This document shows, piece by piece, positions 1 through 64,000 of a stretch of 64,000 bases of DNA. Where the stretch lies: contig NZ_JACUTY010000003.1 of assembly GCF_014859555.1 (NCBI RefSeq), positions 1 to 64,000 on the forward strand, given 5' to 3'. Below the pieces are notes generated by a model that did not search any database, was not told the DNA's origin, and was given only the letters and a program-made list of their open reading frames with translations. A program made the translations under genes and the position numbers. This DNA is from Thiomicrospira sp. Its GTDB lineage: Bacteria > Pseudomonadota > Gammaproteobacteria > Thiomicrospirales > Thiomicrospiraceae. Numbering within the stretch: position 1 is the first letter of the stretch; each line of letters opens with the position of its first letter.

Positions 1-1
1 G

Positions 2-109
2 AACCTGAAGGAATGTCTAGACCTTGCAAAGGTTCACAACGCAGAGCTGAGAAACCTGGCTAAGCCCCGCAGAATCAACCAGGGGTTAATCAAGGTGCCC
101 ATAACTTAA
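2..109 (+). CDS. possible C-terminal fragment of an unknown protein (NLKECLDLAKVHNAELRNLAKPRRINQGLIKVPIT*), truncated by window start
   Basis: Frame 2 open from the window edge to TAA at 107-109; no family recognised. Confidence 0.2.
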   Translation, partial: NLKECLDLAKVHNAELRNLAKPRRINQGLIKVPIT

Positions 110-114
110 TCATT

Positions 115-2151
115 CTATCGTAAATCACCAATTCCTACCATACCTGCTTTAAGCCTTTTCAACTGATCCCTTAGTTGAGCAGCCTCCTCAAAATTCAATG
201 ACTTAGCCGCTGCATACATTGATTTTTCAGTCTGTTTAATCATCTTAGCCAATTCAGCCGGACGCAAACTCACCAAGTCCAATTCAGCATAATCACCACT
301 AGACTCAGCCGCCTTACTTTCACCATGCTTTCTAGACGATTTACTGGCATAGGGCGAATGTTCAAGAATATCGGTTACTTTTTTACGTAACGCGGTCGGT
401 GTAATACCGTGCTTTAAGTTAAATTCAATCTGCTTTTGACGTCGGCGTTCCGATTCATCAATGGCCGCTTGCATGGAACGTGTCATTTTATCGGCGTACA
501 GAATGGCGCGACCATCCGGGTTTCGCGCGGCTCGCCCCATCGTTTGGATCAAAGCACGCTCCGAGCGTAAAAAACCTTCTTTATCAGCATCCAAAATTGC
601 CACCAAAGAAACTTCTGGAATATCCAGTCCTTCTCGTAGTAAGTTAATCCCGACCAACACATCAAATTCACCCTTGCGTAAATCGCGGATTATTTCGATG
701 CGTTCAACTGTATCAATGTCGGAATGCAAATAACGCACTCGTACGTTGTGGTCTTCCAAATAATCGGTCAAATCCTCGGCCATGCGTTTAGTCAAGGTAG
801 TAACCAGAATCCGTTGCGCTTTTTCAGCGATTAACCTTATCTCCCCCAATAAATCATCCACCTGAGTAGTCGCCGGCCGAACTTCAATCACCGGATCAAG
901 TAAACCCGTCGGACGCACCACCTGCTCGACCACTTTTGAGCTGTGTTCCAACTCATAATTAGCCGGTGTTGCGGATACAAAAATGGTTTGCGGCATCAAG
1001 CCTTCAAACTCGTCAAACTTCATGGGGCGGTTATCCATCGCAGAGGGCAAACGGAAGCCATAATTAACCAAGTTTTCTTTACGTGATCGGTCACCTTTAT
1101 ACATGCCGCCAATTTGTGGAATCGTAGCGTGACTTTCATCAATGATCATCAACGCATTGTTTGGCAAATAATCAATTAAAGTGGGTGGCGGCGCGCCCTC
1201 TTCTCGACCCGATAAATAACGCGAGTAGTTTTCGATTCCCTGACAATAACCCAGTTCCATCATCATTTCGATATCAAGCCGAGTACGCTCCTCTAAACGT
1301 TGTGCCTCAACCAGTTTATTTAAGCTGCGCAACTCATCTAGCCGACTTTTAAGCTCTACTTTAACCTTTTCAATCGTCTCGATCACACGCTCTCGCGGGG
1401 TAACATAATGCGACTTTGGATAAACCGTCACACGTGTCACTTTACTAATTATTTCGCCCGTTAAAGGATCAAACCAACTTAACGCTTCGACTTCGTCATC
1501 AAACAATTCAATCCGCACCGCATACTGTTCGGCTTCGGCTGGGTAAACATCCACCACGTCACCCCGCACTCTAAATGTGCCACGGTACATCTCAAAGTCG
1601 TTGCGGGTATATTGCATCGTGACTAATTTAGCTAAAATGTCGCGTTGGCTAATCGGGTCGCCCAAACGTAATTGCAAAATCATACTCAAATATTGATCAG
1701 GATCACCCAAACCATAAATCGCGGATACGGTGGCAATTAAAATCACGTCCGGGCGTTCCATTAAAGCTTTGGTCGCGGATAATCGGAGCTGCTCGATCTG
1801 TTCATTAACTGAGGCATCTTTGGCGATATACGTATCGGAAGCCGGCACATAAGCTTCAGGCTGATAATAATCGTAATACGACACGAAATACTCAACCGCA
1901 TTATTGGGAAAAAAGCTTTTCATTTCACCGTAGAGTTGAGCCGCTAGGGTCTTATTATGCGCCATAATAATGGCGGGACGCTGTACGGTTTTGATCACAT
2001 TTGCAATCGTATAGGTTTTGCCAGAACCAGTTACACCCAACAGGGTTTGAAAGGCTTCGCCGTCCTGCAAACCTTCCACCAGGCCTGCAATTGCGGCAGG
2101 CTGATCCCCAGCAGGTTGGTACTGTGAAACCAATTCAAATGCTTTTGCCAT
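115..2151 (-). CDS. uvrB: excinuclease ABC subunit B
   Basis: 678 aa; [10 protein letters not shown] Walker [14 protein letters not shown]-terminal UVR motif. Confidence 0.98.
2074..2087. repeat. iterated palindrome, one-sided variant (ttccaccAGGCCTg) in uvrB
   Basis: ccaccaggcctgc; minus strand encodes AGLVEG. Confidence 0.75.
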
Positions 2152-2283
2152 ATTACCCCTTAAAACTTATTTCGCAAACGGCTTTAAATAACGCTTAAAT
2201 GCAGTAAAATAAAGCCTTATTTTACATCTAAAAAACCCGTGCGCTGTTTGATGTGCACCATTATACAAACCTGAGAGAGAGAA

Positions 2284-3465
2284 ATGGCCTTGCTTTCCGA
2301 TCGTGTTAATCGCGTAAAACCTTCCTTAACCCTCGTAATTTCAGCTAAAGCGGCTGAACTTAAACGCGAAGGGAAAGACATTATAAGCTTGGGCGCGGGT
2401 GAACCTGACTTCGATACCCCTGATCATATTAAGGCCGCCGGTATTAATGCGATTCAACAAGGCGATACGCGTTATACCGCTGTAGATGGAACGCCCGATT
2501 TAAAACTGGCGATTCAAGCCAAATTTAAACGCGATAATGGCTTAGATTACGATTTAAGTGAAATCTTAGTTTCCAGCGGTGGTAAACAAAGTTTTTACAA
2601 CCTATGCCAAGCCGTGCTCAATGACGGTGATGAAGTCATTATTCCCGCACCCTATTGGGTTTCGTATCCCGACATGGCTTTATTGGCTGGCGGCGAACCG
2701 GTGATTATCGAAACCGGAATTGAACAAAACTTCAAAATCACGCCTTCTCAATTGGCCAGCGCTATTAATGCCAAAACTAAATTAGTTGTAATTAATAGCC
2801 CATCCAACCCAACTGGCGCGATTTATACTCGCGATGAACTCGCTGCGCTGGCAGACGTATTACGTCAACACCCACAAGTGTTAATTGCCTGTGATGACAT
2901 GTATGAGCACATCGTATTGGGTGACACGCCTTTTACCACTTTGCTTGAAGTTTGCTCGGACTTAAAAGACCGTACATTGGTTTTAAACGGTGTATCCAAA
3001 GCTTATTCGATGACAGGTTGGCGCATTGGTTATGCGGCGGGTCCGGAAACTATTATTAAAGCCATGAAAACGGTGCAATCTCAGAGTACCTCAAACCCTT
3101 GTTCTATTTCGCAAGCCGCGGCAGTGGCGGCCTTAAATGGTCCGCAGGATTGCATTGATACCATGCTGAATGCCTTTAAACAACGCCACCAATTTGTAGT
3201 TGAGCGCGTAAACCAGATTCCTGGCTTTAAATGTTTGCCGGCTGATGGGGCTTTCTATATGTTCATTAATATTGCCCAAGCAATGAAGATGAAAGGCTTC
3301 ATAAGTGATGCAGACATGGCGACGGCCATTTTAGAAGATGTCGAAGTCGCCGCCGTACCTGGCTCGGGTTTTGGCGCAGAAGGCCATATTCGCATTTCAT
3401 TCGCCACCAGTTTAGATAACTTAAAAATCGCACTCGACCGGATGGATCAATTCATGCGAAGTTAG
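2284..3465 (+). CDS. class I/II PLP-dependent aminotransferase (aspartate aminotransferase-like)
   Basis: 393 aa; SLGAGEPDFDTPDHI, NSPSNPTGA, SKAYSMTGWRIGY PLP-lysine motif. Confidence 0.93.
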   Translation: MALLSDRVNRVKPSLTLVISAKAAELKREGKDIISLGAGEPDFDTPDHIKAAGINAIQQGDTRYTAVDGTPDLKLAIQAKFKRDNGLDYDLSEILVSSGGKQSFYNLCQAVLNDGDEVIIPAPYWVSYPDMALLAGGEPVIIETGIEQNFKITPSQLASAINAKTKLVVINSPSNPTGAIYTRDELAALADVLRQHPQVLIACDDMYEHIVLGDTPFTTLLEVCSDLKDRTLVLNGVSKAYSMTGWRIGYAAGPETIIKAMKTVQSQSTSNPCSISQAAAVAALNGPQDCIDTMLNAFKQRHQFVVERVNQIPGFKCLPADGAFYMFINIAQAMKMKGFISDADMATAILEDVEVAAVPGSGFGAEGHIRISFATSLDNLKIALDRMDQFMRS

Positions 3466-3493
3466 TTTAAGCCACTGAATTTTCTAGCGGAAT

Positions 3494-3535
3494 AAAAAAA
3501 CCGAACAGACATTACCTGCCTGCTCGGCTTTTTTA
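3494..3535. terminator. bidirectional rho-independent terminator
   Basis: aaaaaaaccgaacag...ctgctcggctttttt inverted repeat flanked by A and T runs. Confidence 0.75.
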
Positions 3536-3581
3536 TGGCACTAGTTTAAGTATCGACAAAACTTTTGAGATGCTCTTTGTT

Positions 3582-4040
3582 TTAACGACACCAATCTACC
3601 GTCACGTCATGGCTGTCTTTTACTGCATGCGTCCCGTTTGTGACGGTTTTTGATTGACGCATAAACTTATTAGCCATTAGCATCCAACTTGAAAAAACCG
3701 GATAAGTATGTCGGGTTAATTCCGCCATTTTTTCTGGATCCGCACTTGGAAAGTCCAACATAACGGCCGCCAAACGCAACAGGGTTTGCAAGTTATCTTT
3801 ATCTAAAGTTTGTGGATTAAAATAAGTTATCTTACTTAGGACGATACGCGATTGAACCAGATCTAAGTCCTCACCTTCTGGTGGCTTTTTTTTAAAGTAA
3901 CGTTCCACCAGGCCTGGTGGTGACCAATTCAAAATATTGATCATCGGCTCTATACCCAACATGGCCATTGAACCACTTCGAAACCTTAACGGAATTTCAG
4001 CTAAAAAGCCTTTTTCGAGTTTGTAGTTTTTATCCAGCAT
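3582..4040 (-). CDS. hypothetical protein, overlapping the upstream PilZ-like gene
   Basis: 152 aa ORF, 11-bp overlap with the upstream ORF; no family recognised. Confidence 0.65.
   Translation of the reverse strand: MLDKNYKLEKGFLAEIPLRFRSGSMAMLGIEPMINILNWSPPGLVERYFKKKPPEGEDLDLVQSRIVLSKITYFNPQTLDKDNLQTLLRLAAVMLDFPSADPEKMAELTRHTYPVFSSWMLMANKFMRQSKTVTNGTHAVKDSHDVTVDWCR
3905..3920. repeat. iterated palindrome, perfect 16-mer CCACCAGGCCTGGTGG
   Basis: Direct read; encodes PPGLVE. Confidence 0.97.
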
Positions 4041-4977
4041 TAGTTATCCATTCAGCGCACTGACTAATTTCAAATTGGTTCATGATTTTTTGGATTAACA
4101 TCTGCTGGGCGCGATCTGGGAAGTCAAAATTAATCCTCAGACAATAACGGGCTGTTTTAGCAACTGGGTCACAAGCCACCACAGAACCTTTGATTCCAAT
4201 AATAGACGCATGGTTATCGCTGTGGAAAGCTACACAAACCGCCTCACCCGGCTTCAGAGCCTTTGGCTGCTCAACACGTATACCGCCTTCACTGAGATTA
4301 ACGCTGATAGATTCCCATTGGGTTGGATAACGCTTTAGCACCGAGTCCTGCTGAAACGCGAGAAAACTGCCTAAACTTAGGTTCACATACTCCGTTAAAG
4401 CGCGAATAAACTGGGGTAAAGCCAATCCATCAAATTTTGTGCTTTTAAGTATGTCTAAATTTTGGTCCGCTTGCGTTGGCGTAACGTACAAAAGCTGACG
4501 ATATTTAATTTCGCGGCTATCTGAGTTTTGTGTCATGTAATGCACTTCGTTCAGATAGGTTTTGATTTTATTTTCGATGCCCTTAAAAAAGGCATAACTT
4601 TTGGGTGAGCTGAGTTTGTAGGTCTCAAGATGCGCATTTTCGGCTTTTGCCAAGCTCAAGTTTCGGCCATAGTCTTCAAGTTTAAACGGCGCATTCCCAG
4701 CTTGAACGCCTTGCATTACGTCGTTAAAAAATGCGATACGTTTTACAATATCGCTCAAAACTACGCCCGCTAAATCTGTTTCGTCTTTGACTTTTGCTAA
4801 CCAATCTTTGGCTTCAATCAACTTGGCATCCGCCATGGCTAGGCGCTGTTTAGTCAGATAAACCGCCGAGGTAGCAAAGAAGTCGCAACCCGGGATACGA
4901 TTGCGCGGCATGATATGAGCGTATACTGGCATATCGAGTCGAAAAAATCGTCGACTATCTATTGTACTTGAACTCAT
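4030..4977 (-). CDS. PilZ-domain-like protein
   Basis: 315 aa; C-terminal SVNLSEGGIRVEQPKALKPGEAVCVAF resembles the PilZ NxSxxGxxV core. Confidence 0.65.
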   Translation of the reverse strand: MSSSTIDSRRFFRLDMPVYAHIMPRNRIPGCDFFATSAVYLTKQRLAMADAKLIEAKDWLAKVKDETDLAGVVLSDIVKRIAFFNDVMQGVQAGNAPFKLEDYGRNLSLAKAENAHLETYKLSSPKSYAFFKGIENKIKTYLNEVHYMTQNSDSREIKYRQLLYVTPTQADQNLDILKSTKFDGLALPQFIRALTEYVNLSLGSFLAFQQDSVLKRYPTQWESISVNLSEGGIRVEQPKALKPGEAVCVAFHSDNHASIIGIKGSVVACDPVAKTARYCLRINFDFPDRAQQMLIQKIMNQFEISQCAEWITNAG

Positions 4978-5116
4978 TTATAACGCCTGTTAATTCGTTA
5001 AGTCCAATTATACTCAAAGTTCACTTCAGCTGGCAAAAATACTCACGCCATTTAACGATCCACCAATCACTTGCCAGACCGCTGGATTGTTTTTAAAACT
5101 TACGCCTAAAATCCTT

Positions 5117-5122
5117 TATAAT
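5117..5122 (+). promoter_or_regulatory. putative -10 box (TATAAT) upstream of tRNA-Arg
   Basis: Perfect TATAAT 18 bp before the mature tRNA 5' end; -35 not clear. Confidence 0.5.
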
Positions 5123-5140
5123 GTGCGCACGAAAGAATAA

Positions 5141-5217
<77 letters not shown>

Positions 5218-5265
5218 TACAAGTTTCCATACTAATTGACACGTTTAAGGTCAGGAGAGAGAAAC

Positions 5266-6051
5266 ATGAAAGGTGAACTGACTTTTCGACTGCATGAAAC
5301 CACACGCTTTTTAAAAGCCGTCCTTTTAAGTTCGCAAGGCCGCAAGTTTTTAGTTGGCCATATTTTCAATACTCTATTATTAGCCTTTGTATTGGTCATT
5401 AGCTTTGGTATTGTATTAATTGGTTTATACGATGGTTTTCAAATACGCCGCCGCACGCTTGCGGTCAGTTTTTCGATATTATTCACCCTGTTAATTATCG
5501 TCCCAATGGCCGTAATGCCGTTTTTTTCATTTAAAGACCTGACTAATCGCATCAACCGCTTTATTTTTAAACGTGATTTTTTTACTAGTCTGAGTCACCA
5601 TGTGTTTTATCACCAAGCACGTGATGGTGAGATCACCTTGCACTTGGCCAAGGCCCATTCAGTATTAGCTGAAAAACACCAACTATTTAACCAGTCTAAT
5701 CGTCAAACTGTGAGACGAGAGCTAAGTTTATCCATAGCTAAATCGATTCGTGAAGCCGTTCGCATCTCCAAAGACCTTGTTAAAAATGGCCGATTAAAGT
5801 CCGACCAAAAAATTGTGGGTGCCACCTATGGCTATTTATTTGGTGCCGCTAAAAGCAAGTTAAAGCTCAAGCGCATTCAACCAGCCTGGTTTAAACGCTA
5901 TATTGGCAACATCTTCTACCGTTTTGGCGCACTCCATGCGGTATTTATGTACTTTGTAATTAATGACAAATTACCCCCTGCTTTTGATCCCGTCTACTTT
6001 AAATCGACAGTAGGTGATGTGATTGGCACTAAAAACATCCAAATTGCCTAG
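5266..6051 (+). CDS. hypothetical membrane protein (two predicted TM segments)
   Basis: ATG at 5266 preceded by aggagaga; the track ORF starts upstream at a non-ATG codon. Confidence 0.75.
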   Translation: MKGELTFRLHETTRFLKAVLLSSQGRKFLVGHIFNTLLLAFVLVISFGIVLIGLYDGFQIRRRTLAVSFSILFTLLIIVPMAVMPFFSFKDLTNRINRFIFKRDFFTSLSHHVFYHQARDGEITLHLAKAHSVLAEKHQLFNQSNRQTVRRELSLSIAKSIREAVRISKDLVKNGRLKSDQKIVGATYGYLFGAAKSKLKLKRIQPAWFKRYIGNIFYRFGALHAVFMYFVINDKLPPAFDPVYFKSTVGDVIGTKNIQIA

Positions 6052-6056
6052 AGACC

Positions 6057-7328
6057 ATGAAACTACCAATTAAGCGCTCAAAACCCAAAACCACTCATTA
6101 CCATGTTAGCCACTTACAAGGTCACCATAACTCCGTTGAAATTGAAGCATTAGCTGATGATGGTCGTGGACTTGCTCGGATAGAAGGTAAGGTGGTATTC
6201 ATATCCCAAGCCTTGCCTGGCGAGTTGGTTGATGTCAAAATCATGATCGACAAACCCAGTCATGCTGAGGCTACACCGACTAAATGGCATCGGTATTCTG
6301 AGCATAGAAAGACCCCGTTTTGCGACTATTATGCTACTTGCGGAGGTTGCCAACTACAGCATCTCTCACTTAGTAGCCAACACAAATGGAAACAACAGAA
6401 TTTTTTACAACAGCTCAGTAAATCACTCAACACCCGAAAGTTAACGATAGAGCCTTTACTTGGAACAGCTAGCCAACATTATCGACGCCGTGCACGACTT
6501 GTACTCGTCAAAGATCCAAAAACCAAACAGGCTAAACTAGGTTTTCGACAAGCCCAATCTCAAACCCCTGTCGACATTGAATACTGTCCTATCTTAACCC
6601 CGGCTTTAAATCAAGCCCTTCAGAAAGCGCGATTTGAACTCTTGCCTCTAGCAAGTCGGCAAGCTAAAGAAGTGCAACTAGTTGAAGCTGAACAAGGCGT
6701 TTGGATCACCAGTGATGTTTATCAAAAAACCGCCGACGTTGATGCGCCTTATTACCTTTTAAACCAACTTAAACTTAATTTCGACCCGCAAGGCTTTATT
6801 CAAGTTAATGCGCCGATTAACCAAGCCCTGGTTAATCAAGTCGTAGACTGGTTAGCGCCTAACCAACAGGACCGGATTTTGGATTTATTTTGTGGCATAG
6901 GCAACTTCAGCTTAGCTTTAGCCCAACATGCAGGCAAAGTTGTGGGCGTAGAAGGCCTCGCAAACGCGGTGATTTTAGCGAAACAAAACGCCTTAAATAA
7001 TCAACTCAATAATACCGAGTTTTATAAGGCGGATCTTTTTGAAGATGCCCACCACCAGGCCTGGTGGTCAAGCTACGATTCGATATTGCTTGACCCGGGG
7101 CGCTTAGGTGCCAAAAACCTGTGCCAAAAGATTGGTGAACTAAATGCAAATCGTATCGTTTATGTATCCTGTCAAAGCGATACCTTGATTCGTGATCTGC
7201 AAGCCATTGAACAACAAGGTTATCGACTTAAACGGATTCAGCTGTTCGATATGTTTCCGAACACCAGTCACATTGAAAGCTTGGTATTAATGGAAAAAAT
7301 TATGTTAAACCATAAACAACACACCTAA
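6057..7328 (+). CDS. rlmD: 23S rRNA (uracil(1939)-C(5))-methyltransferase
   Basis: TRAM-like N-terminus, CGGCQLQH cysteine motif, LDLFCGIGNFSL SAM motif, VYVSCQSDTL catalytic Cys. Confidence 0.93.
   Translation: MKLPIKRSKPKTTHYHVSHLQGHHNSVEIEALADDGRGLARIEGKVVFISQALPGELVDVKIMIDKPSHAEATPTKWHRYSEHRKTPFCDYYATCGGCQLQHLSLSSQHKWKQQNFLQQLSKSLNTRKLTIEPLLGTASQHYRRRARLVLVKDPKTKQAKLGFRQAQSQTPVDIEYCPILTPALNQALQKARFELLPLASRQAKEVQLVEAEQGVWITSDVYQKTADVDAPYYLLNQLKLNFDPQGFIQVNAPINQALVNQVVDWLAPNQQDRILDLFCGIGNFSLALAQHAGKVVGVEGLANAVILAKQNALNNQLNNTEFYKADLFEDAHHQAWWSSYDSILLDPGRLGAKNLCQKIGELNANRIVYVSCQSDTLIRDLQAIEQQGYRLKRIQLFDMFPNTSHIESLVLMEKIMLNHKQHT
7051..7068. repeat. iterated palindrome, perfect 18-mer ACCACCAGGCCTGGTGGT in rlmD
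   Basis: Direct read; encodes HHQAWWS. Confidence 0.98.
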
Positions 7329-7335
7329 AAATTCA

Positions 7336-7374
7336 CCCAACAAAAAAGCACCATTAAGGTGCTTTTTTGTTGGG
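7336..7374. terminator. bidirectional terminator between rlmD and MCP
   Basis: cccaacaaaaaagcaccattaaggtgcttttttgttggg. Confidence 0.9.
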
Positions 7375-7397
7375 TTTAAACCGCTAATATTTGCGCT

Positions 7398-10034
7398 TTA
7401 AAACTCTTCCCACTCAGTTTCGTTTCTATTTGATTTTGGCTGCGGATTAGACACTGCCTTAACTTTAGTTTCGGACACTTTATTATCCAATGACTTAGGA
7501 TCCATTTTAGATTTATTGTTAGTATAAGCAGATGACAACTGGGTTTGACTAGCCGGCTTAGCCGCAATTTTTGGCTGCGGTCTCATTCTATTAGAATTTG
7601 CGCCTGTGTTGAAAAAAGCCATATTTCGACTTAGCTCGGTTGCCTGTTCACTCATACTTTCTGCCGCGGCCGATGTTTGTTCAACCAGTGCGGCATTTTG
7701 CTGTGTCGCGCCATCTATGTCACTAATAGCCGTATGCACTTGTGACACACCTTCTGCCTGCTCACTTGAAGCACGTGCAATTTGGTTAATCATGCCAGTT
7801 ACTTGCTCAATCGAGCCGGTAATGGATGCTAAACGCTCACCTGATTCACTAGCCAAACGTGTACCATCATCAATGCGCGATACACTTTCATCAATTAACT
7901 TTTTAATGTCTTTCGCCGCTTCGGCTGATTTTTGAGCCAAAGCGCGAACTTCGCCAGCCACCACCGCAAAGCCACGACCATGATCACCCGCTCTGGCCGC
8001 TTCAACCGCGGCATTAAGCGCTAACAAGTTAGTTTGGAACGCAATACCATCAATTAAAGATACGATATCCGAAATTTTATGGCTCGACTCTTGGATCGAA
8101 TTCATGGCGATAATGGTCTGCTGCATAACCTGCTCACCTTGAACCGCTTCTTTTTGAACTTTACTCGCTACTTCGGCGGCTTGTTGTGAGTTGTCTGTAT
8201 TATTCTGAACCGCTGAGTTCATTTCATCCATGGTGGCGGATGTTTGCTCCAGCGCCGCGGCTTGTTCTTGAACTCGCTGACTCAAGTCTAATGCACCACG
8301 CGAAACCTCATCTGAAGCATTGCTAACAATATCAGCCGCTTGCATGGCTTGCGATACAATTTCAGCCAGTTTTTCAAGTGATTGATTAACCGCATCTTTC
8401 AACATCTTCAGGTCACCTTCATAGTCACCGACGATCGACTGAGTTAAATCACCTTCACTTTGAGCCACCACGATACGTGTAATGTCTTTAATCGCATCAT
8501 CTAACTGTTCCATCGATTCATTAATGCGTTCTTTCAGTACGTTCATTTCACCGCGCGCTTCTAACTCAACGCGATGACCAAACTGGCCTTGCGACATATA
8601 ACCCATGACTTCGTTTATCTGTGCAATAACACTATTCATTTCATTCATGGCTGATTGGGCATTGTTCATCATGGTTAAGTATTCGCCTTTCGCCTGACAA
8701 TCAATATTAATTTTGAAGTCGCCGTCATGCATGGCTTGCATAGTTTGAGCTAACTGATTCATAACCTGTGCAATATTTTCGGCACTGTCATTTACGCCTT
8801 GCTTTAACTTATCCAAATCACCGACATATTGACCACTGATACGATGACTGAAGTCACCTTGTGAAATTGAACTAACCGTTTCGTTTGCTTCATCTAAGGC
8901 TTTACTAATTTGCTCTAGCAGTTCATTAAGGGCACTAGCCGTTTTGCCCACTTCATCCATAGACCCCACGTCTGCACGTAAGCTAAAATTACCGGTACGC
9001 ATGATATTATCAGTGGTTTGCTGAACTTTTTGCAATGGTTTTATAACCATACGACCAATCGCCACAACCAAGGCAAAGGTTAAGAAAAATATACCTAATA
9101 GCACACCAACTAATGATAACCAGGCCGCATTCACAGCCATATTAATAGGAGCTAAATAAACCGATTCATCCATCACAAACATATGACGTCCAAACACCAA
9201 ACCTTCTTCATCATAGGCAGGCAAATCAACGAAAACCTTTCCACTACCCAGGTAAATAGCCGTATCTTCACCATCTACCGGATTAAAGTGTTTTGTCACT
9301 CGTTCAACTGTGGCTTCATCAAACCAGCGATTATTCGCTAAAATATAGCGCTCATTGACGGGTTTATTTTGATCAACGTTTGGCATATCGCCATACTTTT
9401 CAGCAATATAACGTTTATCTGCGAGCAAAACCCAATCAATATTCAAGTTGTGTTTTAAGTCGTGCTTAACGGATGCGAGTCCTTGAATAAGTGAAATCAT
9501 TCCCATAAATTCACCGTCATCAATTACTGGTGAAATCGCCATTACACCTACTCCACGAGCGCCAACCCCGAGCGCACCAAAAGCTTGACGTTCTTTCATT
9601 GCGCGTTGCACTAATGGACTATGCGACGCATTTTGGCCGTAACTATCAATCTCCCAAGAGCGAATCATCATGCGTCCATCAGCCGTCATTAAAATCGTAC
9701 CGATATTGTTAAAGTTGGATTTAGAACGAAACCCATCACGAATGCCAGAAAAAAAGGGGATAACAGACTCTCGATCCTCTACCTGCAACGACTCAATAAC
9801 CTGGTTTTGCAAGGTCATGGCGGTGGCGCCCATAATGCCACTTTGCACCTTGAGCTCCATCGCGGCATCAATGTGAATTTTCATTTCTGCCAACAATTCT
9901 TGCTGAACATTTTTTTCCACCGGTTTTACCGACGTAAAATACATCATTAAACCAACTAAAAAAGCGACGACCAAGCCAACGCTAGACGCAATTCCGATAA
10001 CCTTAAGACTGAGTGACGATGAACGCTTTGACAT
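7398..10034 (-). CDS. methyl-accepting chemotaxis protein
   Basis: N-terminal TM and sensor domain, [44 protein letters not shown] signalling hairpin. Confidence 0.97.
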
Positions 10035-10192
10035 AATAAAAACCTTTTAAAACGAATTATGTAATAATTATACACGTAAAAATACAAATTAATCGAACCT
10101 TCGCACTCAGGCCTATCTTGAAACCATTGATTTATAATAAGTAACTCCCAAGTAGCACGTATTTTTATCACGTTTACGCGTTTCAAAACGAA

Positions 10193-13100
10193 TTAAACAT
10201 TCGTTAAGTCACCCAGTTCCTCTTCTAACTTTCGCTTATTCTCACCAGCTGGCTGACTGTATTTACCTAACCATTGGTAAACCACTGGAATAACAAATAA
10301 CGTAAATAAAGTCGCTAGAGATACGCCCCACAGCAGTACGATACCGATCACATAACGTGTTTCGGCCCCCGCGCCTGTAGAAATCACCAATGGAATCGCC
10401 CCCACCACGGTGGTTATCGCCGTCATCAAAATCGGGCGCAAACGTAAACAGGCGGCTTCGAACAGGGCGTCATAAAACGTTTGGCCTTTATCTCTTAACT
10501 GGTTTGCGAATTCAACGATCAACACCCCGTTTTTGGTTGAGAGCCCCACCAACATCACCAAGCCAATTTGCGTATAAATATTTAAGCTCAGCCCATGTAG
10601 CCATAACCCCCACAATCCGCCTGCGACAGCCAAGGGCACGGTAAACATAATAATAAAAGGACTAATGAAGCTTTCAAATTGAGCCGCCAACACTAAAAAC
10701 ACCACCACCATACCGAGCAAGAATACAAACAGTACCGCATTACCCGATGTTTGGAAGTCGCGCGACTGACCTTTATAGTCAATCATGGCATCATCCGGAA
10801 GGTGAGTTCTAGCAAGGTTTTCTAAGTGATTTAATGCTTCTCCTAAGGTATAACCATCCGCCAAATTGGCTTCAATCGTAATCGCTCGCATACGGTTATA
10901 TCGGTTTAGCGAACCTGAATCGGCAAACTCTTCAATACTGACTAAACTCGATAACGAAATCAGCTCTTGGGTTCTCTGAGAACGCACATAGATATTATCT
11001 AAACTTTTTGGCGATCGGAAATCGCTTCGCTCAGCCTCAAGAATTATGTCGTATTCTTCACCCTGTTCTACAAATGTGGTGACCTTTCGCGATCCCAGCA
11101 AGGTTTGAAGTGTCCGCCCAATATCCAGCGTGGAGACCCCTAAATCAGCCGCACGTTCATAGTCAATCTGGACACGCAACTGGGGTTTAGTTTCTTTATA
11201 ATCTGAATCGATTCCCTCTAAGCCGGGGTTATTTTCTTGTAGCTTGTCCAGCATAATATCTCGCCACTCGGCTATTTGCTCATAACTCCCACCGCCGATT
11301 ACGAACTGCACTGGTTTTTGCACACGCCCACCGATACCTTGTCGCATGACTGGATTGGCGCGTACACCAGGTAAATCAGCTAACTTTTGCCGCACATCTT
11401 GCATGATTTCAAATGCGGAACGACGCTCAGACCAATCGTTTAAAACCAAAATTGCAATACCGGTGTTAAATACCTGAGTGCTACCAAATCCACGTGGCGA
11501 GCGTACTAATAAACGATTAACTTCACCCGCCTCCACTAGTGGCATCAAGCGAGCCTCGATTTCATTAATATAGTCTTTCATGTAATCGTGGGTGGCGCCC
11601 TCAGGGCCTGAGATTATGACAAAGAACGCGCCCCGATCTTCCTGTGGGGCATATTCTTGGGGTAGGTTTTGCATTAAAAAGTACGATGCATATAATGTGG
11701 CACCAAAAATTCCGGCGATTAGCCAGGGCCAACGTAACGCGAATGTCAAAGCAGGGCGGTAAATTCGAATCCAAAAATTAGGTTTATCCGGCACATGCTC
11801 GGCATCAAAATCAATGTGCGAAGGATTTGATTTGCCTGGCTTTAAGAGTTTTGAGGCCAGCGCAGGGGATAAGGTTAAAGCCACCCAGCTCGAAAACAAC
11901 ACCGCCACCGCAAGCGTAATCGCAAACTCACTAAACAACCGCCCTAGATTGCCCTCAAGAAAACTAATCGGTACAAATACCGCCACCAATACCAAAGTGG
12001 TGGCGACCACCGCAAAACCAACCTGACGTGTGCCAACAAAGGCGGCACTCAGGGGGGAGTAGCCTTTCTCAATATGACGCTGCACGTTTTCGAGCACAAC
12101 AATCGCATCATCCACCACTAGCCCTATCGCCAACACCAACGCCAATAAAGTTAGTATATTGATTGAGAAACCCAGCATCCATAACACCCAGAAGGTCGCA
12201 ATCAGTGACACCGGAACCGTGACGAGCGGAATAATCGCGACTCGCACACTGCGTAAAAACGCAAAAATAACCAACATAACCAAACCAATCGCAATCGCCA
12301 GGGTTTTATACACTTCTGTTATGGCGCTCTTTACAAACACCGAACTGTCATAACTGGGTTTAATCGCCATGCCATCGGGCAAAATTTTATTTAGTCGTTC
12401 CACCTCTGATTTAACCACATCCGCCACACTTAAGGTATTGGCAGTTGACTGTTTAATAATCCCCAAACCCACCATGGGTAACTCGTTGCCCCGAAACAGA
12501 GTACGGTTTTCAATCGCGCCTTTTTCGATTCGTGCTATGTCACCCAGTCGAACTAGGTTCATGCCTTCGCCTTGCATCACCACCAAACGTTCAAAGTCTT
12601 CGGGGGTTAGCAGTTGACGATCCACGCGAACACTAAACGACATTTGTTGCATGGTCACCATCCCGGCAGGCAACTCCACATTCGAACGTTGCAAGGCTTG
12701 CTCCACATCGGCCACGGTAAGTCCGCGTGCCGTCATGGCATCCGAATCCAACCACAAACGCATCGCGTATTCTTGTCCACCACCAATCCGCACACGAGCC
12801 ACACCATCGAGCACCGAAAAACGATCCACTAAATAACGACTCGCATAATCGGTTAATTGCGGCACCGTCATATTATCGGCCGTTAAGTTAAACCAAATAA
12901 TGACGTCATCGTCACCATCTACTTTCTGGACTTCTGGTTGATCGGCCTCAATCGGTAAATCCCTGGCTAATCGTGAAACACGATCACGTACGTCATTAGC
13001 GGCGGCGTCGATATCTCGATTAATATCAAACTCGATCGTGATCCTTGAACGCCCATCTGTTGATCTGGATTGGACATATTGAATACCCTCAATGCCCGCA

Positions 13101-13312
13101 ATCCGGTCTTCAATAATTTTGGTAATACGCGATTCAATAACGGCCGCCGAAGCACCGGCATAAGAGGTCGTGATGGACACAACAGGCGGATCGATATTGG
13201 GATATTCTCGCAGGGCCAAACGATCAAACGCCACCAAGCCAAACGCCACTAACAACAACGACATCACCGCGGCCAGTACTGGGCGTTTTACAGCCACATC
13301 GGATAACATCAT
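10193..13312 (-). CDS. RND family efflux transporter permease subunit
   Basis: 1039 aa AcrB-like; LALVLAIGLVVDDAIVVLENVQRHIEKG. Confidence 0.96.
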   Translation of the reverse strand: MMLSDVAVKRPVLAAVMSLLLVAFGLVAFDRLALREYPNIDPPVVSITTSYAGASAAVIESRITKIIEDRIAGIEGIQYVQSRSTDGRSRITIEFDINRDIDAAANDVRDRVSRLARDLPIEADQPEVQKVDGDDDVIIWFNLTADNMTVPQLTDYASRYLVDRFSVLDGVARVRIGGGQEYAMRLWLDSDAMTARGLTVADVEQALQRSNVELPAGMVTMQQMSFSVRVDRQLLTPEDFERLVVMQGEGMNLVRLGDIARIEKGAIENRTLFRGNELPMVGLGIIKQSTANTLSVADVVKSEVERLNKILPDGMAIKPSYDSSVFVKSAITEVYKTLAIAIGLVMLVIFAFLRSVRVAIIPLVTVPVSLIATFWVLWMLGFSINILTLLALVLAIGLVVDDAIVVLENVQRHIEKGYSPLSAAFVGTRQVGFAVVATTLVLVAVFVPISFLEGNLGRLFSEFAITLAVAVLFSSWVALTLSPALASKLLKPGKSNPSHIDFDAEHVPDKPNFWIRIYRPALTFALRWPWLIAGIFGATLYASYFLMQNLPQEYAPQEDRGAFFVIISGPEGATHDYMKDYINEIEARLMPLVEAGEVNRLLVRSPRGFGSTQVFNTGIAILVLNDWSERRSAFEIMQDVRQKLADLPGVRANPVMRQGIGGRVQKPVQFVIGGGSYEQIAEWRDIMLDKLQENNPGLEGIDSDYKETKPQLRVQIDYERAADLGVSTLDIGRTLQTLLGSRKVTTFVEQGEEYDIILEAERSDFRSPKSLDNIYVRSQRTQELISLSSLVSIEEFADSGSLNRYNRMRAITIEANLADGYTLGEALNHLENLARTHLPDDAMIDYKGQSRDFQTSGNAVLFVFLLGMVVVFLVLAAQFESFISPFIIMFTVPLAVAGGLWGLWLHGLSLNIYTQIGLVMLVGLSTKNGVLIVEFANQLRDKGQTFYDALFEAACLRLRPILMTAITTVVGAIPLVISTGAGAETRYVIGIVLLWGVSLATLFTLFVIPVVYQWLGKYSQPAGENKRKLEEELGDLTNV

Positions 13313-14376
13313 AATGCCACATCCTCAAGGCCACTGCTGGACTGGACCGGGAGCTTATCCATGGCGTTGACGACCTGTCCTGGACGGACACGTAATGCCC
13401 CTTCACTGACGACTTTATCGCCTAATTCTAAGCCGGTTTTAATTTCCACCAGGCCTGGTTGTCGCATGCCTAAGGCCACCTGTTTTCGGCTGATTTTATA
13501 AAGCCCATTCGCCTCTGGCATTAATTGATAAACATAATGATGTTCAGCAATCGGAACAATCGCCGTTTCAGGGATAAACAGAACGGATCTGGGCTTTTGT
13601 TGAAGTTCAACCTTCATCAACATGCCTGGAACCAATAGTCCGTCAGGATTGGTTAACTTAGCACGCACTTGAACACTGCGGGTTTTAACATCCACCCTTG
13701 GCAAAATCGTTTCGATTTGCGCTATAAAATCTTGGCCGACATAAGCATCGGTTTTTGTCACCACCCGATCCCCAACACTTAGCTCGGTTAAAAATCGGCT
13801 CGGCACACTAAAGTCGATTTTTACTTGAGTTAAGTCCTGCAATTCGGTCACTTTTGTGCCAGGCGTTAAGAGCGCTCCTTCACTAATCTGTCGAATGCTA
13901 ACTCGTCCTGCAAACGGCGCTTTTAAGGTTAACTTTTCAAGTCGGGCTTGTAACACCGCCTCTTTCGCCCGCGCTAAGTCCCACTCACGTTTGTACTCAT
14001 CTAAAGTTGACTGGGCAATGTCGCCACGTGTATACAAGGGTAAATAACGATCATAAAGCTGCTTGGCATTGTTAGTCGCAATTTTGAGCTCCGCCAAGCT
14101 AGCGCGCTCTTCTGCACTTCTAAGCTGCACAAGTAGCTGATCTTTTTTAACATAGTCTCCATCATTAAAATGAATTGACTCGACTTGCTCAGTGACGGAG
14201 GCGCTAATATCAACGGATTCACTAGCGTTTAAATCGCCCAAAGCTTGGATCGTTTCAACAATCTGCTTTTCAAACACCTTGGCCGAGACAACCGACTGTG
14301 TCTGGCTGGCTTGAGATGTTAAGCCGAAAGAGCCCAGTAAAAGCCCGAGCATTAAACCTGTTAAACTTAAACGCAT
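13309..14376 (-). CDS. RND efflux periplasmic adaptor subunit (membrane fusion protein)
   Basis: 355 aa; signal peptide, lipoyl/hairpin and LKAPFAGRVS motif; overlaps the permease start by 4 bp. Confidence 0.94.
   Translation of the reverse strand: MRLSLTGLMLGLLLGSFGLTSQASQTQSVVSAKVFEKQIVETIQALGDLNASESVDISASVTEQVESIHFNDGDYVKKDQLLVQLRSAEERASLAELKIATNNAKQLYDRYLPLYTRGDIAQSTLDEYKREWDLARAKEAVLQARLEKLTLKAPFAGRVSIRQISEGALLTPGTKVTELQDLTQVKIDFSVPSRFLTELSVGDRVVTKTDAYVGQDFIAQIETILPRVDVKTRSVQVRAKLTNPDGLLVPGMLMKVELQQKPRSVLFIPETAIVPIAEHHYVYQLMPEANGLYKISRKQVALGMRQPGLVEIKTGLELGDKVVSEGALRVRPGQVVNAMDKLPVQSSSGLEDVAL
13446..13461. repeat. iterated palindrome CCACCAGGCCTGGTTG in RND adaptor
   Basis: 15/16 match; encodes QPGLVE. 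Confidence 0.95.
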
Positions 14377-14590
14377 ACTTATTAAATCTCATATTGTTAT
14401 TACGTTGTACGAATCGTATTTGAGTTCATCATAATAGTCGAAGTTTACCGACACTGAGAATTAAATGTGAATCCCGACATTACCTGATTAAACTGCGCCT
14501 GCAAGCAAAGACTAAGACTATTTTTTAGTCTTGTCATTTTATACACACCCTATACAATATAGTAACTTTTTACCAAAACAAGAGACCGCT

Positions 14591-15709
14591 ATGTTTTATC
14601 ACAACAACACGCATTACCAGCACGGTGACGAAGCTGCAACCGGCATCTTAATTACCAACTTAGGTACCCCAGATGCACCAACTAAACAAGCACTAAAACC
14701 TTATTTAAAAGAGTTTTTATGGGATCCACGTGTGGTTGAGCCGCCGCCCGCCCGCTGGTTATGGTGGTTAATTTTAAATGGTATTATCTTAAATACCCGC
14801 CCAGCCAAATCTGCCGAAGCTTACAAAGAAGTTTGGGGCTCAGAAGGGCCGGGGTCACCACTGCTTGATATTACTCAGCGCCAATTGGATGGTATCAGCG
14901 AGCAACTACGCCCACAATTTAAAGGTAAAGTCGTGTTCGAATTGGCGATGCGTTATGGCAACCCTTCGATTGAGTCGGCTTTGAAAAAACTGGAAGCACA
15001 AGGGGTTCAACGCCTGATTGTGCTGCCGCTTTACCCACAATACGCAGGGGCCACCACTGCATCAACTTTTGATAAAGTTACCCAAGTATTGCGGGGTTGG
15101 CGTTGGTTACCCGAAATTCGTTTTGTAAACCACTATCATCGCCACCCTGGATACATAAAGGCGTTGGCCAACTCGATTCGTGAACACCAAGCCGAACACG
15201 GCAAACCTGATTTGTTAGTTATGTCTTATCACGGTGTTCCGAAACGCTATTTAGACAATGGCGACCCTTATCATTGCGAATGTCACGTTACCTCGCGCTT
15301 GGTGGCGGAAGAGTTAGGCTTAGAAAAACCCGAATATCGCGTCACCTTCCAGTCTTTATTTGGTAAAGAAGAATGGATTAAACCCTATACCGACGCCACC
15401 ATGAAAGCCTTACCAGCCGAAGGCGTAAAACATGTGCAGGTTATCTGCCCCGGTTTTTCAGCGGATTGTTTAGAAACCATTGAAGAAATTGACGGTGAAA
15501 ACCGTGAATATTTTGAAGAGGCTGGCGGTGAAAAGTTCAGTTACATCAAGGCGCTGAATAGTCGCCATGATCACACCGAAGCCTTATCCGACGTTATTTT
15601 GCAACACACTCAGGGCTGGTATGAGCGTGACGGTTTCGACGCTGATGCGGATGCCGCTGAACGCGAAAAAGTTAAAGCTAATGCTCGCGCGATGGGTTGC
15701 CCTTTCTAA
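14591..15709 (+). CDS. hemH: ferrochelatase
   Basis: GILITNLGTPDAP, MSYHGVPKRY, YRVTFQSLFGKEEWIKPYT, CPGFSADCLETIEEI. Confidence 0.97.
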   Translation: MFYHNNTHYQHGDEAATGILITNLGTPDAPTKQALKPYLKEFLWDPRVVEPPPARWLWWLILNGIILNTRPAKSAEAYKEVWGSEGPGSPLLDITQRQLDGISEQLRPQFKGKVVFELAMRYGNPSIESALKKLEAQGVQRLIVLPLYPQYAGATTASTFDKVTQVLRGWRWLPEIRFVNHYHRHPGYIKALANSIREHQAEHGKPDLLVMSYHGVPKRYLDNGDPYHCECHVTSRLVAEELGLEKPEYRVTFQSLFGKEEWIKPYTDATMKALPAEGVKHVQVICPGFSADCLETIEEIDGENREYFEEAGGEKFSYIKALNSRHDHTEALSDVILQHTQGWYERDGFDADADAAEREKVKANARAMGCPF

Positions 15710-15759
15710 ACATGGCACCACTTGGCCTTTAGTTTCATATCGAATACTAAAGGCTTAAC

Positions 15760-16197
15760 TTAACCCCAGCCTTGTACCGACAAAATTAAAATCAAATAAC
15801 GCCCACCTTTTGCTAAGGTTACCAGGGCTAAAAACACCCAAAATGATTCTCGCATAACCCCTGCCACCAACGTCAGCGGATCCCCTACTACGGGCATCCA
15901 GCTTAATAATAAAGACCAGCGACCATAGCGATGATAAAAATTCTGCGCTTTCTGTAAACGTGGTTCGCTCACCGGAAACCAAGATTTATTGCGAAAATGC
16001 ACTAAATACACACCCAACCACCAATTAATAATTGAGCCCAATACATTACCGACGGTCGCTACCAGCCATAACATAATCCAATCGTATCGTTCGGTCATGA
16101 TTAAACTCACCAACACGGCTTCCGACTGCAACGGCAACAAACTCGCCGCTATCAATGCACTTAAAAACAGACCTGAGTAGCCGGCCACCTCAATCAT
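15760..16197 (-). CDS. YqaA/DedA-type small membrane protein
   Basis: 145 aa; SALIAASLLPLQSEAVL and GNVLGSIINWWLG resemble the YqaA family. Confidence 0.8.
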   Translation of the reverse strand: MIEVAGYSGLFLSALIAASLLPLQSEAVLVSLIMTERYDWIMLWLVATVGNVLGSIINWWLGVYLVHFRNKSWFPVSEPRLQKAQNFYHRYGRWSLLLSWMPVVGDPLTLVAGVMRESFWVFLALVTLAKGGRYLILILSVQGWG

Positions 16198-16219
16198 TTT
16201 GGTATAACTTCACGTTAAT

Positions 16220-16486
16220 TTAGTCCAATTTACGCTGGGCATTAAAATGATCCAACAGGTGTTTTATCTGCAATTTACAACAGCCATTCCCATCCGATGC
16301 ATAGGTTTGTGCGCAGACTTTTTCGCGAGTATCGGCGCCTAATACAATCGCTTCGATCACTTTTATTTTTGGCACTTGATTACACACACAAAGATTGTCT
16401 TCCAGGTCGCGTTTCAGAATTTCTGGCAAACTCTCAATCGCCTCATCTAACATGCTTGTTTTCCTATAAATTAGGGCTTCACCCAT
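16220..16486 (-). CDS. BFD-like [2Fe-2S]-binding domain protein
   Basis: 88 aa; CVCNQV...GCCKLQI cysteine pattern; likely start at the internal MLDEAIE. Confidence 0.7.
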   Translation of the reverse strand: MGEALIYRKTSMLDEAIESLPEILKRDLEDNLCVCNQVPKIKVIEAIVLGADTREKVCAQTYASDGNGCCKLQIKHLLDHFNAQRKLD

Positions 16487-16511
16487 AAAAAAACCTGCAC
16501 AAGGCAGGTTC
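16486..16511 (-). terminator. rho-independent terminator downstream of ilvC
   Basis: Minus strand AACCTGCCTTGTGCAGGTTTTTTTAT. Confidence 0.75.
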
Positions 16512-16627
16512 TTAAACAGAGTTTAGGTGGCGTTTTTTCTGAGTTCGCGGCGGAAGTTGGCGAAATTTACAACTAGTAAACGAGTCAACTTCCAACAAAG
16601 AAATCAGGAAAACAAGCCCCTAAAAAA

Positions 16628-17701
<1,074 letters not shown>

Positions 17702-17731
17702 TTATAACCCAGACCTGATTTTTTTGCTAAA

Positions 17732-17743
17732 ACCAGGCCTGGT
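17732..17743. repeat. iterated palindrome ACCAGGCCTGGT in ilvN-ilvC spacer
   Basis: aaaccaggcctggtggttt. Confidence 0.95.
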
Positions 17744-17761
17744 GGTTTATCCGCTTAGGCG

Positions 17762-18253
17762 TTAAATCTGTAAACACTTCTCGCCACGCATGATTCCCAT
17801 TGCGCCAGAACGCACGGTTTCCAGAATCAAGGCTGGATCAATCGCGGCAATATAAGCGTCCAACTTCTGTGTTTCGCCGATCATTTGAACGGTGTAGGTG
17901 GTGGCGGTTACATCCACAATTGTGCCGCGGAAAATATCCGTTAAACGCACAAATTCCTCACGGAATTCGCCGGTCGCCGACAGCTTAACCAGCATCAACT
18001 CACGCTCAATATGTGGACCTTCGGTTAAGTCGATCACCTTCACTACATCAATTAAGCGATTGAGGTGTTTCACAATCTGTTCAATTTGATGGGCGGTACC
18101 AATCGTCACCAGCGTTAAACGCGAAAGTGACTCATCTTCTGTCGGTGCGACGGTCAAAGCGTGAATGTTATAACCACGCGCGGAGAATAAACCGGATACA
18201 CGTGATAACGCCCCCGATTCATTTTCTATTAACATTGAAATAATATGCTTCAT
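17762..18253 (-). CDS. ilvN: acetolactate synthase small subunit
   Basis: 163 aa ACT domain: SMLIENESGALSRVSGLFSARGYNIHALTVAPTED. Confidence 0.97.
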   Translation of the reverse strand: MKHIISMLIENESGALSRVSGLFSARGYNIHALTVAPTEDESLSRLTLVTIGTAHQIEQIVKHLNRLIDVVKVIDLTEGPHIERELMLVKLSATGEFREEFVRLTDIFRGTIVDVTATTYTVQMIGETQKLDAYIAAIDPALILETVRSGAMGIMRGEKCLQI

Positions 18254-18255
18254 CG

Positions 18256-19953
18256 TTACACCAAAATCATTTCGTTTTGTCCCGCACCGGCCGGGATCAT
18301 GGGATATACGTTTTCTTGCTGATCGGTAATAATGTCGATAAACACAAAACGATCTTTTAAAGCAAACGCTTCTTCTAACTGCTTTTTCATGGTCTTAGGA
18401 TCGTCAATACGCACGCCAACGTGGCCATAAGCTTCAGCCAATTTGACGAAATTTGGCAAGGAATCCATATAAGACATCGAATAACGACGGTCGTAGAAAA
18501 ACTCTTGCCATTGGCGAACCATACCTAAGAAACCATTGTTTAAGCACACCACTTTGATCGGTAAACCGTATTGCATGCAGGTCGAAAGTTCTTGGATGTT
18601 CATTTGAATTGAACCTTCACCCGTAATACAAAGTACGGTCGCATCCGGATAAGCCATCTGCACACCCATCGCTGCAGGCAAACCAAAGCCCATGGTGCCG
18701 AGTCCGCCGGAGTTAATCCAACGACGTGGTTTGTTAAACGTATAATATTGCGCCGCAAACATTTGGTGTTGCCCCACATCCGCGGTGACATAAGCATCGC
18801 CTTTGGTGACTTCCCAAACCGCTTGAACCGCCGCCTGAGGCTTAATTTTACTGCCTGTGGTGTCGTATTTAAGACAATCCACATTCCGCCATTCATCTAT
18901 TTGCGACCACCAGGCCTGCAAGGCCACAGCGTCTGGCTTTTTGTTTAGCTTCGCCAGTTGCGTATTCATTTCTTGCACGACCTGTTGAACCGGTCCCACA
19001 ATCGGAATGTCCACCACCACGTTTTTTGAGATAGATGCCGGATCAATATCCACATGGATAATTTTGGCGGTCGGGCAGAACTTGGCGATATTGCCAGTTA
19101 CACGGTCATCAAAACGTGAACCAATCGCAATCAATACATCACAATGATGCATCGCTAAGTTGGCCTCGTAAGTACCGTGCATCCCAAGCATGCCAATGTT
19201 TTGTTTGTCATCCGCCGGAAAGGCACCTAAACCCATCAAAGTTTGTGTGATTGGATAACCCAACGACTTCACAAGTTTCACCAGCTCTTCTGAGCCTTCA
19301 CCCATGATCACGCCACCACCGGTATAAAAAATGGGCCGCTCAGCGCTGAGCATCATTTCCACGGCTTTTTTAATTTGTCCAGTATGCCCTTTTACAACAG
19401 GTAAGTAGGAGCGTAACTCAACTTCTTGTGGATATTCATAGGTGCTTGTGGCGTTTTGGACATCTTTAGGTATGTCAATAACAACTGGGCCAGGTCGGCC
19501 CGTTGTTGCGATATAAAACGCTTTTTTGAGCGTCATCGCAAGATCATTCACATCCTTGACCAAGAAATTGTGTTTCACAATGGGGCGCGTAATCCCAACC
19601 GTATCGACTTCTTGAAAGGCGTCCAAACCGATCATATCGGTGGCTACCTGTCCAGTAATAACGATGAGGGGGGTCGAATCCATGTGTGCCGTTGCAATAC
19701 CAGTAACAGTATTGGTGGCTCCAGGTCCCGACGTTACGAGCACCACACCTGGCTTACCTGTAGAGCGTGCATAACCATCCGCTGCGTGTACCGCGGCTTG
19801 TTCGTGACGCACAAGAATATGCTTCAATTCTTTAGCGTCCGTGTCCAAGGCATCATAGATAGGCAAAGCTGCGCCACCCGGATAACCCCAAATATGCTCT
19901 ACCCCCTCATCCTCCAAAAAATGGATTAGGATTTGGGCACCAGTTAGTTCCAC
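18256..19953 (-). CDS. ilvB: acetolactate synthase large subunit
   Basis: ThDP enzyme; start placed at GTG 19951-19953 (VELTGAQILIHFLEDEGVEHIWGYPGG) with upstream GGAGGG; the track ORF runs to 20109. Confidence 0.95.
   Translation of the reverse strand: MELTGAQILIHFLEDEGVEHIWGYPGGAALPIYDALDTDAKELKHILVRHEQAAVHAADGYARSTGKPGVVLVTSGPGATNTVTGIATAHMDSTPLIVITGQVATDMIGLDAFQEVDTVGITRPIVKHNFLVKDVNDLAMTLKKAFYIATTGRPGPVVIDIPKDVQNATSTYEYPQEVELRSYLPVVKGHTGQIKKAVEMMLSAERPIFYTGGGVIMGEGSEELVKLVKSLGYPITQTLMGLGAFPADDKQNIGMLGMHGTYEANLAMHHCDVLIAIGSRFDDRVTGNIAKFCPTAKIIHVDIDPASISKNVVVDIPIVGPVQQVVQEMNTQLAKLNKKPDAVALQAWWSQIDEWRNVDCLKYDTTGSKIKPQAAVQAVWEVTKGDAYVTADVGQHQMFAAQYYTFNKPRRWINSGGLGTMGFGLPAAMGVQMAYPDATVLCITGEGSIQMNIQELSTCMQYGLPIKVVCLNNGFLGMVRQWQEFFYDRRYSMSYMDSLPNFVKLAEAYGHVGVRIDDPKTMKKQLEEAFALKDRFVFIDIITDQQENVYPMIPAGAGQNEMILV
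18906..18918. repeat. iterated palindrome, one-sided variant (accaccaggcctg) in ilvB
   Basis: gaccaccaggcctgcaagg; encodes LQAWWSQ. Confidence 0.8.
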
Positions 19954-20135
19954 AATAATGGCCCTCCAATTGTTAAACAGACCAAAATGGTTACAAAGTA
20001 ACCGTCTGCTTAGTTCATAAAATCGAAAAAAGATTCTAATTATATAGAAAACCAAGCGCCTTGAGAACTCAAAATGCTTGATTTTATTTTGAATAATGAG
20101 CAAGGGCACTCATTTCTGACTAGTTTACTAGGTTA

Positions 20136-20678
20136 TTATTTTTTAAACAAATATTCGCGATAATGTTTTAACTCATCAATTGACTCAAGGATATCGGCCA
20201 TCGCCAAATGTGCGCCTTGTTTTTTATGTGAAGCATACACATCTGGCGCCCAGCGCTTCGACAGCTCTTTTAATGTACTCACATCTAGGTTCCGATAATG
20301 AAAATAGGCTTCTAATTCGGGCATTTCTTCGACTAAAAAACGTCGATCCTGACAAATGCTGTTGCCACACATAGGCGACACACCTTTTGATACAAACTGG
20401 GCTAAAAACTCAATGGTTTTTAGTTCGGCATCACGCGCTGAAACATTGGAATCTTTTACCCGTTGGGTTAAACCCGAACGACCGTGATGATCAACACACC
20501 AACTATCCATCTTCGCTAGCTCGGTATCGCCCACGTTAATCGCCATAACCGGGCCTTCAGCCAGCACATTTAAATCCGAGTCGGTGACCAGGGTCGCGAT
20601 CTCGATAATTTTGTGCTCACGTGGCTCTAATCCAGTCATCTCAAGATCAATCCAAATCAAATTGTTATCCGATTTCAT
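20136..20678 (-). CDS. orn: oligoribonuclease
   Basis: [27 protein letters not shown] DEDDh exonuclease. Confidence 0.98.
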
Positions 20679-20758
20679 AAACTCTGCCTTTTAACTTACA
20701 ATAGCCCACTATATTAACCCGCCAACCCCATAATGAAAACGAGTTTAAAGGTGTTTGT

Positions 20759-22015
20759 ATGAATTTCATCAGTGTCTTGTTTATTCTTAGTCTGGCCAGC
20801 AACTTGTTGATCGAACTTTGGTTAAACGTTAAAAACCAGTTCCACATTCTTCGTCATCGCGAGCAAGTACCTCAAGAGTTTAGCGAAGTGGTCAACTTAG
20901 AGGCGCATCAAAAAGCCGCCGATTATTCACGGGCTAAACTTCAATTAAGCCGTCTTGTTTTGTTCTTTGATGCGGCCGTAATTTTAATCATGACCCTCGG
21001 CGGCGGGTTTCAAGACATTTATCGCATTTGGCAAAACTTAGAGCTTGTACCTATATGGCAAGATGTTGGTTTTCTACTCTCGACCTTTTGGTTTTTAGCC
21101 CTACTTCACCTGCCTTTTGCTATTATCAGCACTTTTAAAATTGAAGCCCAGTTTGGCTTTAACAAAACCACACCGGCTAAATTTATCAGCGACCTCCTGA
21201 AACAGTGGGGGCTGATGTTTATTTTAGGCCTGCCTTTGCTTTGGGCAATTGTCAGTATTATGAACAGCTATATCGACCAGGCCTGGTGGTTATATACCTG
21301 GCTAATTTGGATGGGGTTTAATTTAACTTTATTGTGGGCTTATCCTAAATGGATTGCGCCGTTGTTTAATAAGTTCACCCCGCTTGAAGAGGGTGAAATG
21401 AAACAACGCATTGAAGCCTTATTGGAACGCACCGGATTTGAATCGAATGGTATTTTTGTGATGGATGGCTCATCACGTTCCGGCCATGGCAATGCTTATT
21501 TTACGGGCATGGGCAAAAACAAACGCATCGTGTTTTTTGACACCCTACTGGAAAAACTCACGGTCGATGAAGTCGAAGCTGTACTGGCACATGAACTCGG
21601 CCACTTTAAGCACGGCCACATTACTAAACGTTTAATTGAAGGCGCGGCAATCAGCTTAATCGGTTTAGCTTTATTGGGCTGGCTGGTTCAGTTGCCGGCT
21701 TTCTATAGCGGGCTCGGGATTGAAAGCGCATCACCGGCAGCGGCCTTGTTATTATTCGTTACCGCCGTACCCGTCATGTTCTTTTTGTTAGGGCCAATTA
21801 TGGCGTTTAAAAGCCGCAAACATGAATTTGAAGCCGATGCGTTTGCCGCTCAGCATGTTGGCGCGCAACATTTAATCAGTGCACTATTAAAGCTTTACCG
21901 TGATAATGCGAGCACTTTAACACCGGACCCAAGCTTCTCGGCTTACCACGACAGCCATCCACCCGCTAAAATTCGCATCGACCATTTAAACACCTTAAAA
22001 GGAGAAAACCAATGA
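20759..22015 (+). CDS. M48 family CAAX-protease-like (Ste24-type) metalloendopeptidase
   Basis: AVLAHELGHFKHGH zinc motif; seven-TM-like architecture. Confidence 0.93.
   Translation: MNFISVLFILSLASNLLIELWLNVKNQFHILRHREQVPQEFSEVVNLEAHQKAADYSRAKLQLSRLVLFFDAAVILIMTLGGGFQDIYRIWQNLELVPIWQDVGFLLSTFWFLALLHLPFAIISTFKIEAQFGFNKTTPAKFISDLLKQWGLMFILGLPLLWAIVSIMNSYIDQAWWLYTWLIWMGFNLTLLWAYPKWIAPLFNKFTPLEEGEMKQRIEALLERTGFESNGIFVMDGSSRSGHGNAYFTGMGKNKRIVFFDTLLEKLTVDEVEAVLAHELGHFKHGHITKRLIEGAAISLIGLALLGWLVQLPAFYSGLGIESASPAAALLLFVTAVPVMFFLLGPIMAFKSRKHEFEADAFAAQHVGAQHLISALLKLYRDNASTLTPDPSFSAYHDSHPPAKIRIDHLNTLKGENQ
21276..21287. repeat. iterated palindrome ACCAGGCCTGGT in M48 protease gene
   Basis: cgaccaggcctggtggtta; encodes DQAWWLY. 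Confidence 0.95.
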
Positions 22016-22353
22016 GTGAACTCCCAAATTTATTAGAACAAAAATGTGAAGACATACCAAAAGGCCAAAAAGGTTTAGTGATTCCGACGATTGAAAGTTA
22101 CCTGAATATGCTTCCCGGTTGGGATGTAACCCTGGATTATGCATCGATCCATAAAACCTTCCGTTTTAAAAACTACCATCAAACCGTCGCGTTTGTGAAT
22201 GCGGTTACTTGGGTGGCTCACAAAGAAGATCACCACCCGACTATTTGCTTTGGATATAACGAATGCACCATCACACTTAAAACTCATAACATAAAAGGTC
22301 TAAGCCAAAATGATATGATTATGGCCGCCAAAATTAACGCTTTATTGGATTAA
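22012..22353 (+). CDS. 4a-hydroxytetrahydrobiopterin dehydratase
   Basis: FRFKNYHQTVAFVNAVTWVAHKEDHHPTICFGYNECTITLKTH PCD motif. Confidence 0.95.
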   Translation: MSELPNLLEQKCEDIPKGQKGLVIPTIESYLNMLPGWDVTLDYASIHKTFRFKNYHQTVAFVNAVTWVAHKEDHHPTICFGYNECTITLKTHNIKGLSQNDMIMAAKINALLD

Positions 22354-22418
22354 GCATTCCCCCTGAAGCACGAGGTTTTCGATTCGCTTGTGTATCGGTG
22401 GTGAACCTAGGAAATGTT

Positions 22419-23405
22419 ATGAGCAAACGCAAACTTAGCGATCAACAACAACGCCGTGTTCAACAAAAACGCCAAGCGGATTCGTTACCCACCGAAAGCT
22501 CGATACGACCAGGCCTGGTGGTCACCAACTTTGGTAAACGTTTACTGGTAGAAACGGAGCAGGGTGAGCTCGTTAACTGCGCCGTGCGTCAACATCTTGG
22601 CAAACTCGTCGCAGGTGATCGCGTGAGGTGGCAACCGGACATCGAAGCAGGCACTGGTGTGGTGAGTGAAGTGCTTGCTCGTCACAGTGAGTTGTCTCGT
22701 CCAGGCTTCCGAGGCCAAACTCGCATGGTCGCCGCCAATATTGATGTGATTGGCATTGTCACACCAATCGAACCCGGCATTCATCCAGACATGATCGACC
22801 GCTACCTGGTGGCGGCCGCGCAATTAAACATTCCGGTTGCGATCATCATTAATAAAATTGATCTGATTCAAGATGATGAAGCTTGGGAAGCCGTCGCAGA
22901 ATTATTAATACCTTACGAAGAAATGGGCATTGAACTGATTCCGGTTTCCAGCCAACTTGAAGATGGCCTTGAAGATTTAGAAGCTTTTTTAGACCAACAA
23001 ACTAGTGTGTTAGTTGGGCCTTCCGGGGCGGGCAAATCCTCTTTAATTAACGCGTTAATTCCAGACTTAGACATCCGTACCAGCGCGTTATCGGCCGCGA
23101 CTGGGTTAGGTGTACACACGACAACCAACAGTATTCTTTACCACCTACCCAAAGGTGGCGACATCATTGACTCTCCAGGGGTTCGTCAATTCAGCCCAAG
23201 CCCTTGCTCACTTACTGAACTAGAGGGTTACTATACCGATTTTGAGCCTTTTCTAGGCCAGTGTAAATTTCATAATTGCACCCATGACATCGAACCAGAT
23301 TGTGCTATCAAACAAGCTGTTGAGCAGGATAAAATTGCCTACAGTCGTTATCAAAGCTTTCAGCGTTTATTACAAGAATTTAAACAAAACGAAATAAAAT
23401 ATTAA
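22419..23405 (+). CDS. rsgA: ribosome small subunit-dependent GTPase A
   Basis: Circularly permuted GTPase: NKIDL, GPSGAGKSSLINAL, DSPGVRQF, Zn motif CxxxNCTHDIEPDC; ATG at 22419. Confidence 0.96.
   Translation: MSKRKLSDQQQRRVQQKRQADSLPTESSIRPGLVVTNFGKRLLVETEQGELVNCAVRQHLGKLVAGDRVRWQPDIEAGTGVVSEVLARHSELSRPGFRGQTRMVAANIDVIGIVTPIEPGIHPDMIDRYLVAAAQLNIPVAIIINKIDLIQDDEAWEAVAELLIPYEEMGIELIPVSSQLEDGLEDLEAFLDQQTSVLVGPSGAGKSSLINALIPDLDIRTSALSAATGLGVHTTTNSILYHLPKGGDIIDSPGVRQFSPSPCSLTELEGYYTDFEPFLGQCKFHNCTHDIEPDCAIKQAVEQDKIAYSRYQSFQRLLQEFKQNEIKY
22508..22519. repeat. iterated palindrome ACCAGGCCTGGT in rsgA
   Basis: gaccaggcctggtggtca; encodes RPGLVV. Confidence 0.95.
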
Positions 23406-23442
23406 TATTTCGCCATAAAATATATCAATGCACTAGCAAAAA

Positions 23443-23616
23443 TTAGGCGACTAAAAACACGGAAATTAAATACAGCAGTATCGACGACACCCCGACAACA
23501 CCCAACCAAAATAAAAACACCCAACCTAACGGCTTAGGATTGTTCACCAGTTTTAATGCATACCAGCTAACAATTGTGGCTAATATCGTAATCAGCCAAA
23601 GTTTAATCAAAACCAT
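23443..23616 (-). CDS. small hydrophobic membrane protein, 57 aa (MVLIKLWLITILATIVSWYALKLVNNPKPLGWVFLFWLGVVGVSSILLYLISVFLVA)
   Basis: Hand translation; two hydrophobic segments; RBS AAGGGAGGTTGC before ATG; absent from the supplied track. Confidence 0.6.
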   Translation of the reverse strand: MVLIKLWLITILATIVSWYALKLVNNPKPLGWVFLFWLGVVGVSSILLYLISVFLVA

Positions 23617-23840
23617 GCAACCTCCCTTTTGTGAAAAAACATTCTAACCCAATAAGCGCTGTTTTAATCTAAGTGTTTTTTATTAACTCTTTATACACAC
23701 CCATAAAATTAACTAATAACATTAATTGCTTATAGTCGCGTCAAGCCCTGCATTAGCTTGACTCAAGCTTGCTTTTAGTTTCTAATTAGCGCTAAGGGTT
23801 AACCCTGAAATTTTTATTTAGTACTTTAGGAGAGTGCATA

Positions 23841-24146
23841 ATGAGTAAAGCAATTTTAGCTGCTGCGGCAGTAGGTTTAATGTCTTTTGGTATGGTTGCT
23901 CAAGCAGCTGACGTAAGAGCTGGTCAAGCAGCCTACTCAACCTGCATGGGTTGTCACGGTGCAGGTGGTGAAGGTGGTGTAGGGCCGTCTGTTAAAGGTC
24001 GTGATGCTGGTGAATTAGCTGGCCTCCTTAAAAAGTACCGTGCTGGCGAAAGCGTTGGCCCTATGTCTGCAATGATGCAGCCTATGGCCGCTGGTTTGTC
24101 TGACGCTGACATCGAAAACCTAGCAGCTTATATGTCAGGTCTATAA
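23841..24146 (+). CDS. periplasmic class I c-type cytochrome
   Basis: Signal peptide ending AQA; CMGCH haem site; distal MxxMMQPM. Confidence 0.93.
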   Translation: MSKAILAAAAVGLMSFGMVAQAADVRAGQAAYSTCMGCHGAGGEGGVGPSVKGRDAGELAGLLKKYRAGESVGPMSAMMQPMAAGLSDADIENLAAYMSGL

Positions 24147-24162
24147 TTTTATAGTGCTTGAT

Positions 24163-24190
24163 AAAAAAACCGCCTACGGGCGGTTTTTTT
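24163..24190. terminator. rho-independent terminator
   Basis: aaaaaaaccgcctacgggcggttttttt. Confidence 0.9.
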
Positions 24191-24260
24191 ATTTATATGA
24201 CTGATTTGGTTATAATAAACCACAGTTATTCCTGTTAATATGAGTTCAAACTTGGAGAAA

Positions 24261-24563
24261 ATGAGCATGAAAAAAGGAATCATCACCGCGTTCGCTTTAA
24301 GCTTAATCAGCATGGGCGCTATTGCAATGGAACCGCCAGCTAAAAGCAATACCTGTGTCGCATGTCATGGCGCTGATGGTAATAGCTTAGCACCCAACTT
24401 CCCTAAAATTGCCGGTCAACACGCAGCCTACCTAGAAAAAGCCCTAAAAGATTATCGTGAAGGTTTACGTCGCAATTCTATGATGGCTCCCTTTGCTCGT
24501 GATCTAACAAATGAAGAAATTAAAGCGTTAGCTGAGTTCTACTCAAAACAAACGCCTAAATAA
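24261..24563 (+). CDS. c-type cytochrome
   Basis: Signal peptide; CVACHG haem site; MMAPFARDLTNEEIKALAEFYS. Confidence 0.93.
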   Translation: MSMKKGIITAFALSLISMGAIAMEPPAKSNTCVACHGADGNSLAPNFPKIAGQHAAYLEKALKDYREGLRRNSMMAPFARDLTNEEIKALAEFYSKQTPK

Positions 24564-24577
24564 ATAGTTACGTAACG

Positions 24578-24623
24578 AGCTACAAAAAAGCCGCTAGTTT
24601 AAAATAGCGGCTTTTTTGTAGCT
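24578..24623. terminator. bidirectional terminator
   Basis: agctacaaaaaagccgcta...tagcggcttttttgtagct. Confidence 0.92.
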
Positions 24624-24642
24624 TAAATTAAGCGCGCGAATC

Positions 24643-27600
24643 TTACAACAATACGCGCTCAATCCCTTCATTTTCCAGCTTCGAAATAAAGTCTTTTTTC
24701 CAGCTTTTGCCAAGCAGGTTATTCACCATTTCTACCACAATATAATCGGTTTTTAGGCCGGTTTCATCTTGGTAACGGTTTAAGCCCTGTTGACAAGCTG
24801 GGCATGAAGTTAATAACTTCACGTTGCCATTCACCGCTTTCTCCGAACCCGTTAATTCTTTAATACCTTGCTTTAACTCGGCTTCCTTGCGGAAGCGTAA
24901 TTGGTTTGCAATATCGGGACGTGCCGTCGCCAGCGTACCCGCCTCACTGCAACAACGGTCATTTAAAGGCACATCCATTCCAGTTAACGTGCTGGCTACC
25001 TTAGCCGAATCGTATTTTTTCATTGGATCATGGCAAGGCTCGTGATACATATATTGCACCCCTTCGACCCCCTGCATTTTGACCCCTTTTTCCATTAGGT
25101 ATTCGTGGATATCTAATAATCGACAACCCGGGAAAATTTGTTCAAACTCATACTTTAACAATTGATCCATACAGGTACCACATGAAACCAACACGGTTTT
25201 AATATCCAAATAATTGAGCGTATTGGCGACACGATGGAACAAAGCTCGGTTTTCAGTCGTTATTTGTGCGCCTTTCGCCGCTTGACCGGCCGCCGTTTGT
25301 GGGTAACCACAACACAAATACCCTGGTGGAAGAATAGTCTGAACACCGGTTTCATACAGCATGGTTAAGGTCGCCATACTGATGTCACTGAATAAACGCT
25401 CTGAACCACAGCCTGGGAAATAAAACACGGCTTCGGTTTCTTCTGTGGTTTTAACCGGATCGCGCAAAATCGGCACAACCGTACGATCTTCAAGTGACAA
25501 CAAGGCACGCATAGTAGGCTGATTAGGACCTATATCCAACGGCTTACGCACAAAATGAACCACCTGCTGAATCACAGGGGTTTGACCTGTAGAACTGGCC
25601 GGCAACTGACCTTTGCGCCCAAGTATTCCAGTCCATTTGGCTAAACGATGACCAACACGTTGACTGACAGCGCCCCAACCTAATAAGGTGGTGCGCAAAA
25701 ACTTCACTAGGCCTGGTTGTCCGGTATTTAAGTAGAATAGCGCTGCTTTGGTACCAATACTGATTTGTTTTTGCCCCATATCGGTTAAGATTTTGCGCAT
25801 GCGTATCGAGACATCACCAAAATCGATATCAACCGGACAAGGCGCTTCACATTTATGACAGGTGGTGCAGTGATCCGCGACATCGTTCATCGCATCAAAA
25901 TGATGCAGTGAAATGCCACGTCGGGTTTGCTCTTCGTATAAAAATGCTTCGATGACTTGGCCGGTAGCTAAAATTTTATCCCGCGGTGAATAAAGTAGGT
26001 TTGCGCGTGGAATATGGGTTTGACACACGGGTTTACACTTGCCGCAACGCAAACAATCTTTAATATCATTATTGAGCTGATCAAGCTCACTGGCCTCTAA
26101 AATCAAGGCTTCCTGCTTCACTAATGACAAGGACGGCGTATAGGCATTATGCAAGCCAGAACCCGGCATCAGTTTGCCTTTGTTAAAGTGACCATTCGGA
26201 TCAACTTTATTTTTGTAGTCCACAAAAGCCTGAATTTTTTCCGGCGATAAAAACTCAATTTTGGTTAAGCCGATACCATGCTCACCTGAAATTACGCCGC
26301 CTAAATCGGTTGCTAATTTCATCACACGTTTAACCACGAGATCCGCCAACTGAATCATCTGATAGTTATTAGAATGCACCGGTATATTGGTGTGGATATT
26401 GCCATCGCCAGCGTGCATGTGTAATGCCACAAACAATCGTGCGTTACGTAATTCAAAATGCAACTCTTTTAAACGCACCATAACCGCTTCAAAGTCATGG
26501 CCCATAAAGGTTTGCTGCAAAAAACCCAACACTTCTTGACGGTATGAAATTACCAAGTCTCGGCGTAGAATCAGCTTAACCAAAGTATCATTATCACGTA
26601 TTTGAGTACGCGCACTTTCATCTAGAAAATCGACTAAATTGGCGGCCGGCTGATCTAACGAGCTTAACAAGGTAGTCCAGCGAAGCTTCACTTTCTCTAA
26701 ATGCAGAAGCGTCGCCTGCACTTTCGAATTAAAGTATTCGGCTGGCCCGCCTTGGCTGTCTTCAAAGTCGTCTTCGAGAGTATATTCGGGAATATCGCTT
26801 GAGAAATAGGCACTTAAGCTATCTAAAATATCAATTTTATTTTGAATCGACATTTCGATGTTAATGCGTTCAATGCCTTCGTTATATTCATTTAAACGTG
26901 GCAATGGAATCACCACGTCTTCGTTGACTTTAAAAGCATTGGTGTGTGCTGAAATCGCAGCGGTACGTGAACGATCTGCCCAGAAACGTTTACGCGCATC
27001 AGCACTCACCGCCACAAAACCTTCGGCATTACGTTTATTCGCTAACTCAACAATTTCTTGACAAGTTTTTGCAACTTCAAAGCCGTTTTCGCCAGCAATA
27101 TCGCCGATCAAAATCATTTTAGGCAATTCACGACGTTTGGCTTTAGTGTTGTATTTAACCGCTCTTACATAACGTTCGTCCAAATGTTCTAAACCAGCCA
27201 GCAAAATACCTTGAGCTTTTTTGCTTTCTATAAAGTCGGTGATTTCAACAATCGCAGGTACGGCTAAACTTAAATCGGTGCCGAAAAACTCTAAACATAC
27301 AGTACGAATGTGTTCTGGCATACGATGCAAAATAAAACGTGCCGAGGTAATTAAGCCATCACAACCTTCTTTTTGCACGCCAGGCAAACCACTCAGGAAC
27401 TTATCGGTAACATCCTTACCTAAACCGGCTTGGCGGAAGGCCGTACCCGGTATATTTAGGGTTTCAACCTCCCCCACCGGCGTAACGCCATCGCGTTGAT
27501 AACGGTGGATTTCAAATGTGACCATCGCTTGATCTTGGAGCTTTCCTAGATTGTGATTAACACGTACCACTTCTAACCAGGTGGCATCCGGCATTACCAT

Positions 27601-28503
27601 TTTCCACGAAGCTAAATTATCCAGCGTAGTGCCCCACAACACGGCTTTTTTGCCGCCAGCATTCATCGAAATATTACCGCCAATGGTGGAAGCATCATGC
27701 GAAGTCGGATCAACCGCAAACACTAAATCATTGCGTTCTGCCAATTCGGTTACGCGCTTAGTCACGACCCCAGCACCAGTACGCACGGTAGGTACTTTAA
27801 CGCCCACCCCCGGCAGCTCAATTGGCTCAACCATACTGAGGAATTCAAGTTTCTCAGTGTTAATAACCGCCGTATTGGCATGCAAAGGAATCGCGCCACC
27901 TGTATAACCTGTGCCACCACCACGTGGAATAATCACTAGACCAAGTTCAATACAGGCTGCCACAATATCTGCGACTTCCTGCTCGGTATCCGGGCAAATC
28001 ACCACCAATGGCAACTCAACCCGCCAGTCAGTCGCATCGGTTGCATGCGCTACCCTAGACAAACCACCAAAGTTTGCATTATCCGCACGTGTGATTTTCT
28101 TTAGTCGTTTACTAACTTTTTGGCGCAGGGCCACTTGTTGCGGAAACCAGGCTTCAAAATCAGCTACGGCCTTACGCACAGAATTGAGTAACGACTCAGC
28201 TACCTTATTATTATTTAAGCGGGCTTCAACCTGAGCTAAACGATGATGCAAAGCATTAATTAAAGCACTTCGACGTTTGGGGTTTTCCAACAAGTCGTCC
28301 TGAATATATGGGTTGCGTGACACCACCCACATATCCCCCAACACTTCAAACAACATTTGCGCAGAACGCCCTGTATTACGAGTTTCACGCAACTGTTCGA
28401 TCGTCTGCCAACTCGCTTCACCTAAAAAACGTAAAACGATTTCTCGATCTGAAAAAGAAGTGTAATTGTAAGGAATCTCGCGAATGCGTTTTGTCGCTGT
28501 CAT
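24643..28503 (-). CDS. large FAD-linked oxidase / Fe-S oxidoreductase fusion
   Basis: 1286 aa; FAD_binding_4-like [11 protein letters not shown], two CxxCxxCxxxCP 4Fe-4S motifs, CCG-type cysteine domains. Confidence 0.93.
25706..25717. repeat. iterated palindrome variant ACTAGGCCTGGT in FAD oxidase gene
   Basis: 11/12 core; encodes QPGLVK. Confidence 0.75.
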
Positions 28504-28567
28504 TTTTGCACTGCCACCTTAGGATTGAAAGTTAATAACATCAAGGGAAAATTATATGACCTGATAA

Positions 28568-28580
28568 ACCACCAGGCCTG
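28568..28580. repeat. iterated palindrome, one-sided variant (accaccaggcctg), intergenic
   Basis: aaaccaccaggcctgctaat. Confidence 0.8.
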
Positions 28581-28602
28581 CTAATTAAATAGGGTTAAAC
28601 CA

Positions 28603-30036
28603 TTAGTTTGAACGCTGTCTTGGCTTATTTCGAGCTTTTTTCGACTCTGCGAATGTTTTAATTCGGCGTTTTCGATCTTTTTGTTTTGGCGTTAATAGAT
28701 CTTTGTTCTCATCAAATGGGTTTTCACCCACTCTGAACTCTACAATAACCGGTGTGCCTTCCCATTTAAACGCTTTTCGAAATACATTTTCTAAATAACG
28801 CTTATAAGGTGTGGGAACCTTGTCCAATTTATTACCATGGATAATGACACGCGGTGGGTTTAAGCCACCTAAGTGAGCATAACGCATTTTTAAACGACGC
28901 CCGCCTACTAACGGTGGTTGATGATCCAGTATGGCTTGTTCCAGCACTCGATTTAAGTCCGATGTCGGCACTTTATGTGTGGCCGCATGGTAAACCTGTT
29001 TAATTGTTTTGAATAAATCGCCCACACCGGTGCCATGCAAAGCCGAAATGAGATGCGTTTTAGCATATTCGACAAACTGCAAACGATAATCCAACTCGTG
29101 GCGGATTTTTTTGCGTTGATCTTGGTCTAAGTTATCCCATTTATTTACCGCTAGAACCAAGCCGCGTCCAGACTCTATCGCCAAACCTAACAAGGTTAAA
29201 TCTTGATCGGTAATGCCTTCGGAACCGTCCATTAACATCACCACCACATGCGCATCCTGCATGGCTTCGATGGCTTTTAAAATACTGAACTTTTCAATTT
29301 TTTCGAATACATTTTTTCGACGACGCACTCCCGCTGTATCAATCAGGGTATAAGCTTGTCCGTCACGTTCAAACGGCACATAAATACTATCGCGTGTGGT
29401 ACCGGGCATATCAAACGCCACTACACGGTCTTCACCTAGCATTCGGTTGATTAGGGTGGACTTGCCTACATTTGGGCGACCGATTACCGCGACTCGAATG
29501 CCCGGGTGTTCGTCCAAACCAACATCGTCACTTAATAGTTCATTCGGTAAACGTTCAATTAAATCATCCACCGCTTCGGCTACGTTATCACCATGAGCGG
29601 ATGAAATCCCAATTGGCTCGCCTAACCCCATGCCATAAAACTCAGCGGTTAAGACTTCTAGGTTACAGCCTTCGGTTTTATTTACCAGCAACTGTACTGG
29701 TTTACCAAAACTCCTAATAAAGTTCGCAATCGATTCATCTGCGGGGGTTAACCCGGCTCGGCCATCGGTAATAAAGAAAATCGCATGAGCTTCTTCCAGT
29801 GCTTGCTGAACTTGAGATGCCATTAAAGGATCAATCCCAAGGCCTTCACCACTCAGTCCGCCGGTATCGACCACAATATAGTCATGTTCACCCACTCGAC
29901 CCGTGCCATATTGACGGTCACGGGTTAAACCCGGATAGTCGGCCACAATGGCGTCGCGGGTTTTAGTCAAACGGTTAAATAGGGTAGATTTACCTACATT
30001 GGGTCGCCCCACTAGGGCCACAATCGGTTTACTCAT
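28603..30036 (-). CDS. der: ribosome biogenesis GTPase Der (EngA)
   Basis: Two GRPNVGKSTL(F/I)N G-domains and KH-like C-terminus. Confidence 0.98.
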   Translation of the reverse strand: MSKPIVALVGRPNVGKSTLFNRLTKTRDAIVADYPGLTRDRQYGTGRVGEHDYIVVDTGGLSGEGLGIDPLMASQVQQALEEAHAIFFITDGRAGLTPADESIANFIRSFGKPVQLLVNKTEGCNLEVLTAEFYGMGLGEPIGISSAHGDNVAEAVDDLIERLPNELLSDDVGLDEHPGIRVAVIGRPNVGKSTLINRMLGEDRVVAFDMPGTTRDSIYVPFERDGQAYTLIDTAGVRRRKNVFEKIEKFSILKAIEAMQDAHVVVMLMDGSEGITDQDLTLLGLAIESGRGLVLAVNKWDNLDQDQRKKIRHELDYRLQFVEYAKTHLISALHGTGVGDLFKTIKQVYHAATHKVPTSDLNRVLEQAILDHQPPLVGGRRLKMRYAHLGGLNPPRVIIHGNKLDKVPTPYKRYLENVFRKAFKWEGTPVIVEFRVGENPFDENKDLLTPKQKDRKRRIKTFAESKKARNKPRQRSN

Positions 30037-31270
30037 GGTTTACACTCGAATTAACACCACCAGGCCTGGTGGTCGGTGCGCTTCGATGTTGATAAGCCGT
30101 TACGCCACCATCACTATCTAACACATAATAATGTTGTTTATCTTGATGAATTTGTAGAATAGTCTCACCGTCTTTTAAATGATTGGCGTGTTTATAACGC
30201 GCCATAATGTGCCCATCCTTTGGATCTAACCAATGCAAATATCCTAAACCATCGCTTAAGAATATGGCTGGTTTTGATGTTGGGTTATTTAAATCAACCC
30301 TTACATCACCTAACAAGCGGTATTTTAAAGCCGCTTGATTCCAAAATTCGGTACCGGTAACCGGGTCTAATGCGCGCAATATGTCTTCTTCATCAACCAA
30401 ATAAATGACATTATCAATCACCGTAAAATCACGGTAGCCCGAAATATCTTTAGCCCAAGAAATATTGCCATTGTTAGGATTCAACGCCGCCATACGACCG
30501 TTGTAACTCAACACAATTAAACGCCCATTGTGCAAAACCAAAGATGACTGGATATCCACCATTCTTTCTAAGTCGGTACGGCCAGACGGGGTCGCGATAC
30601 GCGCGTCCCAAATGGTTTCACCCGTGTTAATCGACAGGGCTTCAACAAAGCCTGATTCTCGTCCAACATACACCTTGTCACCCTCGACCAATACCGGCGC
30701 GGCACCTCGAATAAACAAGCTGGGCATCTGATGATCCGCTACCCAAATGACTTCACCCGTTGACACATTAAGTGCAACCACCCGGCCATCATTAGTGCGC
30801 ACAAATACACGATGGCCTTCAACCACCGGTGTACTGATCACTTCACTATTTAGGCGCGCTTGCCAAATAACTTGACCATTATCGGGCGACAAGGCCAATA
30901 CATCACCTTTTGCCGAACCCACTAATAGTTTTTCATCGGCTAACACCGGTCCCGCAATTACCGCCGCTTCATAGTTGGTTTGCCAAATGACCTGATCGGT
31001 ATAACGCGATTGATTCTGCTTCCAAAGCGCCGTCAGCAAACCTGAGCTGGAGGCCACATACAAGCGTTGACCATCACTCGTTAATGCCAAACTGCGACCA
31101 TCCGCTTCGGCCAATTTATCCACCGAAACTTGCCACTGCAGGCTCATAGCGCGTGTTTCAACGCCATCTGTTAATGGCGTGGGTATCCGAACCGTTTGTG
31201 AAGTTGAACTGCAAGCCTGTAATAAAACGGCACTTATAAATAAGCCTGCGACTAAAAAAGAAGTTTTCAT
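30029..31270 (-). CDS. bamB: outer membrane assembly lipoprotein BamB
   Basis: Lipobox LLQACSS, PQQ-like beta-propeller repeats, adjacent to der. Confidence 0.94.
   Translation of the reverse strand: MKTSFLVAGLFISAVLLQACSSTSQTVRIPTPLTDGVETRAMSLQWQVSVDKLAEADGRSLALTSDGQRLYVASSSGLLTALWKQNQSRYTDQVIWQTNYEAAVIAGPVLADEKLLVGSAKGDVLALSPDNGQVIWQARLNSEVISTPVVEGHRVFVRTNDGRVVALNVSTGEVIWVADHQMPSLFIRGAAPVLVEGDKVYVGRESGFVEALSINTGETIWDARIATPSGRTDLERMVDIQSSLVLHNGRLIVLSYNGRMAALNPNNGNISWAKDISGYRDFTVIDNVIYLVDEEDILRALDPVTGTEFWNQAALKYRLLGDVRVDLNNPTSKPAIFLSDGLGYLHWLDPKDGHIMARYKHANHLKDGETILQIHQDKQHYYVLDSDGGVTAYQHRSAPTTRPGGVNSSVNHE
30056..30073. repeat. iterated palindrome, perfect 18-mer at the 3' end of bamB
   Basis: accaccaggcctggtggt; read as TTRPGG (third frame). 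Confidence 0.98.
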
Positions 31271-31911
31271 TATTGCGCCAAATCATCCATTTGTAAGCGT
31301 GCAATATTTCGCAAATCGGCTTGAGCTTCCTCATTGTCAACCACGCGTTTAAAGGCGGCCTGAGCTTGAGCAAAATTTTGTTGAGCCTGAGCTAATAACG
31401 CACTCACATAATCCACGTTTGCTTGTTGAGCACCAACCCATGTCTGTGCCGCAAAGCCATCTAATATGTTTTGCGCTTCATCCAACTGCGATAGTTCTAT
31501 ATGTATACGTGCCATTCTTAACTGAGCGGCCGCCTTCATATCACTAGGCTGCTTCGCATCTACCACCCATTGCAATGCCTCCAACGCCTCTTCTGATTCA
31601 GCTTTATCCCAGTGGAATTGCGCTAACATCATCGCCGCCGCGCCCGCATATGGACTGTTTGGCTGATCTTGCATTAAACGACGTGCTTCACGTGATACTT
31701 CACCAAACATAGCATTTTGATGGCTCAACTCTAACACCTCAAAGGTGGCGGAGGCATTTGCCGACTGGGTATAGCTATAAGACTGCCAATAACGCCAGCC
31801 AGCAAAGGCGATCGCCACTATTAGCACACCACTTAAAATCAACGTGCCATACTTAGCCCACCAAGCTTTAATAGCGTCCATTTGTTCCTGCTCGGTATCA
31901 TAACGACTCAT
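31270..31911 (-). CDS. YfgM-like tetratricopeptide protein
   Basis: EQEQMDAIKAWWAKYG N-terminus plus TM; between hisS and bamB. Confidence 0.92.
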   Translation of the reverse strand: MSRYDTEQEQMDAIKAWWAKYGTLILSGVLIVAIAFAGWRYWQSYSYTQSANASATFEVLELSHQNAMFGEVSREARRLMQDQPNSPYAGAAAMMLAQFHWDKAESEEALEALQWVVDAKQPSDMKAAAQLRMARIHIELSQLDEAQNILDGFAAQTWVGAQQANVDYVSALLAQAQQNFAQAQAAFKRVVDNEEAQADLRNIARLQMDDLAQ

Positions 31912-31914
31912 AAC

Positions 31915-33192
31915 TTACCTTTCCTGCATATGTTGTGAAAAAAATGTCGCCAGCTGATCCCAAGCCAGCGACTGTTGTTCGGACTGTTCTCTTAATGGTT
32001 TGACCATAGCCACTTGTTGACTGACTTCATTATCACCCAAAATAACCGCATAGGTCGCACCCGACTTATCGGCTTTCTTAAGCTGACTTTTAAAGCTGCC
32101 CCCGCCACAATGCATTTGAATACTCAAACCTGGCAAGGCATCACGTAACATTTCGGCCAACACCAGGCCTGGTCGTAAAGCTTGATCACCGGCTAATACG
32201 ACATACACATCGGCGGGGATGCCCGAGGCTGGATTTTGTTGATCAATAATCAACGCCATTAAGCGCTCGATTCCTAACGCAAATCCCACAGCAGGTGTCG
32301 GCTTGCCACCAATTTGTTCAACCAAGCCATCATAACGTCCACCGGCACAAACCGTACCTTGCGCACCCAAATCATTAGTTACCCACTCAAATACGCTGCG
32401 ATTATAGTAATCCAAACCGCGCACTAGGTTTGGGTTAATCACATAATCCAAACCTAAGTCATCTAACTGGACACACAGTTGTTCAAAATGCTTTTTTGAC
32501 TCGGCATCTAAAGCGTCCATTAGTTTCGGTGCTTTTGCCACCACATCCTGCATCGCTGGATTCTTGGTATCCAACACACGCAGTGGATTGGTATTTAATC
32601 GGCGCAAACTGTCTTCGTCTAGTTCAGATTCACGACTTTGCAAATAAGCCACTAAATCATCACGATAAGCCGCACGGGCTTGCTGGCTGCCGAGCGAGTT
32701 AATTTGCAACTCTAACCCTGTCAACCCTAGCTGTTCCCACAAACGGGCGCTGAGTGCGATTAATTCAACATCAATATCCGGTCCGTCTAAACCAAACACT
32801 TCAACCCCAATTTGGTGGAACTGGCGGTAACGGCCTTTTTGCGGACGTTCGTGACGAAACATCGGCCCTGAGTAATAGAGTTTTTGAATTTGATTGTGTG
32901 TTAAACCGTTTTCGATCATGGCTCGCACGCAGCCCGCCGTGCCTTCTGGGCGCAACGATAAACTGTCGCCATTACGATCAGCAAAGGTATACATTTCTTT
33001 TTCAACTATATCGGTTACTTCACCAATAGAGCGCGCAAACAACTCGGTTTTCTCAACCAGTGGCAAGCGAACGGGCTGGTATCCATACTGATGCAAAGTC
33101 TGCTCTGCGGCTTGCAAAACTTGTTGAAACGCCATGGCTTGCTGACCATAAATATCATTCATGCCGCGAATGGCCGCAATTTGTTTCGTCAT
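31915..33192 (-). CDS. hisS: histidyl-tRNA synthetase
   Basis: [25 protein letters not shown], class II motifs. Confidence 0.98.
32162..32173. repeat. iterated palindrome ACCAGGCCTGGT in hisS
   Basis: encodes RPGLVL. Confidence 0.95.
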
Positions 33193-33240
33193 AGAATTTT
33201 ATTCCTAGGGTTTTATTTAATTCGTCTGCGAAGCCACAGC

Positions 33241-33762
33241 TCAGTCCGTTTCAACATTCTGATTTTCAATCACACGGGGTTCGAGCATGAGTGACTCCGA
33301 ATTCATAGACGGGATGCCCACATTCTCTACGATGTTGGAATCGAGCAACCCTGTAACCAAAAAGTATCCCGCAACCAACACAACAACCCAAACAACCGCC
33401 CAATAGACTCGACGGCTATTTTCCGGTGCCTTAACATTTAAGCCTTTTTGCTGAACTGGCTTAAGTTTTGAGCTGTAGTTTTGGTCAGCACTTTTACTCA
33501 ATATAAAAGGGCTTAAATCAACATCCAATAACGCCGCATAGTTTCGCAAATGACCCCGTTCAAACGGATCTAAACTTTCCAGAGAGGTCTTCTGTTCAAG
33601 CTCTTCTAACCGATCAGGCGGCAGTTTTAAGCTGTCAGACACCTGTTTTAGGCTAAGTTTCTTTTCCAAACGTTTATTACGCAAAACTTGCGCAAACGAT
33701 GATTCGGCTGATATCTCTTGGTTCTGCATGACATTATCCTCTTGGAAACAAACAATCCTCAA
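33241..33762 (-). CDS. RodZ-like HTH-TM protein with short periplasmic part
   Basis: FAQVLRNKRLEKKLSLKQVSDSLKLPPDRLEELEQ HTH_25-like, one TM segment. Confidence 0.8.
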   Translation of the reverse strand: MRIVCFQEDNVMQNQEISAESSFAQVLRNKRLEKKLSLKQVSDSLKLPPDRLEELEQKTSLESLDPFERGHLRNYAALLDVDLSPFILSKSADQNYSSKLKPVQQKGLNVKAPENSRRVYWAVVWVVVLVAGYFLVTGLLDSNIVENVGIPSMNSESLMLEPRVIENQNVETD

Positions 33763-34889
33763 ACTTGATTTGGCTGAGAACGCGTCGTCAAATCCGTCAA
33801 CTCTACACGATGAAGTGTCCGCTTCGTTCGATCCTTTACTTTACCCGCTAATTGCCCACAAGCCGCATCAATATCTTCGCCGCGGGTTTTACGTACGGTA
33901 CAGTTTAACCCAGCTTGTTTTAATCGATCCTGAAAACGATGCACGGCGTTGTTGGATGAACGCTTATAGTCTGTATTTGGGAAGGGATTAAATGGAATCA
34001 GATTAATTTTGGACGCTAGATCACCTAACAATTCAACCAACTCATCTGCATGCTCAAGCCGATCGTTCACACCATCTAACATCACATATTCAATGGTAAT
34101 ATGCTTTTTGGAATTACCACCCTCTACATAACGAAACAAGGCTGGCATCAAGACTTCAAGTGGATATTTTTTATTCACCGGAACTAATTGGTCACGCAAG
34201 GCATTATTGGGTGCATGTAGTGAAATCGCCAAACTCGCATCCACCTCTTCTCGCAACTTGTCGATAGCTGGCACAACGCCGGCCGTGCTAATGGTAACGC
34301 GGCGTTTTGACAAGCCATAAGCATTATCATCCATCAAAATACGCGCGACTGGAAATACATGCGTGACATTTAATAACGGTTCGCCCATTCCCATGAAAAC
34401 AACATTGCTCACCACACGTTCATCGCGCGGCGTGGCACCCATCGCTTTATTCGCCACCCACATTTGAGCAATGATTTCCCAACTCTCTAAATTACGATTA
34501 AAGCCCTGCTGAGCGGTTGAACAAAAAGAACACTCCAAAGCACAGCCCACTTGCGAAGAAATACATAAGGTGCCACGATCGGCTTCTGGAATAAACACGG
34601 TTTCAATGCAGTTGTGGTTATCCATTTCCAGCACCCATTTAATAGTGCCATCACTCGAGCGCTGCTCGGCGATAATTTTTGGGGTGCGAATCTGCGCGAC
34701 TTGCTTTAACTTCTCGCGCAAAGCCTTACTGACATTGGTCATATCATCAAAGTCACTCACCCCCATCTGATGAATCCATTTCATGATTTGGACGGCACGA
34801 AAAGGTTTTTCACCCAGCTGAGCAAAAAAGGCTTCTAACGCCGCTCTATCCATACCCAGCAAATCTGTTTTTTCTGTCGCCTGTGTCAT
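33759..34889 (-). CDS. rlmN: dual-specificity rRNA/tRNA adenine-C2 methyltransferase
   Basis: Radical SAM CSFCSTAQQGFNRN; VVFMGMGEPLLN. Confidence 0.98.
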   Translation of the reverse strand: MTQATEKTDLLGMDRAALEAFFAQLGEKPFRAVQIMKWIHQMGVSDFDDMTNVSKALREKLKQVAQIRTPKIIAEQRSSDGTIKWVLEMDNHNCIETVFIPEADRGTLCISSQVGCALECSFCSTAQQGFNRNLESWEIIAQMWVANKAMGATPRDERVVSNVVFMGMGEPLLNVTHVFPVARILMDDNAYGLSKRRVTISTAGVVPAIDKLREEVDASLAISLHAPNNALRDQLVPVNKKYPLEVLMPALFRYVEGGNSKKHITIEYVMLDGVNDRLEHADELVELLGDLASKINLIPFNPFPNTDYKRSSNNAVHRFQDRLKQAGLNCTVRKTRGEDIDAACGQLAGKVKDRTKRTLHRVELTDLTTRSQPNQV

Positions 34890-34923
34890 GCTTTTCCTAA
34901 CCTTAGCTCAATAGGTGCAAGTG

Positions 34924-35349
34924 TTATCGACCTGAGAACACGTCGTTTGCACTAAAAAAATACGCAATCTCGCGTTCGGCACTCTCTGGCGAATCAGAAC
35001 CATGCACACAGTTGACACGCGTCGACTCTGCATGATCCGCTCGAATAGTTCCTGGCGCGGCTTTGGTTGGGTCGGTTGCACCCATAATTTGACGATTTAA
35101 AGCAATCGCATTTTCGCCTTCTAAAACCTGAACCACACATGGACCGGATGTCATAAAACTCACCAATGGCTCGTAAAATTCACGCCCTTGGTGTTCGGCA
35201 TAAAAACCGGCCGCTTGTTCCGGTGACATTCGGATCATTTTAGCCGCGATCACCCGCAATGCTTGAGACTCAAATCGATGAATAATGTCACCAATTAGGT
35301 TCTTTTGAACAGCATCCGGCTTAATAATCGATAGGGTTTGTTCAAGCAT
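34924..35349 (-). CDS. ndk: nucleoside diphosphate kinase
   Basis: [10 protein letters not shown]...[16 protein letters not shown]; start at MLEQTLS. Confidence 0.98.
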
Positions 35350-35440
35350 TTGTATTCCTTGGGCTTTCATAAAGGGAACCTATTTTATCAAGTCTACCTA
35401 AGGTTTGCACAATTGATCGCTTATTGTCGCGCCCAAAAGC

Positions 35441-35466
35441 AAGAAACCCCATCAAAGGGGTTTCTT
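35441..35466. terminator. terminator hairpin
   Basis: aagaaaccccatcaaaggggtttctt. Confidence 0.75.
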
Positions 35467-35494
35467 AAACAAACTTTTCAACCCAATATATGGC

Positions 35495-35821
35495 TTAAAC
35501 GGTAAAGGATTCTCCACAACCGCATTCATCTTTAATGTTTGGGTTTCGGAATTCAAAACCTTCGTTTAACAAACTTTCTTTGACATAGTCGATTTCAAGA
35601 CCTTCTATATTCTTTAAACTTTTGGCATCCACATAAACATCGACCCCAAAATTTTCAAACACTTGGTCATCTTGCGCCGCTTCGTCGACGTAATCCACGA
35701 CATAAGCAAAGCCGGCACAACCACTTACCTTGGTGCCCACACGCAAACCAATACCTTTACCACGTTTTTCAAGCATGGTTTTGACTCGCTGAGCTGCGGC
35801 CTGTGTAAGACTAACACCCAT
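35495..35821 (-). CDS. IscA/SufA-type iron-sulfur assembly protein
   Basis: [23 protein letters not shown]...CGCGESFTV. Confidence 0.93.
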
Positions 35822-35852
35822 ATTTTCTCCTTACAATTATCTGGTTATCTAA

Positions 35853-36284
35853 CTATAAAGACACTGTAATTTTATGATCTGACGCGGTTTTATCTAACAA
35901 GGTCTGTAACGAAACCCCGCTTAAAAACTCATCAATCATGCAACTAAGATCATTCCAAAGCTCATGCGACAAACATTTACTGCCCTTTTGACAGTTGGCT
36001 CGTCCCTCACACTTGCGTGCATCTAACTTTTCGTCTACCGCGTGAATAATATGGCTAATACTAATTTCACCCGCTTCTCGACTTAGTCGATAGCCACCCC
36101 CTGGGCCACGTGCACTCTTAACCAAGCCGGATTTTTTTAACTTAGCAAATAATTGCTCAAGATAAGACAAGGAAATGTCTTGGCGCTGTGAAATTAAGGC
36201 CAAAGTGATCGGCCCGGAGTCTTGATTCAGGGCAATATCAATCATGGCCGTTACCGCATAGCGACCTTTTGAAGTAAGTTTCAT
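35853..36284 (-). CDS. iscR: Rrf2 family transcriptional regulator IscR
   Basis: MKLTSKGRYAVTAMIDIAL; CEGRANCQKGSKC Fe-S cysteines. Confidence 0.95.
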   Translation of the reverse strand: MKLTSKGRYAVTAMIDIALNQDSGPITLALISQRQDISLSYLEQLFAKLKKSGLVKSARGPGGGYRLSREAGEISISHIIHAVDEKLDARKCEGRANCQKGSKCLSHELWNDLSCMIDEFLSGVSLQTLLDKTASDHKITVSL

Positions 36285-36354
36285 CTATACAAATCCGAGT
36301 TTTAAAATAAATGTAATGCCAATTGTATAATAACCAACTAGAACACTCAACTAT

Positions 36355-37158
36355 TTAACCTGCTGACTCATTTTTTGAGCCTCGATTTAAATGCGCGGCT
36401 TGCTCAGGATCATCCGGATCTAGTACCGCATCATCCAAGTTAGGTAACTTCATATCGACACGCGCGCCACCCAAACGTTCTATTTCTGAGCTTAGCTGAG
36501 CTAAACGTTCATCTTGCGCCTGTACATGATCGAGCAAACTATAAATGGCTTTTTCGACCGGATCATCGGCATCTTGCGTAATGCCATAAGCATCAAAGCC
36601 AATCTTCTGAGCCATCTGTTCACGTTTTTTGCGTTGCTGATCATCGGTTTTGTGCACGATACGCCCGGGAATGCCGACCACAGTCTTATCTTCTGGTACA
36701 TCTTTGACCACCACGGCATTCGAACCAATACGCGCATCGTTTCCAATGTGGATGGGGCCTAATATTTTGGCGCCCGCACCCACAACAACACGTTCGCCTA
36801 GCGTAGGGTGGCGTTTACCTTCCTTCCAACTGGTTCCGCCCAAGGTCACGCCATGATAGAGCGTGCAATCATTGCCAATTTCAGCCGTTTCACCGATCAC
36901 CACGCCCATACCGTGATCAATAAACACTCGTTCGCCAATTTTGGCCGCCGGATGAATTTCAACACCGGTAAACCAACGTGCCGTGGTCGCGATAAAACGC
37001 GCTAACCACTTTAAGCCTTTGCCCCATAAAAAATGCGCCAAACGATACCAAATAATCGCGTGCACACCTGGGTAAGTAGTCAATACATCCCATAAGTTTC
37101 GCGCGGCCGGGTCTCGCTCAAATACACATTTTATGTCTTGTTTTACTCGATCAAACAT
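36355..37158 (-). CDS. cysE: serine O-acetyltransferase
   Basis: [33 protein letters not shown]; start at MFDRVKQ. Confidence 0.95.
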
Positions 37159-37909
37159 GTTTTTGCTTCTCCTCACGCAACTGCACTTGACGTTGCGCAG
37201 CCGTTAAAATACCACGCAAAATATCGACTTCTTTTACATCCAGCTGCGAGCGATTAAATAAACGCCGCATGCGTCGCATAAAACGCGCATTTTTATCTGG
37301 ATCCAAAAATTCAATATCTTGCAAGGCTTGGTGCAAATGGCCGTAAAAACCTTCCATTTGTTCACTCGATGCGACATCGTGGCGATAACCTTGCGCTTGC
37401 TCAATCACTGGCTGGCAGGCCATTCGACATTCATAAGCAAACACCTGCACGGCGGCCGCAATATTTAACGAGGTGTATTCAGGGTTAGATGGAATGTGGG
37501 CCAAATAATGACATCGATCCATTTCTGCATTCGACAAACCCGAATCTTCACGACCAAATACCAGCGCGACTTTATTTGCTGATTTTTCGAGCGCTAACGC
37601 GGCTGTTTGACGCACATCCAACTGCGGCCAAGCCACTTTACGAAAGCGCGCGCTGGCTCCAATCACTAAAGAACAATCCGCTAAAGCTTCGTCCAAACTT
37701 GCAAACACTTGTGCATTCGCCAATATATCACCCGCACCCGAGGCACGTGATGAAGCCGTATGACTCGGATAATCGTTCGGGTTTACCAGAGCTAATTGTG
37801 TTAACCCCATATTCTTCATCGCCCGGGCTACACCGCCAATATTGCCTGGGTGTGAGGTTTCAACCAGGACTATCTTAATATTAGCTAATGGCGCATATTT
37901 ATCAGGCAT
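37151..37909 (-). CDS. trmJ: tRNA (cytidine/uridine-2'-O-)-methyltransferase TrmJ
   Basis: [36 protein letters not shown]. Confidence 0.95.
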
Positions 37910-37951
37910 GTCGATTCCATCGTTTTAGTTTATAATAGCGAGCTAGTTTAC

Positions 37952-37963
37952 ACTAGGCCTGTT
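37952..37963. repeat. decayed iterated palindrome (ACTAGGCCTGTT) in trmJ-suhB spacer
   Basis: 10/12 match. Confidence 0.4.
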
Positions 37964-38030
37964 GCATTTTCATATTCGGGTCTTGTAAACGACGCGTTTG
38001 CTCATTCTTTTACAATCTGGAACTCTCAAC

Positions 38031-38831
38031 ATGCACCCAATTTTGAACGTGGCCATGATCGCGGCACGCGAAGCTGGCGAAATCATTCTTCGCAATCTCG
38101 ACAATATCGACCGTCTTAATATCGAAGAAAAAACTAAAAATAACTTCGTCAGTGAGGTGGATAATTTGGCCGAACAAGCCATTATCAAAACCATTAAAAA
38201 GTATTACCCTGAGCACGGAATTTTAGCCGAAGAAAGTGGTCGCCAAAACCCTAAAGCGGATATGCAATGGATTATTGACCCACTCGACGGCACCACTAAC
38301 TTTTTGCATCAGTTCCCACAGTTTTCCGTGTCAATCGCGGTAATGGAAAAAGGCAAACTTACTCACGGCGTGGTATTCGATCCGGTGCGTGATGAAATGT
38401 TCCATGCTACCCGCGGTGGCGGTGCGCGTTTAAACAATCGTCGTATTCGTGTGACTGAACAAAAACACTTAAAGCACGCTTTACTGGCCACCGGTTTTCC
38501 TTATTATGATTTTAATTATGTGGATAGCTATTTAGCCAGCTTTAAATCTTTCATGATTAACACGGCCGGTATCCGTCGCGCTGGTTCGGCGGCGTTAGAC
38601 TTGGCTTATGTGGCCGCTGGGCGTGTGGATGGTTACTGGGAGTTTAATCTGAAACCTTGGGATATTGCCGCCGGTATTTTACTAGTGACAGAAGCTGGCG
38701 GTATGTGTACCGATTTTGCTGGCAACGACAACATGTTGGAATCCGGTAATATTTTGGCTTGTACGCCAAAACTGATGAAAGACATGGCTAAAACCCTAAC
38801 CGAAACCATTCCGGCTGAATTACGCAAATAA
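38031..38831 (+). CDS. suhB: inositol-1-monophosphatase
   Basis: WIIDPLDGTTNFLH; WDIAAGILLVTEAGG; ATG at 38031. Confidence 0.96.
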   Translation: MHPILNVAMIAAREAGEIILRNLDNIDRLNIEEKTKNNFVSEVDNLAEQAIIKTIKKYYPEHGILAEESGRQNPKADMQWIIDPLDGTTNFLHQFPQFSVSIAVMEKGKLTHGVVFDPVRDEMFHATRGGGARLNNRRIRVTEQKHLKHALLATGFPYYDFNYVDSYLASFKSFMINTAGIRRAGSAALDLAYVAAGRVDGYWEFNLKPWDIAAGILLVTEAGGMCTDFAGNDNMLESGNILACTPKLMKDMAKTLTETIPAELRK

Positions 38832-38838
38832 AGCCTTA

Positions 38839-38853
38839 CCACCAGGCCTGGTG
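38839..38853. repeat. iterated palindrome CCACCAGGCCTGGTG (left of pair)
   Basis: 15/16 of consensus, intergenic. Confidence 0.96.
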
Positions 38854-38862
38854 CTTTCCAAT

Positions 38863-38877
38863 ACCAGGCCTGGTGGT
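38863..38877. repeat. iterated palindrome ACCAGGCCTGGTGGT (right of pair)
   Basis: exact 12-mer core, intergenic. Confidence 0.96.
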
Positions 38878-38886
38878 TTATTACAC

Positions 38887-39339
38887 CTAGCTATCTAAAC
38901 GCTTCGACATTAAAATCGCATCCTCACGCCCATCAATATCACATTGATAATAGTTTTTTCGCACCCCATCTTGGACAAAACCCATCGTTTTATACAAGTT
39001 ACGTGCGATCTTATTTGAACGCCGCACTTCTAACAGCACCACTGTATATTCGGTATTTTCAAACCGACTAAAGATCGCCTGTAAGGCTAGCTTTGCCACG
39101 CCTTGATTTTGGCAATTGGCCGCAATGCTTAAATTTAATAAATGCAATTCATCCAACACCGGCAATAAACAACAATAACCCAGTGCGGCGTCAGACGCAT
39201 CCATTAATAAATAATTCAAGCCTTGGTGTAAAGCGCGCTCAAACCCGCCTCGGGTCCAAGGATGAGTGTAATTTTGATGCTCAATTTGCATCACCCAATC
39301 TAAATCGGATTCATCCAAGGGTTTTAAGTGGCTAAACAT
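38887..39339 (-). CDS. rimI: ribosomal protein alanine N-acetyltransferase
   Basis: GNAT fold: LLEVRRSNKIARNLYKTMGFVQDGVRKNYY. Confidence 0.93.
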   Translation of the reverse strand: MFSHLKPLDESDLDWVMQIEHQNYTHPWTRGGFERALHQGLNYLLMDASDAALGYCCLLPVLDELHLLNLSIAANCQNQGVAKLALQAIFSRFENTEYTVVLLEVRRSNKIARNLYKTMGFVQDGVRKNYYQCDIDGREDAILMSKRLDS

Positions 39340-39358
39340 AGGGTGGGGCTGATCGGCT

Positions 39359-39880
39359 TTAGTTTGGGGAAAGGTGGATTAAGCGCTCATAAAATACACG
39401 CTTTAGATTGGGCTGTTCAAGCATCATTTCAAAACTTGGCAGCGGGATAACTTGCAAGCCTTCGGCCAACATTTCATTTAGTTGGTGATCTGGCTCCATA
39501 CTAAACACTTGCTCGCAGCCGAGTTCGATTAAATGCTCAACCACATCAAACATGGCTTGCTCAGTCTGCAAAGCATCCGTATCGTAAAAAACAACAGCCT
39601 CTTCCGAGCCAAAGTGAAACGTCAGAATAGACTGCCATAACCACCAGGCCTGGTGGTCGGCTTGTTGCCAAATACTCGATAAACCCGAGCCAATCAGCAC
39701 CCAGTTGGGTTGAGTTAGGGAACTTGGCAACGGATCTGCGAGATTTTGACCCGCCACTTCAGCCGGTTCGCTAACAGAACCGGGCGCTGTAGTTTGTGAG
39801 GCATTAAAGCTTGGCCGAACTTGCCAGTCGGTCACGCCTAAACCCGTCCAAACATCGGCATGTACTTTAGATTCAGACAC
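39359..39880 (-). CDS. HolD-like (DNA polymerase III psi subunit-like) protein
   Basis: LGVTDWQVR near the N-terminus resembles HolD LGITQW; immediately upstream of rimI as in E. coli. Confidence 0.5.
   Translation of the reverse strand: MSESKVHADVWTGLGVTDWQVRPSFNASQTTAPGSVSEPAEVAGQNLADPLPSSLTQPNWVLIGSGLSSIWQQADHQAWWLWQSILTFHFGSEEAVVFYDTDALQTEQAMFDVVEHLIELGCEQVFSMEPDHQLNEMLAEGLQVIPLPSFEMMLEQPNLKRVFYERLIHLSPN
39640..39657. repeat. iterated palindrome, perfect 18-mer in holD-like gene
   Basis: accaccaggcctggtggt; encodes HQAWW. Confidence 0.98.
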
Positions 39881-39883
39881 CGT

Positions 39884-41434
39884 TTAAATGGTTTCTTCAC
39901 GTTGCGGATGCGCTTTATTGTCATCAAGCGTAAACTTATTTAACGCATTGATATAAGCCTTCGCTGAGGCGGTGACAATATCCGTGTCCGAGCCTTGACC
40001 ATTTAGAATACGCCCACCTTTTTCCAAACGCACGGTGGTTTCGCCTAGTGAGTCGGTGCCATTGGTCACATTACTCACAGAGTAAAGCTCCAACGTGGTG
40101 CCTGAATGCACTATTTGTTCAATGGCTTTAAAGGTCGCATCGACTACACCGCCGCCTTTCGCATGCGCGGTGTGTTCAATACCGTTTACCCATAAGGTTA
40201 AGATGGCTTGTGGCGCTTCACCCATTTCACTCGATACTTTTAACGCCATCAAACGAATTGATTCGTTTTCTAACCGGTCATTATTAGCATCGGTTACCAG
40301 TGCCTGTAAATCTTCATCGTAAATTTCATGTTTACGATCCGCCAACTCTTTAAAACGTAAAAACGCATCATTTAATTGCTCTTCGGTTTCAAACTCGATA
40401 CCTAATTCTAATAAACGTGTACGGAAAGCATTACGACCCGAGTGCTTACCCAACACCATTTTATTGGTTACCCAGCCGACATCCTCGGCTCGCATAATTT
40501 CATAGGTTTCACGATGTTTTAATACACCGTCTTGGTGAATACCGGACTCATGCGCAAAGGCATTTGCACCAACAATCGCTTTATTGGGCTGCACCGTAAA
40601 GCCAGTAATGTTTGACACTAAACGTGACGCATTTAAAATTTCTTGCGTGTGAATACGCGTATCCACCGAAAAATGATCTTGACGAGTACGCACCGCCATC
40701 ACTAGTTCTTCTAGGGCCGTATTACCTGCGCGCTCGCCCAAACCATTAATGGTGCATTCGACCTGACGTGCCCCATTTGATACGGCGGCCAATGAATTGG
40801 CTACTGCTAAACCCAAGTCATTATGGCAATGCGCTGAAAAAATCGCTTTATCCGAGTTTGGCACGCGTTCAATCACATTTTTAAATAATGCGCCGAACTG
40901 TTCCGGCACGTTATAACCCACCGTATCCGGTATATTAATCGTAGTTGCGCCAGCCTTAATCACCGCTTCAATCACACGACACAAAAAGTCTAATTCAGAA
41001 CGCCCAGCATCTTCCGGTGAAAACTCAACGTTGTCGGTATAGTTACGCGCTTGTTTAACTGCCCAAACCGCGCGCTCAACCACTTCGTCCGGACTCATGC
41101 GCAACTTCATTTGCATGTGAATTGGGGAGGTCGCAATAAACGTATGGATACGTCCTGAGTTGGCTGGCTTAATGGCTTCGCCCGCACGTGCAATGTCATT
41201 TTCGACCGCGCGCGCTAAACCACAAATGGTGCTATCTTTAATCGCACTCGCCACCGCTTTAACTGATTCAAAATCTCCTTGGCTGGCGGCTGGAAAACCC
41301 GCCTCAATTACATCCACACGCAACTTTTCGAGCTGTTTCGCAATGCGAACTTTTTCTTCTTTCGTCATGGACGCGCCCGGGCTTTGTTCACCATCACGCA
41401 AGGTAGTATCAAAAATTATCAAATGATCTTTCAT
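39884..41434 (-). CDS. leuA: 2-isopropylmalate synthase
   Basis: [34 protein letters not shown]. Confidence 0.98.
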
Positions 41435-41472
41435 TACAATTCAGTCTCAATCAAAATTCATTAAAAAACGGG

Positions 41473-42213
41473 TTATTCACTTTTAGCGCGATGGCGCTGG
41501 GCACGTGTCTTTTTCAGTCGAACCAAGGTCATTACTAGGCCCGACATAACGTATAAAAAAGCAAGACCAAATAAAATAACCGAGGGTTTTAATGTAATGA
41601 CAACAAACACTAAAACAATTAACAATAAGGTTACAAACGGGACTTTATCTTTTAAATTAAACTCTTTAAAGCTACTAAAGCGAACATTGCTCACCATCAA
41701 TAAACCGGCCGCTAACGTAAAGCCCAAGGTCACCCAGGCTTCGAGTCCAGTATCAATTTGATTACTTTCGACCATCCATACCAAGCCCGCCAATAAAGCC
41801 GCCGCCGCTGGACTAGGTAAGCCTTGAAAATAACGTCGATCCGCCACGCCGACCTGGGTATTAAAACGTGCCAAACGCAAAGCCGCTCCCACCGTGAAGA
41901 TAAACGCCACCAGCCAACCGAGTTTGCCAAATTCATTTAACACCCATACATACATGAGCAAGGCTGGCGCTAAACCAAACGAAACCATGTCGGCTAAACT
42001 GTCGTACTCCGCACCAAATGCACTGCTTGAGTTGGTCATACGCGCAATACGGCCATCTAATCCATCAAACACCATGGCAATAAATATCGCGATCGCCCCC
42101 GCCATAAAATCGCCGTTCATGCCTGCAATCACCGCATAAAACCCAGCAAACAAGGCCAAAGTGGTCATTAAATTCGGCAGCAAATAAATGCCGCGCTCAA
42201 ATGGTGGTTTCAT
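41473..42213 (-). CDS. pssA: CDP-diacylglycerol--serine O-phosphatidyltransferase
   Basis: DGLDGRIARMTNSSSAFGAEYDSLADMVSFG CDP-alcohol phosphotransferase motif. Confidence 0.95.
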   Translation of the reverse strand: MKPPFERGIYLLPNLMTTLALFAGFYAVIAGMNGDFMAGAIAIFIAMVFDGLDGRIARMTNSSSAFGAEYDSLADMVSFGLAPALLMYVWVLNEFGKLGWLVAFIFTVGAALRLARFNTQVGVADRRYFQGLPSPAAAALLAGLVWMVESNQIDTGLEAWVTLGFTLAAGLLMVSNVRFSSFKEFNLKDKVPFVTLLLIVLVFVVITLKPSVILFGLAFLYVMSGLVMTLVRLKKTRAQRHRAKSE

Positions 42214-42285
42214 TTATATCCTTATTAGCTCAATTTAGTTTATTTAATTCTACATGGGTTTAAAGCAACTGAAAATGACTTTGGC

Positions 42286-43596
42286 TTAAATCTCTTCGCC
42301 GCGACCCACGCCAAAATAGCGGAATCCTTGTTGTTTCATAATATCTGGGTCAAAAATATTACGCCCATCAAAAATAATTGGTTGGCGCATCTTTTGTTTC
42401 ATCACGGCATAATCCGGATTCCAAAAAAGCTTCCATTCGGTCAAAATGACCAAGGCATCCACCCCTTCAATCGCTTCATACATGGTATCAACCAGTTCAA
42501 TCGGCTGAGCCCCCTGCCAGCTGGCGGCAAAGTCTTCCATAGCTTTTGGATCGTAAGCTTTAATCTGAGCGCCTTGAGCCGCGAAGGCTTCTAACGCTTT
42601 TAGACTGGGGGCATTCTCAACCGTAGACGTGTTGGGCTTAAACGACAAACCCCATACGCCAATTTTAAGACCACGCAGATCAGTATCAAAAAAACGCCAA
42701 GCCTTACGGAACAGGACTTCTTTTTGGATTTCATTATTCGATAAAACCGTGCGAAGCAAATCGGCATCGTAGCCCTTTGTTTGCAAATCGCCGACCAATG
42801 AACGCACATCGGCCGCAAAACTCGGTCCACCAAAACCACAGCCGGGATACAAATAACTAAAGCCAATTCGACTGTCAGAGCCTAAACCTTGGCGTACTTC
42901 TTCAAAATCAATATCAAAGTGTTCGGCATTATTCGCTAATTCATTCACTAAACTGATGCGTGTGGCCAACAGCGCATTCACCGCATATTTCGTGTACTCC
43001 GCTGCGCGAGTCGACATCACTTTAATCTGATCGGTCATGCGGTTAAACGGGCGCAATAAATCGCGCATAATTTTGATACTGCCTGGCTGCCGACAACCCA
43101 AAACAATTCGGTCTGGGCGCATAAAGTTATCCAGCGCGGAACCTTCACTAATAAAATCAGGCATCGCAACCACAGCGACATTTATAGCCAACTTACGTTT
43201 CGCAAAAGCATCCAGCAAGCGCTGTTCAAATCTATCTGCTGTACCAACTGGAAAGGTGCTCTGATTAACCACTAACACGTCTCGTTCAACAGTCTCACCA
43301 ATTAATTCAATTAAAGCTTCCGCTCGATCCAAACGCCAAGATGGCGTGGATAAAATTAATACGTCAGCATGCGCCAGCCCGTCCTGCCAGTCGGCTTCAA
43401 ATTGTAACCGACCTTCTTGATATTGTTGAGCCAACAAAGCATCCAGGCCTGGTTCTTCTCGCGGCAAACGTCCAGCCACCAAATCCTCAACCTTTACCTG
43501 ACCAACGGGCAAAGCCATCACATCGTTCCCCGCATGCGCCAACGCACCAGCGGTAACCAAGCCGGTTAGCTCACATCCGAATACTGAAATTTTCAT
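42286..43596 (-). CDS. UDP-glucose/GDP-mannose dehydrogenase family protein
   Basis: YPGCGFGGPSFAADVRSL; GLSFKPNTSTVENAPSL. Confidence 0.95.
   Translation of the reverse strand: MKISVFGCELTGLVTAGALAHAGNDVMALPVGQVKVEDLVAGRLPREEPGLDALLAQQYQEGRLQFEADWQDGLAHADVLILSTPSWRLDRAEALIELIGETVERDVLVVNQSTFPVGTADRFEQRLLDAFAKRKLAINVAVVAMPDFISEGSALDNFMRPDRIVLGCRQPGSIKIMRDLLRPFNRMTDQIKVMSTRAAEYTKYAVNALLATRISLVNELANNAEHFDIDFEEVRQGLGSDSRIGFSYLYPGCGFGGPSFAADVRSLVGDLQTKGYDADLLRTVLSNNEIQKEVLFRKAWRFFDTDLRGLKIGVWGLSFKPNTSTVENAPSLKALEAFAAQGAQIKAYDPKAMEDFAASWQGAQPIELVDTMYEAIEGVDALVILTEWKLFWNPDYAVMKQKMRQPIIFDGRNIFDPDIMKQQGFRYFGVGRGEEI
43443..43452. repeat. iterated palindrome CCAGGCCTGG in UDP-glucose dehydrogenase-like gene
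   Basis: 10-mer core; encodes EPGLD. Confidence 0.8.
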
Positions 43597-45233
43597 GACA
43601 TCTTCACCCTGTTTAATAACTGTGCTGTCGAACCATCAAACCGGTCGGCTTGCTGGGCATCAAGCATTGCCTGATAGGTGTCTTTGGCAATCAACTTACC
43701 TAGCTCCACACCCCATTGGTCAAATGGATTGATTTCCCACATAACGGATTCGACAAACGTTTTATGTTCATAAAGCGCCACCAACATACCTAAGGTTTTG
43801 GCTGAAATCGACTTCAACAACAAGGTATTGGACGGTTGATTACCTGCATAATGTTTAAAAGCCGAGTCAAAACTCGACTTTAAGTTGTCGGGTATGGCGG
43901 CATCACCCAGCATTAACACACGCGACTGCGCAAAACAGTTAGCCAACGCCAAACGGTGTTGATATCGCAAAGATTCATTTTTGTGGGTTTCTGAATAACG
44001 GTCAAAATCATCACGCTCAACTGGCGCAATAAAGTCCGACATCACCGCTTGTGTTCCTTGGTGCAGCAATTGATAAAACGCATGCTGCGCATTCGGACCC
44101 ACTTCGCCCCACAGAATCGGACAGGTTTTGTAATTAACCGTCTCACCCTGTCGGTTAACAGATTTACCATTGCTCTCCATGACCAATTGTTCCAAGTAAG
44201 CGGGCAAATATCTAAGCCTAGCGTCATAAGGCAAAATGGCTTTTGCTTGGATACCTAAAAAATTAATGTGCCAAACATCAATCAATCCCATGACGACTGG
44301 GATATTTTGCTCCAGCGGCGCTTGGGCAAAGTGTTGATCCATCAAGTTTGCGCCCGCCAACATGTCAAAAAAACCGTCCATGCCGACTTTTAAAGCGATA
44401 GGGAAACCAATACTCGCCCAAAGTGAGTAGCGCCCACCAACCCAATCCCAAAATAACAATTGGTTTTCAGGCGGAATGCCCCACTCAGACATCATATCTG
44501 GCTTAGTCGACACTCCAATAAAGTGCTGCGCCATAATAGTGTTAAGGCTCGGAATACGCTCTTCAAGCCAATCCTTGGCCGTTTCCGCGTTCGACAGGGT
44601 ATCTATCGTGGTAAAAGATTTCGAAGCTAACACAAACAAGGTGGTTTCTTGGTTTAAGCCTTTCAATAAATTTGATGTTTGGGTACCATCAATCGACGAA
44701 ATAAAATGCAAGTTGATGGGTGAAGTTTGAGTTTGTAACGCCTGCGTGACCATTAAAGGCCCCAGATCGGAGCCGCCTACACCAATATTAACCACATCCG
44801 TAATCGGTTTGCCGCTATAACCACGCCAATGACCTGCACGCACCTTGTTAACAATCGCAGTCATTTTCGTAAACTGATCTTTTACATCCGCTTGCACACT
44901 AGCCGCAAAGCCTTTTATGGAGGCATCCGTTCCGGCTCGTAGCACCGTATGCAGCGCAGGACGACCCTCGGTATCATTCACCTCTTCACCACTTATTAAG
45001 CGATCAATCCAGTCAGGCAAGGCTTGCTGTTGGGCTAACTCGAATAAAGCGGTGAGAATTTCATCATCTATCCGGTTTTTTGAATAATCCAAAAATAACT
45101 CATCCAGCTCAATTGCGTAACGTTGGGCTCGGTTTGGGTCTTGTTCAAACCACGTTTTTAAGTGTTTATCGGCCGCCCCGCTTTTTGCTAACGCATCTAA
45201 CTTCTGCCATGCTTTCGACTGGTCCACCGCCAT
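43593..45233 (-). CDS. pgi: glucose-6-phosphate isomerase
   Basis: NIGVGGSDLGPLMV; WDWVGGRYSLWASIGF; NPFDQWGVELGK. Confidence 0.98.
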   Translation of the reverse strand: MAVDQSKAWQKLDALAKSGAADKHLKTWFEQDPNRAQRYAIELDELFLDYSKNRIDDEILTALFELAQQQALPDWIDRLISGEEVNDTEGRPALHTVLRAGTDASIKGFAASVQADVKDQFTKMTAIVNKVRAGHWRGYSGKPITDVVNIGVGGSDLGPLMVTQALQTQTSPINLHFISSIDGTQTSNLLKGLNQETTLFVLASKSFTTIDTLSNAETAKDWLEERIPSLNTIMAQHFIGVSTKPDMMSEWGIPPENQLLFWDWVGGRYSLWASIGFPIALKVGMDGFFDMLAGANLMDQHFAQAPLEQNIPVVMGLIDVWHINFLGIQAKAILPYDARLRYLPAYLEQLVMESNGKSVNRQGETVNYKTCPILWGEVGPNAQHAFYQLLHQGTQAVMSDFIAPVERDDFDRYSETHKNESLRYQHRLALANCFAQSRVLMLGDAAIPDNLKSSFDSAFKHYAGNQPSNTLLLKSISAKTLGMLVALYEHKTFVESVMWEINPFDQWGVELGKLIAKDTYQAMLDAQQADRFDGSTAQLLNRVKMS

Positions 45234-45258
45234 AATTCGATCCTCTTTAGTTAACTCA

Positions 45259-46161
45259 CTAGTTCGACTTTTGCGGCTTTAGCTCATTCAAATCTAATGA
45301 TGACAAATACGAATGAAATGAAGCACCTAGTTGTGAATCACGCAATGCATACTCTACATTGGCTTGCAAGAACCCTTGCTTATCGCCGCAATCATAGCTT
45401 TTGCCACCTTTAAACTCGAAACCAAACATCACTTCTTCTTTTAATAAATCCGCCATCGCATCTGTTAGCTGAATTTCACCCGCCTTACCTGGCCGAGTAG
45501 TTTTAAGTAGTTGCATCAAACGTGGTGTAAAAATATAACGCCCAACCACCGACAAATTGGATGGCGCCTCTTCGGGCGTCGGCTTCTCAACCAACTCCAT
45601 AATTCGCAAATCGGCATCCATCACGCCTGCGATGCCATATTTATCCACTTGATCACTAGGAACCTGCTCTAGGGCGACCACACTGGTATGCACCTGCTCG
45701 TAATACTTCGCCATTTGCGCCAAACACCCTTGTTGCGGGTGATACATGAGTACATCTGGCAACAAAACTGCAAAAGGCTCATCGGGTGCGACGACATGCG
45801 AGGCACACAAAATGGCATGCCCCAATCCCAAAGCTTCCGGTTGCCGAATACTAATCAAATTAACGCCCGGTGGCGTAATATCAGCGATCGCGTCCAAGCG
45901 ATCATGCTTAGCCGATTCTAAAAGCTTACTTTCAAGCTCATAGTGCGAATCAAAGTGATTTTCAATCGCGTTTTTGCTCGAGTGTGTAATCAAGATAATA
46001 TCCGTAATTCCAGCCTGTGCGGCTTCTTGCACGATATATTGAATCAAAGGCTTATCAACAACGGTTAACATTTCTTTAGGTATCGCCTTGGTCGCCGGCA
46101 AAAAGCGCGTGCCCAATCCAGCAACCGGGATGATTGCCTTTGTTAATTTTCTATACATCAC
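45259..46161 (-). CDS. galU: UTP--glucose-1-phosphate uridylyltransferase
   Basis: AIIPVAGLGTRFLPATKAIPKEML; VEKPTPEEAPSN. Confidence 0.97.
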   Translation of the reverse strand: MMYRKLTKAIIPVAGLGTRFLPATKAIPKEMLTVVDKPLIQYIVQEAAQAGITDIILITHSSKNAIENHFDSHYELESKLLESAKHDRLDAIADITPPGVNLISIRQPEALGLGHAILCASHVVAPDEPFAVLLPDVLMYHPQQGCLAQMAKYYEQVHTSVVALEQVPSDQVDKYGIAGVMDADLRIMELVEKPTPEEAPSNLSVVGRYIFTPRLMQLLKTTRPGKAGEIQLTDAMADLLKEEVMFGFEFKGGKSYDCGDKQGFLQANVEYALRDSQLGASFHSYLSSLDLNELKPQKSN

Positions 46162-46404
46162 TTAAATTTTATCCTGTTCAATAGTGTTTTGACGTCTTTT
46201 GACCCATATTATCAAAGTTTCTTCATCCTTGCTGACCTCAGCGTCTAGGCCGGCTTGATGACAAAAAGCCGGTACATCTTTTAATGCCCCACGATCACTC
46301 AGCAGTAATTTAAACTCCGCCACATCGCGCTGCTCGACCAGCACTTTTTTTAGCCTAATCAGCGGCATTGGACAAACCAAACCACGCAAATCCACTTCAA
46401 ACAT
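46162..46404 (-). CDS. TusA/SirA family sulfurtransferase-like protein
   Basis: DLRGLVCPMPLIRLKK CPxP-type motif, 80 aa. Confidence 0.93.
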   Translation of the reverse strand: MFEVDLRGLVCPMPLIRLKKVLVEQRDVAEFKLLLSDRGALKDVPAFCHQAGLDAEVSKDEETLIIWVKRRQNTIEQDKI

Positions 46405-46471
46405 TTTTTCACTCCTAAAACTTTATGTTCTTATAATAACCTAAAACGCAAATAACAGGACCAGTTAGCCT

Positions 46472-47866
46472 ATGCCAAAGCTTAATTTAATCAGGGCCAT
46501 TAGCCTTATCAGCCTCGCACTGATAACCCCTATCAGCCCGGCACAAAATCTACCTGACCTTGGATCACCAGGCCTGGTGATTTACGATCGCAACACAGAG
46601 GTCTCTTTAGGACGCGCATTTACGAAAGCTTTGCACACCCAATTTAACCTAGTCAAAGACCCCGAAACCCTTAGCTACGTTCGACGCATAGGTCACCGCA
46701 TTGCCAGCCACACTCACGATGGCCGAAACTACCGTTTCTATGTGATTGACGACCCCGCCATCAACGCCTTTGCTGGACCTGATGGCATTATCGGCATTCA
46801 TAGTGGACTAATCTTGGCGGCTGACTCCGAAGATGAGCTGGCCTCGGTAATAGCGCATGAAATTGCCCACGTCACACAAGAACACCTTTCACGGCGGTTT
46901 GAACAACAAAGCAGCCTTAATATCACCAGTTTCGCTTCACTATTGGCCGCCATCTTAATTGGTACCCAAAACCCATCCGCCGGCATTGCCACCATCATGG
47001 GGGCCACCGGCCTTAGCCTCCAAGAGCAGCTCAGACATTCGAGAATTCACGAACATGAGGCCGATCACCACGGCATTAGCCTTTTGCACCGAAGCGGCTA
47101 CAACCCTAATGCCATGGCCGACTTTTTTGGCAAGCTCGCCAAGCAATACCAATTAAGCGAGTTTCGCCCGCCAGAAATACTCATGACCCACCCCGTGACC
47201 GAGACACGTTTAGCTCAGGCCAGTAATCGCGCCCACCAACTCGGCATACCTGAAGACCATCACGACAAGGTCAACCTGTTTTTAATTCAACAACGTCTAA
47301 AGCATCATGCACAACAGCCTAACACTGAATTTATCGAAGCAAGCAATCCATACAGCAATGTAATTCAATGCTATAAACAGCATATTTCAGAAAAAAACGC
47401 TTCAGCAGCCTGCCTAAAAGAGGCATTAAGCCAACACCCCAACAATCGCTTATTAAAAACAGCTCAGATTATGCATGGCCAGCATAACAACTCACAAAAA
47501 CTGCCAAGCATTGAAGCACTCCATGCCATTTATCCGCAAGACCAAGCCATATTGCAGTTATTAGCTCAAGCCTACCAGCAAGCAGGACAAATAGAGCAAG
47601 CTATTGAACGGCTAGAGCGTAACCCGCACAACCACACCTACCAGTTTGAAATTTACCAAAAATTAAGCCAACTTTATGCTCAAACTAACAAGCTGGCGGA
47701 AGCCTACTTTTATGAAGCCAATGCATACTTAGGCATGGGTGACATTGAACGTGCCAAACACCTAGCTCGACTCAGTAACCAGCAAAACCCACCCATATCC
47801 AGGCATTTAGAAAAAGCATCAAAACAGCTACTAAAGGCACTTGGAATAGATGAAAATCCAACCTAA
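46472..47866 (+). CDS. BepA/YfgC-like periplasmic M48 metalloprotease with TPR
   Basis: Signal peptide, LPDLG, VIAHEIAHVTQEH zinc motif, C-terminal TPRs. Confidence 0.93.
   Translation: MPKLNLIRAISLISLALITPISPAQNLPDLGSPGLVIYDRNTEVSLGRAFTKALHTQFNLVKDPETLSYVRRIGHRIASHTHDGRNYRFYVIDDPAINAFAGPDGIIGIHSGLILAADSEDELASVIAHEIAHVTQEHLSRRFEQQSSLNITSFASLLAAILIGTQNPSAGIATIMGATGLSLQEQLRHSRIHEHEADHHGISLLHRSGYNPNAMADFFGKLAKQYQLSEFRPPEILMTHPVTETRLAQASNRAHQLGIPEDHHDKVNLFLIQQRLKHHAQQPNTEFIEASNPYSNVIQCYKQHISEKNASAACLKEALSQHPNNRLLKTAQIMHGQHNNSQKLPSIEALHAIYPQDQAILQLLAQAYQQAGQIEQAIERLERNPHNHTYQFEIYQKLSQLYAQTNKLAEAYFYEANAYLGMGDIERAKHLARLSNQQNPPISRHLEKASKQLLKALGIDENPT
46564..46581. repeat. iterated palindrome, symmetric variant ATCACCAGGCCTGGTGAT in bepA-like gene
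   Basis: 18-bp perfect palindrome with both arms changed symmetrically; encodes SPGLVI. Confidence 0.95.
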
Positions 47867-48056
47867 CAAGCAATCGTTATAGAAAATACTTTATCGGGCG
47901 ATTAAATAAAACTATGGCGATTACACCCAAAAAAACTTGCTTTTAAAAGCTAACTCCGTAAGCTTACACCTCAAGAGCCAAATTCGATAAAAGCTCAGTA
48001 TTAGAATCCCAAAAGTAAAAAAATGGGAACGACAAGAGACTCTTTAGGAGGAGATA

Positions 48057-48455
48057 ATGGTAAATTTTAAAGTAAAGCAAGCTTTAGCTGCGTTAACTGT
48101 TTCTGTTGCATTATTTGCAGCACCTGTTTACGCGTCTGACGATGCAGCAAAGGCCGCCGCTGCGGCAGCGGCCCTTGCGAAAAACATTGAAGAAGGCAAA
48201 AAACTTGCATTTTCACGCAGTGAAGGTAATTGTTTAGCTTGTCATATGATCCAAGAGGGAACCTCTCCTGGAAACATCGGGCCAGCTTTAATTGCTATGA
48301 AGTTGCGTTACCCAGACAGACAGAAATTGTTTGACAAAATTTGGGGCGTAAAAGAAACACAAGTACCTTACAGCATGATGCCATTATTCGGACGTAATGC
48401 TATTCTTTCAGATGACCAAATCAACAAGCTTGTTGATTATATGTACACTCTGTAA
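48057..48455 (+). CDS. soxX: thiosulfate oxidation cytochrome SoxX
   Basis: Signal peptide; EGNCLACHM haem site; IGPALIAMKLRYPDRQKL; upstream of soxYZA. Confidence 0.94.
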   Translation: MVNFKVKQALAALTVSVALFAAPVYASDDAAKAAAAAAALAKNIEEGKKLAFSRSEGNCLACHMIQEGTSPGNIGPALIAMKLRYPDRQKLFDKIWGVKETQVPYSMMPLFGRNAILSDDQINKLVDYMYTL

Positions 48456-48492
48456 TTTTTATTCCAAAACTTAACTGGGAGTTTTAAATCTT

Positions 48493-48960
48493 ATGAAACG
48501 TAGATCATTCCTAAAAGCTACACTAGCAACTGGTGCAGCTTCTGTTGCCGTAAGTGCAGGCTTATTAACACCTTCAACTGTTCTAGCCAGCTGGAACAAA
48601 AAAGCGTTTGACGCTAAAAAAGTTGACGAAGCTCTAAACGCACTTCTTGGTAGCAGCGATGCAGCTGACTCTGCAGACGTTAAACTAACGGCTCCAGCTA
48701 TTGCTGAAAACGGCGCGGTAACACCTGTTACTGTTGACGCTTCTGGCATGAAAGGTGTTGAGTCAATCGTTATCGTCGCTTCAAACAACCCTACTCCTCT
48801 AGTTTGTGAGTACAAGTTCTCTGGTGCCGCTCAAGGTTTCGTTTCAACACGTATCCGTTTAGGTAGCACTCAGCAGGTTATGGGCGTTGTAAAAGCTGGT
48901 GGCAAGCTATACAAAGCACAACAAGAAGTTCGTGTAACCATCGGTGGTTGTGGCGGTTAA
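48493..48960 (+). CDS. soxY: thiosulfate-binding carrier protein SoxY
   Basis: TAT-like MKRRSFLKATLATGA leader; C-terminal GGCGG swinging-arm motif. Confidence 0.97.
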   Translation: MKRRSFLKATLATGAASVAVSAGLLTPSTVLASWNKKAFDAKKVDEALNALLGSSDAADSADVKLTAPAIAENGAVTPVTVDASGMKGVESIVIVASNNPTPLVCEYKFSGAAQGFVSTRIRLGSTQQVMGVVKAGGKLYKAQQEVRVTIGGCGG

Positions 48961-49019
48961 TTAACCCCTTTCAACTAACAAACCTATTATCATAGATAAA
49001 ATTTGAGAAGGAATTACAA

Positions 49020-49331
49020 ATGTCTATCAATCTAAGAACACGTGGATCAGTTAAAGGCGGCGTCGCTGAAATTAAATCACTAATCAGACACCCAATGGAG
49101 TCTGGCGCACGCATGGACCAGTCTACTGGTAAGCCTTTCCCAATGAAGCTAATCACTAACGTTGACGTAAGTGTTGCTGGTAAAAAAGTTATCGATGCTC
49201 AGTGGTCTGCAAACGTTTCAGCTAACCCTTACATGCACGTTAACGTTGCTGCAAACTCTGGCGACGAAGTAACAATCAGTGTTGAAGACAACACTGGTGA
49301 GAAAGGTTCTGATACTTTCAAACTAAGATAA
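49020..49331 (+). CDS. soxZ: thiosulfate oxidation carrier complex protein SoxZ
   Basis: GGVAEIKSLIRHPMESGARMDQSTGKPFP. Confidence 0.97.
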   Translation: MSINLRTRGSVKGGVAEIKSLIRHPMESGARMDQSTGKPFPMKLITNVDVSVAGKKVIDAQWSANVSANPYMHVNVAANSGDEVTISVEDNTGEKGSDTFKLR

Positions 49332-49342
49332 GTCTTAGTCTG

Positions 49343-49364
49343 AGTGTGCCTTTGGGCACACTCA
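49343..49364. other. stem-loop between soxZ and soxA (no U-tract)
   Basis: gagtgtgcctttgggcacactc. Confidence 0.6.
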
Positions 49365-49422
49365 ACCTATAATAAAAAAATCATAAGATTTACACAAAGA
49401 GCTCTCCGACGGAGGATTGGAA

Positions 49423-50250
49423 ATGAAGAAGACATTGTTATCAGCCCTAGCATTAGGGATTGCGGTAAGTTTCAGCAGCCAAGTTGCGGCTGTCGATCCA
49501 GAACAAAGCCGTATGGATTTAATCGAATACTTCAAGGCGAAAACACCTGATCGCCCAATTGAAGACTATATTAATGGCATTTACGGTTACGATGAAGACC
49601 GTAGAATGCAATGGGAAGCGGGTGAAGAATTCCCTCCATACCTAGATGCTCTTGATGAAGGTAAGGCTATCTATGATAAAGATTTAGCTACCTATCAAAA
49701 GTGTTTTGGTGAGGATGTCACCAAAGTTCGAGCTAGCTTTCCACGTTTCAATGAAGAAACAAAAAAAGTAGAAGTGCTTGAGCAGATGATCAACCAATGC
49801 CGCAAGGCAGCGGGTTTGAAAGAGTATCGTAACACGGGGCAAGAAATGGCCAAAATGAGTGGCTACTTGGCTTATGAGGCTCGTGGTGAAAGAATCAACG
49901 TAGAACTAAAATCTGAAGAAGCAAAACAAGCTTTTGCAGCTGGTGAAAGATTCTATATTGAACCACGAGGCCAGTTAGGTTTGGCTTGTGCTAGCTGCCA
50001 CGTGTATAACGCTTCGCGTAAAGCACGTTCAGATATTCTGTCTCCTGTAATTGGTCACAATAGTCACTTTCCTGCCTGGCGTTTAAATTCGTCTAGACTT
50101 GTTACACTTCAAGGTCGCTATACTGGCTGTCAGAAAAACATGCGTGCCGCACCATCTCCAGTATTTGGTGACGACTACAACAACGTAGAGTTATTCACAG
50201 CTTATATGAGCAACGGCTTAGAAATTAACGGACCAAGTATTCGTCAGTAA
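49423..50250 (+). CDS. soxA: sulfur oxidation c-type cytochrome SoxA
   Basis: GLACASCHVYNASRKARSDILSPVIGHNSHFPAWR; YTGCQKNMRA catalytic Cys; ATG 49423 with GGAGG. Confidence 0.96.
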   Translation: MKKTLLSALALGIAVSFSSQVAAVDPEQSRMDLIEYFKAKTPDRPIEDYINGIYGYDEDRRMQWEAGEEFPPYLDALDEGKAIYDKDLATYQKCFGEDVTKVRASFPRFNEETKKVEVLEQMINQCRKAAGLKEYRNTGQEMAKMSGYLAYEARGERINVELKSEEAKQAFAAGERFYIEPRGQLGLACASCHVYNASRKARSDILSPVIGHNSHFPAWRLNSSRLVTLQGRYTGCQKNMRAAPSPVFGDDYNNVELFTAYMSNGLEINGPSIRQ

Positions 50251-50269
50251 TCTAGCTAAAAACTCGTGA

Positions 50270-50303
50270 CACAAAAAAACCCGGTTTACCGGGTTTTTTT
50301 GTG
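50270..50303. terminator. bidirectional terminator after soxA
   Basis: cacaaaaaaacccggtttaccgggtttttttgtg. Confidence 0.95.
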
Positions 50304-50345
50304 TTTGTTTAAAACTGAATTGACTGCAATACTAACCCTAACAAC

Positions 50346-50741
50346 CTAGTGAAGTAACAACTCCCCTTCATGCATCCAGTCAAAGCCTTGTCTAACCCAG
50401 CGTTCAATATTTAAAATCAACTCAGGATCGTTCAAACCCATTTTTTGAGCAATCAAAAATACCTTATCTTGCTCTTCTGGACCAAAATGACCATCTTTAT
50501 ATGCGATTTTAATCAGCTCTTGCAAAGTGACAACTTTGGCTAACTTACTATCCATCACCCCCAACAAATCAGTCACCGATAAATGAGTTTTATCTAATTC
50601 AAAAGGGATAGAATAAGCGTCGCTATAGTCTTTTAAATACTGCAACTCTTCTTCTGAAACATCATTATCCACTGCAGCGGTCATGACGGCTAAATCAAAC
50701 AACGCTTGACGTTGCTCATGTGTTAATCGATCAACAAACAT
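50346..50741 (-). CDS. TerB-like domain protein
   Basis: ALFDLAVMTAAVDNDVSEEELQYLKDY...AYKDGHFGPEEQDKVFLIAQKMGL. Confidence 0.7.
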   Translation of the reverse strand: MFVDRLTHEQRQALFDLAVMTAAVDNDVSEEELQYLKDYSDAYSIPFELDKTHLSVTDLLGVMDSKLAKVVTLQELIKIAYKDGHFGPEEQDKVFLIAQKMGLNDPELILNIERWVRQGFDWMHEGELLLH

Positions 50742-50758
50742 GTAAAACCCCCATTTAA

Positions 50759-52615
50759 TTATCGTTTCTCTATCTGCTCAACATCACGGACGGCACCAAA
50801 AGCCGCACTGGTCGTCATGGCGGCATAGGCTCTAAGGGCCGGACTAATATGACGAGGACGACTTTCTTGCGGCTTCCAGGCTTTAACTCCTTTTGCCTCC
50901 ATCAGCTGACGCCGCTGGGACAACTCATAGTCAGTTAGTTTGACATTAATCGACCGATTAGGAATATCAATTTCAATAATATCACCCGCTTCGATTAAGC
51001 CAATATTACCGCCTTCAGCCGCCTCCGGTGACGCGTGCCCAATGGATAAACCTGATGTGCCTCCAGAAAAACGACCGTCAGTTAACAGAGCGCACTCTTT
51101 TCCAAGCCCTTTAGACTTCAAGTAACTGGTCGGGTAAAGCATTTCTTGCATACCCGGTCCGCCTTTTGGTCCTTCGTAACGGATTATGACAACATCACCC
51201 GACTTTACTTCATTAGCTAGAATACCCGCCACGGCTGTGTCTTGGCTTTCATAGATACGCGCTGGGCCACTAAATTTAAAAATTTCTTCATCAACGCCGG
51301 CCGTTTTAACAATACAACCATCTTGTGCAATATTGCCAAATAAAACGGCTAACCCGCCATCTTTTGTATAAGCATGTTCAACCGAACGAATGCAGCCATT
51401 CTCATCATCGGTATCAAGTGTTTTCCAACGTTTAGATTGACTAAAGGCTTGGGTTGTACGCACATTACCCGGAGCGGCTTTATAAAAAGTTTGAACCGAT
51501 TCTGATGGTTCCCGACTAATATCCCATAACTCAATTGCGGCACCCAATGTTGAAGCATGCACGGTATAAGTAGAGGTATCAATTAAGCCACCTCGATCTA
51601 ACTCGCCCAACAAACGCATAATGCCGCCGGCACGATGCACATCTTCCATATGATAGTTCTTGGAGTTGGGTGCTACTTTGGCTAAGCAAGGTATTTTCCT
51701 GGAAACTTCATCCATATCAGCCATCGTAAATTTGACATCCGCTTCATGCGCAATGGCTAATAAATGCAGAACAGTGTTGGTTGAACCGCCCATCGCCACA
51801 TCCAAAGCCATCACATTCTGAAATGCCGAAAAAGTCGCGATTGATCTAGGCAATACACGATCATTATCCTGCTCATAATATTCTTTGGCGATTTCAACAA
51901 TACGACGCCCAGCCTCTTCAAACAAATGCTTGCGATCCGCATGCGTGGCCAGCATTGAACCATTACCCGGTAAGGCCACACCTAAGGCTTCGGCCAAACA
52001 ATTCATTGAGTTTGCGGTAAACATACCTGAGCAAGATCCACAAGTTGGGCAAGCCGAAATCTCAACATCATGAATATCTTGATCTGAACAAGAATCGTCA
52101 GCGGCCATCACCATGGCATCCACTAAATCAAGTTTAATTTCTTGGCCGCCTAACACAGTTTTACCCGACTCCATAGGTCCACCAGACACAAAAATGGTTG
52201 GAATGTTTAATCGCATCGCTGCCATCAGCATGCCGGGCGTGATTTTATCGCAGTTAGAGATACAGACCAATGCATCGGCACAATGCGCATTCACCATATA
52301 CTCAACTGAGTCGGCAATTAAATCGCGTGACGGCAAAGAATACAGCATGCCATCGTGTCCCATTGCAATGCCATCATCGACAGCAATCGTATTGAACTCT
52401 TTTGCCACGCCACCGGCTTCTTCGATGACACCCGCTACCAGTTGCCCCATGTCTTTTAAGTGCACATGTCCCGGTACAAACTGGGTAAATGAATTCGCAA
52501 TCGCAATAATCGGCTTTCCAAAATCTTCAGTTTTCATACCGGTTGCACGCCATAATGCACGTGCCCCAGCCATATTTCGACCATGAGTACTGGTTTTAGA
52601 ACGATAAACGGGCAT
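50759..52615 (-). CDS. ilvD: dihydroxy-acid dehydratase
   Basis: [46 protein letters not shown]. Confidence 0.98.
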
Positions 52616-52742
52616 AGTGACTCCTTTAAAATTCGATTTAGAAGACTAAAGAGGCGATAAACATAAGTTTTCCCACTGGCTTTAGCCTGTTTGCTATACT
52701 TCTTTCAATTAATTAACAATATTTTCTCATAACTGCCAAACC

Positions 52743-54035
52743 ATGATGAAACAATCTGATTCTGATTTTTTAAACTGCCTACGCCAATCTTCTGGCTATA
52801 TTCAACTGCATCGCGGTAAGACTTGTGTTATTTACCTGCCAGGCGAACTGATTGTCCAATCTAGCAACCTACAACAGTTTGCCGAAGATATTGGCCACTT
52901 ACATGCACTTGGTTTAAAAATTGTGCTGGTAATGGGTGCGTCTCCGCAAATTAATCAAGCCTTAGCCGCGACCGATATTAATTGGCAGAACCACCAACAG
53001 TTCCGTATTACCTCTGTCGAGATGTTGCCAGCCTTACAGCGCACCATTGGTCAGGTTCGCAGTCAACTTGAAGCCGCCTTTAGTCGCCAGCAAACCGCCA
53101 CTAACCAACCCTTGAGTTTATGTTCTGGTAACTGGGTTATTGCCCAACCCAAAGGTGTGATTGATGGCGTTGACTTTCAACACACAGGACAGACCCGTAA
53201 AATAAATAAGCACGCCATTCGTGCTATTTTAGACTCTGAACAAATAGCGCTACTGACCCCACTTGCTTATTCTCTTACAGGTGAAGTCTTTAACCTGAAC
53301 ACTCTAGAACAAGCTTGCAGCGTGGCTAATAAACTAGAAGCTGATAAACTATTGATTTATACCAACCCAGATCAAATGCAATCTCTACCTCATCAATTAA
53401 GCTTAACGGAGTTAAAAAACTGGCGTAGCTTAAATGATGAGCAAGCACAATTAATTGAGCAACTTATTCATCACGCCACAAAAGTTAAACGCATTCACTT
53501 AATGAATGAATCCGATCCGGGTAGCTTGCTCATCGAGCTTTTTAGCCGTGACGGAATTGGTACCTTAGTTTTTACTGACCGATACCACCAAATTCGTCCA
53601 GCCAACATTGAAGATGTCAGTGGCATTATTGATCTGATCAGTCCTTTGGAGTCTCAGGGCAAACTAGTTAAGCGCTCCAGAGAAAGACTCGAACTAGAAA
53701 TTCAAAACTTCTCAGTAATAGAGCGTGATGGCCTTATTATTGGCTGCGGAGCACTCTATGCTTTTGAAGGTCAATCAGCAGAACTGGCTTGCTTAGCTAT
53801 TGATCCCAACTATCAAGGTCAGGAGCTCGGCGAAGAATTACTTAAATACTTAGAAAACTCTGCTCTGAAAGCTGGCTTAACACAGCTATTTTTACTGACT
53901 ACTCATACCCAACACTGGTTTATTGAACATGGTTTTAATCCTGGCTCACTTGAGCATCTCCCGCAAAGCCGCCAATCGCTTTATAATTATCAAAGGCAGT
54001 CTAAAGTGCTGATCAAAGAACTCAAACATGACTGA
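52743..54035 (+). CDS. argA: amino-acid N-acetyltransferase
   Basis: Amino acid kinase domain plus C-terminal GNAT domain, 430 aa. Confidence 0.95.
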   Translation: MMKQSDSDFLNCLRQSSGYIQLHRGKTCVIYLPGELIVQSSNLQQFAEDIGHLHALGLKIVLVMGASPQINQALAATDINWQNHQQFRITSVEMLPALQRTIGQVRSQLEAAFSRQQTATNQPLSLCSGNWVIAQPKGVIDGVDFQHTGQTRKINKHAIRAILDSEQIALLTPLAYSLTGEVFNLNTLEQACSVANKLEADKLLIYTNPDQMQSLPHQLSLTELKNWRSLNDEQAQLIEQLIHHATKVKRIHLMNESDPGSLLIELFSRDGIGTLVFTDRYHQIRPANIEDVSGIIDLISPLESQGKLVKRSRERLELEIQNFSVIERDGLIIGCGALYAFEGQSAELACLAIDPNYQGQELGEELLKYLENSALKAGLTQLFLLTTHTQHWFIEHGFNPGSLEHLPQSRQSLYNYQRQSKVLIKELKHD

Positions 54036-54681
54036 AAACAATCCGGTTCAACCCGTTAACCAAATAAAAGAACGTTTCCGTGGGTTTTTACCCATTGTAG
54101 TAGATGTGGAAACAGCCGGTTTTGAAGCCCAACACCATGCACTTTTAGAAGTCGCCATCATGACTTTAAAAATGGATGAGCAAGGCTTACTGGTTCCAGA
54201 CACACTCTATCAACAAAACATCCTGCCGTTTGAAGGCTCAAAACTTGATCAAAGCGCGCTTAAATTTATCGGTATTGATGATCCATACCATCCTTTTAGA
54301 CAAGCCAAAAGCGAACGCGTCGCGTTAGAACAACTTTTTGCTCCGATTCGAACCAAAATCAAACAAACGGGTTGCACCCGAGCGATTTTAGTTGGGCATA
54401 ACGCGATGTTTGATTTAAATTTTATTAAACATGCGTCTGATCGTACCAAAGTTAAATCGCCTTTCCACCAGTTTAGTACTTTCGACACGGTGTCCTTATC
54501 AGGCCTGGTGTATGGCGAAACCGTGCTTAGCAAGGCGGTACAAGCGGCGGGCTTTGACTGGGATAACAAACTGGCTCATAGTGCCGCTTACGACACCGAG
54601 AAAACCGCTCAACTATTTTGTAAAATAGTTAACCAATGGCCGCTTGTTAAGCCCCAAAACCATGATTCAGACACGCTATAA
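54028..54681 (+). CDS. rnt: ribonuclease T
   Basis: LPIVVDVETAGFEAQHHALLEVAI; VGHNAMFDLNF; DEDDh exonuclease. Confidence 0.95.
   Translation: MTENNPVQPVNQIKERFRGFLPIVVDVETAGFEAQHHALLEVAIMTLKMDEQGLLVPDTLYQQNILPFEGSKLDQSALKFIGIDDPYHPFRQAKSERVALEQLFAPIRTKIKQTGCTRAILVGHNAMFDLNFIKHASDRTKVKSPFHQFSTFDTVSLSGLVYGETVLSKAVQAAGFDWDNKLAHSAAYDTEKTAQLFCKIVNQWPLVKPQNHDSDTL
54498..54509. repeat. iterated palindrome variant ATCAGGCCTGGT in rnt
   Basis: 11/12; encodes SGLVYG. Confidence 0.7.
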
Positions 54682-54733
54682 ATAAACATGCCAAGCATTA
54701 AAACCAATGCATGGCAATTTTTTAAATGTCGTT

Positions 54734-55081
54734 TTAAGCTTGAACTTTAGCGTTGGCCTCAGCCATCATCTTTTTCAGCTCACCAGATTCCGCTAACTCT
54801 AACGTAATATCACACCCGCCCTGCAGCTCGCCATCAATATAGAGCTGTGGAAAAGTCGGCCAATCTTGGTACTTAGGCAAAAACTCGTAAATCGCTTGAT
54901 CGGCTAATACATTCACAAAGGCAAACTTCTCAGTTGTTTCAACTAAGGCTGCGGCAGTACGGCTAGAAAAGCCACAAGAAGGCATTTGTGGGGTGCCTTT
55001 CATATACAAAACAACCGGATTGTTTTTAACTTGTTCATCAATTTTAGCTAATACTTCTGTTTCAATTGCTTGTGCATCCAT
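54734..55081 (-). CDS. grxD: monothiol glutaredoxin (Grx4 family)
   Basis: YMKGTPQMPSCGFSSRTAAAL; WPTFPQLYIDGELQGGCDI. Confidence 0.97.
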   Translation of the reverse strand: MDAQAIETEVLAKIDEQVKNNPVVLYMKGTPQMPSCGFSSRTAAALVETTEKFAFVNVLADQAIYEFLPKYQDWPTFPQLYIDGELQGGCDITLELAESGELKKMMAEANAKVQA

Positions 55082-55128
55082 TAAAAACTCCTAATTCCTA
55101 GTAAATGGGTTGGTTATTATAACGTGTT

Positions 55129-56934
55129 TTAAACTGTTTTGTGATTTGTATAAGGGTCAACGTTACGTTGCAACCAAAGTTCTAGCAAGGCACAGTGCCA
55201 TAACTTACTGCCTTTAATCGCGGTGAAACTCTCTGGCGCCTCTGGGTTATCCAATAAATTTTGCACATAGTCCGGATTAAACAGTCGACGTTCTTGTGCA
55301 CGCGGGCTAGTTAAAACCCCTTTCATAAACTCATAAAATTCGCCACGCACATATTTAAGTGCCGGCATGGGGAAATAGCCTTTTGGTCGATCAATCACTT
55401 CGTCAGGCACTAAACCACGCGATATACGTTTCAATAGGGTTTTGCCACCGTCTTCTAATTTTAGCTCAGGTGGCGCACTCATTACGGCTTCGACGAGTTG
55501 ATGATCTAGAAAAGGCACACGCGCTTCAAGACCCCAAGCCATCGTCATATTATCGACTCGCTTAACTGGATCATCGACAATTAAGGTAGTCGCATCTAAG
55601 CGTAACACCTGATCCAAAAACGTATCCGCACCCGGCTCAGTTAAACGATCTTGAATATAGTGTGAGGTGACGTCGGCTATATGAAAACGCGCATCGACGG
55701 CTTCAAGCCACTCAGCATGTGATCGGTCAAAATAAAGTGGCGCAAAGCGTTCTAGTTCACTACCTTCGGCTTGTACCATTTGCGGATACCAAAAATAACC
55801 GCCAAACACTTCATCCGCACCTTGACCGGACATCACTACCTTAACGTCTTTTGAAACCTGTTCAGATAATAAATAAAACGCGACCGCGTCTTGCCCCACC
55901 ATTGGTTCGGACATCGCATCAATGGCTTCCGGCAAACGCGGTAATACCTGAGCATTAGGCACCACATATTTATGATGTTTGGTTTGATAACGTTCAACAA
56001 CCAGGTCTGAATACTCAAACTCCGAACCTTTTTCTTCCGGCGCATCTTCAAACCCAATTGAAAAGGTATGTAAATCTTGCGCGCCTGCTTCGGCTAATAA
56101 GGCCACGATCAAACTCGAATCCAAGCCACCCGACAATAACACTCCGACCGGTACATCTGCGGCATCCAAACGTTTCATTACCGCTTGCTGTAATAAATCA
56201 TGCGTTTGTGACAACCAGGCCTGGTGGTCTTTAGATGGGGCTGAATCCGTTGGGCGTTGCGCATTTAATGACCAATAACGTTTGTTAAACATCTGACCAT
56301 CTGGGTTCACCACCAACCAATGACCCGGCTCTAGTTTTTTAATACCTTTAAGAATGGTATGAGGTGCGGGGATAACCGCATGCAAGGTAAGTTGAAAATG
56401 CAAACCAATTGGATCTACGTCGGTATCCACACCACCCGCCGCTAGTAACGCTTGGGTATTGGAGGCAAAACGCACGCCACCTTCTATCACCGAGTAATAC
56501 AAGGGTTTAATGCCGAATCTATCCCGCGCCATCAATAATTGCTCATGATGATCATCCCAAATGGCAAACGCAAACATGCCTTCAAACCGGCTGGTGCATT
56601 CCATGCCCCACTGACGGTAAGCCTTTAAAATGACTTCGGTATCGGAGTGAGACTTAAATTCCTGACCCAACGATATCAATTCGGCTCGCAACGCTTTGTA
56701 GTTATAAATGCAACCATTAAAGACTAAACTCAACTCATGGTCACGCATCGGTTGATGCCCAGCCGAGCTCAAATCTATAATGGATAAACGTCTGTGACCA
56801 AAACCCACCTGGTTTTGAGTCCAGAGCCCGCCGTCATCTGGCCCACGTTTTTCCAGTTTGGCCATCATCGTTTTTAGGGTTTGCTCTTTAGCTGGCTCAC
56901 CCTGCCACAAAAACTCTCCGCATATTCCGCACAT
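55129..56934 (-). CDS. asparagine synthase-like glutamine amidotransferase; resembles the N-acetylglutaminylglutamine amidotransferase subfamily
   Basis: MCGICGE class II GATase; SGGLDSSLI PPi loop; FNGCIYNY and HAVIPAPHTIL segments. Confidence 0.85.
   Translation of the reverse strand: MCGICGEFLWQGEPAKEQTLKTMMAKLEKRGPDDGGLWTQNQVGFGHRRLSIIDLSSAGHQPMRDHELSLVFNGCIYNYKALRAELISLGQEFKSHSDTEVILKAYRQWGMECTSRFEGMFAFAIWDDHHEQLLMARDRFGIKPLYYSVIEGGVRFASNTQALLAAGGVDTDVDPIGLHFQLTLHAVIPAPHTILKGIKKLEPGHWLVVNPDGQMFNKRYWSLNAQRPTDSAPSKDHQAWLSQTHDLLQQAVMKRLDAADVPVGVLLSGGLDSSLIVALLAEAGAQDLHTFSIGFEDAPEEKGSEFEYSDLVVERYQTKHHKYVVPNAQVLPRLPEAIDAMSEPMVGQDAVAFYLLSEQVSKDVKVVMSGQGADEVFGGYFWYPQMVQAEGSELERFAPLYFDRSHAEWLEAVDARFHIADVTSHYIQDRLTEPGADTFLDQVLRLDATTLIVDDPVKRVDNMTMAWGLEARVPFLDHQLVEAVMSAPPELKLEDGGKTLLKRISRGLVPDEVIDRPKGYFPMPALKYVRGEFYEFMKGVLTSPRAQERRLFNPDYVQNLLDNPEAPESFTAIKGSKLWHCALLELWLQRNVDPYTNHKTV
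56212..56227. repeat. iterated palindrome CAACCAGGCCTGGTGG in amidotransferase gene
   Basis: 15/16; encodes HQAWLS. Confidence 0.95.
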
Positions 56935-56989
56935 GGACTTCTCTTAAAGATTTAAAATAAGGTTTTAATTGTACCGATTCATAAAAATA

Positions 56990-57277
56990 ATGCCATTAAT
57001 CCATGCCTCTCACATTCTGGTTTCGAGCTTAAAAAAAGCCGCCCGCTTAAAAACTCGGCTGGATCAGCAAGACCTAAGTTTTGAACAAGCGGTTGAACGT
57101 TATTCGGACTGTCCGTCCAAAGCCCATGCCGGTGATCTAGGCTGGTTTGCACCTGGCGTTTTACCAGCCAAGTTTGAACAAGCCGCCTGGCATGCACCGC
57201 TCCGACAAATCAGTGAACCCTGTGAAACCGAATTCGGCTGGCACTTGTTTTGGATTCATGAAAAAACCAACCCATAA
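56990..57277 (+). CDS. parvulin-type peptidyl-prolyl cis-trans isomerase
   Basis: HASHILVSSLKKA...CPSKAHAGDLGWFAPG...EFGWHLFWI. Confidence 0.92.
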   Translation: MPLIHASHILVSSLKKAARLKTRLDQQDLSFEQAVERYSDCPSKAHAGDLGWFAPGVLPAKFEQAAWHAPLRQISEPCETEFGWHLFWIHEKTNP

Positions 57278-57337
57278 ACTAACCGGTTGTTTCGTATTTA
57301 TGCTAACATCCCTTAACCTATTGAAAAGTTAGACACT

Positions 57338-58207
57338 ATGCATAAATACCTTATTTTAGCGCTCTGTAACCTGTTGTTGTTTTCCGTAGCCGCACAAGCA
57401 AAACAAGTCACATTACAGGCGTCTGAAGACCACGTACCAGGCCAAGCGCGCTACCTGGATAATGGCCAAGCTCAGCCGGCTATTTTAATCTTGCATGGCT
57501 TCTCTGCCACTCACCATTACCCGACGGTTCAAGCTCTACAGGATTATTTCAATCTCAGTGGTTACACCACCCTCGCCCCTACTTTATCATTACAAATTCC
57601 GCTTCGCAGCCAACCGGTTCAGTGCAACAGTTTACACACTCATACTCTGCAACAAGACATAGCGGAAGTGAGTGCTTGGATTGGTTGGCTGGAGCAACAA
57701 GGTCACAACCAAATCATTCTGATCGGTCACTCTAGTGGTAGCCAAACCCTGTTAGAAGCGATGATTCCACACGCCCCTCAGTCGGTTAAAGCATTAATAT
57801 TAACGAGCTTGTTTTATTTAAGCGGTGACGAACTGGGCAGCCTTGAATCCGAAATCCAACTAGCTCAGGACTTATTAAAACAAGGCCAAAACGCCCCGCG
57901 TAAGTTTAACTTTTTATTTTGCCAAAGTGACTATCTCGCCACGCCTGAAAGCTATTTGTCTTACTTAAGCATCACACGTGCTCGAGTAATCGAAACCATC
58001 AACCAATTAAATATTCCAAGCTATAGTTTGATGGGATCAGCGGACACTCGATACAATCAAGTAGGCGAAACCTGGCTGAACGAACTCAATACCAGCCAAA
58101 CCGAACTCAGGATTATTAAAGGAGCCAATCATTTTTTTACCGGTGAACATGAAGGTCAACTTCATGATCAAGTCGAAGCGATCATCAATCAGATAATCTT
58201 AAAATGA
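57338..58207 (+). CDS. exported alpha/beta hydrolase
   Basis: Signal peptide; ILILHGFSATHHYP; GHSSGSQ nucleophile elbow. Confidence 0.8.
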   Translation: MHKYLILALCNLLLFSVAAQAKQVTLQASEDHVPGQARYLDNGQAQPAILILHGFSATHHYPTVQALQDYFNLSGYTTLAPTLSLQIPLRSQPVQCNSLHTHTLQQDIAEVSAWIGWLEQQGHNQIILIGHSSGSQTLLEAMIPHAPQSVKALILTSLFYLSGDELGSLESEIQLAQDLLKQGQNAPRKFNFLFCQSDYLATPESYLSYLSITRARVIETINQLNIPSYSLMGSADTRYNQVGETWLNELNTSQTELRIIKGANHFFTGEHEGQLHDQVEAIINQIILK

Positions 58208-60435
58208 AGCGGTCTATTTCTGCAAAATATGTCTTAATTGGTTTTATGGTCGTCGCCTTGAGTTTGTTGCTTACCGCTAACTTTGGCTTATATTTTGAAG
58301 GTCAAAAAATTCAACAAAGTGTGCATGATACAGCGCAGATCGAAGCTCAAAAAGAATTGTTTTCAGCCATTGATCGCAATTTTAAGTCGATTGATCAACA
58401 GCTTAAAAAATTAACTGAATGGGACGAAGTTCATCAACAGCTTAACCAATCCAGCTACTATTATTATTGGCGCGATCAACGCCTTAAAGACAGCGAGTAT
58501 TTTAAGCCCTATTATATTGAACTGGATATTTACCAAGCGGACAAATTAAAACTGTCTCACCTTGTTAAAGATCAACAGCTGGCAGCCGAGGCTTTACCAA
58601 AGCACTTAAATAGCCAGTCACGTTATTTTCTAATTCAACCACCTCACCATGATTATCTCATTGTCTCGCACGCGGTTTATTCAAGACAAGATCCCAGCCA
58701 AGTCATTGGTCACGTGGCCATCGCGATAGATTTTTTTGAGTTGCTTGCGCAAGATAACCAGTTTTATTATTTAGACTTTCCATATTTGCACTTCAATCGC
58801 AGTGGCTTTATTGGCATGCACCAGCTTAAAGACGCACTTGAATACCGAGCCATTTCAAACCCGGTCAGCGACCATCTATGGAATTTAATTGAAGGGTTTG
58901 TCGTTAAATTTGCGCTCATTATTCTAGCCACCACCCTCATAGTGTTTGGCTTTATAAAATTAATATTTTTAGATCCGTTACAAAAACTCAGTCTTTTTGT
59001 AAAAGGTTTACGCTCCCAAGCTCATGCTAATCAAACTGAAGTTCAAGCTAGCTTTGTTCTCGAAGAACATCAAAATTTACAGAAGCAATTAAGTGAATAC
59101 CATCATGCCCTGCTGGATGCCCAGGCTCAACTAAGCCAACAGAACCAGAAGCTTTGGCAAATTTCACGCACGGACCCATTAACCGAAGTAGGTAACCGCC
59201 GTGCATTTGATGATGCCTGGCACGCTTTATTGCAACAATATGGCTCTCAACCTACCACCATTGCTTATATGCTATTTGACTGTGATCACTTCAAAGCTCT
59301 AAATGATACCTACGGACATCAAGTTGGAGATGAACTCATTAAAATTTCCGCCCAAACCTTGCAACGCAGTTTTCCGGCCGGACAAAACATTTATCGCATC
59401 GGCGGCGATGAGTTCGCCTCGTTGGTGGTGGATAAAACCGTTGATGAAGTCGAGCAAATTGCACAGAAAGCTTTGTCTGATCTTATTTCTTATCCTTTCG
59501 TACAGCTCGACATTAAAGAAAAAGTAAGCTTTAGTGTGGGGGTTGGTTATGCTGGCCACAATCAGGCTATCGAAAACATTGAAGTCTTGCCCAGACAAGC
59601 AGACATTGCGATGTACAAGGCCAAACATTCACCGCATAACAAAGTTCATTTTTATCAACATGGTCATGACACCAGTAATCAATCATTGGTGTCCAACAAA
59701 CGTTTAAACCAAGTGCTAACAGCGGCTTACACAGGTCAAAATATCTGTCTTCACTATCAGCCCATTTTAAATATCAAAACCCAAGATATTTATTATGAAG
59801 CCTTGGTTCGACTGCAATTTGAAGACGAAACCGTTTTCCCATCCGATATTTTTACCATCATTGCACACCATCGCCTAGAAGTGGAACTTGACCAGCAGAT
59901 TCTAAATTATCTATTATCGCAACTTCAACAGAAACGACTGCCAGCTAACATTGGTCTGTCGGTTAATATTTCGGCTAAAACCCTGCTGCAACCTTTTATT
60001 GTTGATTTATTCGAACCGTTTTTAGTTTATTTAAAACAGCACAAAATTGTGATTGAAATTACCGAAAGTATCTTGATTGAACACATTCAAGATGTGAGTT
60101 TTGTATTAAACAAACTACGTCGCCAAGGCTTTTTAATTGCATTAGATGACTTTGGAAGCGGTTACTCATCGATTCGTTACCTAGCCAATATGCCGGTGGA
60201 TATTGTGAAATTTGACATGACTCTCACCCACGCCCTAAATGCCGACTTGAAAACCCAGCGTCTAATACAATCCACCGCCCATATGATACGGGAGGCTGGT
60301 TACGAACTGGTGATGGAAGGTGTGGAAACACAGCAACAATTAGAGCTTGCTACCCAGGCTGGAGCAACTAATATTCAAGGTTATTATATTGGCCGCCCAA
60401 ACTTCAAACCCAATCCACCAGGCCTGGTGGCATGA
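58204..60435 (+). CDS. sensor diguanylate cyclase/phosphodiesterase (CHASE4-like, GGDEF, EAL)
   Basis: RIGGDEFASLV; YEALVRLQF; DDFGSGYSS. Confidence 0.93.
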   Translation: MKRSISAKYVLIGFMVVALSLLLTANFGLYFEGQKIQQSVHDTAQIEAQKELFSAIDRNFKSIDQQLKKLTEWDEVHQQLNQSSYYYYWRDQRLKDSEYFKPYYIELDIYQADKLKLSHLVKDQQLAAEALPKHLNSQSRYFLIQPPHHDYLIVSHAVYSRQDPSQVIGHVAIAIDFFELLAQDNQFYYLDFPYLHFNRSGFIGMHQLKDALEYRAISNPVSDHLWNLIEGFVVKFALIILATTLIVFGFIKLIFLDPLQKLSLFVKGLRSQAHANQTEVQASFVLEEHQNLQKQLSEYHHALLDAQAQLSQQNQKLWQISRTDPLTEVGNRRAFDDAWHALLQQYGSQPTTIAYMLFDCDHFKALNDTYGHQVGDELIKISAQTLQRSFPAGQNIYRIGGDEFASLVVDKTVDEVEQIAQKALSDLISYPFVQLDIKEKVSFSVGVGYAGHNQAIENIEVLPRQADIAMYKAKHSPHNKVHFYQHGHDTSNQSLVSNKRLNQVLTAAYTGQNICLHYQPILNIKTQDIYYEALVRLQFEDETVFPSDIFTIIAHHRLEVELDQQILNYLLSQLQQKRLPANIGLSVNISAKTLLQPFIVDLFEPFLVYLKQHKIVIEITESILIEHIQDVSFVLNKLRRQGFLIALDDFGSGYSSIRYLANMPVDIVKFDMTLTHALNADLKTQRLIQSTAHMIREAGYELVMEGVETQQQLELATQAGATNIQGYYIGRPNFKPNPPGLVA
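60415..60430. repeat. iterated palindrome, perfect 16-mer at GGDEF/EAL-coaE junction
   Basis: ccaccaggcctggtgg, one base before coaE ATG. Confidence 0.98.
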
Positions 60436-61049
60436 AGTCACAAGTCATTGGTGTAACTGGCGGTATAGGCTCGGGCAAAAGCGCGTTGTGTGATTATTTT
60501 GCGCAGCTAGGTTACCCCGTGATCGATACCGATCAAATCGCGAAAGATATTGTCAAACCTAATCAACCAGGCCTGGTGGCTTTAATTAAGCAACTGGGTT
60601 CTGATTATTTGCAATCCAATGGCGAATTGGATCGAGCTAAACTACGAGACACTTTTTTTCAAGATCCACTTATCAAACAGCAAGTGGAAGCCACGCTTCA
60701 CCCGCTAGTTCGCCAAACGGTTCGAGACCAAATTAACCAGCTACGAGGCCAGCATGCTCTTATTTTTGTTGCGATTCCGGTAATTCACCAGCTGAATCAG
60801 CCAGAATATCAATTAAACCGTGTGTTATTAGTGGAAGCTGAAGAAAATCAGCAGTTAGAGCGGGTAAAAAATCGAGACCAGCGCAGCCCCGAACAAATTA
60901 AGGTGATTATGCAACAACAAGCCACGCCGCAACAGCGACGCGCACTGGCGGATGATGTGATTGAAAACAAAGCGGGGTTAGACGATTTACATAACCAAGC
61001 CGATGCTTGGCTAAAACAAACCTTAAATCGGCTGGGGCCAGTAACCTGA
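60432..61049 (+). CDS. coaE: dephospho-CoA kinase
   Basis: GVTGGIGSGKSALCDYF; VIDTDQIAKDIV. Confidence 0.97.
   Translation: MKSQVIGVTGGIGSGKSALCDYFAQLGYPVIDTDQIAKDIVKPNQPGLVALIKQLGSDYLQSNGELDRAKLRDTFFQDPLIKQQVEATLHPLVRQTVRDQINQLRGQHALIFVAIPVIHQLNQPEYQLNRVLLVEAEENQQLERVKNRDQRSPEQIKVIMQQQATPQQRRALADDVIENKAGLDDLHNQADAWLKQTLNRLGPVT
60566..60577. repeat. iterated palindrome ACCAGGCCTGGT in coaE
   Basis: aaccaggcctggtggc; encodes QPGLVA. Confidence 0.95.
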
Positions 61050-61973
61050 TATAGCCGCAATGCCTTGCGCACCATGTATTTTAGCCTCATCCCTATCCCG
61101 ATCATTCAAACCGCCTAATGCAAACACAGGCACCGGAACCGATTCCGCCAACCTCGAAAACGTTTGCCAACCCAGGCCTGGTTCCCCCGGATGTGATGTC
61201 GTTTCTTTCACTGGCGAAACCAAGATAAAATCCGCACCCAGCTCTAACGCCTTAGCAATTTCAGCAGGGTTGTGGGTTGAAATACCCAACCATTTATCTT
61301 TGGGAATTGGTCGTTCCGTTAACGCCATAATCGCGGTAGAAGCTAACTGCAAACCATCGACTTGAGGTATATCTTGCAGCCACTCCGGTTTGGCATTCAA
61401 CATTAATTTAGCACCGTGACCATGACACAAAGGTAAGGCTAATTTTGCTAACTTAATAAATTCATTTTTATCGAGTGTTTTGGCGCGTAATTGCACCAGT
61501 TTAATCCCATCAGCCAAAGCTGATTTTAAACGGCTTAAAGCATCATCAATATCATGAAAATTGCCAGATATCATATAACGATCCGGCAACTGAAGTGCGT
61601 TTACGATGCCTTTATTTGCGACCAACATACCGAATTTTTGCAGTTCATTAATCGCACACCATTCGAACTGATGGCCTTCATGAGCTTGCAGCTCACCCGT
61701 AAAATCATCGGTTATAAACACATGCAGTTGCACCTGCAAATTGCCATGATCCCAAGGATAAGAAATCAAAGGCTTCCAGCCTTGCGTGATTAAGCCAGTT
61801 TCTTCAACAAACTCACGCTTTAAGGCTTCAAGCGGTGTTTCGCCTGGTTCAATTTTACCACCCGGAAACTCCCATTCACCCGCATGCGATTGACGCGCTA
61901 AGCGCTGCCCAATTAAAACCTGCTTGTCTTTTATCAAACAACCGACCGATACCTGTATAAGCTTAGTTTCCAT
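61023..61973 (-). CDS. Nudix hydrolase (MutT-like) fused to thiamine-phosphate-synthase-like domain
   Basis: Nudix box GGKIEPGETPLEALKREFVEETGL; C-terminal LVQLRAKTLDK...LGADFILVSPVKET. Confidence 0.95.
   Translation of the reverse strand: METKLIQVSVGCLIKDKQVLIGQRLARQSHAGEWEFPGGKIEPGETPLEALKREFVEETGLITQGWKPLISYPWDHGNLQVQLHVFITDDFTGELQAHEGHQFEWCAINELQKFGMLVANKGIVNALQLPDRYMISGNFHDIDDALSRLKSALADGIKLVQLRAKTLDKNEFIKLAKLALPLCHGHGAKLMLNAKPEWLQDIPQVDGLQLASTAIMALTERPIPKDKWLGISTHNPAEIAKALELGADFILVSPVKETTSHPGEPGLGWQTFSRLAESVPVPVFALGGLNDRDRDEAKIHGAQGIAAISGYWPQPI
61172..61181. repeat. iterated palindrome CCAGGCCTGG in nudix-thiE gene
   Basis: aacccaggcctggttc; encodes EPGLG. Confidence 0.8.
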
Positions 61974-63202
61974 TAAGAACGATACTCAGCATTAATCTTC
62001 ACATAATCATAAGAAAAGTCACAAGTCCAAACCGTCTCATCTGCATCACCACGATTCAATTCAATCCGCACCAAAATATCTTCCTGCTTCATCACCGCTT
62101 GGCCTTGCTCCTCGGTGTAACGGGATGCACGCCCACCGTTAGTTACAATACACACGTCACCTAAATAGATTTGAAGTTGATTAATATCCAAATCCACCAG
62201 GCCTGCTCGACCAACGGCGGCAAGAATACGCCCCCAGTTTGGGTCAGATGCAAACATCGCGGTTTTAACCAGTGGCGACAAGGCCACCGCATGCGCTACC
62301 TTTAAACATTCTTCTTCAGATTTACCGCCGTTTACTTCAACCGCAATAAATTTAGTAGCGCCTTCGCCATCTCGTACAATCATTTGCGCCAGTTCAGTCA
62401 TTACCTGATTAATCGCCTGCGCAAACTGCTGATAAGCACTTGAGTTAGCATCCGTAATGCTCGGCATATCAACTTGCTGGGTCGCGCTTAAGGTACAGGC
62501 ATCATTGGTTGAAGTATCACCATCCACCGTAATACGGTTAAATGATTTTTTAACTGCATATTGTAGACATTGTTCTAACGCGGTCTGGCTAATTTTGGCA
62601 TCGGTTACCACAAATCCAAGCATGGTCGCCATGTTAGGATGAATCATACCCGAGCCTTTCGCCATACCAGTAATCGTAATATCATGCCCTTCAATATTAA
62701 CCAAGCGACTCACCATTTTAGGCACAATATCGGTCGTCATAATACCCGCCATGGCTTGTGGCCAAGCGTCAATACTGCGATTTGCTAAGGCGTCCGGTAA
62801 GCCTTGTTGAATTTTCTGTATTGGCAATGGCTCACCGATTACCCCAGTCGAAAACGGCAGTACTTCTTCTAAAGTACAACCGAGTTCATCCGCCAACCAC
62901 TGACAGGTTTGACGTGCATTCACCATACCAGCTTCGCCAGTGGCGGCATTGGCATTACCACTATTAATTAAAAACGCGCGTGGCGATTTAATTTTTAAAT
63001 GTGCCTTTGCTAAGGTGACAGGGGCGGCGCAAGCCGCATTGGTTGTAAAGGTCGCGGCAGTTTTGGTGCCTTCTATCAACTCAATGATGACCAAGTCAGT
63101 TTTACCATTCTTTTTAATATTAGCGGCCGTCGCCCCTAAATAAACCCCAGCAACCGGGTGAATTAAGGGTAATTCATTTGATAAACCAACTGGCATAGAC
63201 AC
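61973..63202 (-). CDS. argJ: bifunctional glutamate N-acetyltransferase/amino-acid acetyltransferase
   Basis: MATMLGFVVTDA; TVDGDTSTNDAC autocleavage-type region. Confidence 0.97.
   Translation of the reverse strand: MSMPVGLSNELPLIHPVAGVYLGATAANIKKNGKTDLVIIELIEGTKTAATFTTNAACAAPVTLAKAHLKIKSPRAFLINSGNANAATGEAGMVNARQTCQWLADELGCTLEEVLPFSTGVIGEPLPIQKIQQGLPDALANRSIDAWPQAMAGIMTTDIVPKMVSRLVNIEGHDITITGMAKGSGMIHPNMATMLGFVVTDAKISQTALEQCLQYAVKKSFNRITVDGDTSTNDACTLSATQQVDMPSITDANSSAYQQFAQAINQVMTELAQMIVRDGEGATKFIAVEVNGGKSEEECLKVAHAVALSPLVKTAMFASDPNWGRILAAVGRAGLVDLDINQLQIYLGDVCIVTNGGRASRYTEEQGQAVMKQEDILVRIELNRGDADETVWTCDFSYDYVKINAEYRS
62194..62206. repeat. iterated palindrome, one-sided variant (ccaccaggcctgc) in argJ
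   Basis: ccaccaggcctgctcga; encodes RAGLVD. Confidence 0.8.
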
Positions 63203-63309
63203 CTCGTGTTAAATATAAATATAAATATTAACTTTATTATAAAACCAAAAAGGCCAGCAAATTAAGCTGGCCAGAATTTAAAACCGACGTATTGCGCGTC
63301 TGACCGAGA

Positions 63310-64000
63310 TTAATCTAACTTACCACAACACTGCTTATATTTTTTACCCGATCCACAAGGACAGGGATCATTACGCCCTACTTTCGGTACGTCACGGCGG
63401 AAAGTATTTTGATCTTTTGCTTCGTTGTGCGCTGAAGCACTTGAAGATACTTTGTCGGCATCAGGGTGCGTCGCCTGGAGTTTTTGCTGCGCTTCTTCTT
63501 TTTGCTGCGCTTCAAAATTTGCTACATCTTCTTGGCTTTGCAACTGCACCCAAGACAACATCTTAACCGTTTCGCGCTTCACTTCACTCAAGAATATTTG
63601 AAAAAGCAAGGCTGATTCACGGCGGTATTCTTGAAACGGATCCTTTTGTGCAAAGCCGCGTAAGTGAATACCACGACGCAAATAATCCATCTCCGCTAGA
63701 TGTTCACGCCATAACTTATCAATATTGCGCAACAACACCTCTTTTTCAAAATGTCCGAGGGTTTTTTCATCCACCACCGACATTTTTTGATTATAAGCTT
63801 CTGCAATAGCCTGTAAGATTTTGTCGCGTAAAGGTTCTTCATATAACGACTTATCTTCATCAAGCCAGGTTTGAACCGGAACGGTTACACCAAACTCTTC
63901 ATGTAACGCGGTTTCCAACTCTGGAATACGCCATTGCTCATCTAGGCTGCCTGGCATAATGTATTGATCAATCACATCATTAACAATGTCGTCACGCATT
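63310..64000 (-). CDS. secA: preprotein translocase SecA, C-terminal part (truncated by window end)
   Basis: [33 protein letters not shown] zinc motif [14 protein letters not shown]. Confidence 0.97.

Follow-up and report, generated by a model that had tools for sequence, protein, structure and literature searches.

A highly iterated palindrome forms terminator-like hairpins between convergent genes in Thiomicrospira, including suhB and rimI

Repeated palindromes at the 3' ends of genes include REP elements and BIMEs. To our knowledge, every known DNA-uptake sequence, whether DUS (Neisseriaceae) or USS (Pasteurellaceae), is asymmetric. Uptake sequences take part in approximately 55% of the terminators considered in Neisseria and in 17–29% in Pasteurellaceae (PMC1852404). 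DUS dialects and inverted DUS pairs have been described (PMC3630211), and inverted pairs of DUS or USS can form terminators (PMC1852404, PMC3630211, PMC12616744). Cyanobacterial HIPs reach 1000–2000 copies per Mb (PMC4390886). The word that we describe here, ACCAGGCCTGGT, resembles DUS and USS in occurring in hundreds of copies, many of them in genes, in its frequent use in terminator-like hairpins, and in having a short fixed core shared among lineage dialects of its flanks. Unlike those oriented words, it is a perfect palindrome without orientation, any two copies can pair, and a lone copy is enough where its arms are complementary. Like HIP1 and other cyanobacterial HIPs, it is short, GC-rich, mostly coding and absent from some near relatives; it differs in its density, which at about 310 copies per Mb for the exact 12-mer and 430 for the core is below the HIP range, in its tie to terminators, and in that none of three methyltransferase families is common to its carriers. 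As with REP and BIME, copies lie at gene 3' ends. However, REP elements are intergenic and mobilised, whereas the present word lies mostly inside genes and its copies share no repeated flanking unit.

The window, meaning the whole 64,000-nucleotide stretch of Thiomicrospira sp. DNA that was analysed, contains two copies of the word between the convergent genes suhB and rimI (Table 1). Homologues of suhB are present in 59/59 sampled family genomes. Its TAA stop ends at 38831 and the stem begins 6 nt beyond; rimI, on the minus strand, ends at 38887 and the stem lies 9 nt past its stop, so that the hairpin occupies most of the 55-nt gap. Positions 38838–38852 pair perfectly with 38863–38877 over 15 bp. 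RNA folding adds one G-U pair within the loop and gives −32.6 kcal/mol on the plus strand and −32.1 on the minus strand (z = −6.9 and −4.8, respectively, against dinucleotide shuffles, with 0/200 shuffles equally good). An earlier note on this DNA had described a perfect 15-bp stem with a 10-nt loop, which direct reading and RNA folding confirm exactly, and two nearly self-palindromic halves, each of which indeed holds a perfect 12-bp palindrome. It had also proposed a bidirectional terminator. The stem, present on both strands, fits that proposal better than the tails do, the T tract after the stem being moderate for suhB (5/8 T) and poor for rimI (AAGGCTTT). The site resembles intrinsic bidirectional terminators in having a stable GC-rich hairpin just beyond two facing stops and, on the suhB side, a moderately T-rich tail, but its stem is made from a genome-wide repeated word and one tail is weak. 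A simple terminator scan that required a loop of 3–8 did not call the hairpin. As a known RNA family, its sole match was a chance one to mir-77 (E = 0.33).

Table 1. Features of the suhB–rimI gap and nearby copies of the palindrome (window coordinates)
Feature	Position	Strand	Evidence
Diverged copy ACTAGGCCTGTT upstream of suhB	37952..37963	.	pattern search, alignment
suhB, inositol-monophosphatase family	38031..38831	+	ORF; name from the earlier note and sequence
Tail for rimI transcription, AAGGCTTT, weak T tract	38830..38837	-	read directly
Left arm ACCACCAGGCCTGGT of 15-bp stem	38838..38852	+	read directly, pattern search, RNA fold
Palindrome copy 1, ACCAGGCCTGGT, within left arm	38841-38852		pattern search
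10-nt loop GCTTTCCAAT	38853..38862	+	read directly, RNA fold
Right arm ACCAGGCCTGGTGGT of stem	38863..38877	+	read directly, pattern search, RNA fold
Palindrome copy 2, ACCAGGCCTGGT, within right arm	38863-38874		pattern search
T-rich tail for suhB transcription, TTTATTAC, 5/8 T	38878..38885	+	read directly
rimI-like N-acetyltransferase, convergent on hairpin	38887..39339	-	ORF; same neighbour in relatives' sequence
Nearest coding copy of palindrome	39643..39654	.	pattern search, alignment

With up to two mismatches allowed, the window holds 24 occurrences of the 12-mer, where chance would give 1.4. The 2.1-Mb genome holds 660 exact copies (reversed control, 0) and 902 copies of the core CAGGCCTG (reversed control, 3). 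In 964 kb of this genome, 317 exact copies stand against 17 single mismatches in the inner eight bases, and a further 75 single mismatches fall in the outer two bases on each side. Since mismatches are thus few at the inner positions and frequent at the outer ones, we take CAGGCCTG to be the fixed core. No other palindromic 8-mer comes close in abundance: the core occurs 421 times in the sample, compared with 86 for the next palindrome and 13 in the Markov control. The flanks preferred in this species are ACC/GGT, and flank composition in the congener G006 revealed no repeated unit beyond the palindrome. A phage or mobile origin was rejected, as none of the 2.9 million viral contigs of IMG/VR contains the exact 18-mer ACCACCAGGCCTGGTGGT and no longer unit is repeated. 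A literature search that covered few subscription journals found no description of the word for these bacteria. On the best reading, CAGGCCTG is a highly iterated palindrome specific to this lineage, which retains it genome-wide for a function unrelated to the suhB–rimI site.

To locate the copies relative to genes, we used the 964 kb together with 800 kb of G006, with genes called by a simple codon-usage caller (~81–84% coding); the caller is crude and therefore some gap labels are wrong. About two thirds of the sampled copies (208/317) are coding. Per 10 kb, however, this genome carries 2.7 copies in coding DNA, 35.3 in convergent gaps, 12.4 in same-direction gaps and 5.9 in divergent gaps, and G006 carries 1.8, 19.8, 4.1 and 5.6, respectively. 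Because eleven stretches of the 964 kb had been selected for the pairs in them or for being the window, densities were recounted on the other 742 kb, giving 2.6 (coding), 32.4 (convergent), 13.0 (same-direction) and 6.9 (divergent). Convergent gaps, less than 1% of the sequence, are 12.5-fold denser than coding DNA (742 kb, P = 4e-12) and also exceed divergent gaps (P = 1e-6). When all other 8-mer palindromes with 6 GC, as in the core, are pooled, 0/543 of their occurrences fall in convergent gaps versus 26/421 for the core. The excess at convergent gaps, from which equal-GC palindromes are absent, is therefore specific to 3' ends, which is what a terminator would show, and not a property of intergenic DNA in general. 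Within same-direction gaps, copies lie a median of 30 nt from the upstream stop versus 74.5 nt from the next start in this genome (P = 2e-4); the shift towards stops in G006 is not significant. Part of the enrichment in gaps could stem from tolerance and not from function, but divergent gaps, which are no more bound by coding constraint, hold far fewer copies than convergent ones.

Copies between convergent genes are also more often able to fold. Either arms of at least 9 bp or a second copy no more than 40 bp away accompany 18/26 convergent-gap cores, compared with 41/292 coding cores, and among 12-mers of the unselected 742 kb, 10/15 in convergent gaps are hairpin-capable versus 19/151 in coding DNA (P = 1e-5). 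A perfect stem of at least 8 bp is present in 41/68 convergent gaps and in 2/68 after shuffling. The core lies inside 12 of these 41 stems (~29%), a share that matches the 17–29% of Pasteurellaceae. Two designs exist: paired copies and, more commonly, a single copy with complementary flanks. The latter is exemplified by L123:7703, which reads ATAAAAAAACC-ACCAGGCCTGGT-GGTTTTTTTAT, and further by L135:11907, L164:3528 and L150:5869. At L150:5869 (G000:C31), one copy with a 17-bp complementary arm on each side makes a 46-base perfect palindrome at a gene end. The paired design is seen at L118:13245-13274 (G000:C128), where two copies with 6 bp between them build a 21-bp stem (−36.1 kcal/mol) in an A7-stem-T7 arrangement; as a predicted bidirectional terminator, this locus is better than the suhB–rimI hairpin.

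Because the word reads the same on both strands, a hairpin can form from any pair of nearby copies. Such a hairpin would be strong in RNA from both strands, and a single copy whose flanks have turned complementary would do equally well. At gene convergences and operon ends, selection has probably turned these hairpins into intrinsic (Rho-independent-like) terminators, of which the suhB–rimI hairpin would be one. We consider this secondary co-option of the word quite probable. RNA polymerase would be expected, from the stem and its tails, to stop at the suhB–rimI hairpin, more surely for suhB, whose tail is usable, than for rimI. It is also conceivable, albeit unlikely, that the hairpins serve to shield mRNA 3' ends or to prevent read-through (Rho-dependent or by collision) and are not intrinsic terminators: some strong stems have poor T tails, as on the rimI side, and T content after stems is raised just slightly. 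Several motif hairpins, however, have full A/T tracts on both sides. The earlier note had suggested that the motif was co-opted, or had spread, as a terminator module. Co-option as terminator-like hairpin material is supported by the contrast between convergent and coding density in the 742 kb, by the hairpins at those gaps and by their recurrence in relatives. Spread as a module is contradicted by the two thirds of copies inside genes, several of them conserved between species. Since most copies are inside genes, the word is not primarily a terminator.

Copies within genes are long-lived. The core at 39645 is kept in 6/6 aligned Thiomicrospira genomes, although the five besides this one are just 68–83% identical to the locus in DNA, and every genome aligned at 7056 and at 60568 retains the coding copy found at that place. 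The conserved coding copies may point to upkeep of the word itself. Coding copies, such as those at window positions 7054, 39643 and 60566, yield recurrent peptides. Two of the three reading frames hold 186/208 of them, and these two main frames give xPGLV and xQAWx, such as QPGLV and HQAWL or HQAWW.

As to the primary function of the word, a DNA-uptake (self-recognition) sequence is our leading guess, and a tentative one. A palindromic word with flank dialects would have been lost or replaced repeatedly across the Thiomicrospira family, the receptor that binds CAGGCCTG would be a dimer or otherwise have two-fold symmetry, and the word would have been recruited secondarily into approximately 30% of terminator hairpins. 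Such a role would fit the copy number, dialects, terminator use and presence of ComEC. The ComEC domain, however, is found in 55/59 family genomes, and because it is present equally in word-poor genomes it does not discriminate; an association of the word with competence genes was thus rejected.

Alternatively, the word could be the operator of a global DNA-binding protein, whether a regulator or an organiser of the nucleoid, which would act as a roadblock and make polymerase pause. A perfect dyad whose inner symmetric positions are nearly intolerant of change is what such a protein might require. Yet there is no promoter-side enrichment, divergent gaps being the poorest intergenic class in this genome, and an operator leaves the complementary arms and pairs unexplained; we find this rather improbable. 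A HIP1-like system, in which a cognate DNA methyltransferase and methylation-guided repair create and keep the palindrome and hairpins are incidental, seems more doubtful still. The style is the same as that of cyanobacterial HIPs, a GC-rich palindrome in hundreds of mostly coding copies, and the flank preference beyond a fixed core and the patchy gain and loss are likewise shared (PMC4390886). However, the C5-methyltransferase family PF00145 is found in 0/9 Thiomicrospira genomes, all of them core-rich, PF02086 is found in 1/9, and PF01555 is absent from this genome, G002 and G004. A methyltransferase-driven HIP was therefore rejected for these three families. Nor does a HIP model predict the strong hairpin enrichment between convergent genes.

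Returning to co-option as a terminator, the same gap in relatives shows how such hairpins vary. G001, the nearest relative with a suhB that is 95% identical, differs from this genome in spacing, loop and outer bases, yet it retains the two cores and its hairpin is still able to fold. The suhB–rimI gap of UBA5634 has one core inside AATCGACAC...GTGTCGATT, that of Milos-T2 has one core in a long near-perfect palindrome, and that of WB1 reads GGTTTTC-ACCAGGCCTGGT-GAAAACC. Thiomicrorhabdus zzn3 carries the pair ACCAGGCCTGTT...AACAGGCCTGGT, and three g6 genomes (G043, G051 and G053) have single cores with AAAACC or AAAACGG arms. Other family members have core-free hairpins or hardly any gap. Across these varied hairpins, then, it is the core that returns, on arms with no relation to one another. 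Three congeners (G008, G003 and G006) have no core in this gap, and the core hairpin is therefore not required there.

Pairs with a spacer of up to 30 bp number 11 genome-wide versus approximately 6 expected by chance from 660 copies, and the 4/11 that lie between convergent genes are, by a rough estimate, about what local density predicts; the pair enrichment proposed earlier as a check was not borne out. That the suhB–rimI pair is simply one of the few that chance would bring together among 660 copies, and merely happens to be intergenic, gains something from these numbers and from the 7/11 pairs not between genes called convergent, but it is disfavoured and very unlikely, given that convergent gaps, so small a part of the sequence, hold four pairs and a 12-fold copy excess, that G001 retains the pair despite changed outer arm bases and loop, and that related hairpins recur in the same gap in other genera.

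The core is iterated patchily in Thiomicrospira, Thiomicrorhabdus and Hydrogenovibrio. Approximately half of the 59 sampled family genomes have 400–1130 cores and the remainder have 0–75, core-poor genomes including close relatives within genera g3 and g6. A class-wide motif was rejected, with 0–5 copies outside the family (369 genomes across the class). Flanks of CAGGCCTG fall into dialects, ACC/GGT, common in Thiomicrospira, versus AA/TT. AACAGGCCTGTT occurs 101 times in Thiomicrorhabdus zzn3 (G019) and 114 times in ZW0627 (G048) versus 0–2 times in Thiomicrospira; G019 has just 25 copies of ACCAGGCCTGGT. These free-living sulfur oxidisers provide what is probably an independent case, outside Neisseriaceae and Pasteurellaceae, of a genome-wide word recruited as terminator material. 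As the word is perfectly symmetric, hairpin formation is automatic, which makes it a clean setting for how terminators arise. If the word does serve in uptake, it would represent a third, independent and orientation-free uptake-sequence system. Because close relatives carry 400–1100 versus fewer than 40 copies, a gene linked to the word can be sought by comparison, as can the order in which terminator use and the primary role arose.

Across G043–G073, close relatives range from fewer than 40 to more than 900 copies of CAGGCCTG; within one genus, G045, G047 and G049 have 9–14 copies versus 906 and 962 in G051 and G053. On a smaller scale, the site upstream of suhB at 37952–37963 reads ACTAGGCCTGTT in this genome and G001, and ACCAGGCCTGGT in G004, G006 and G008 (3/5 congeners).
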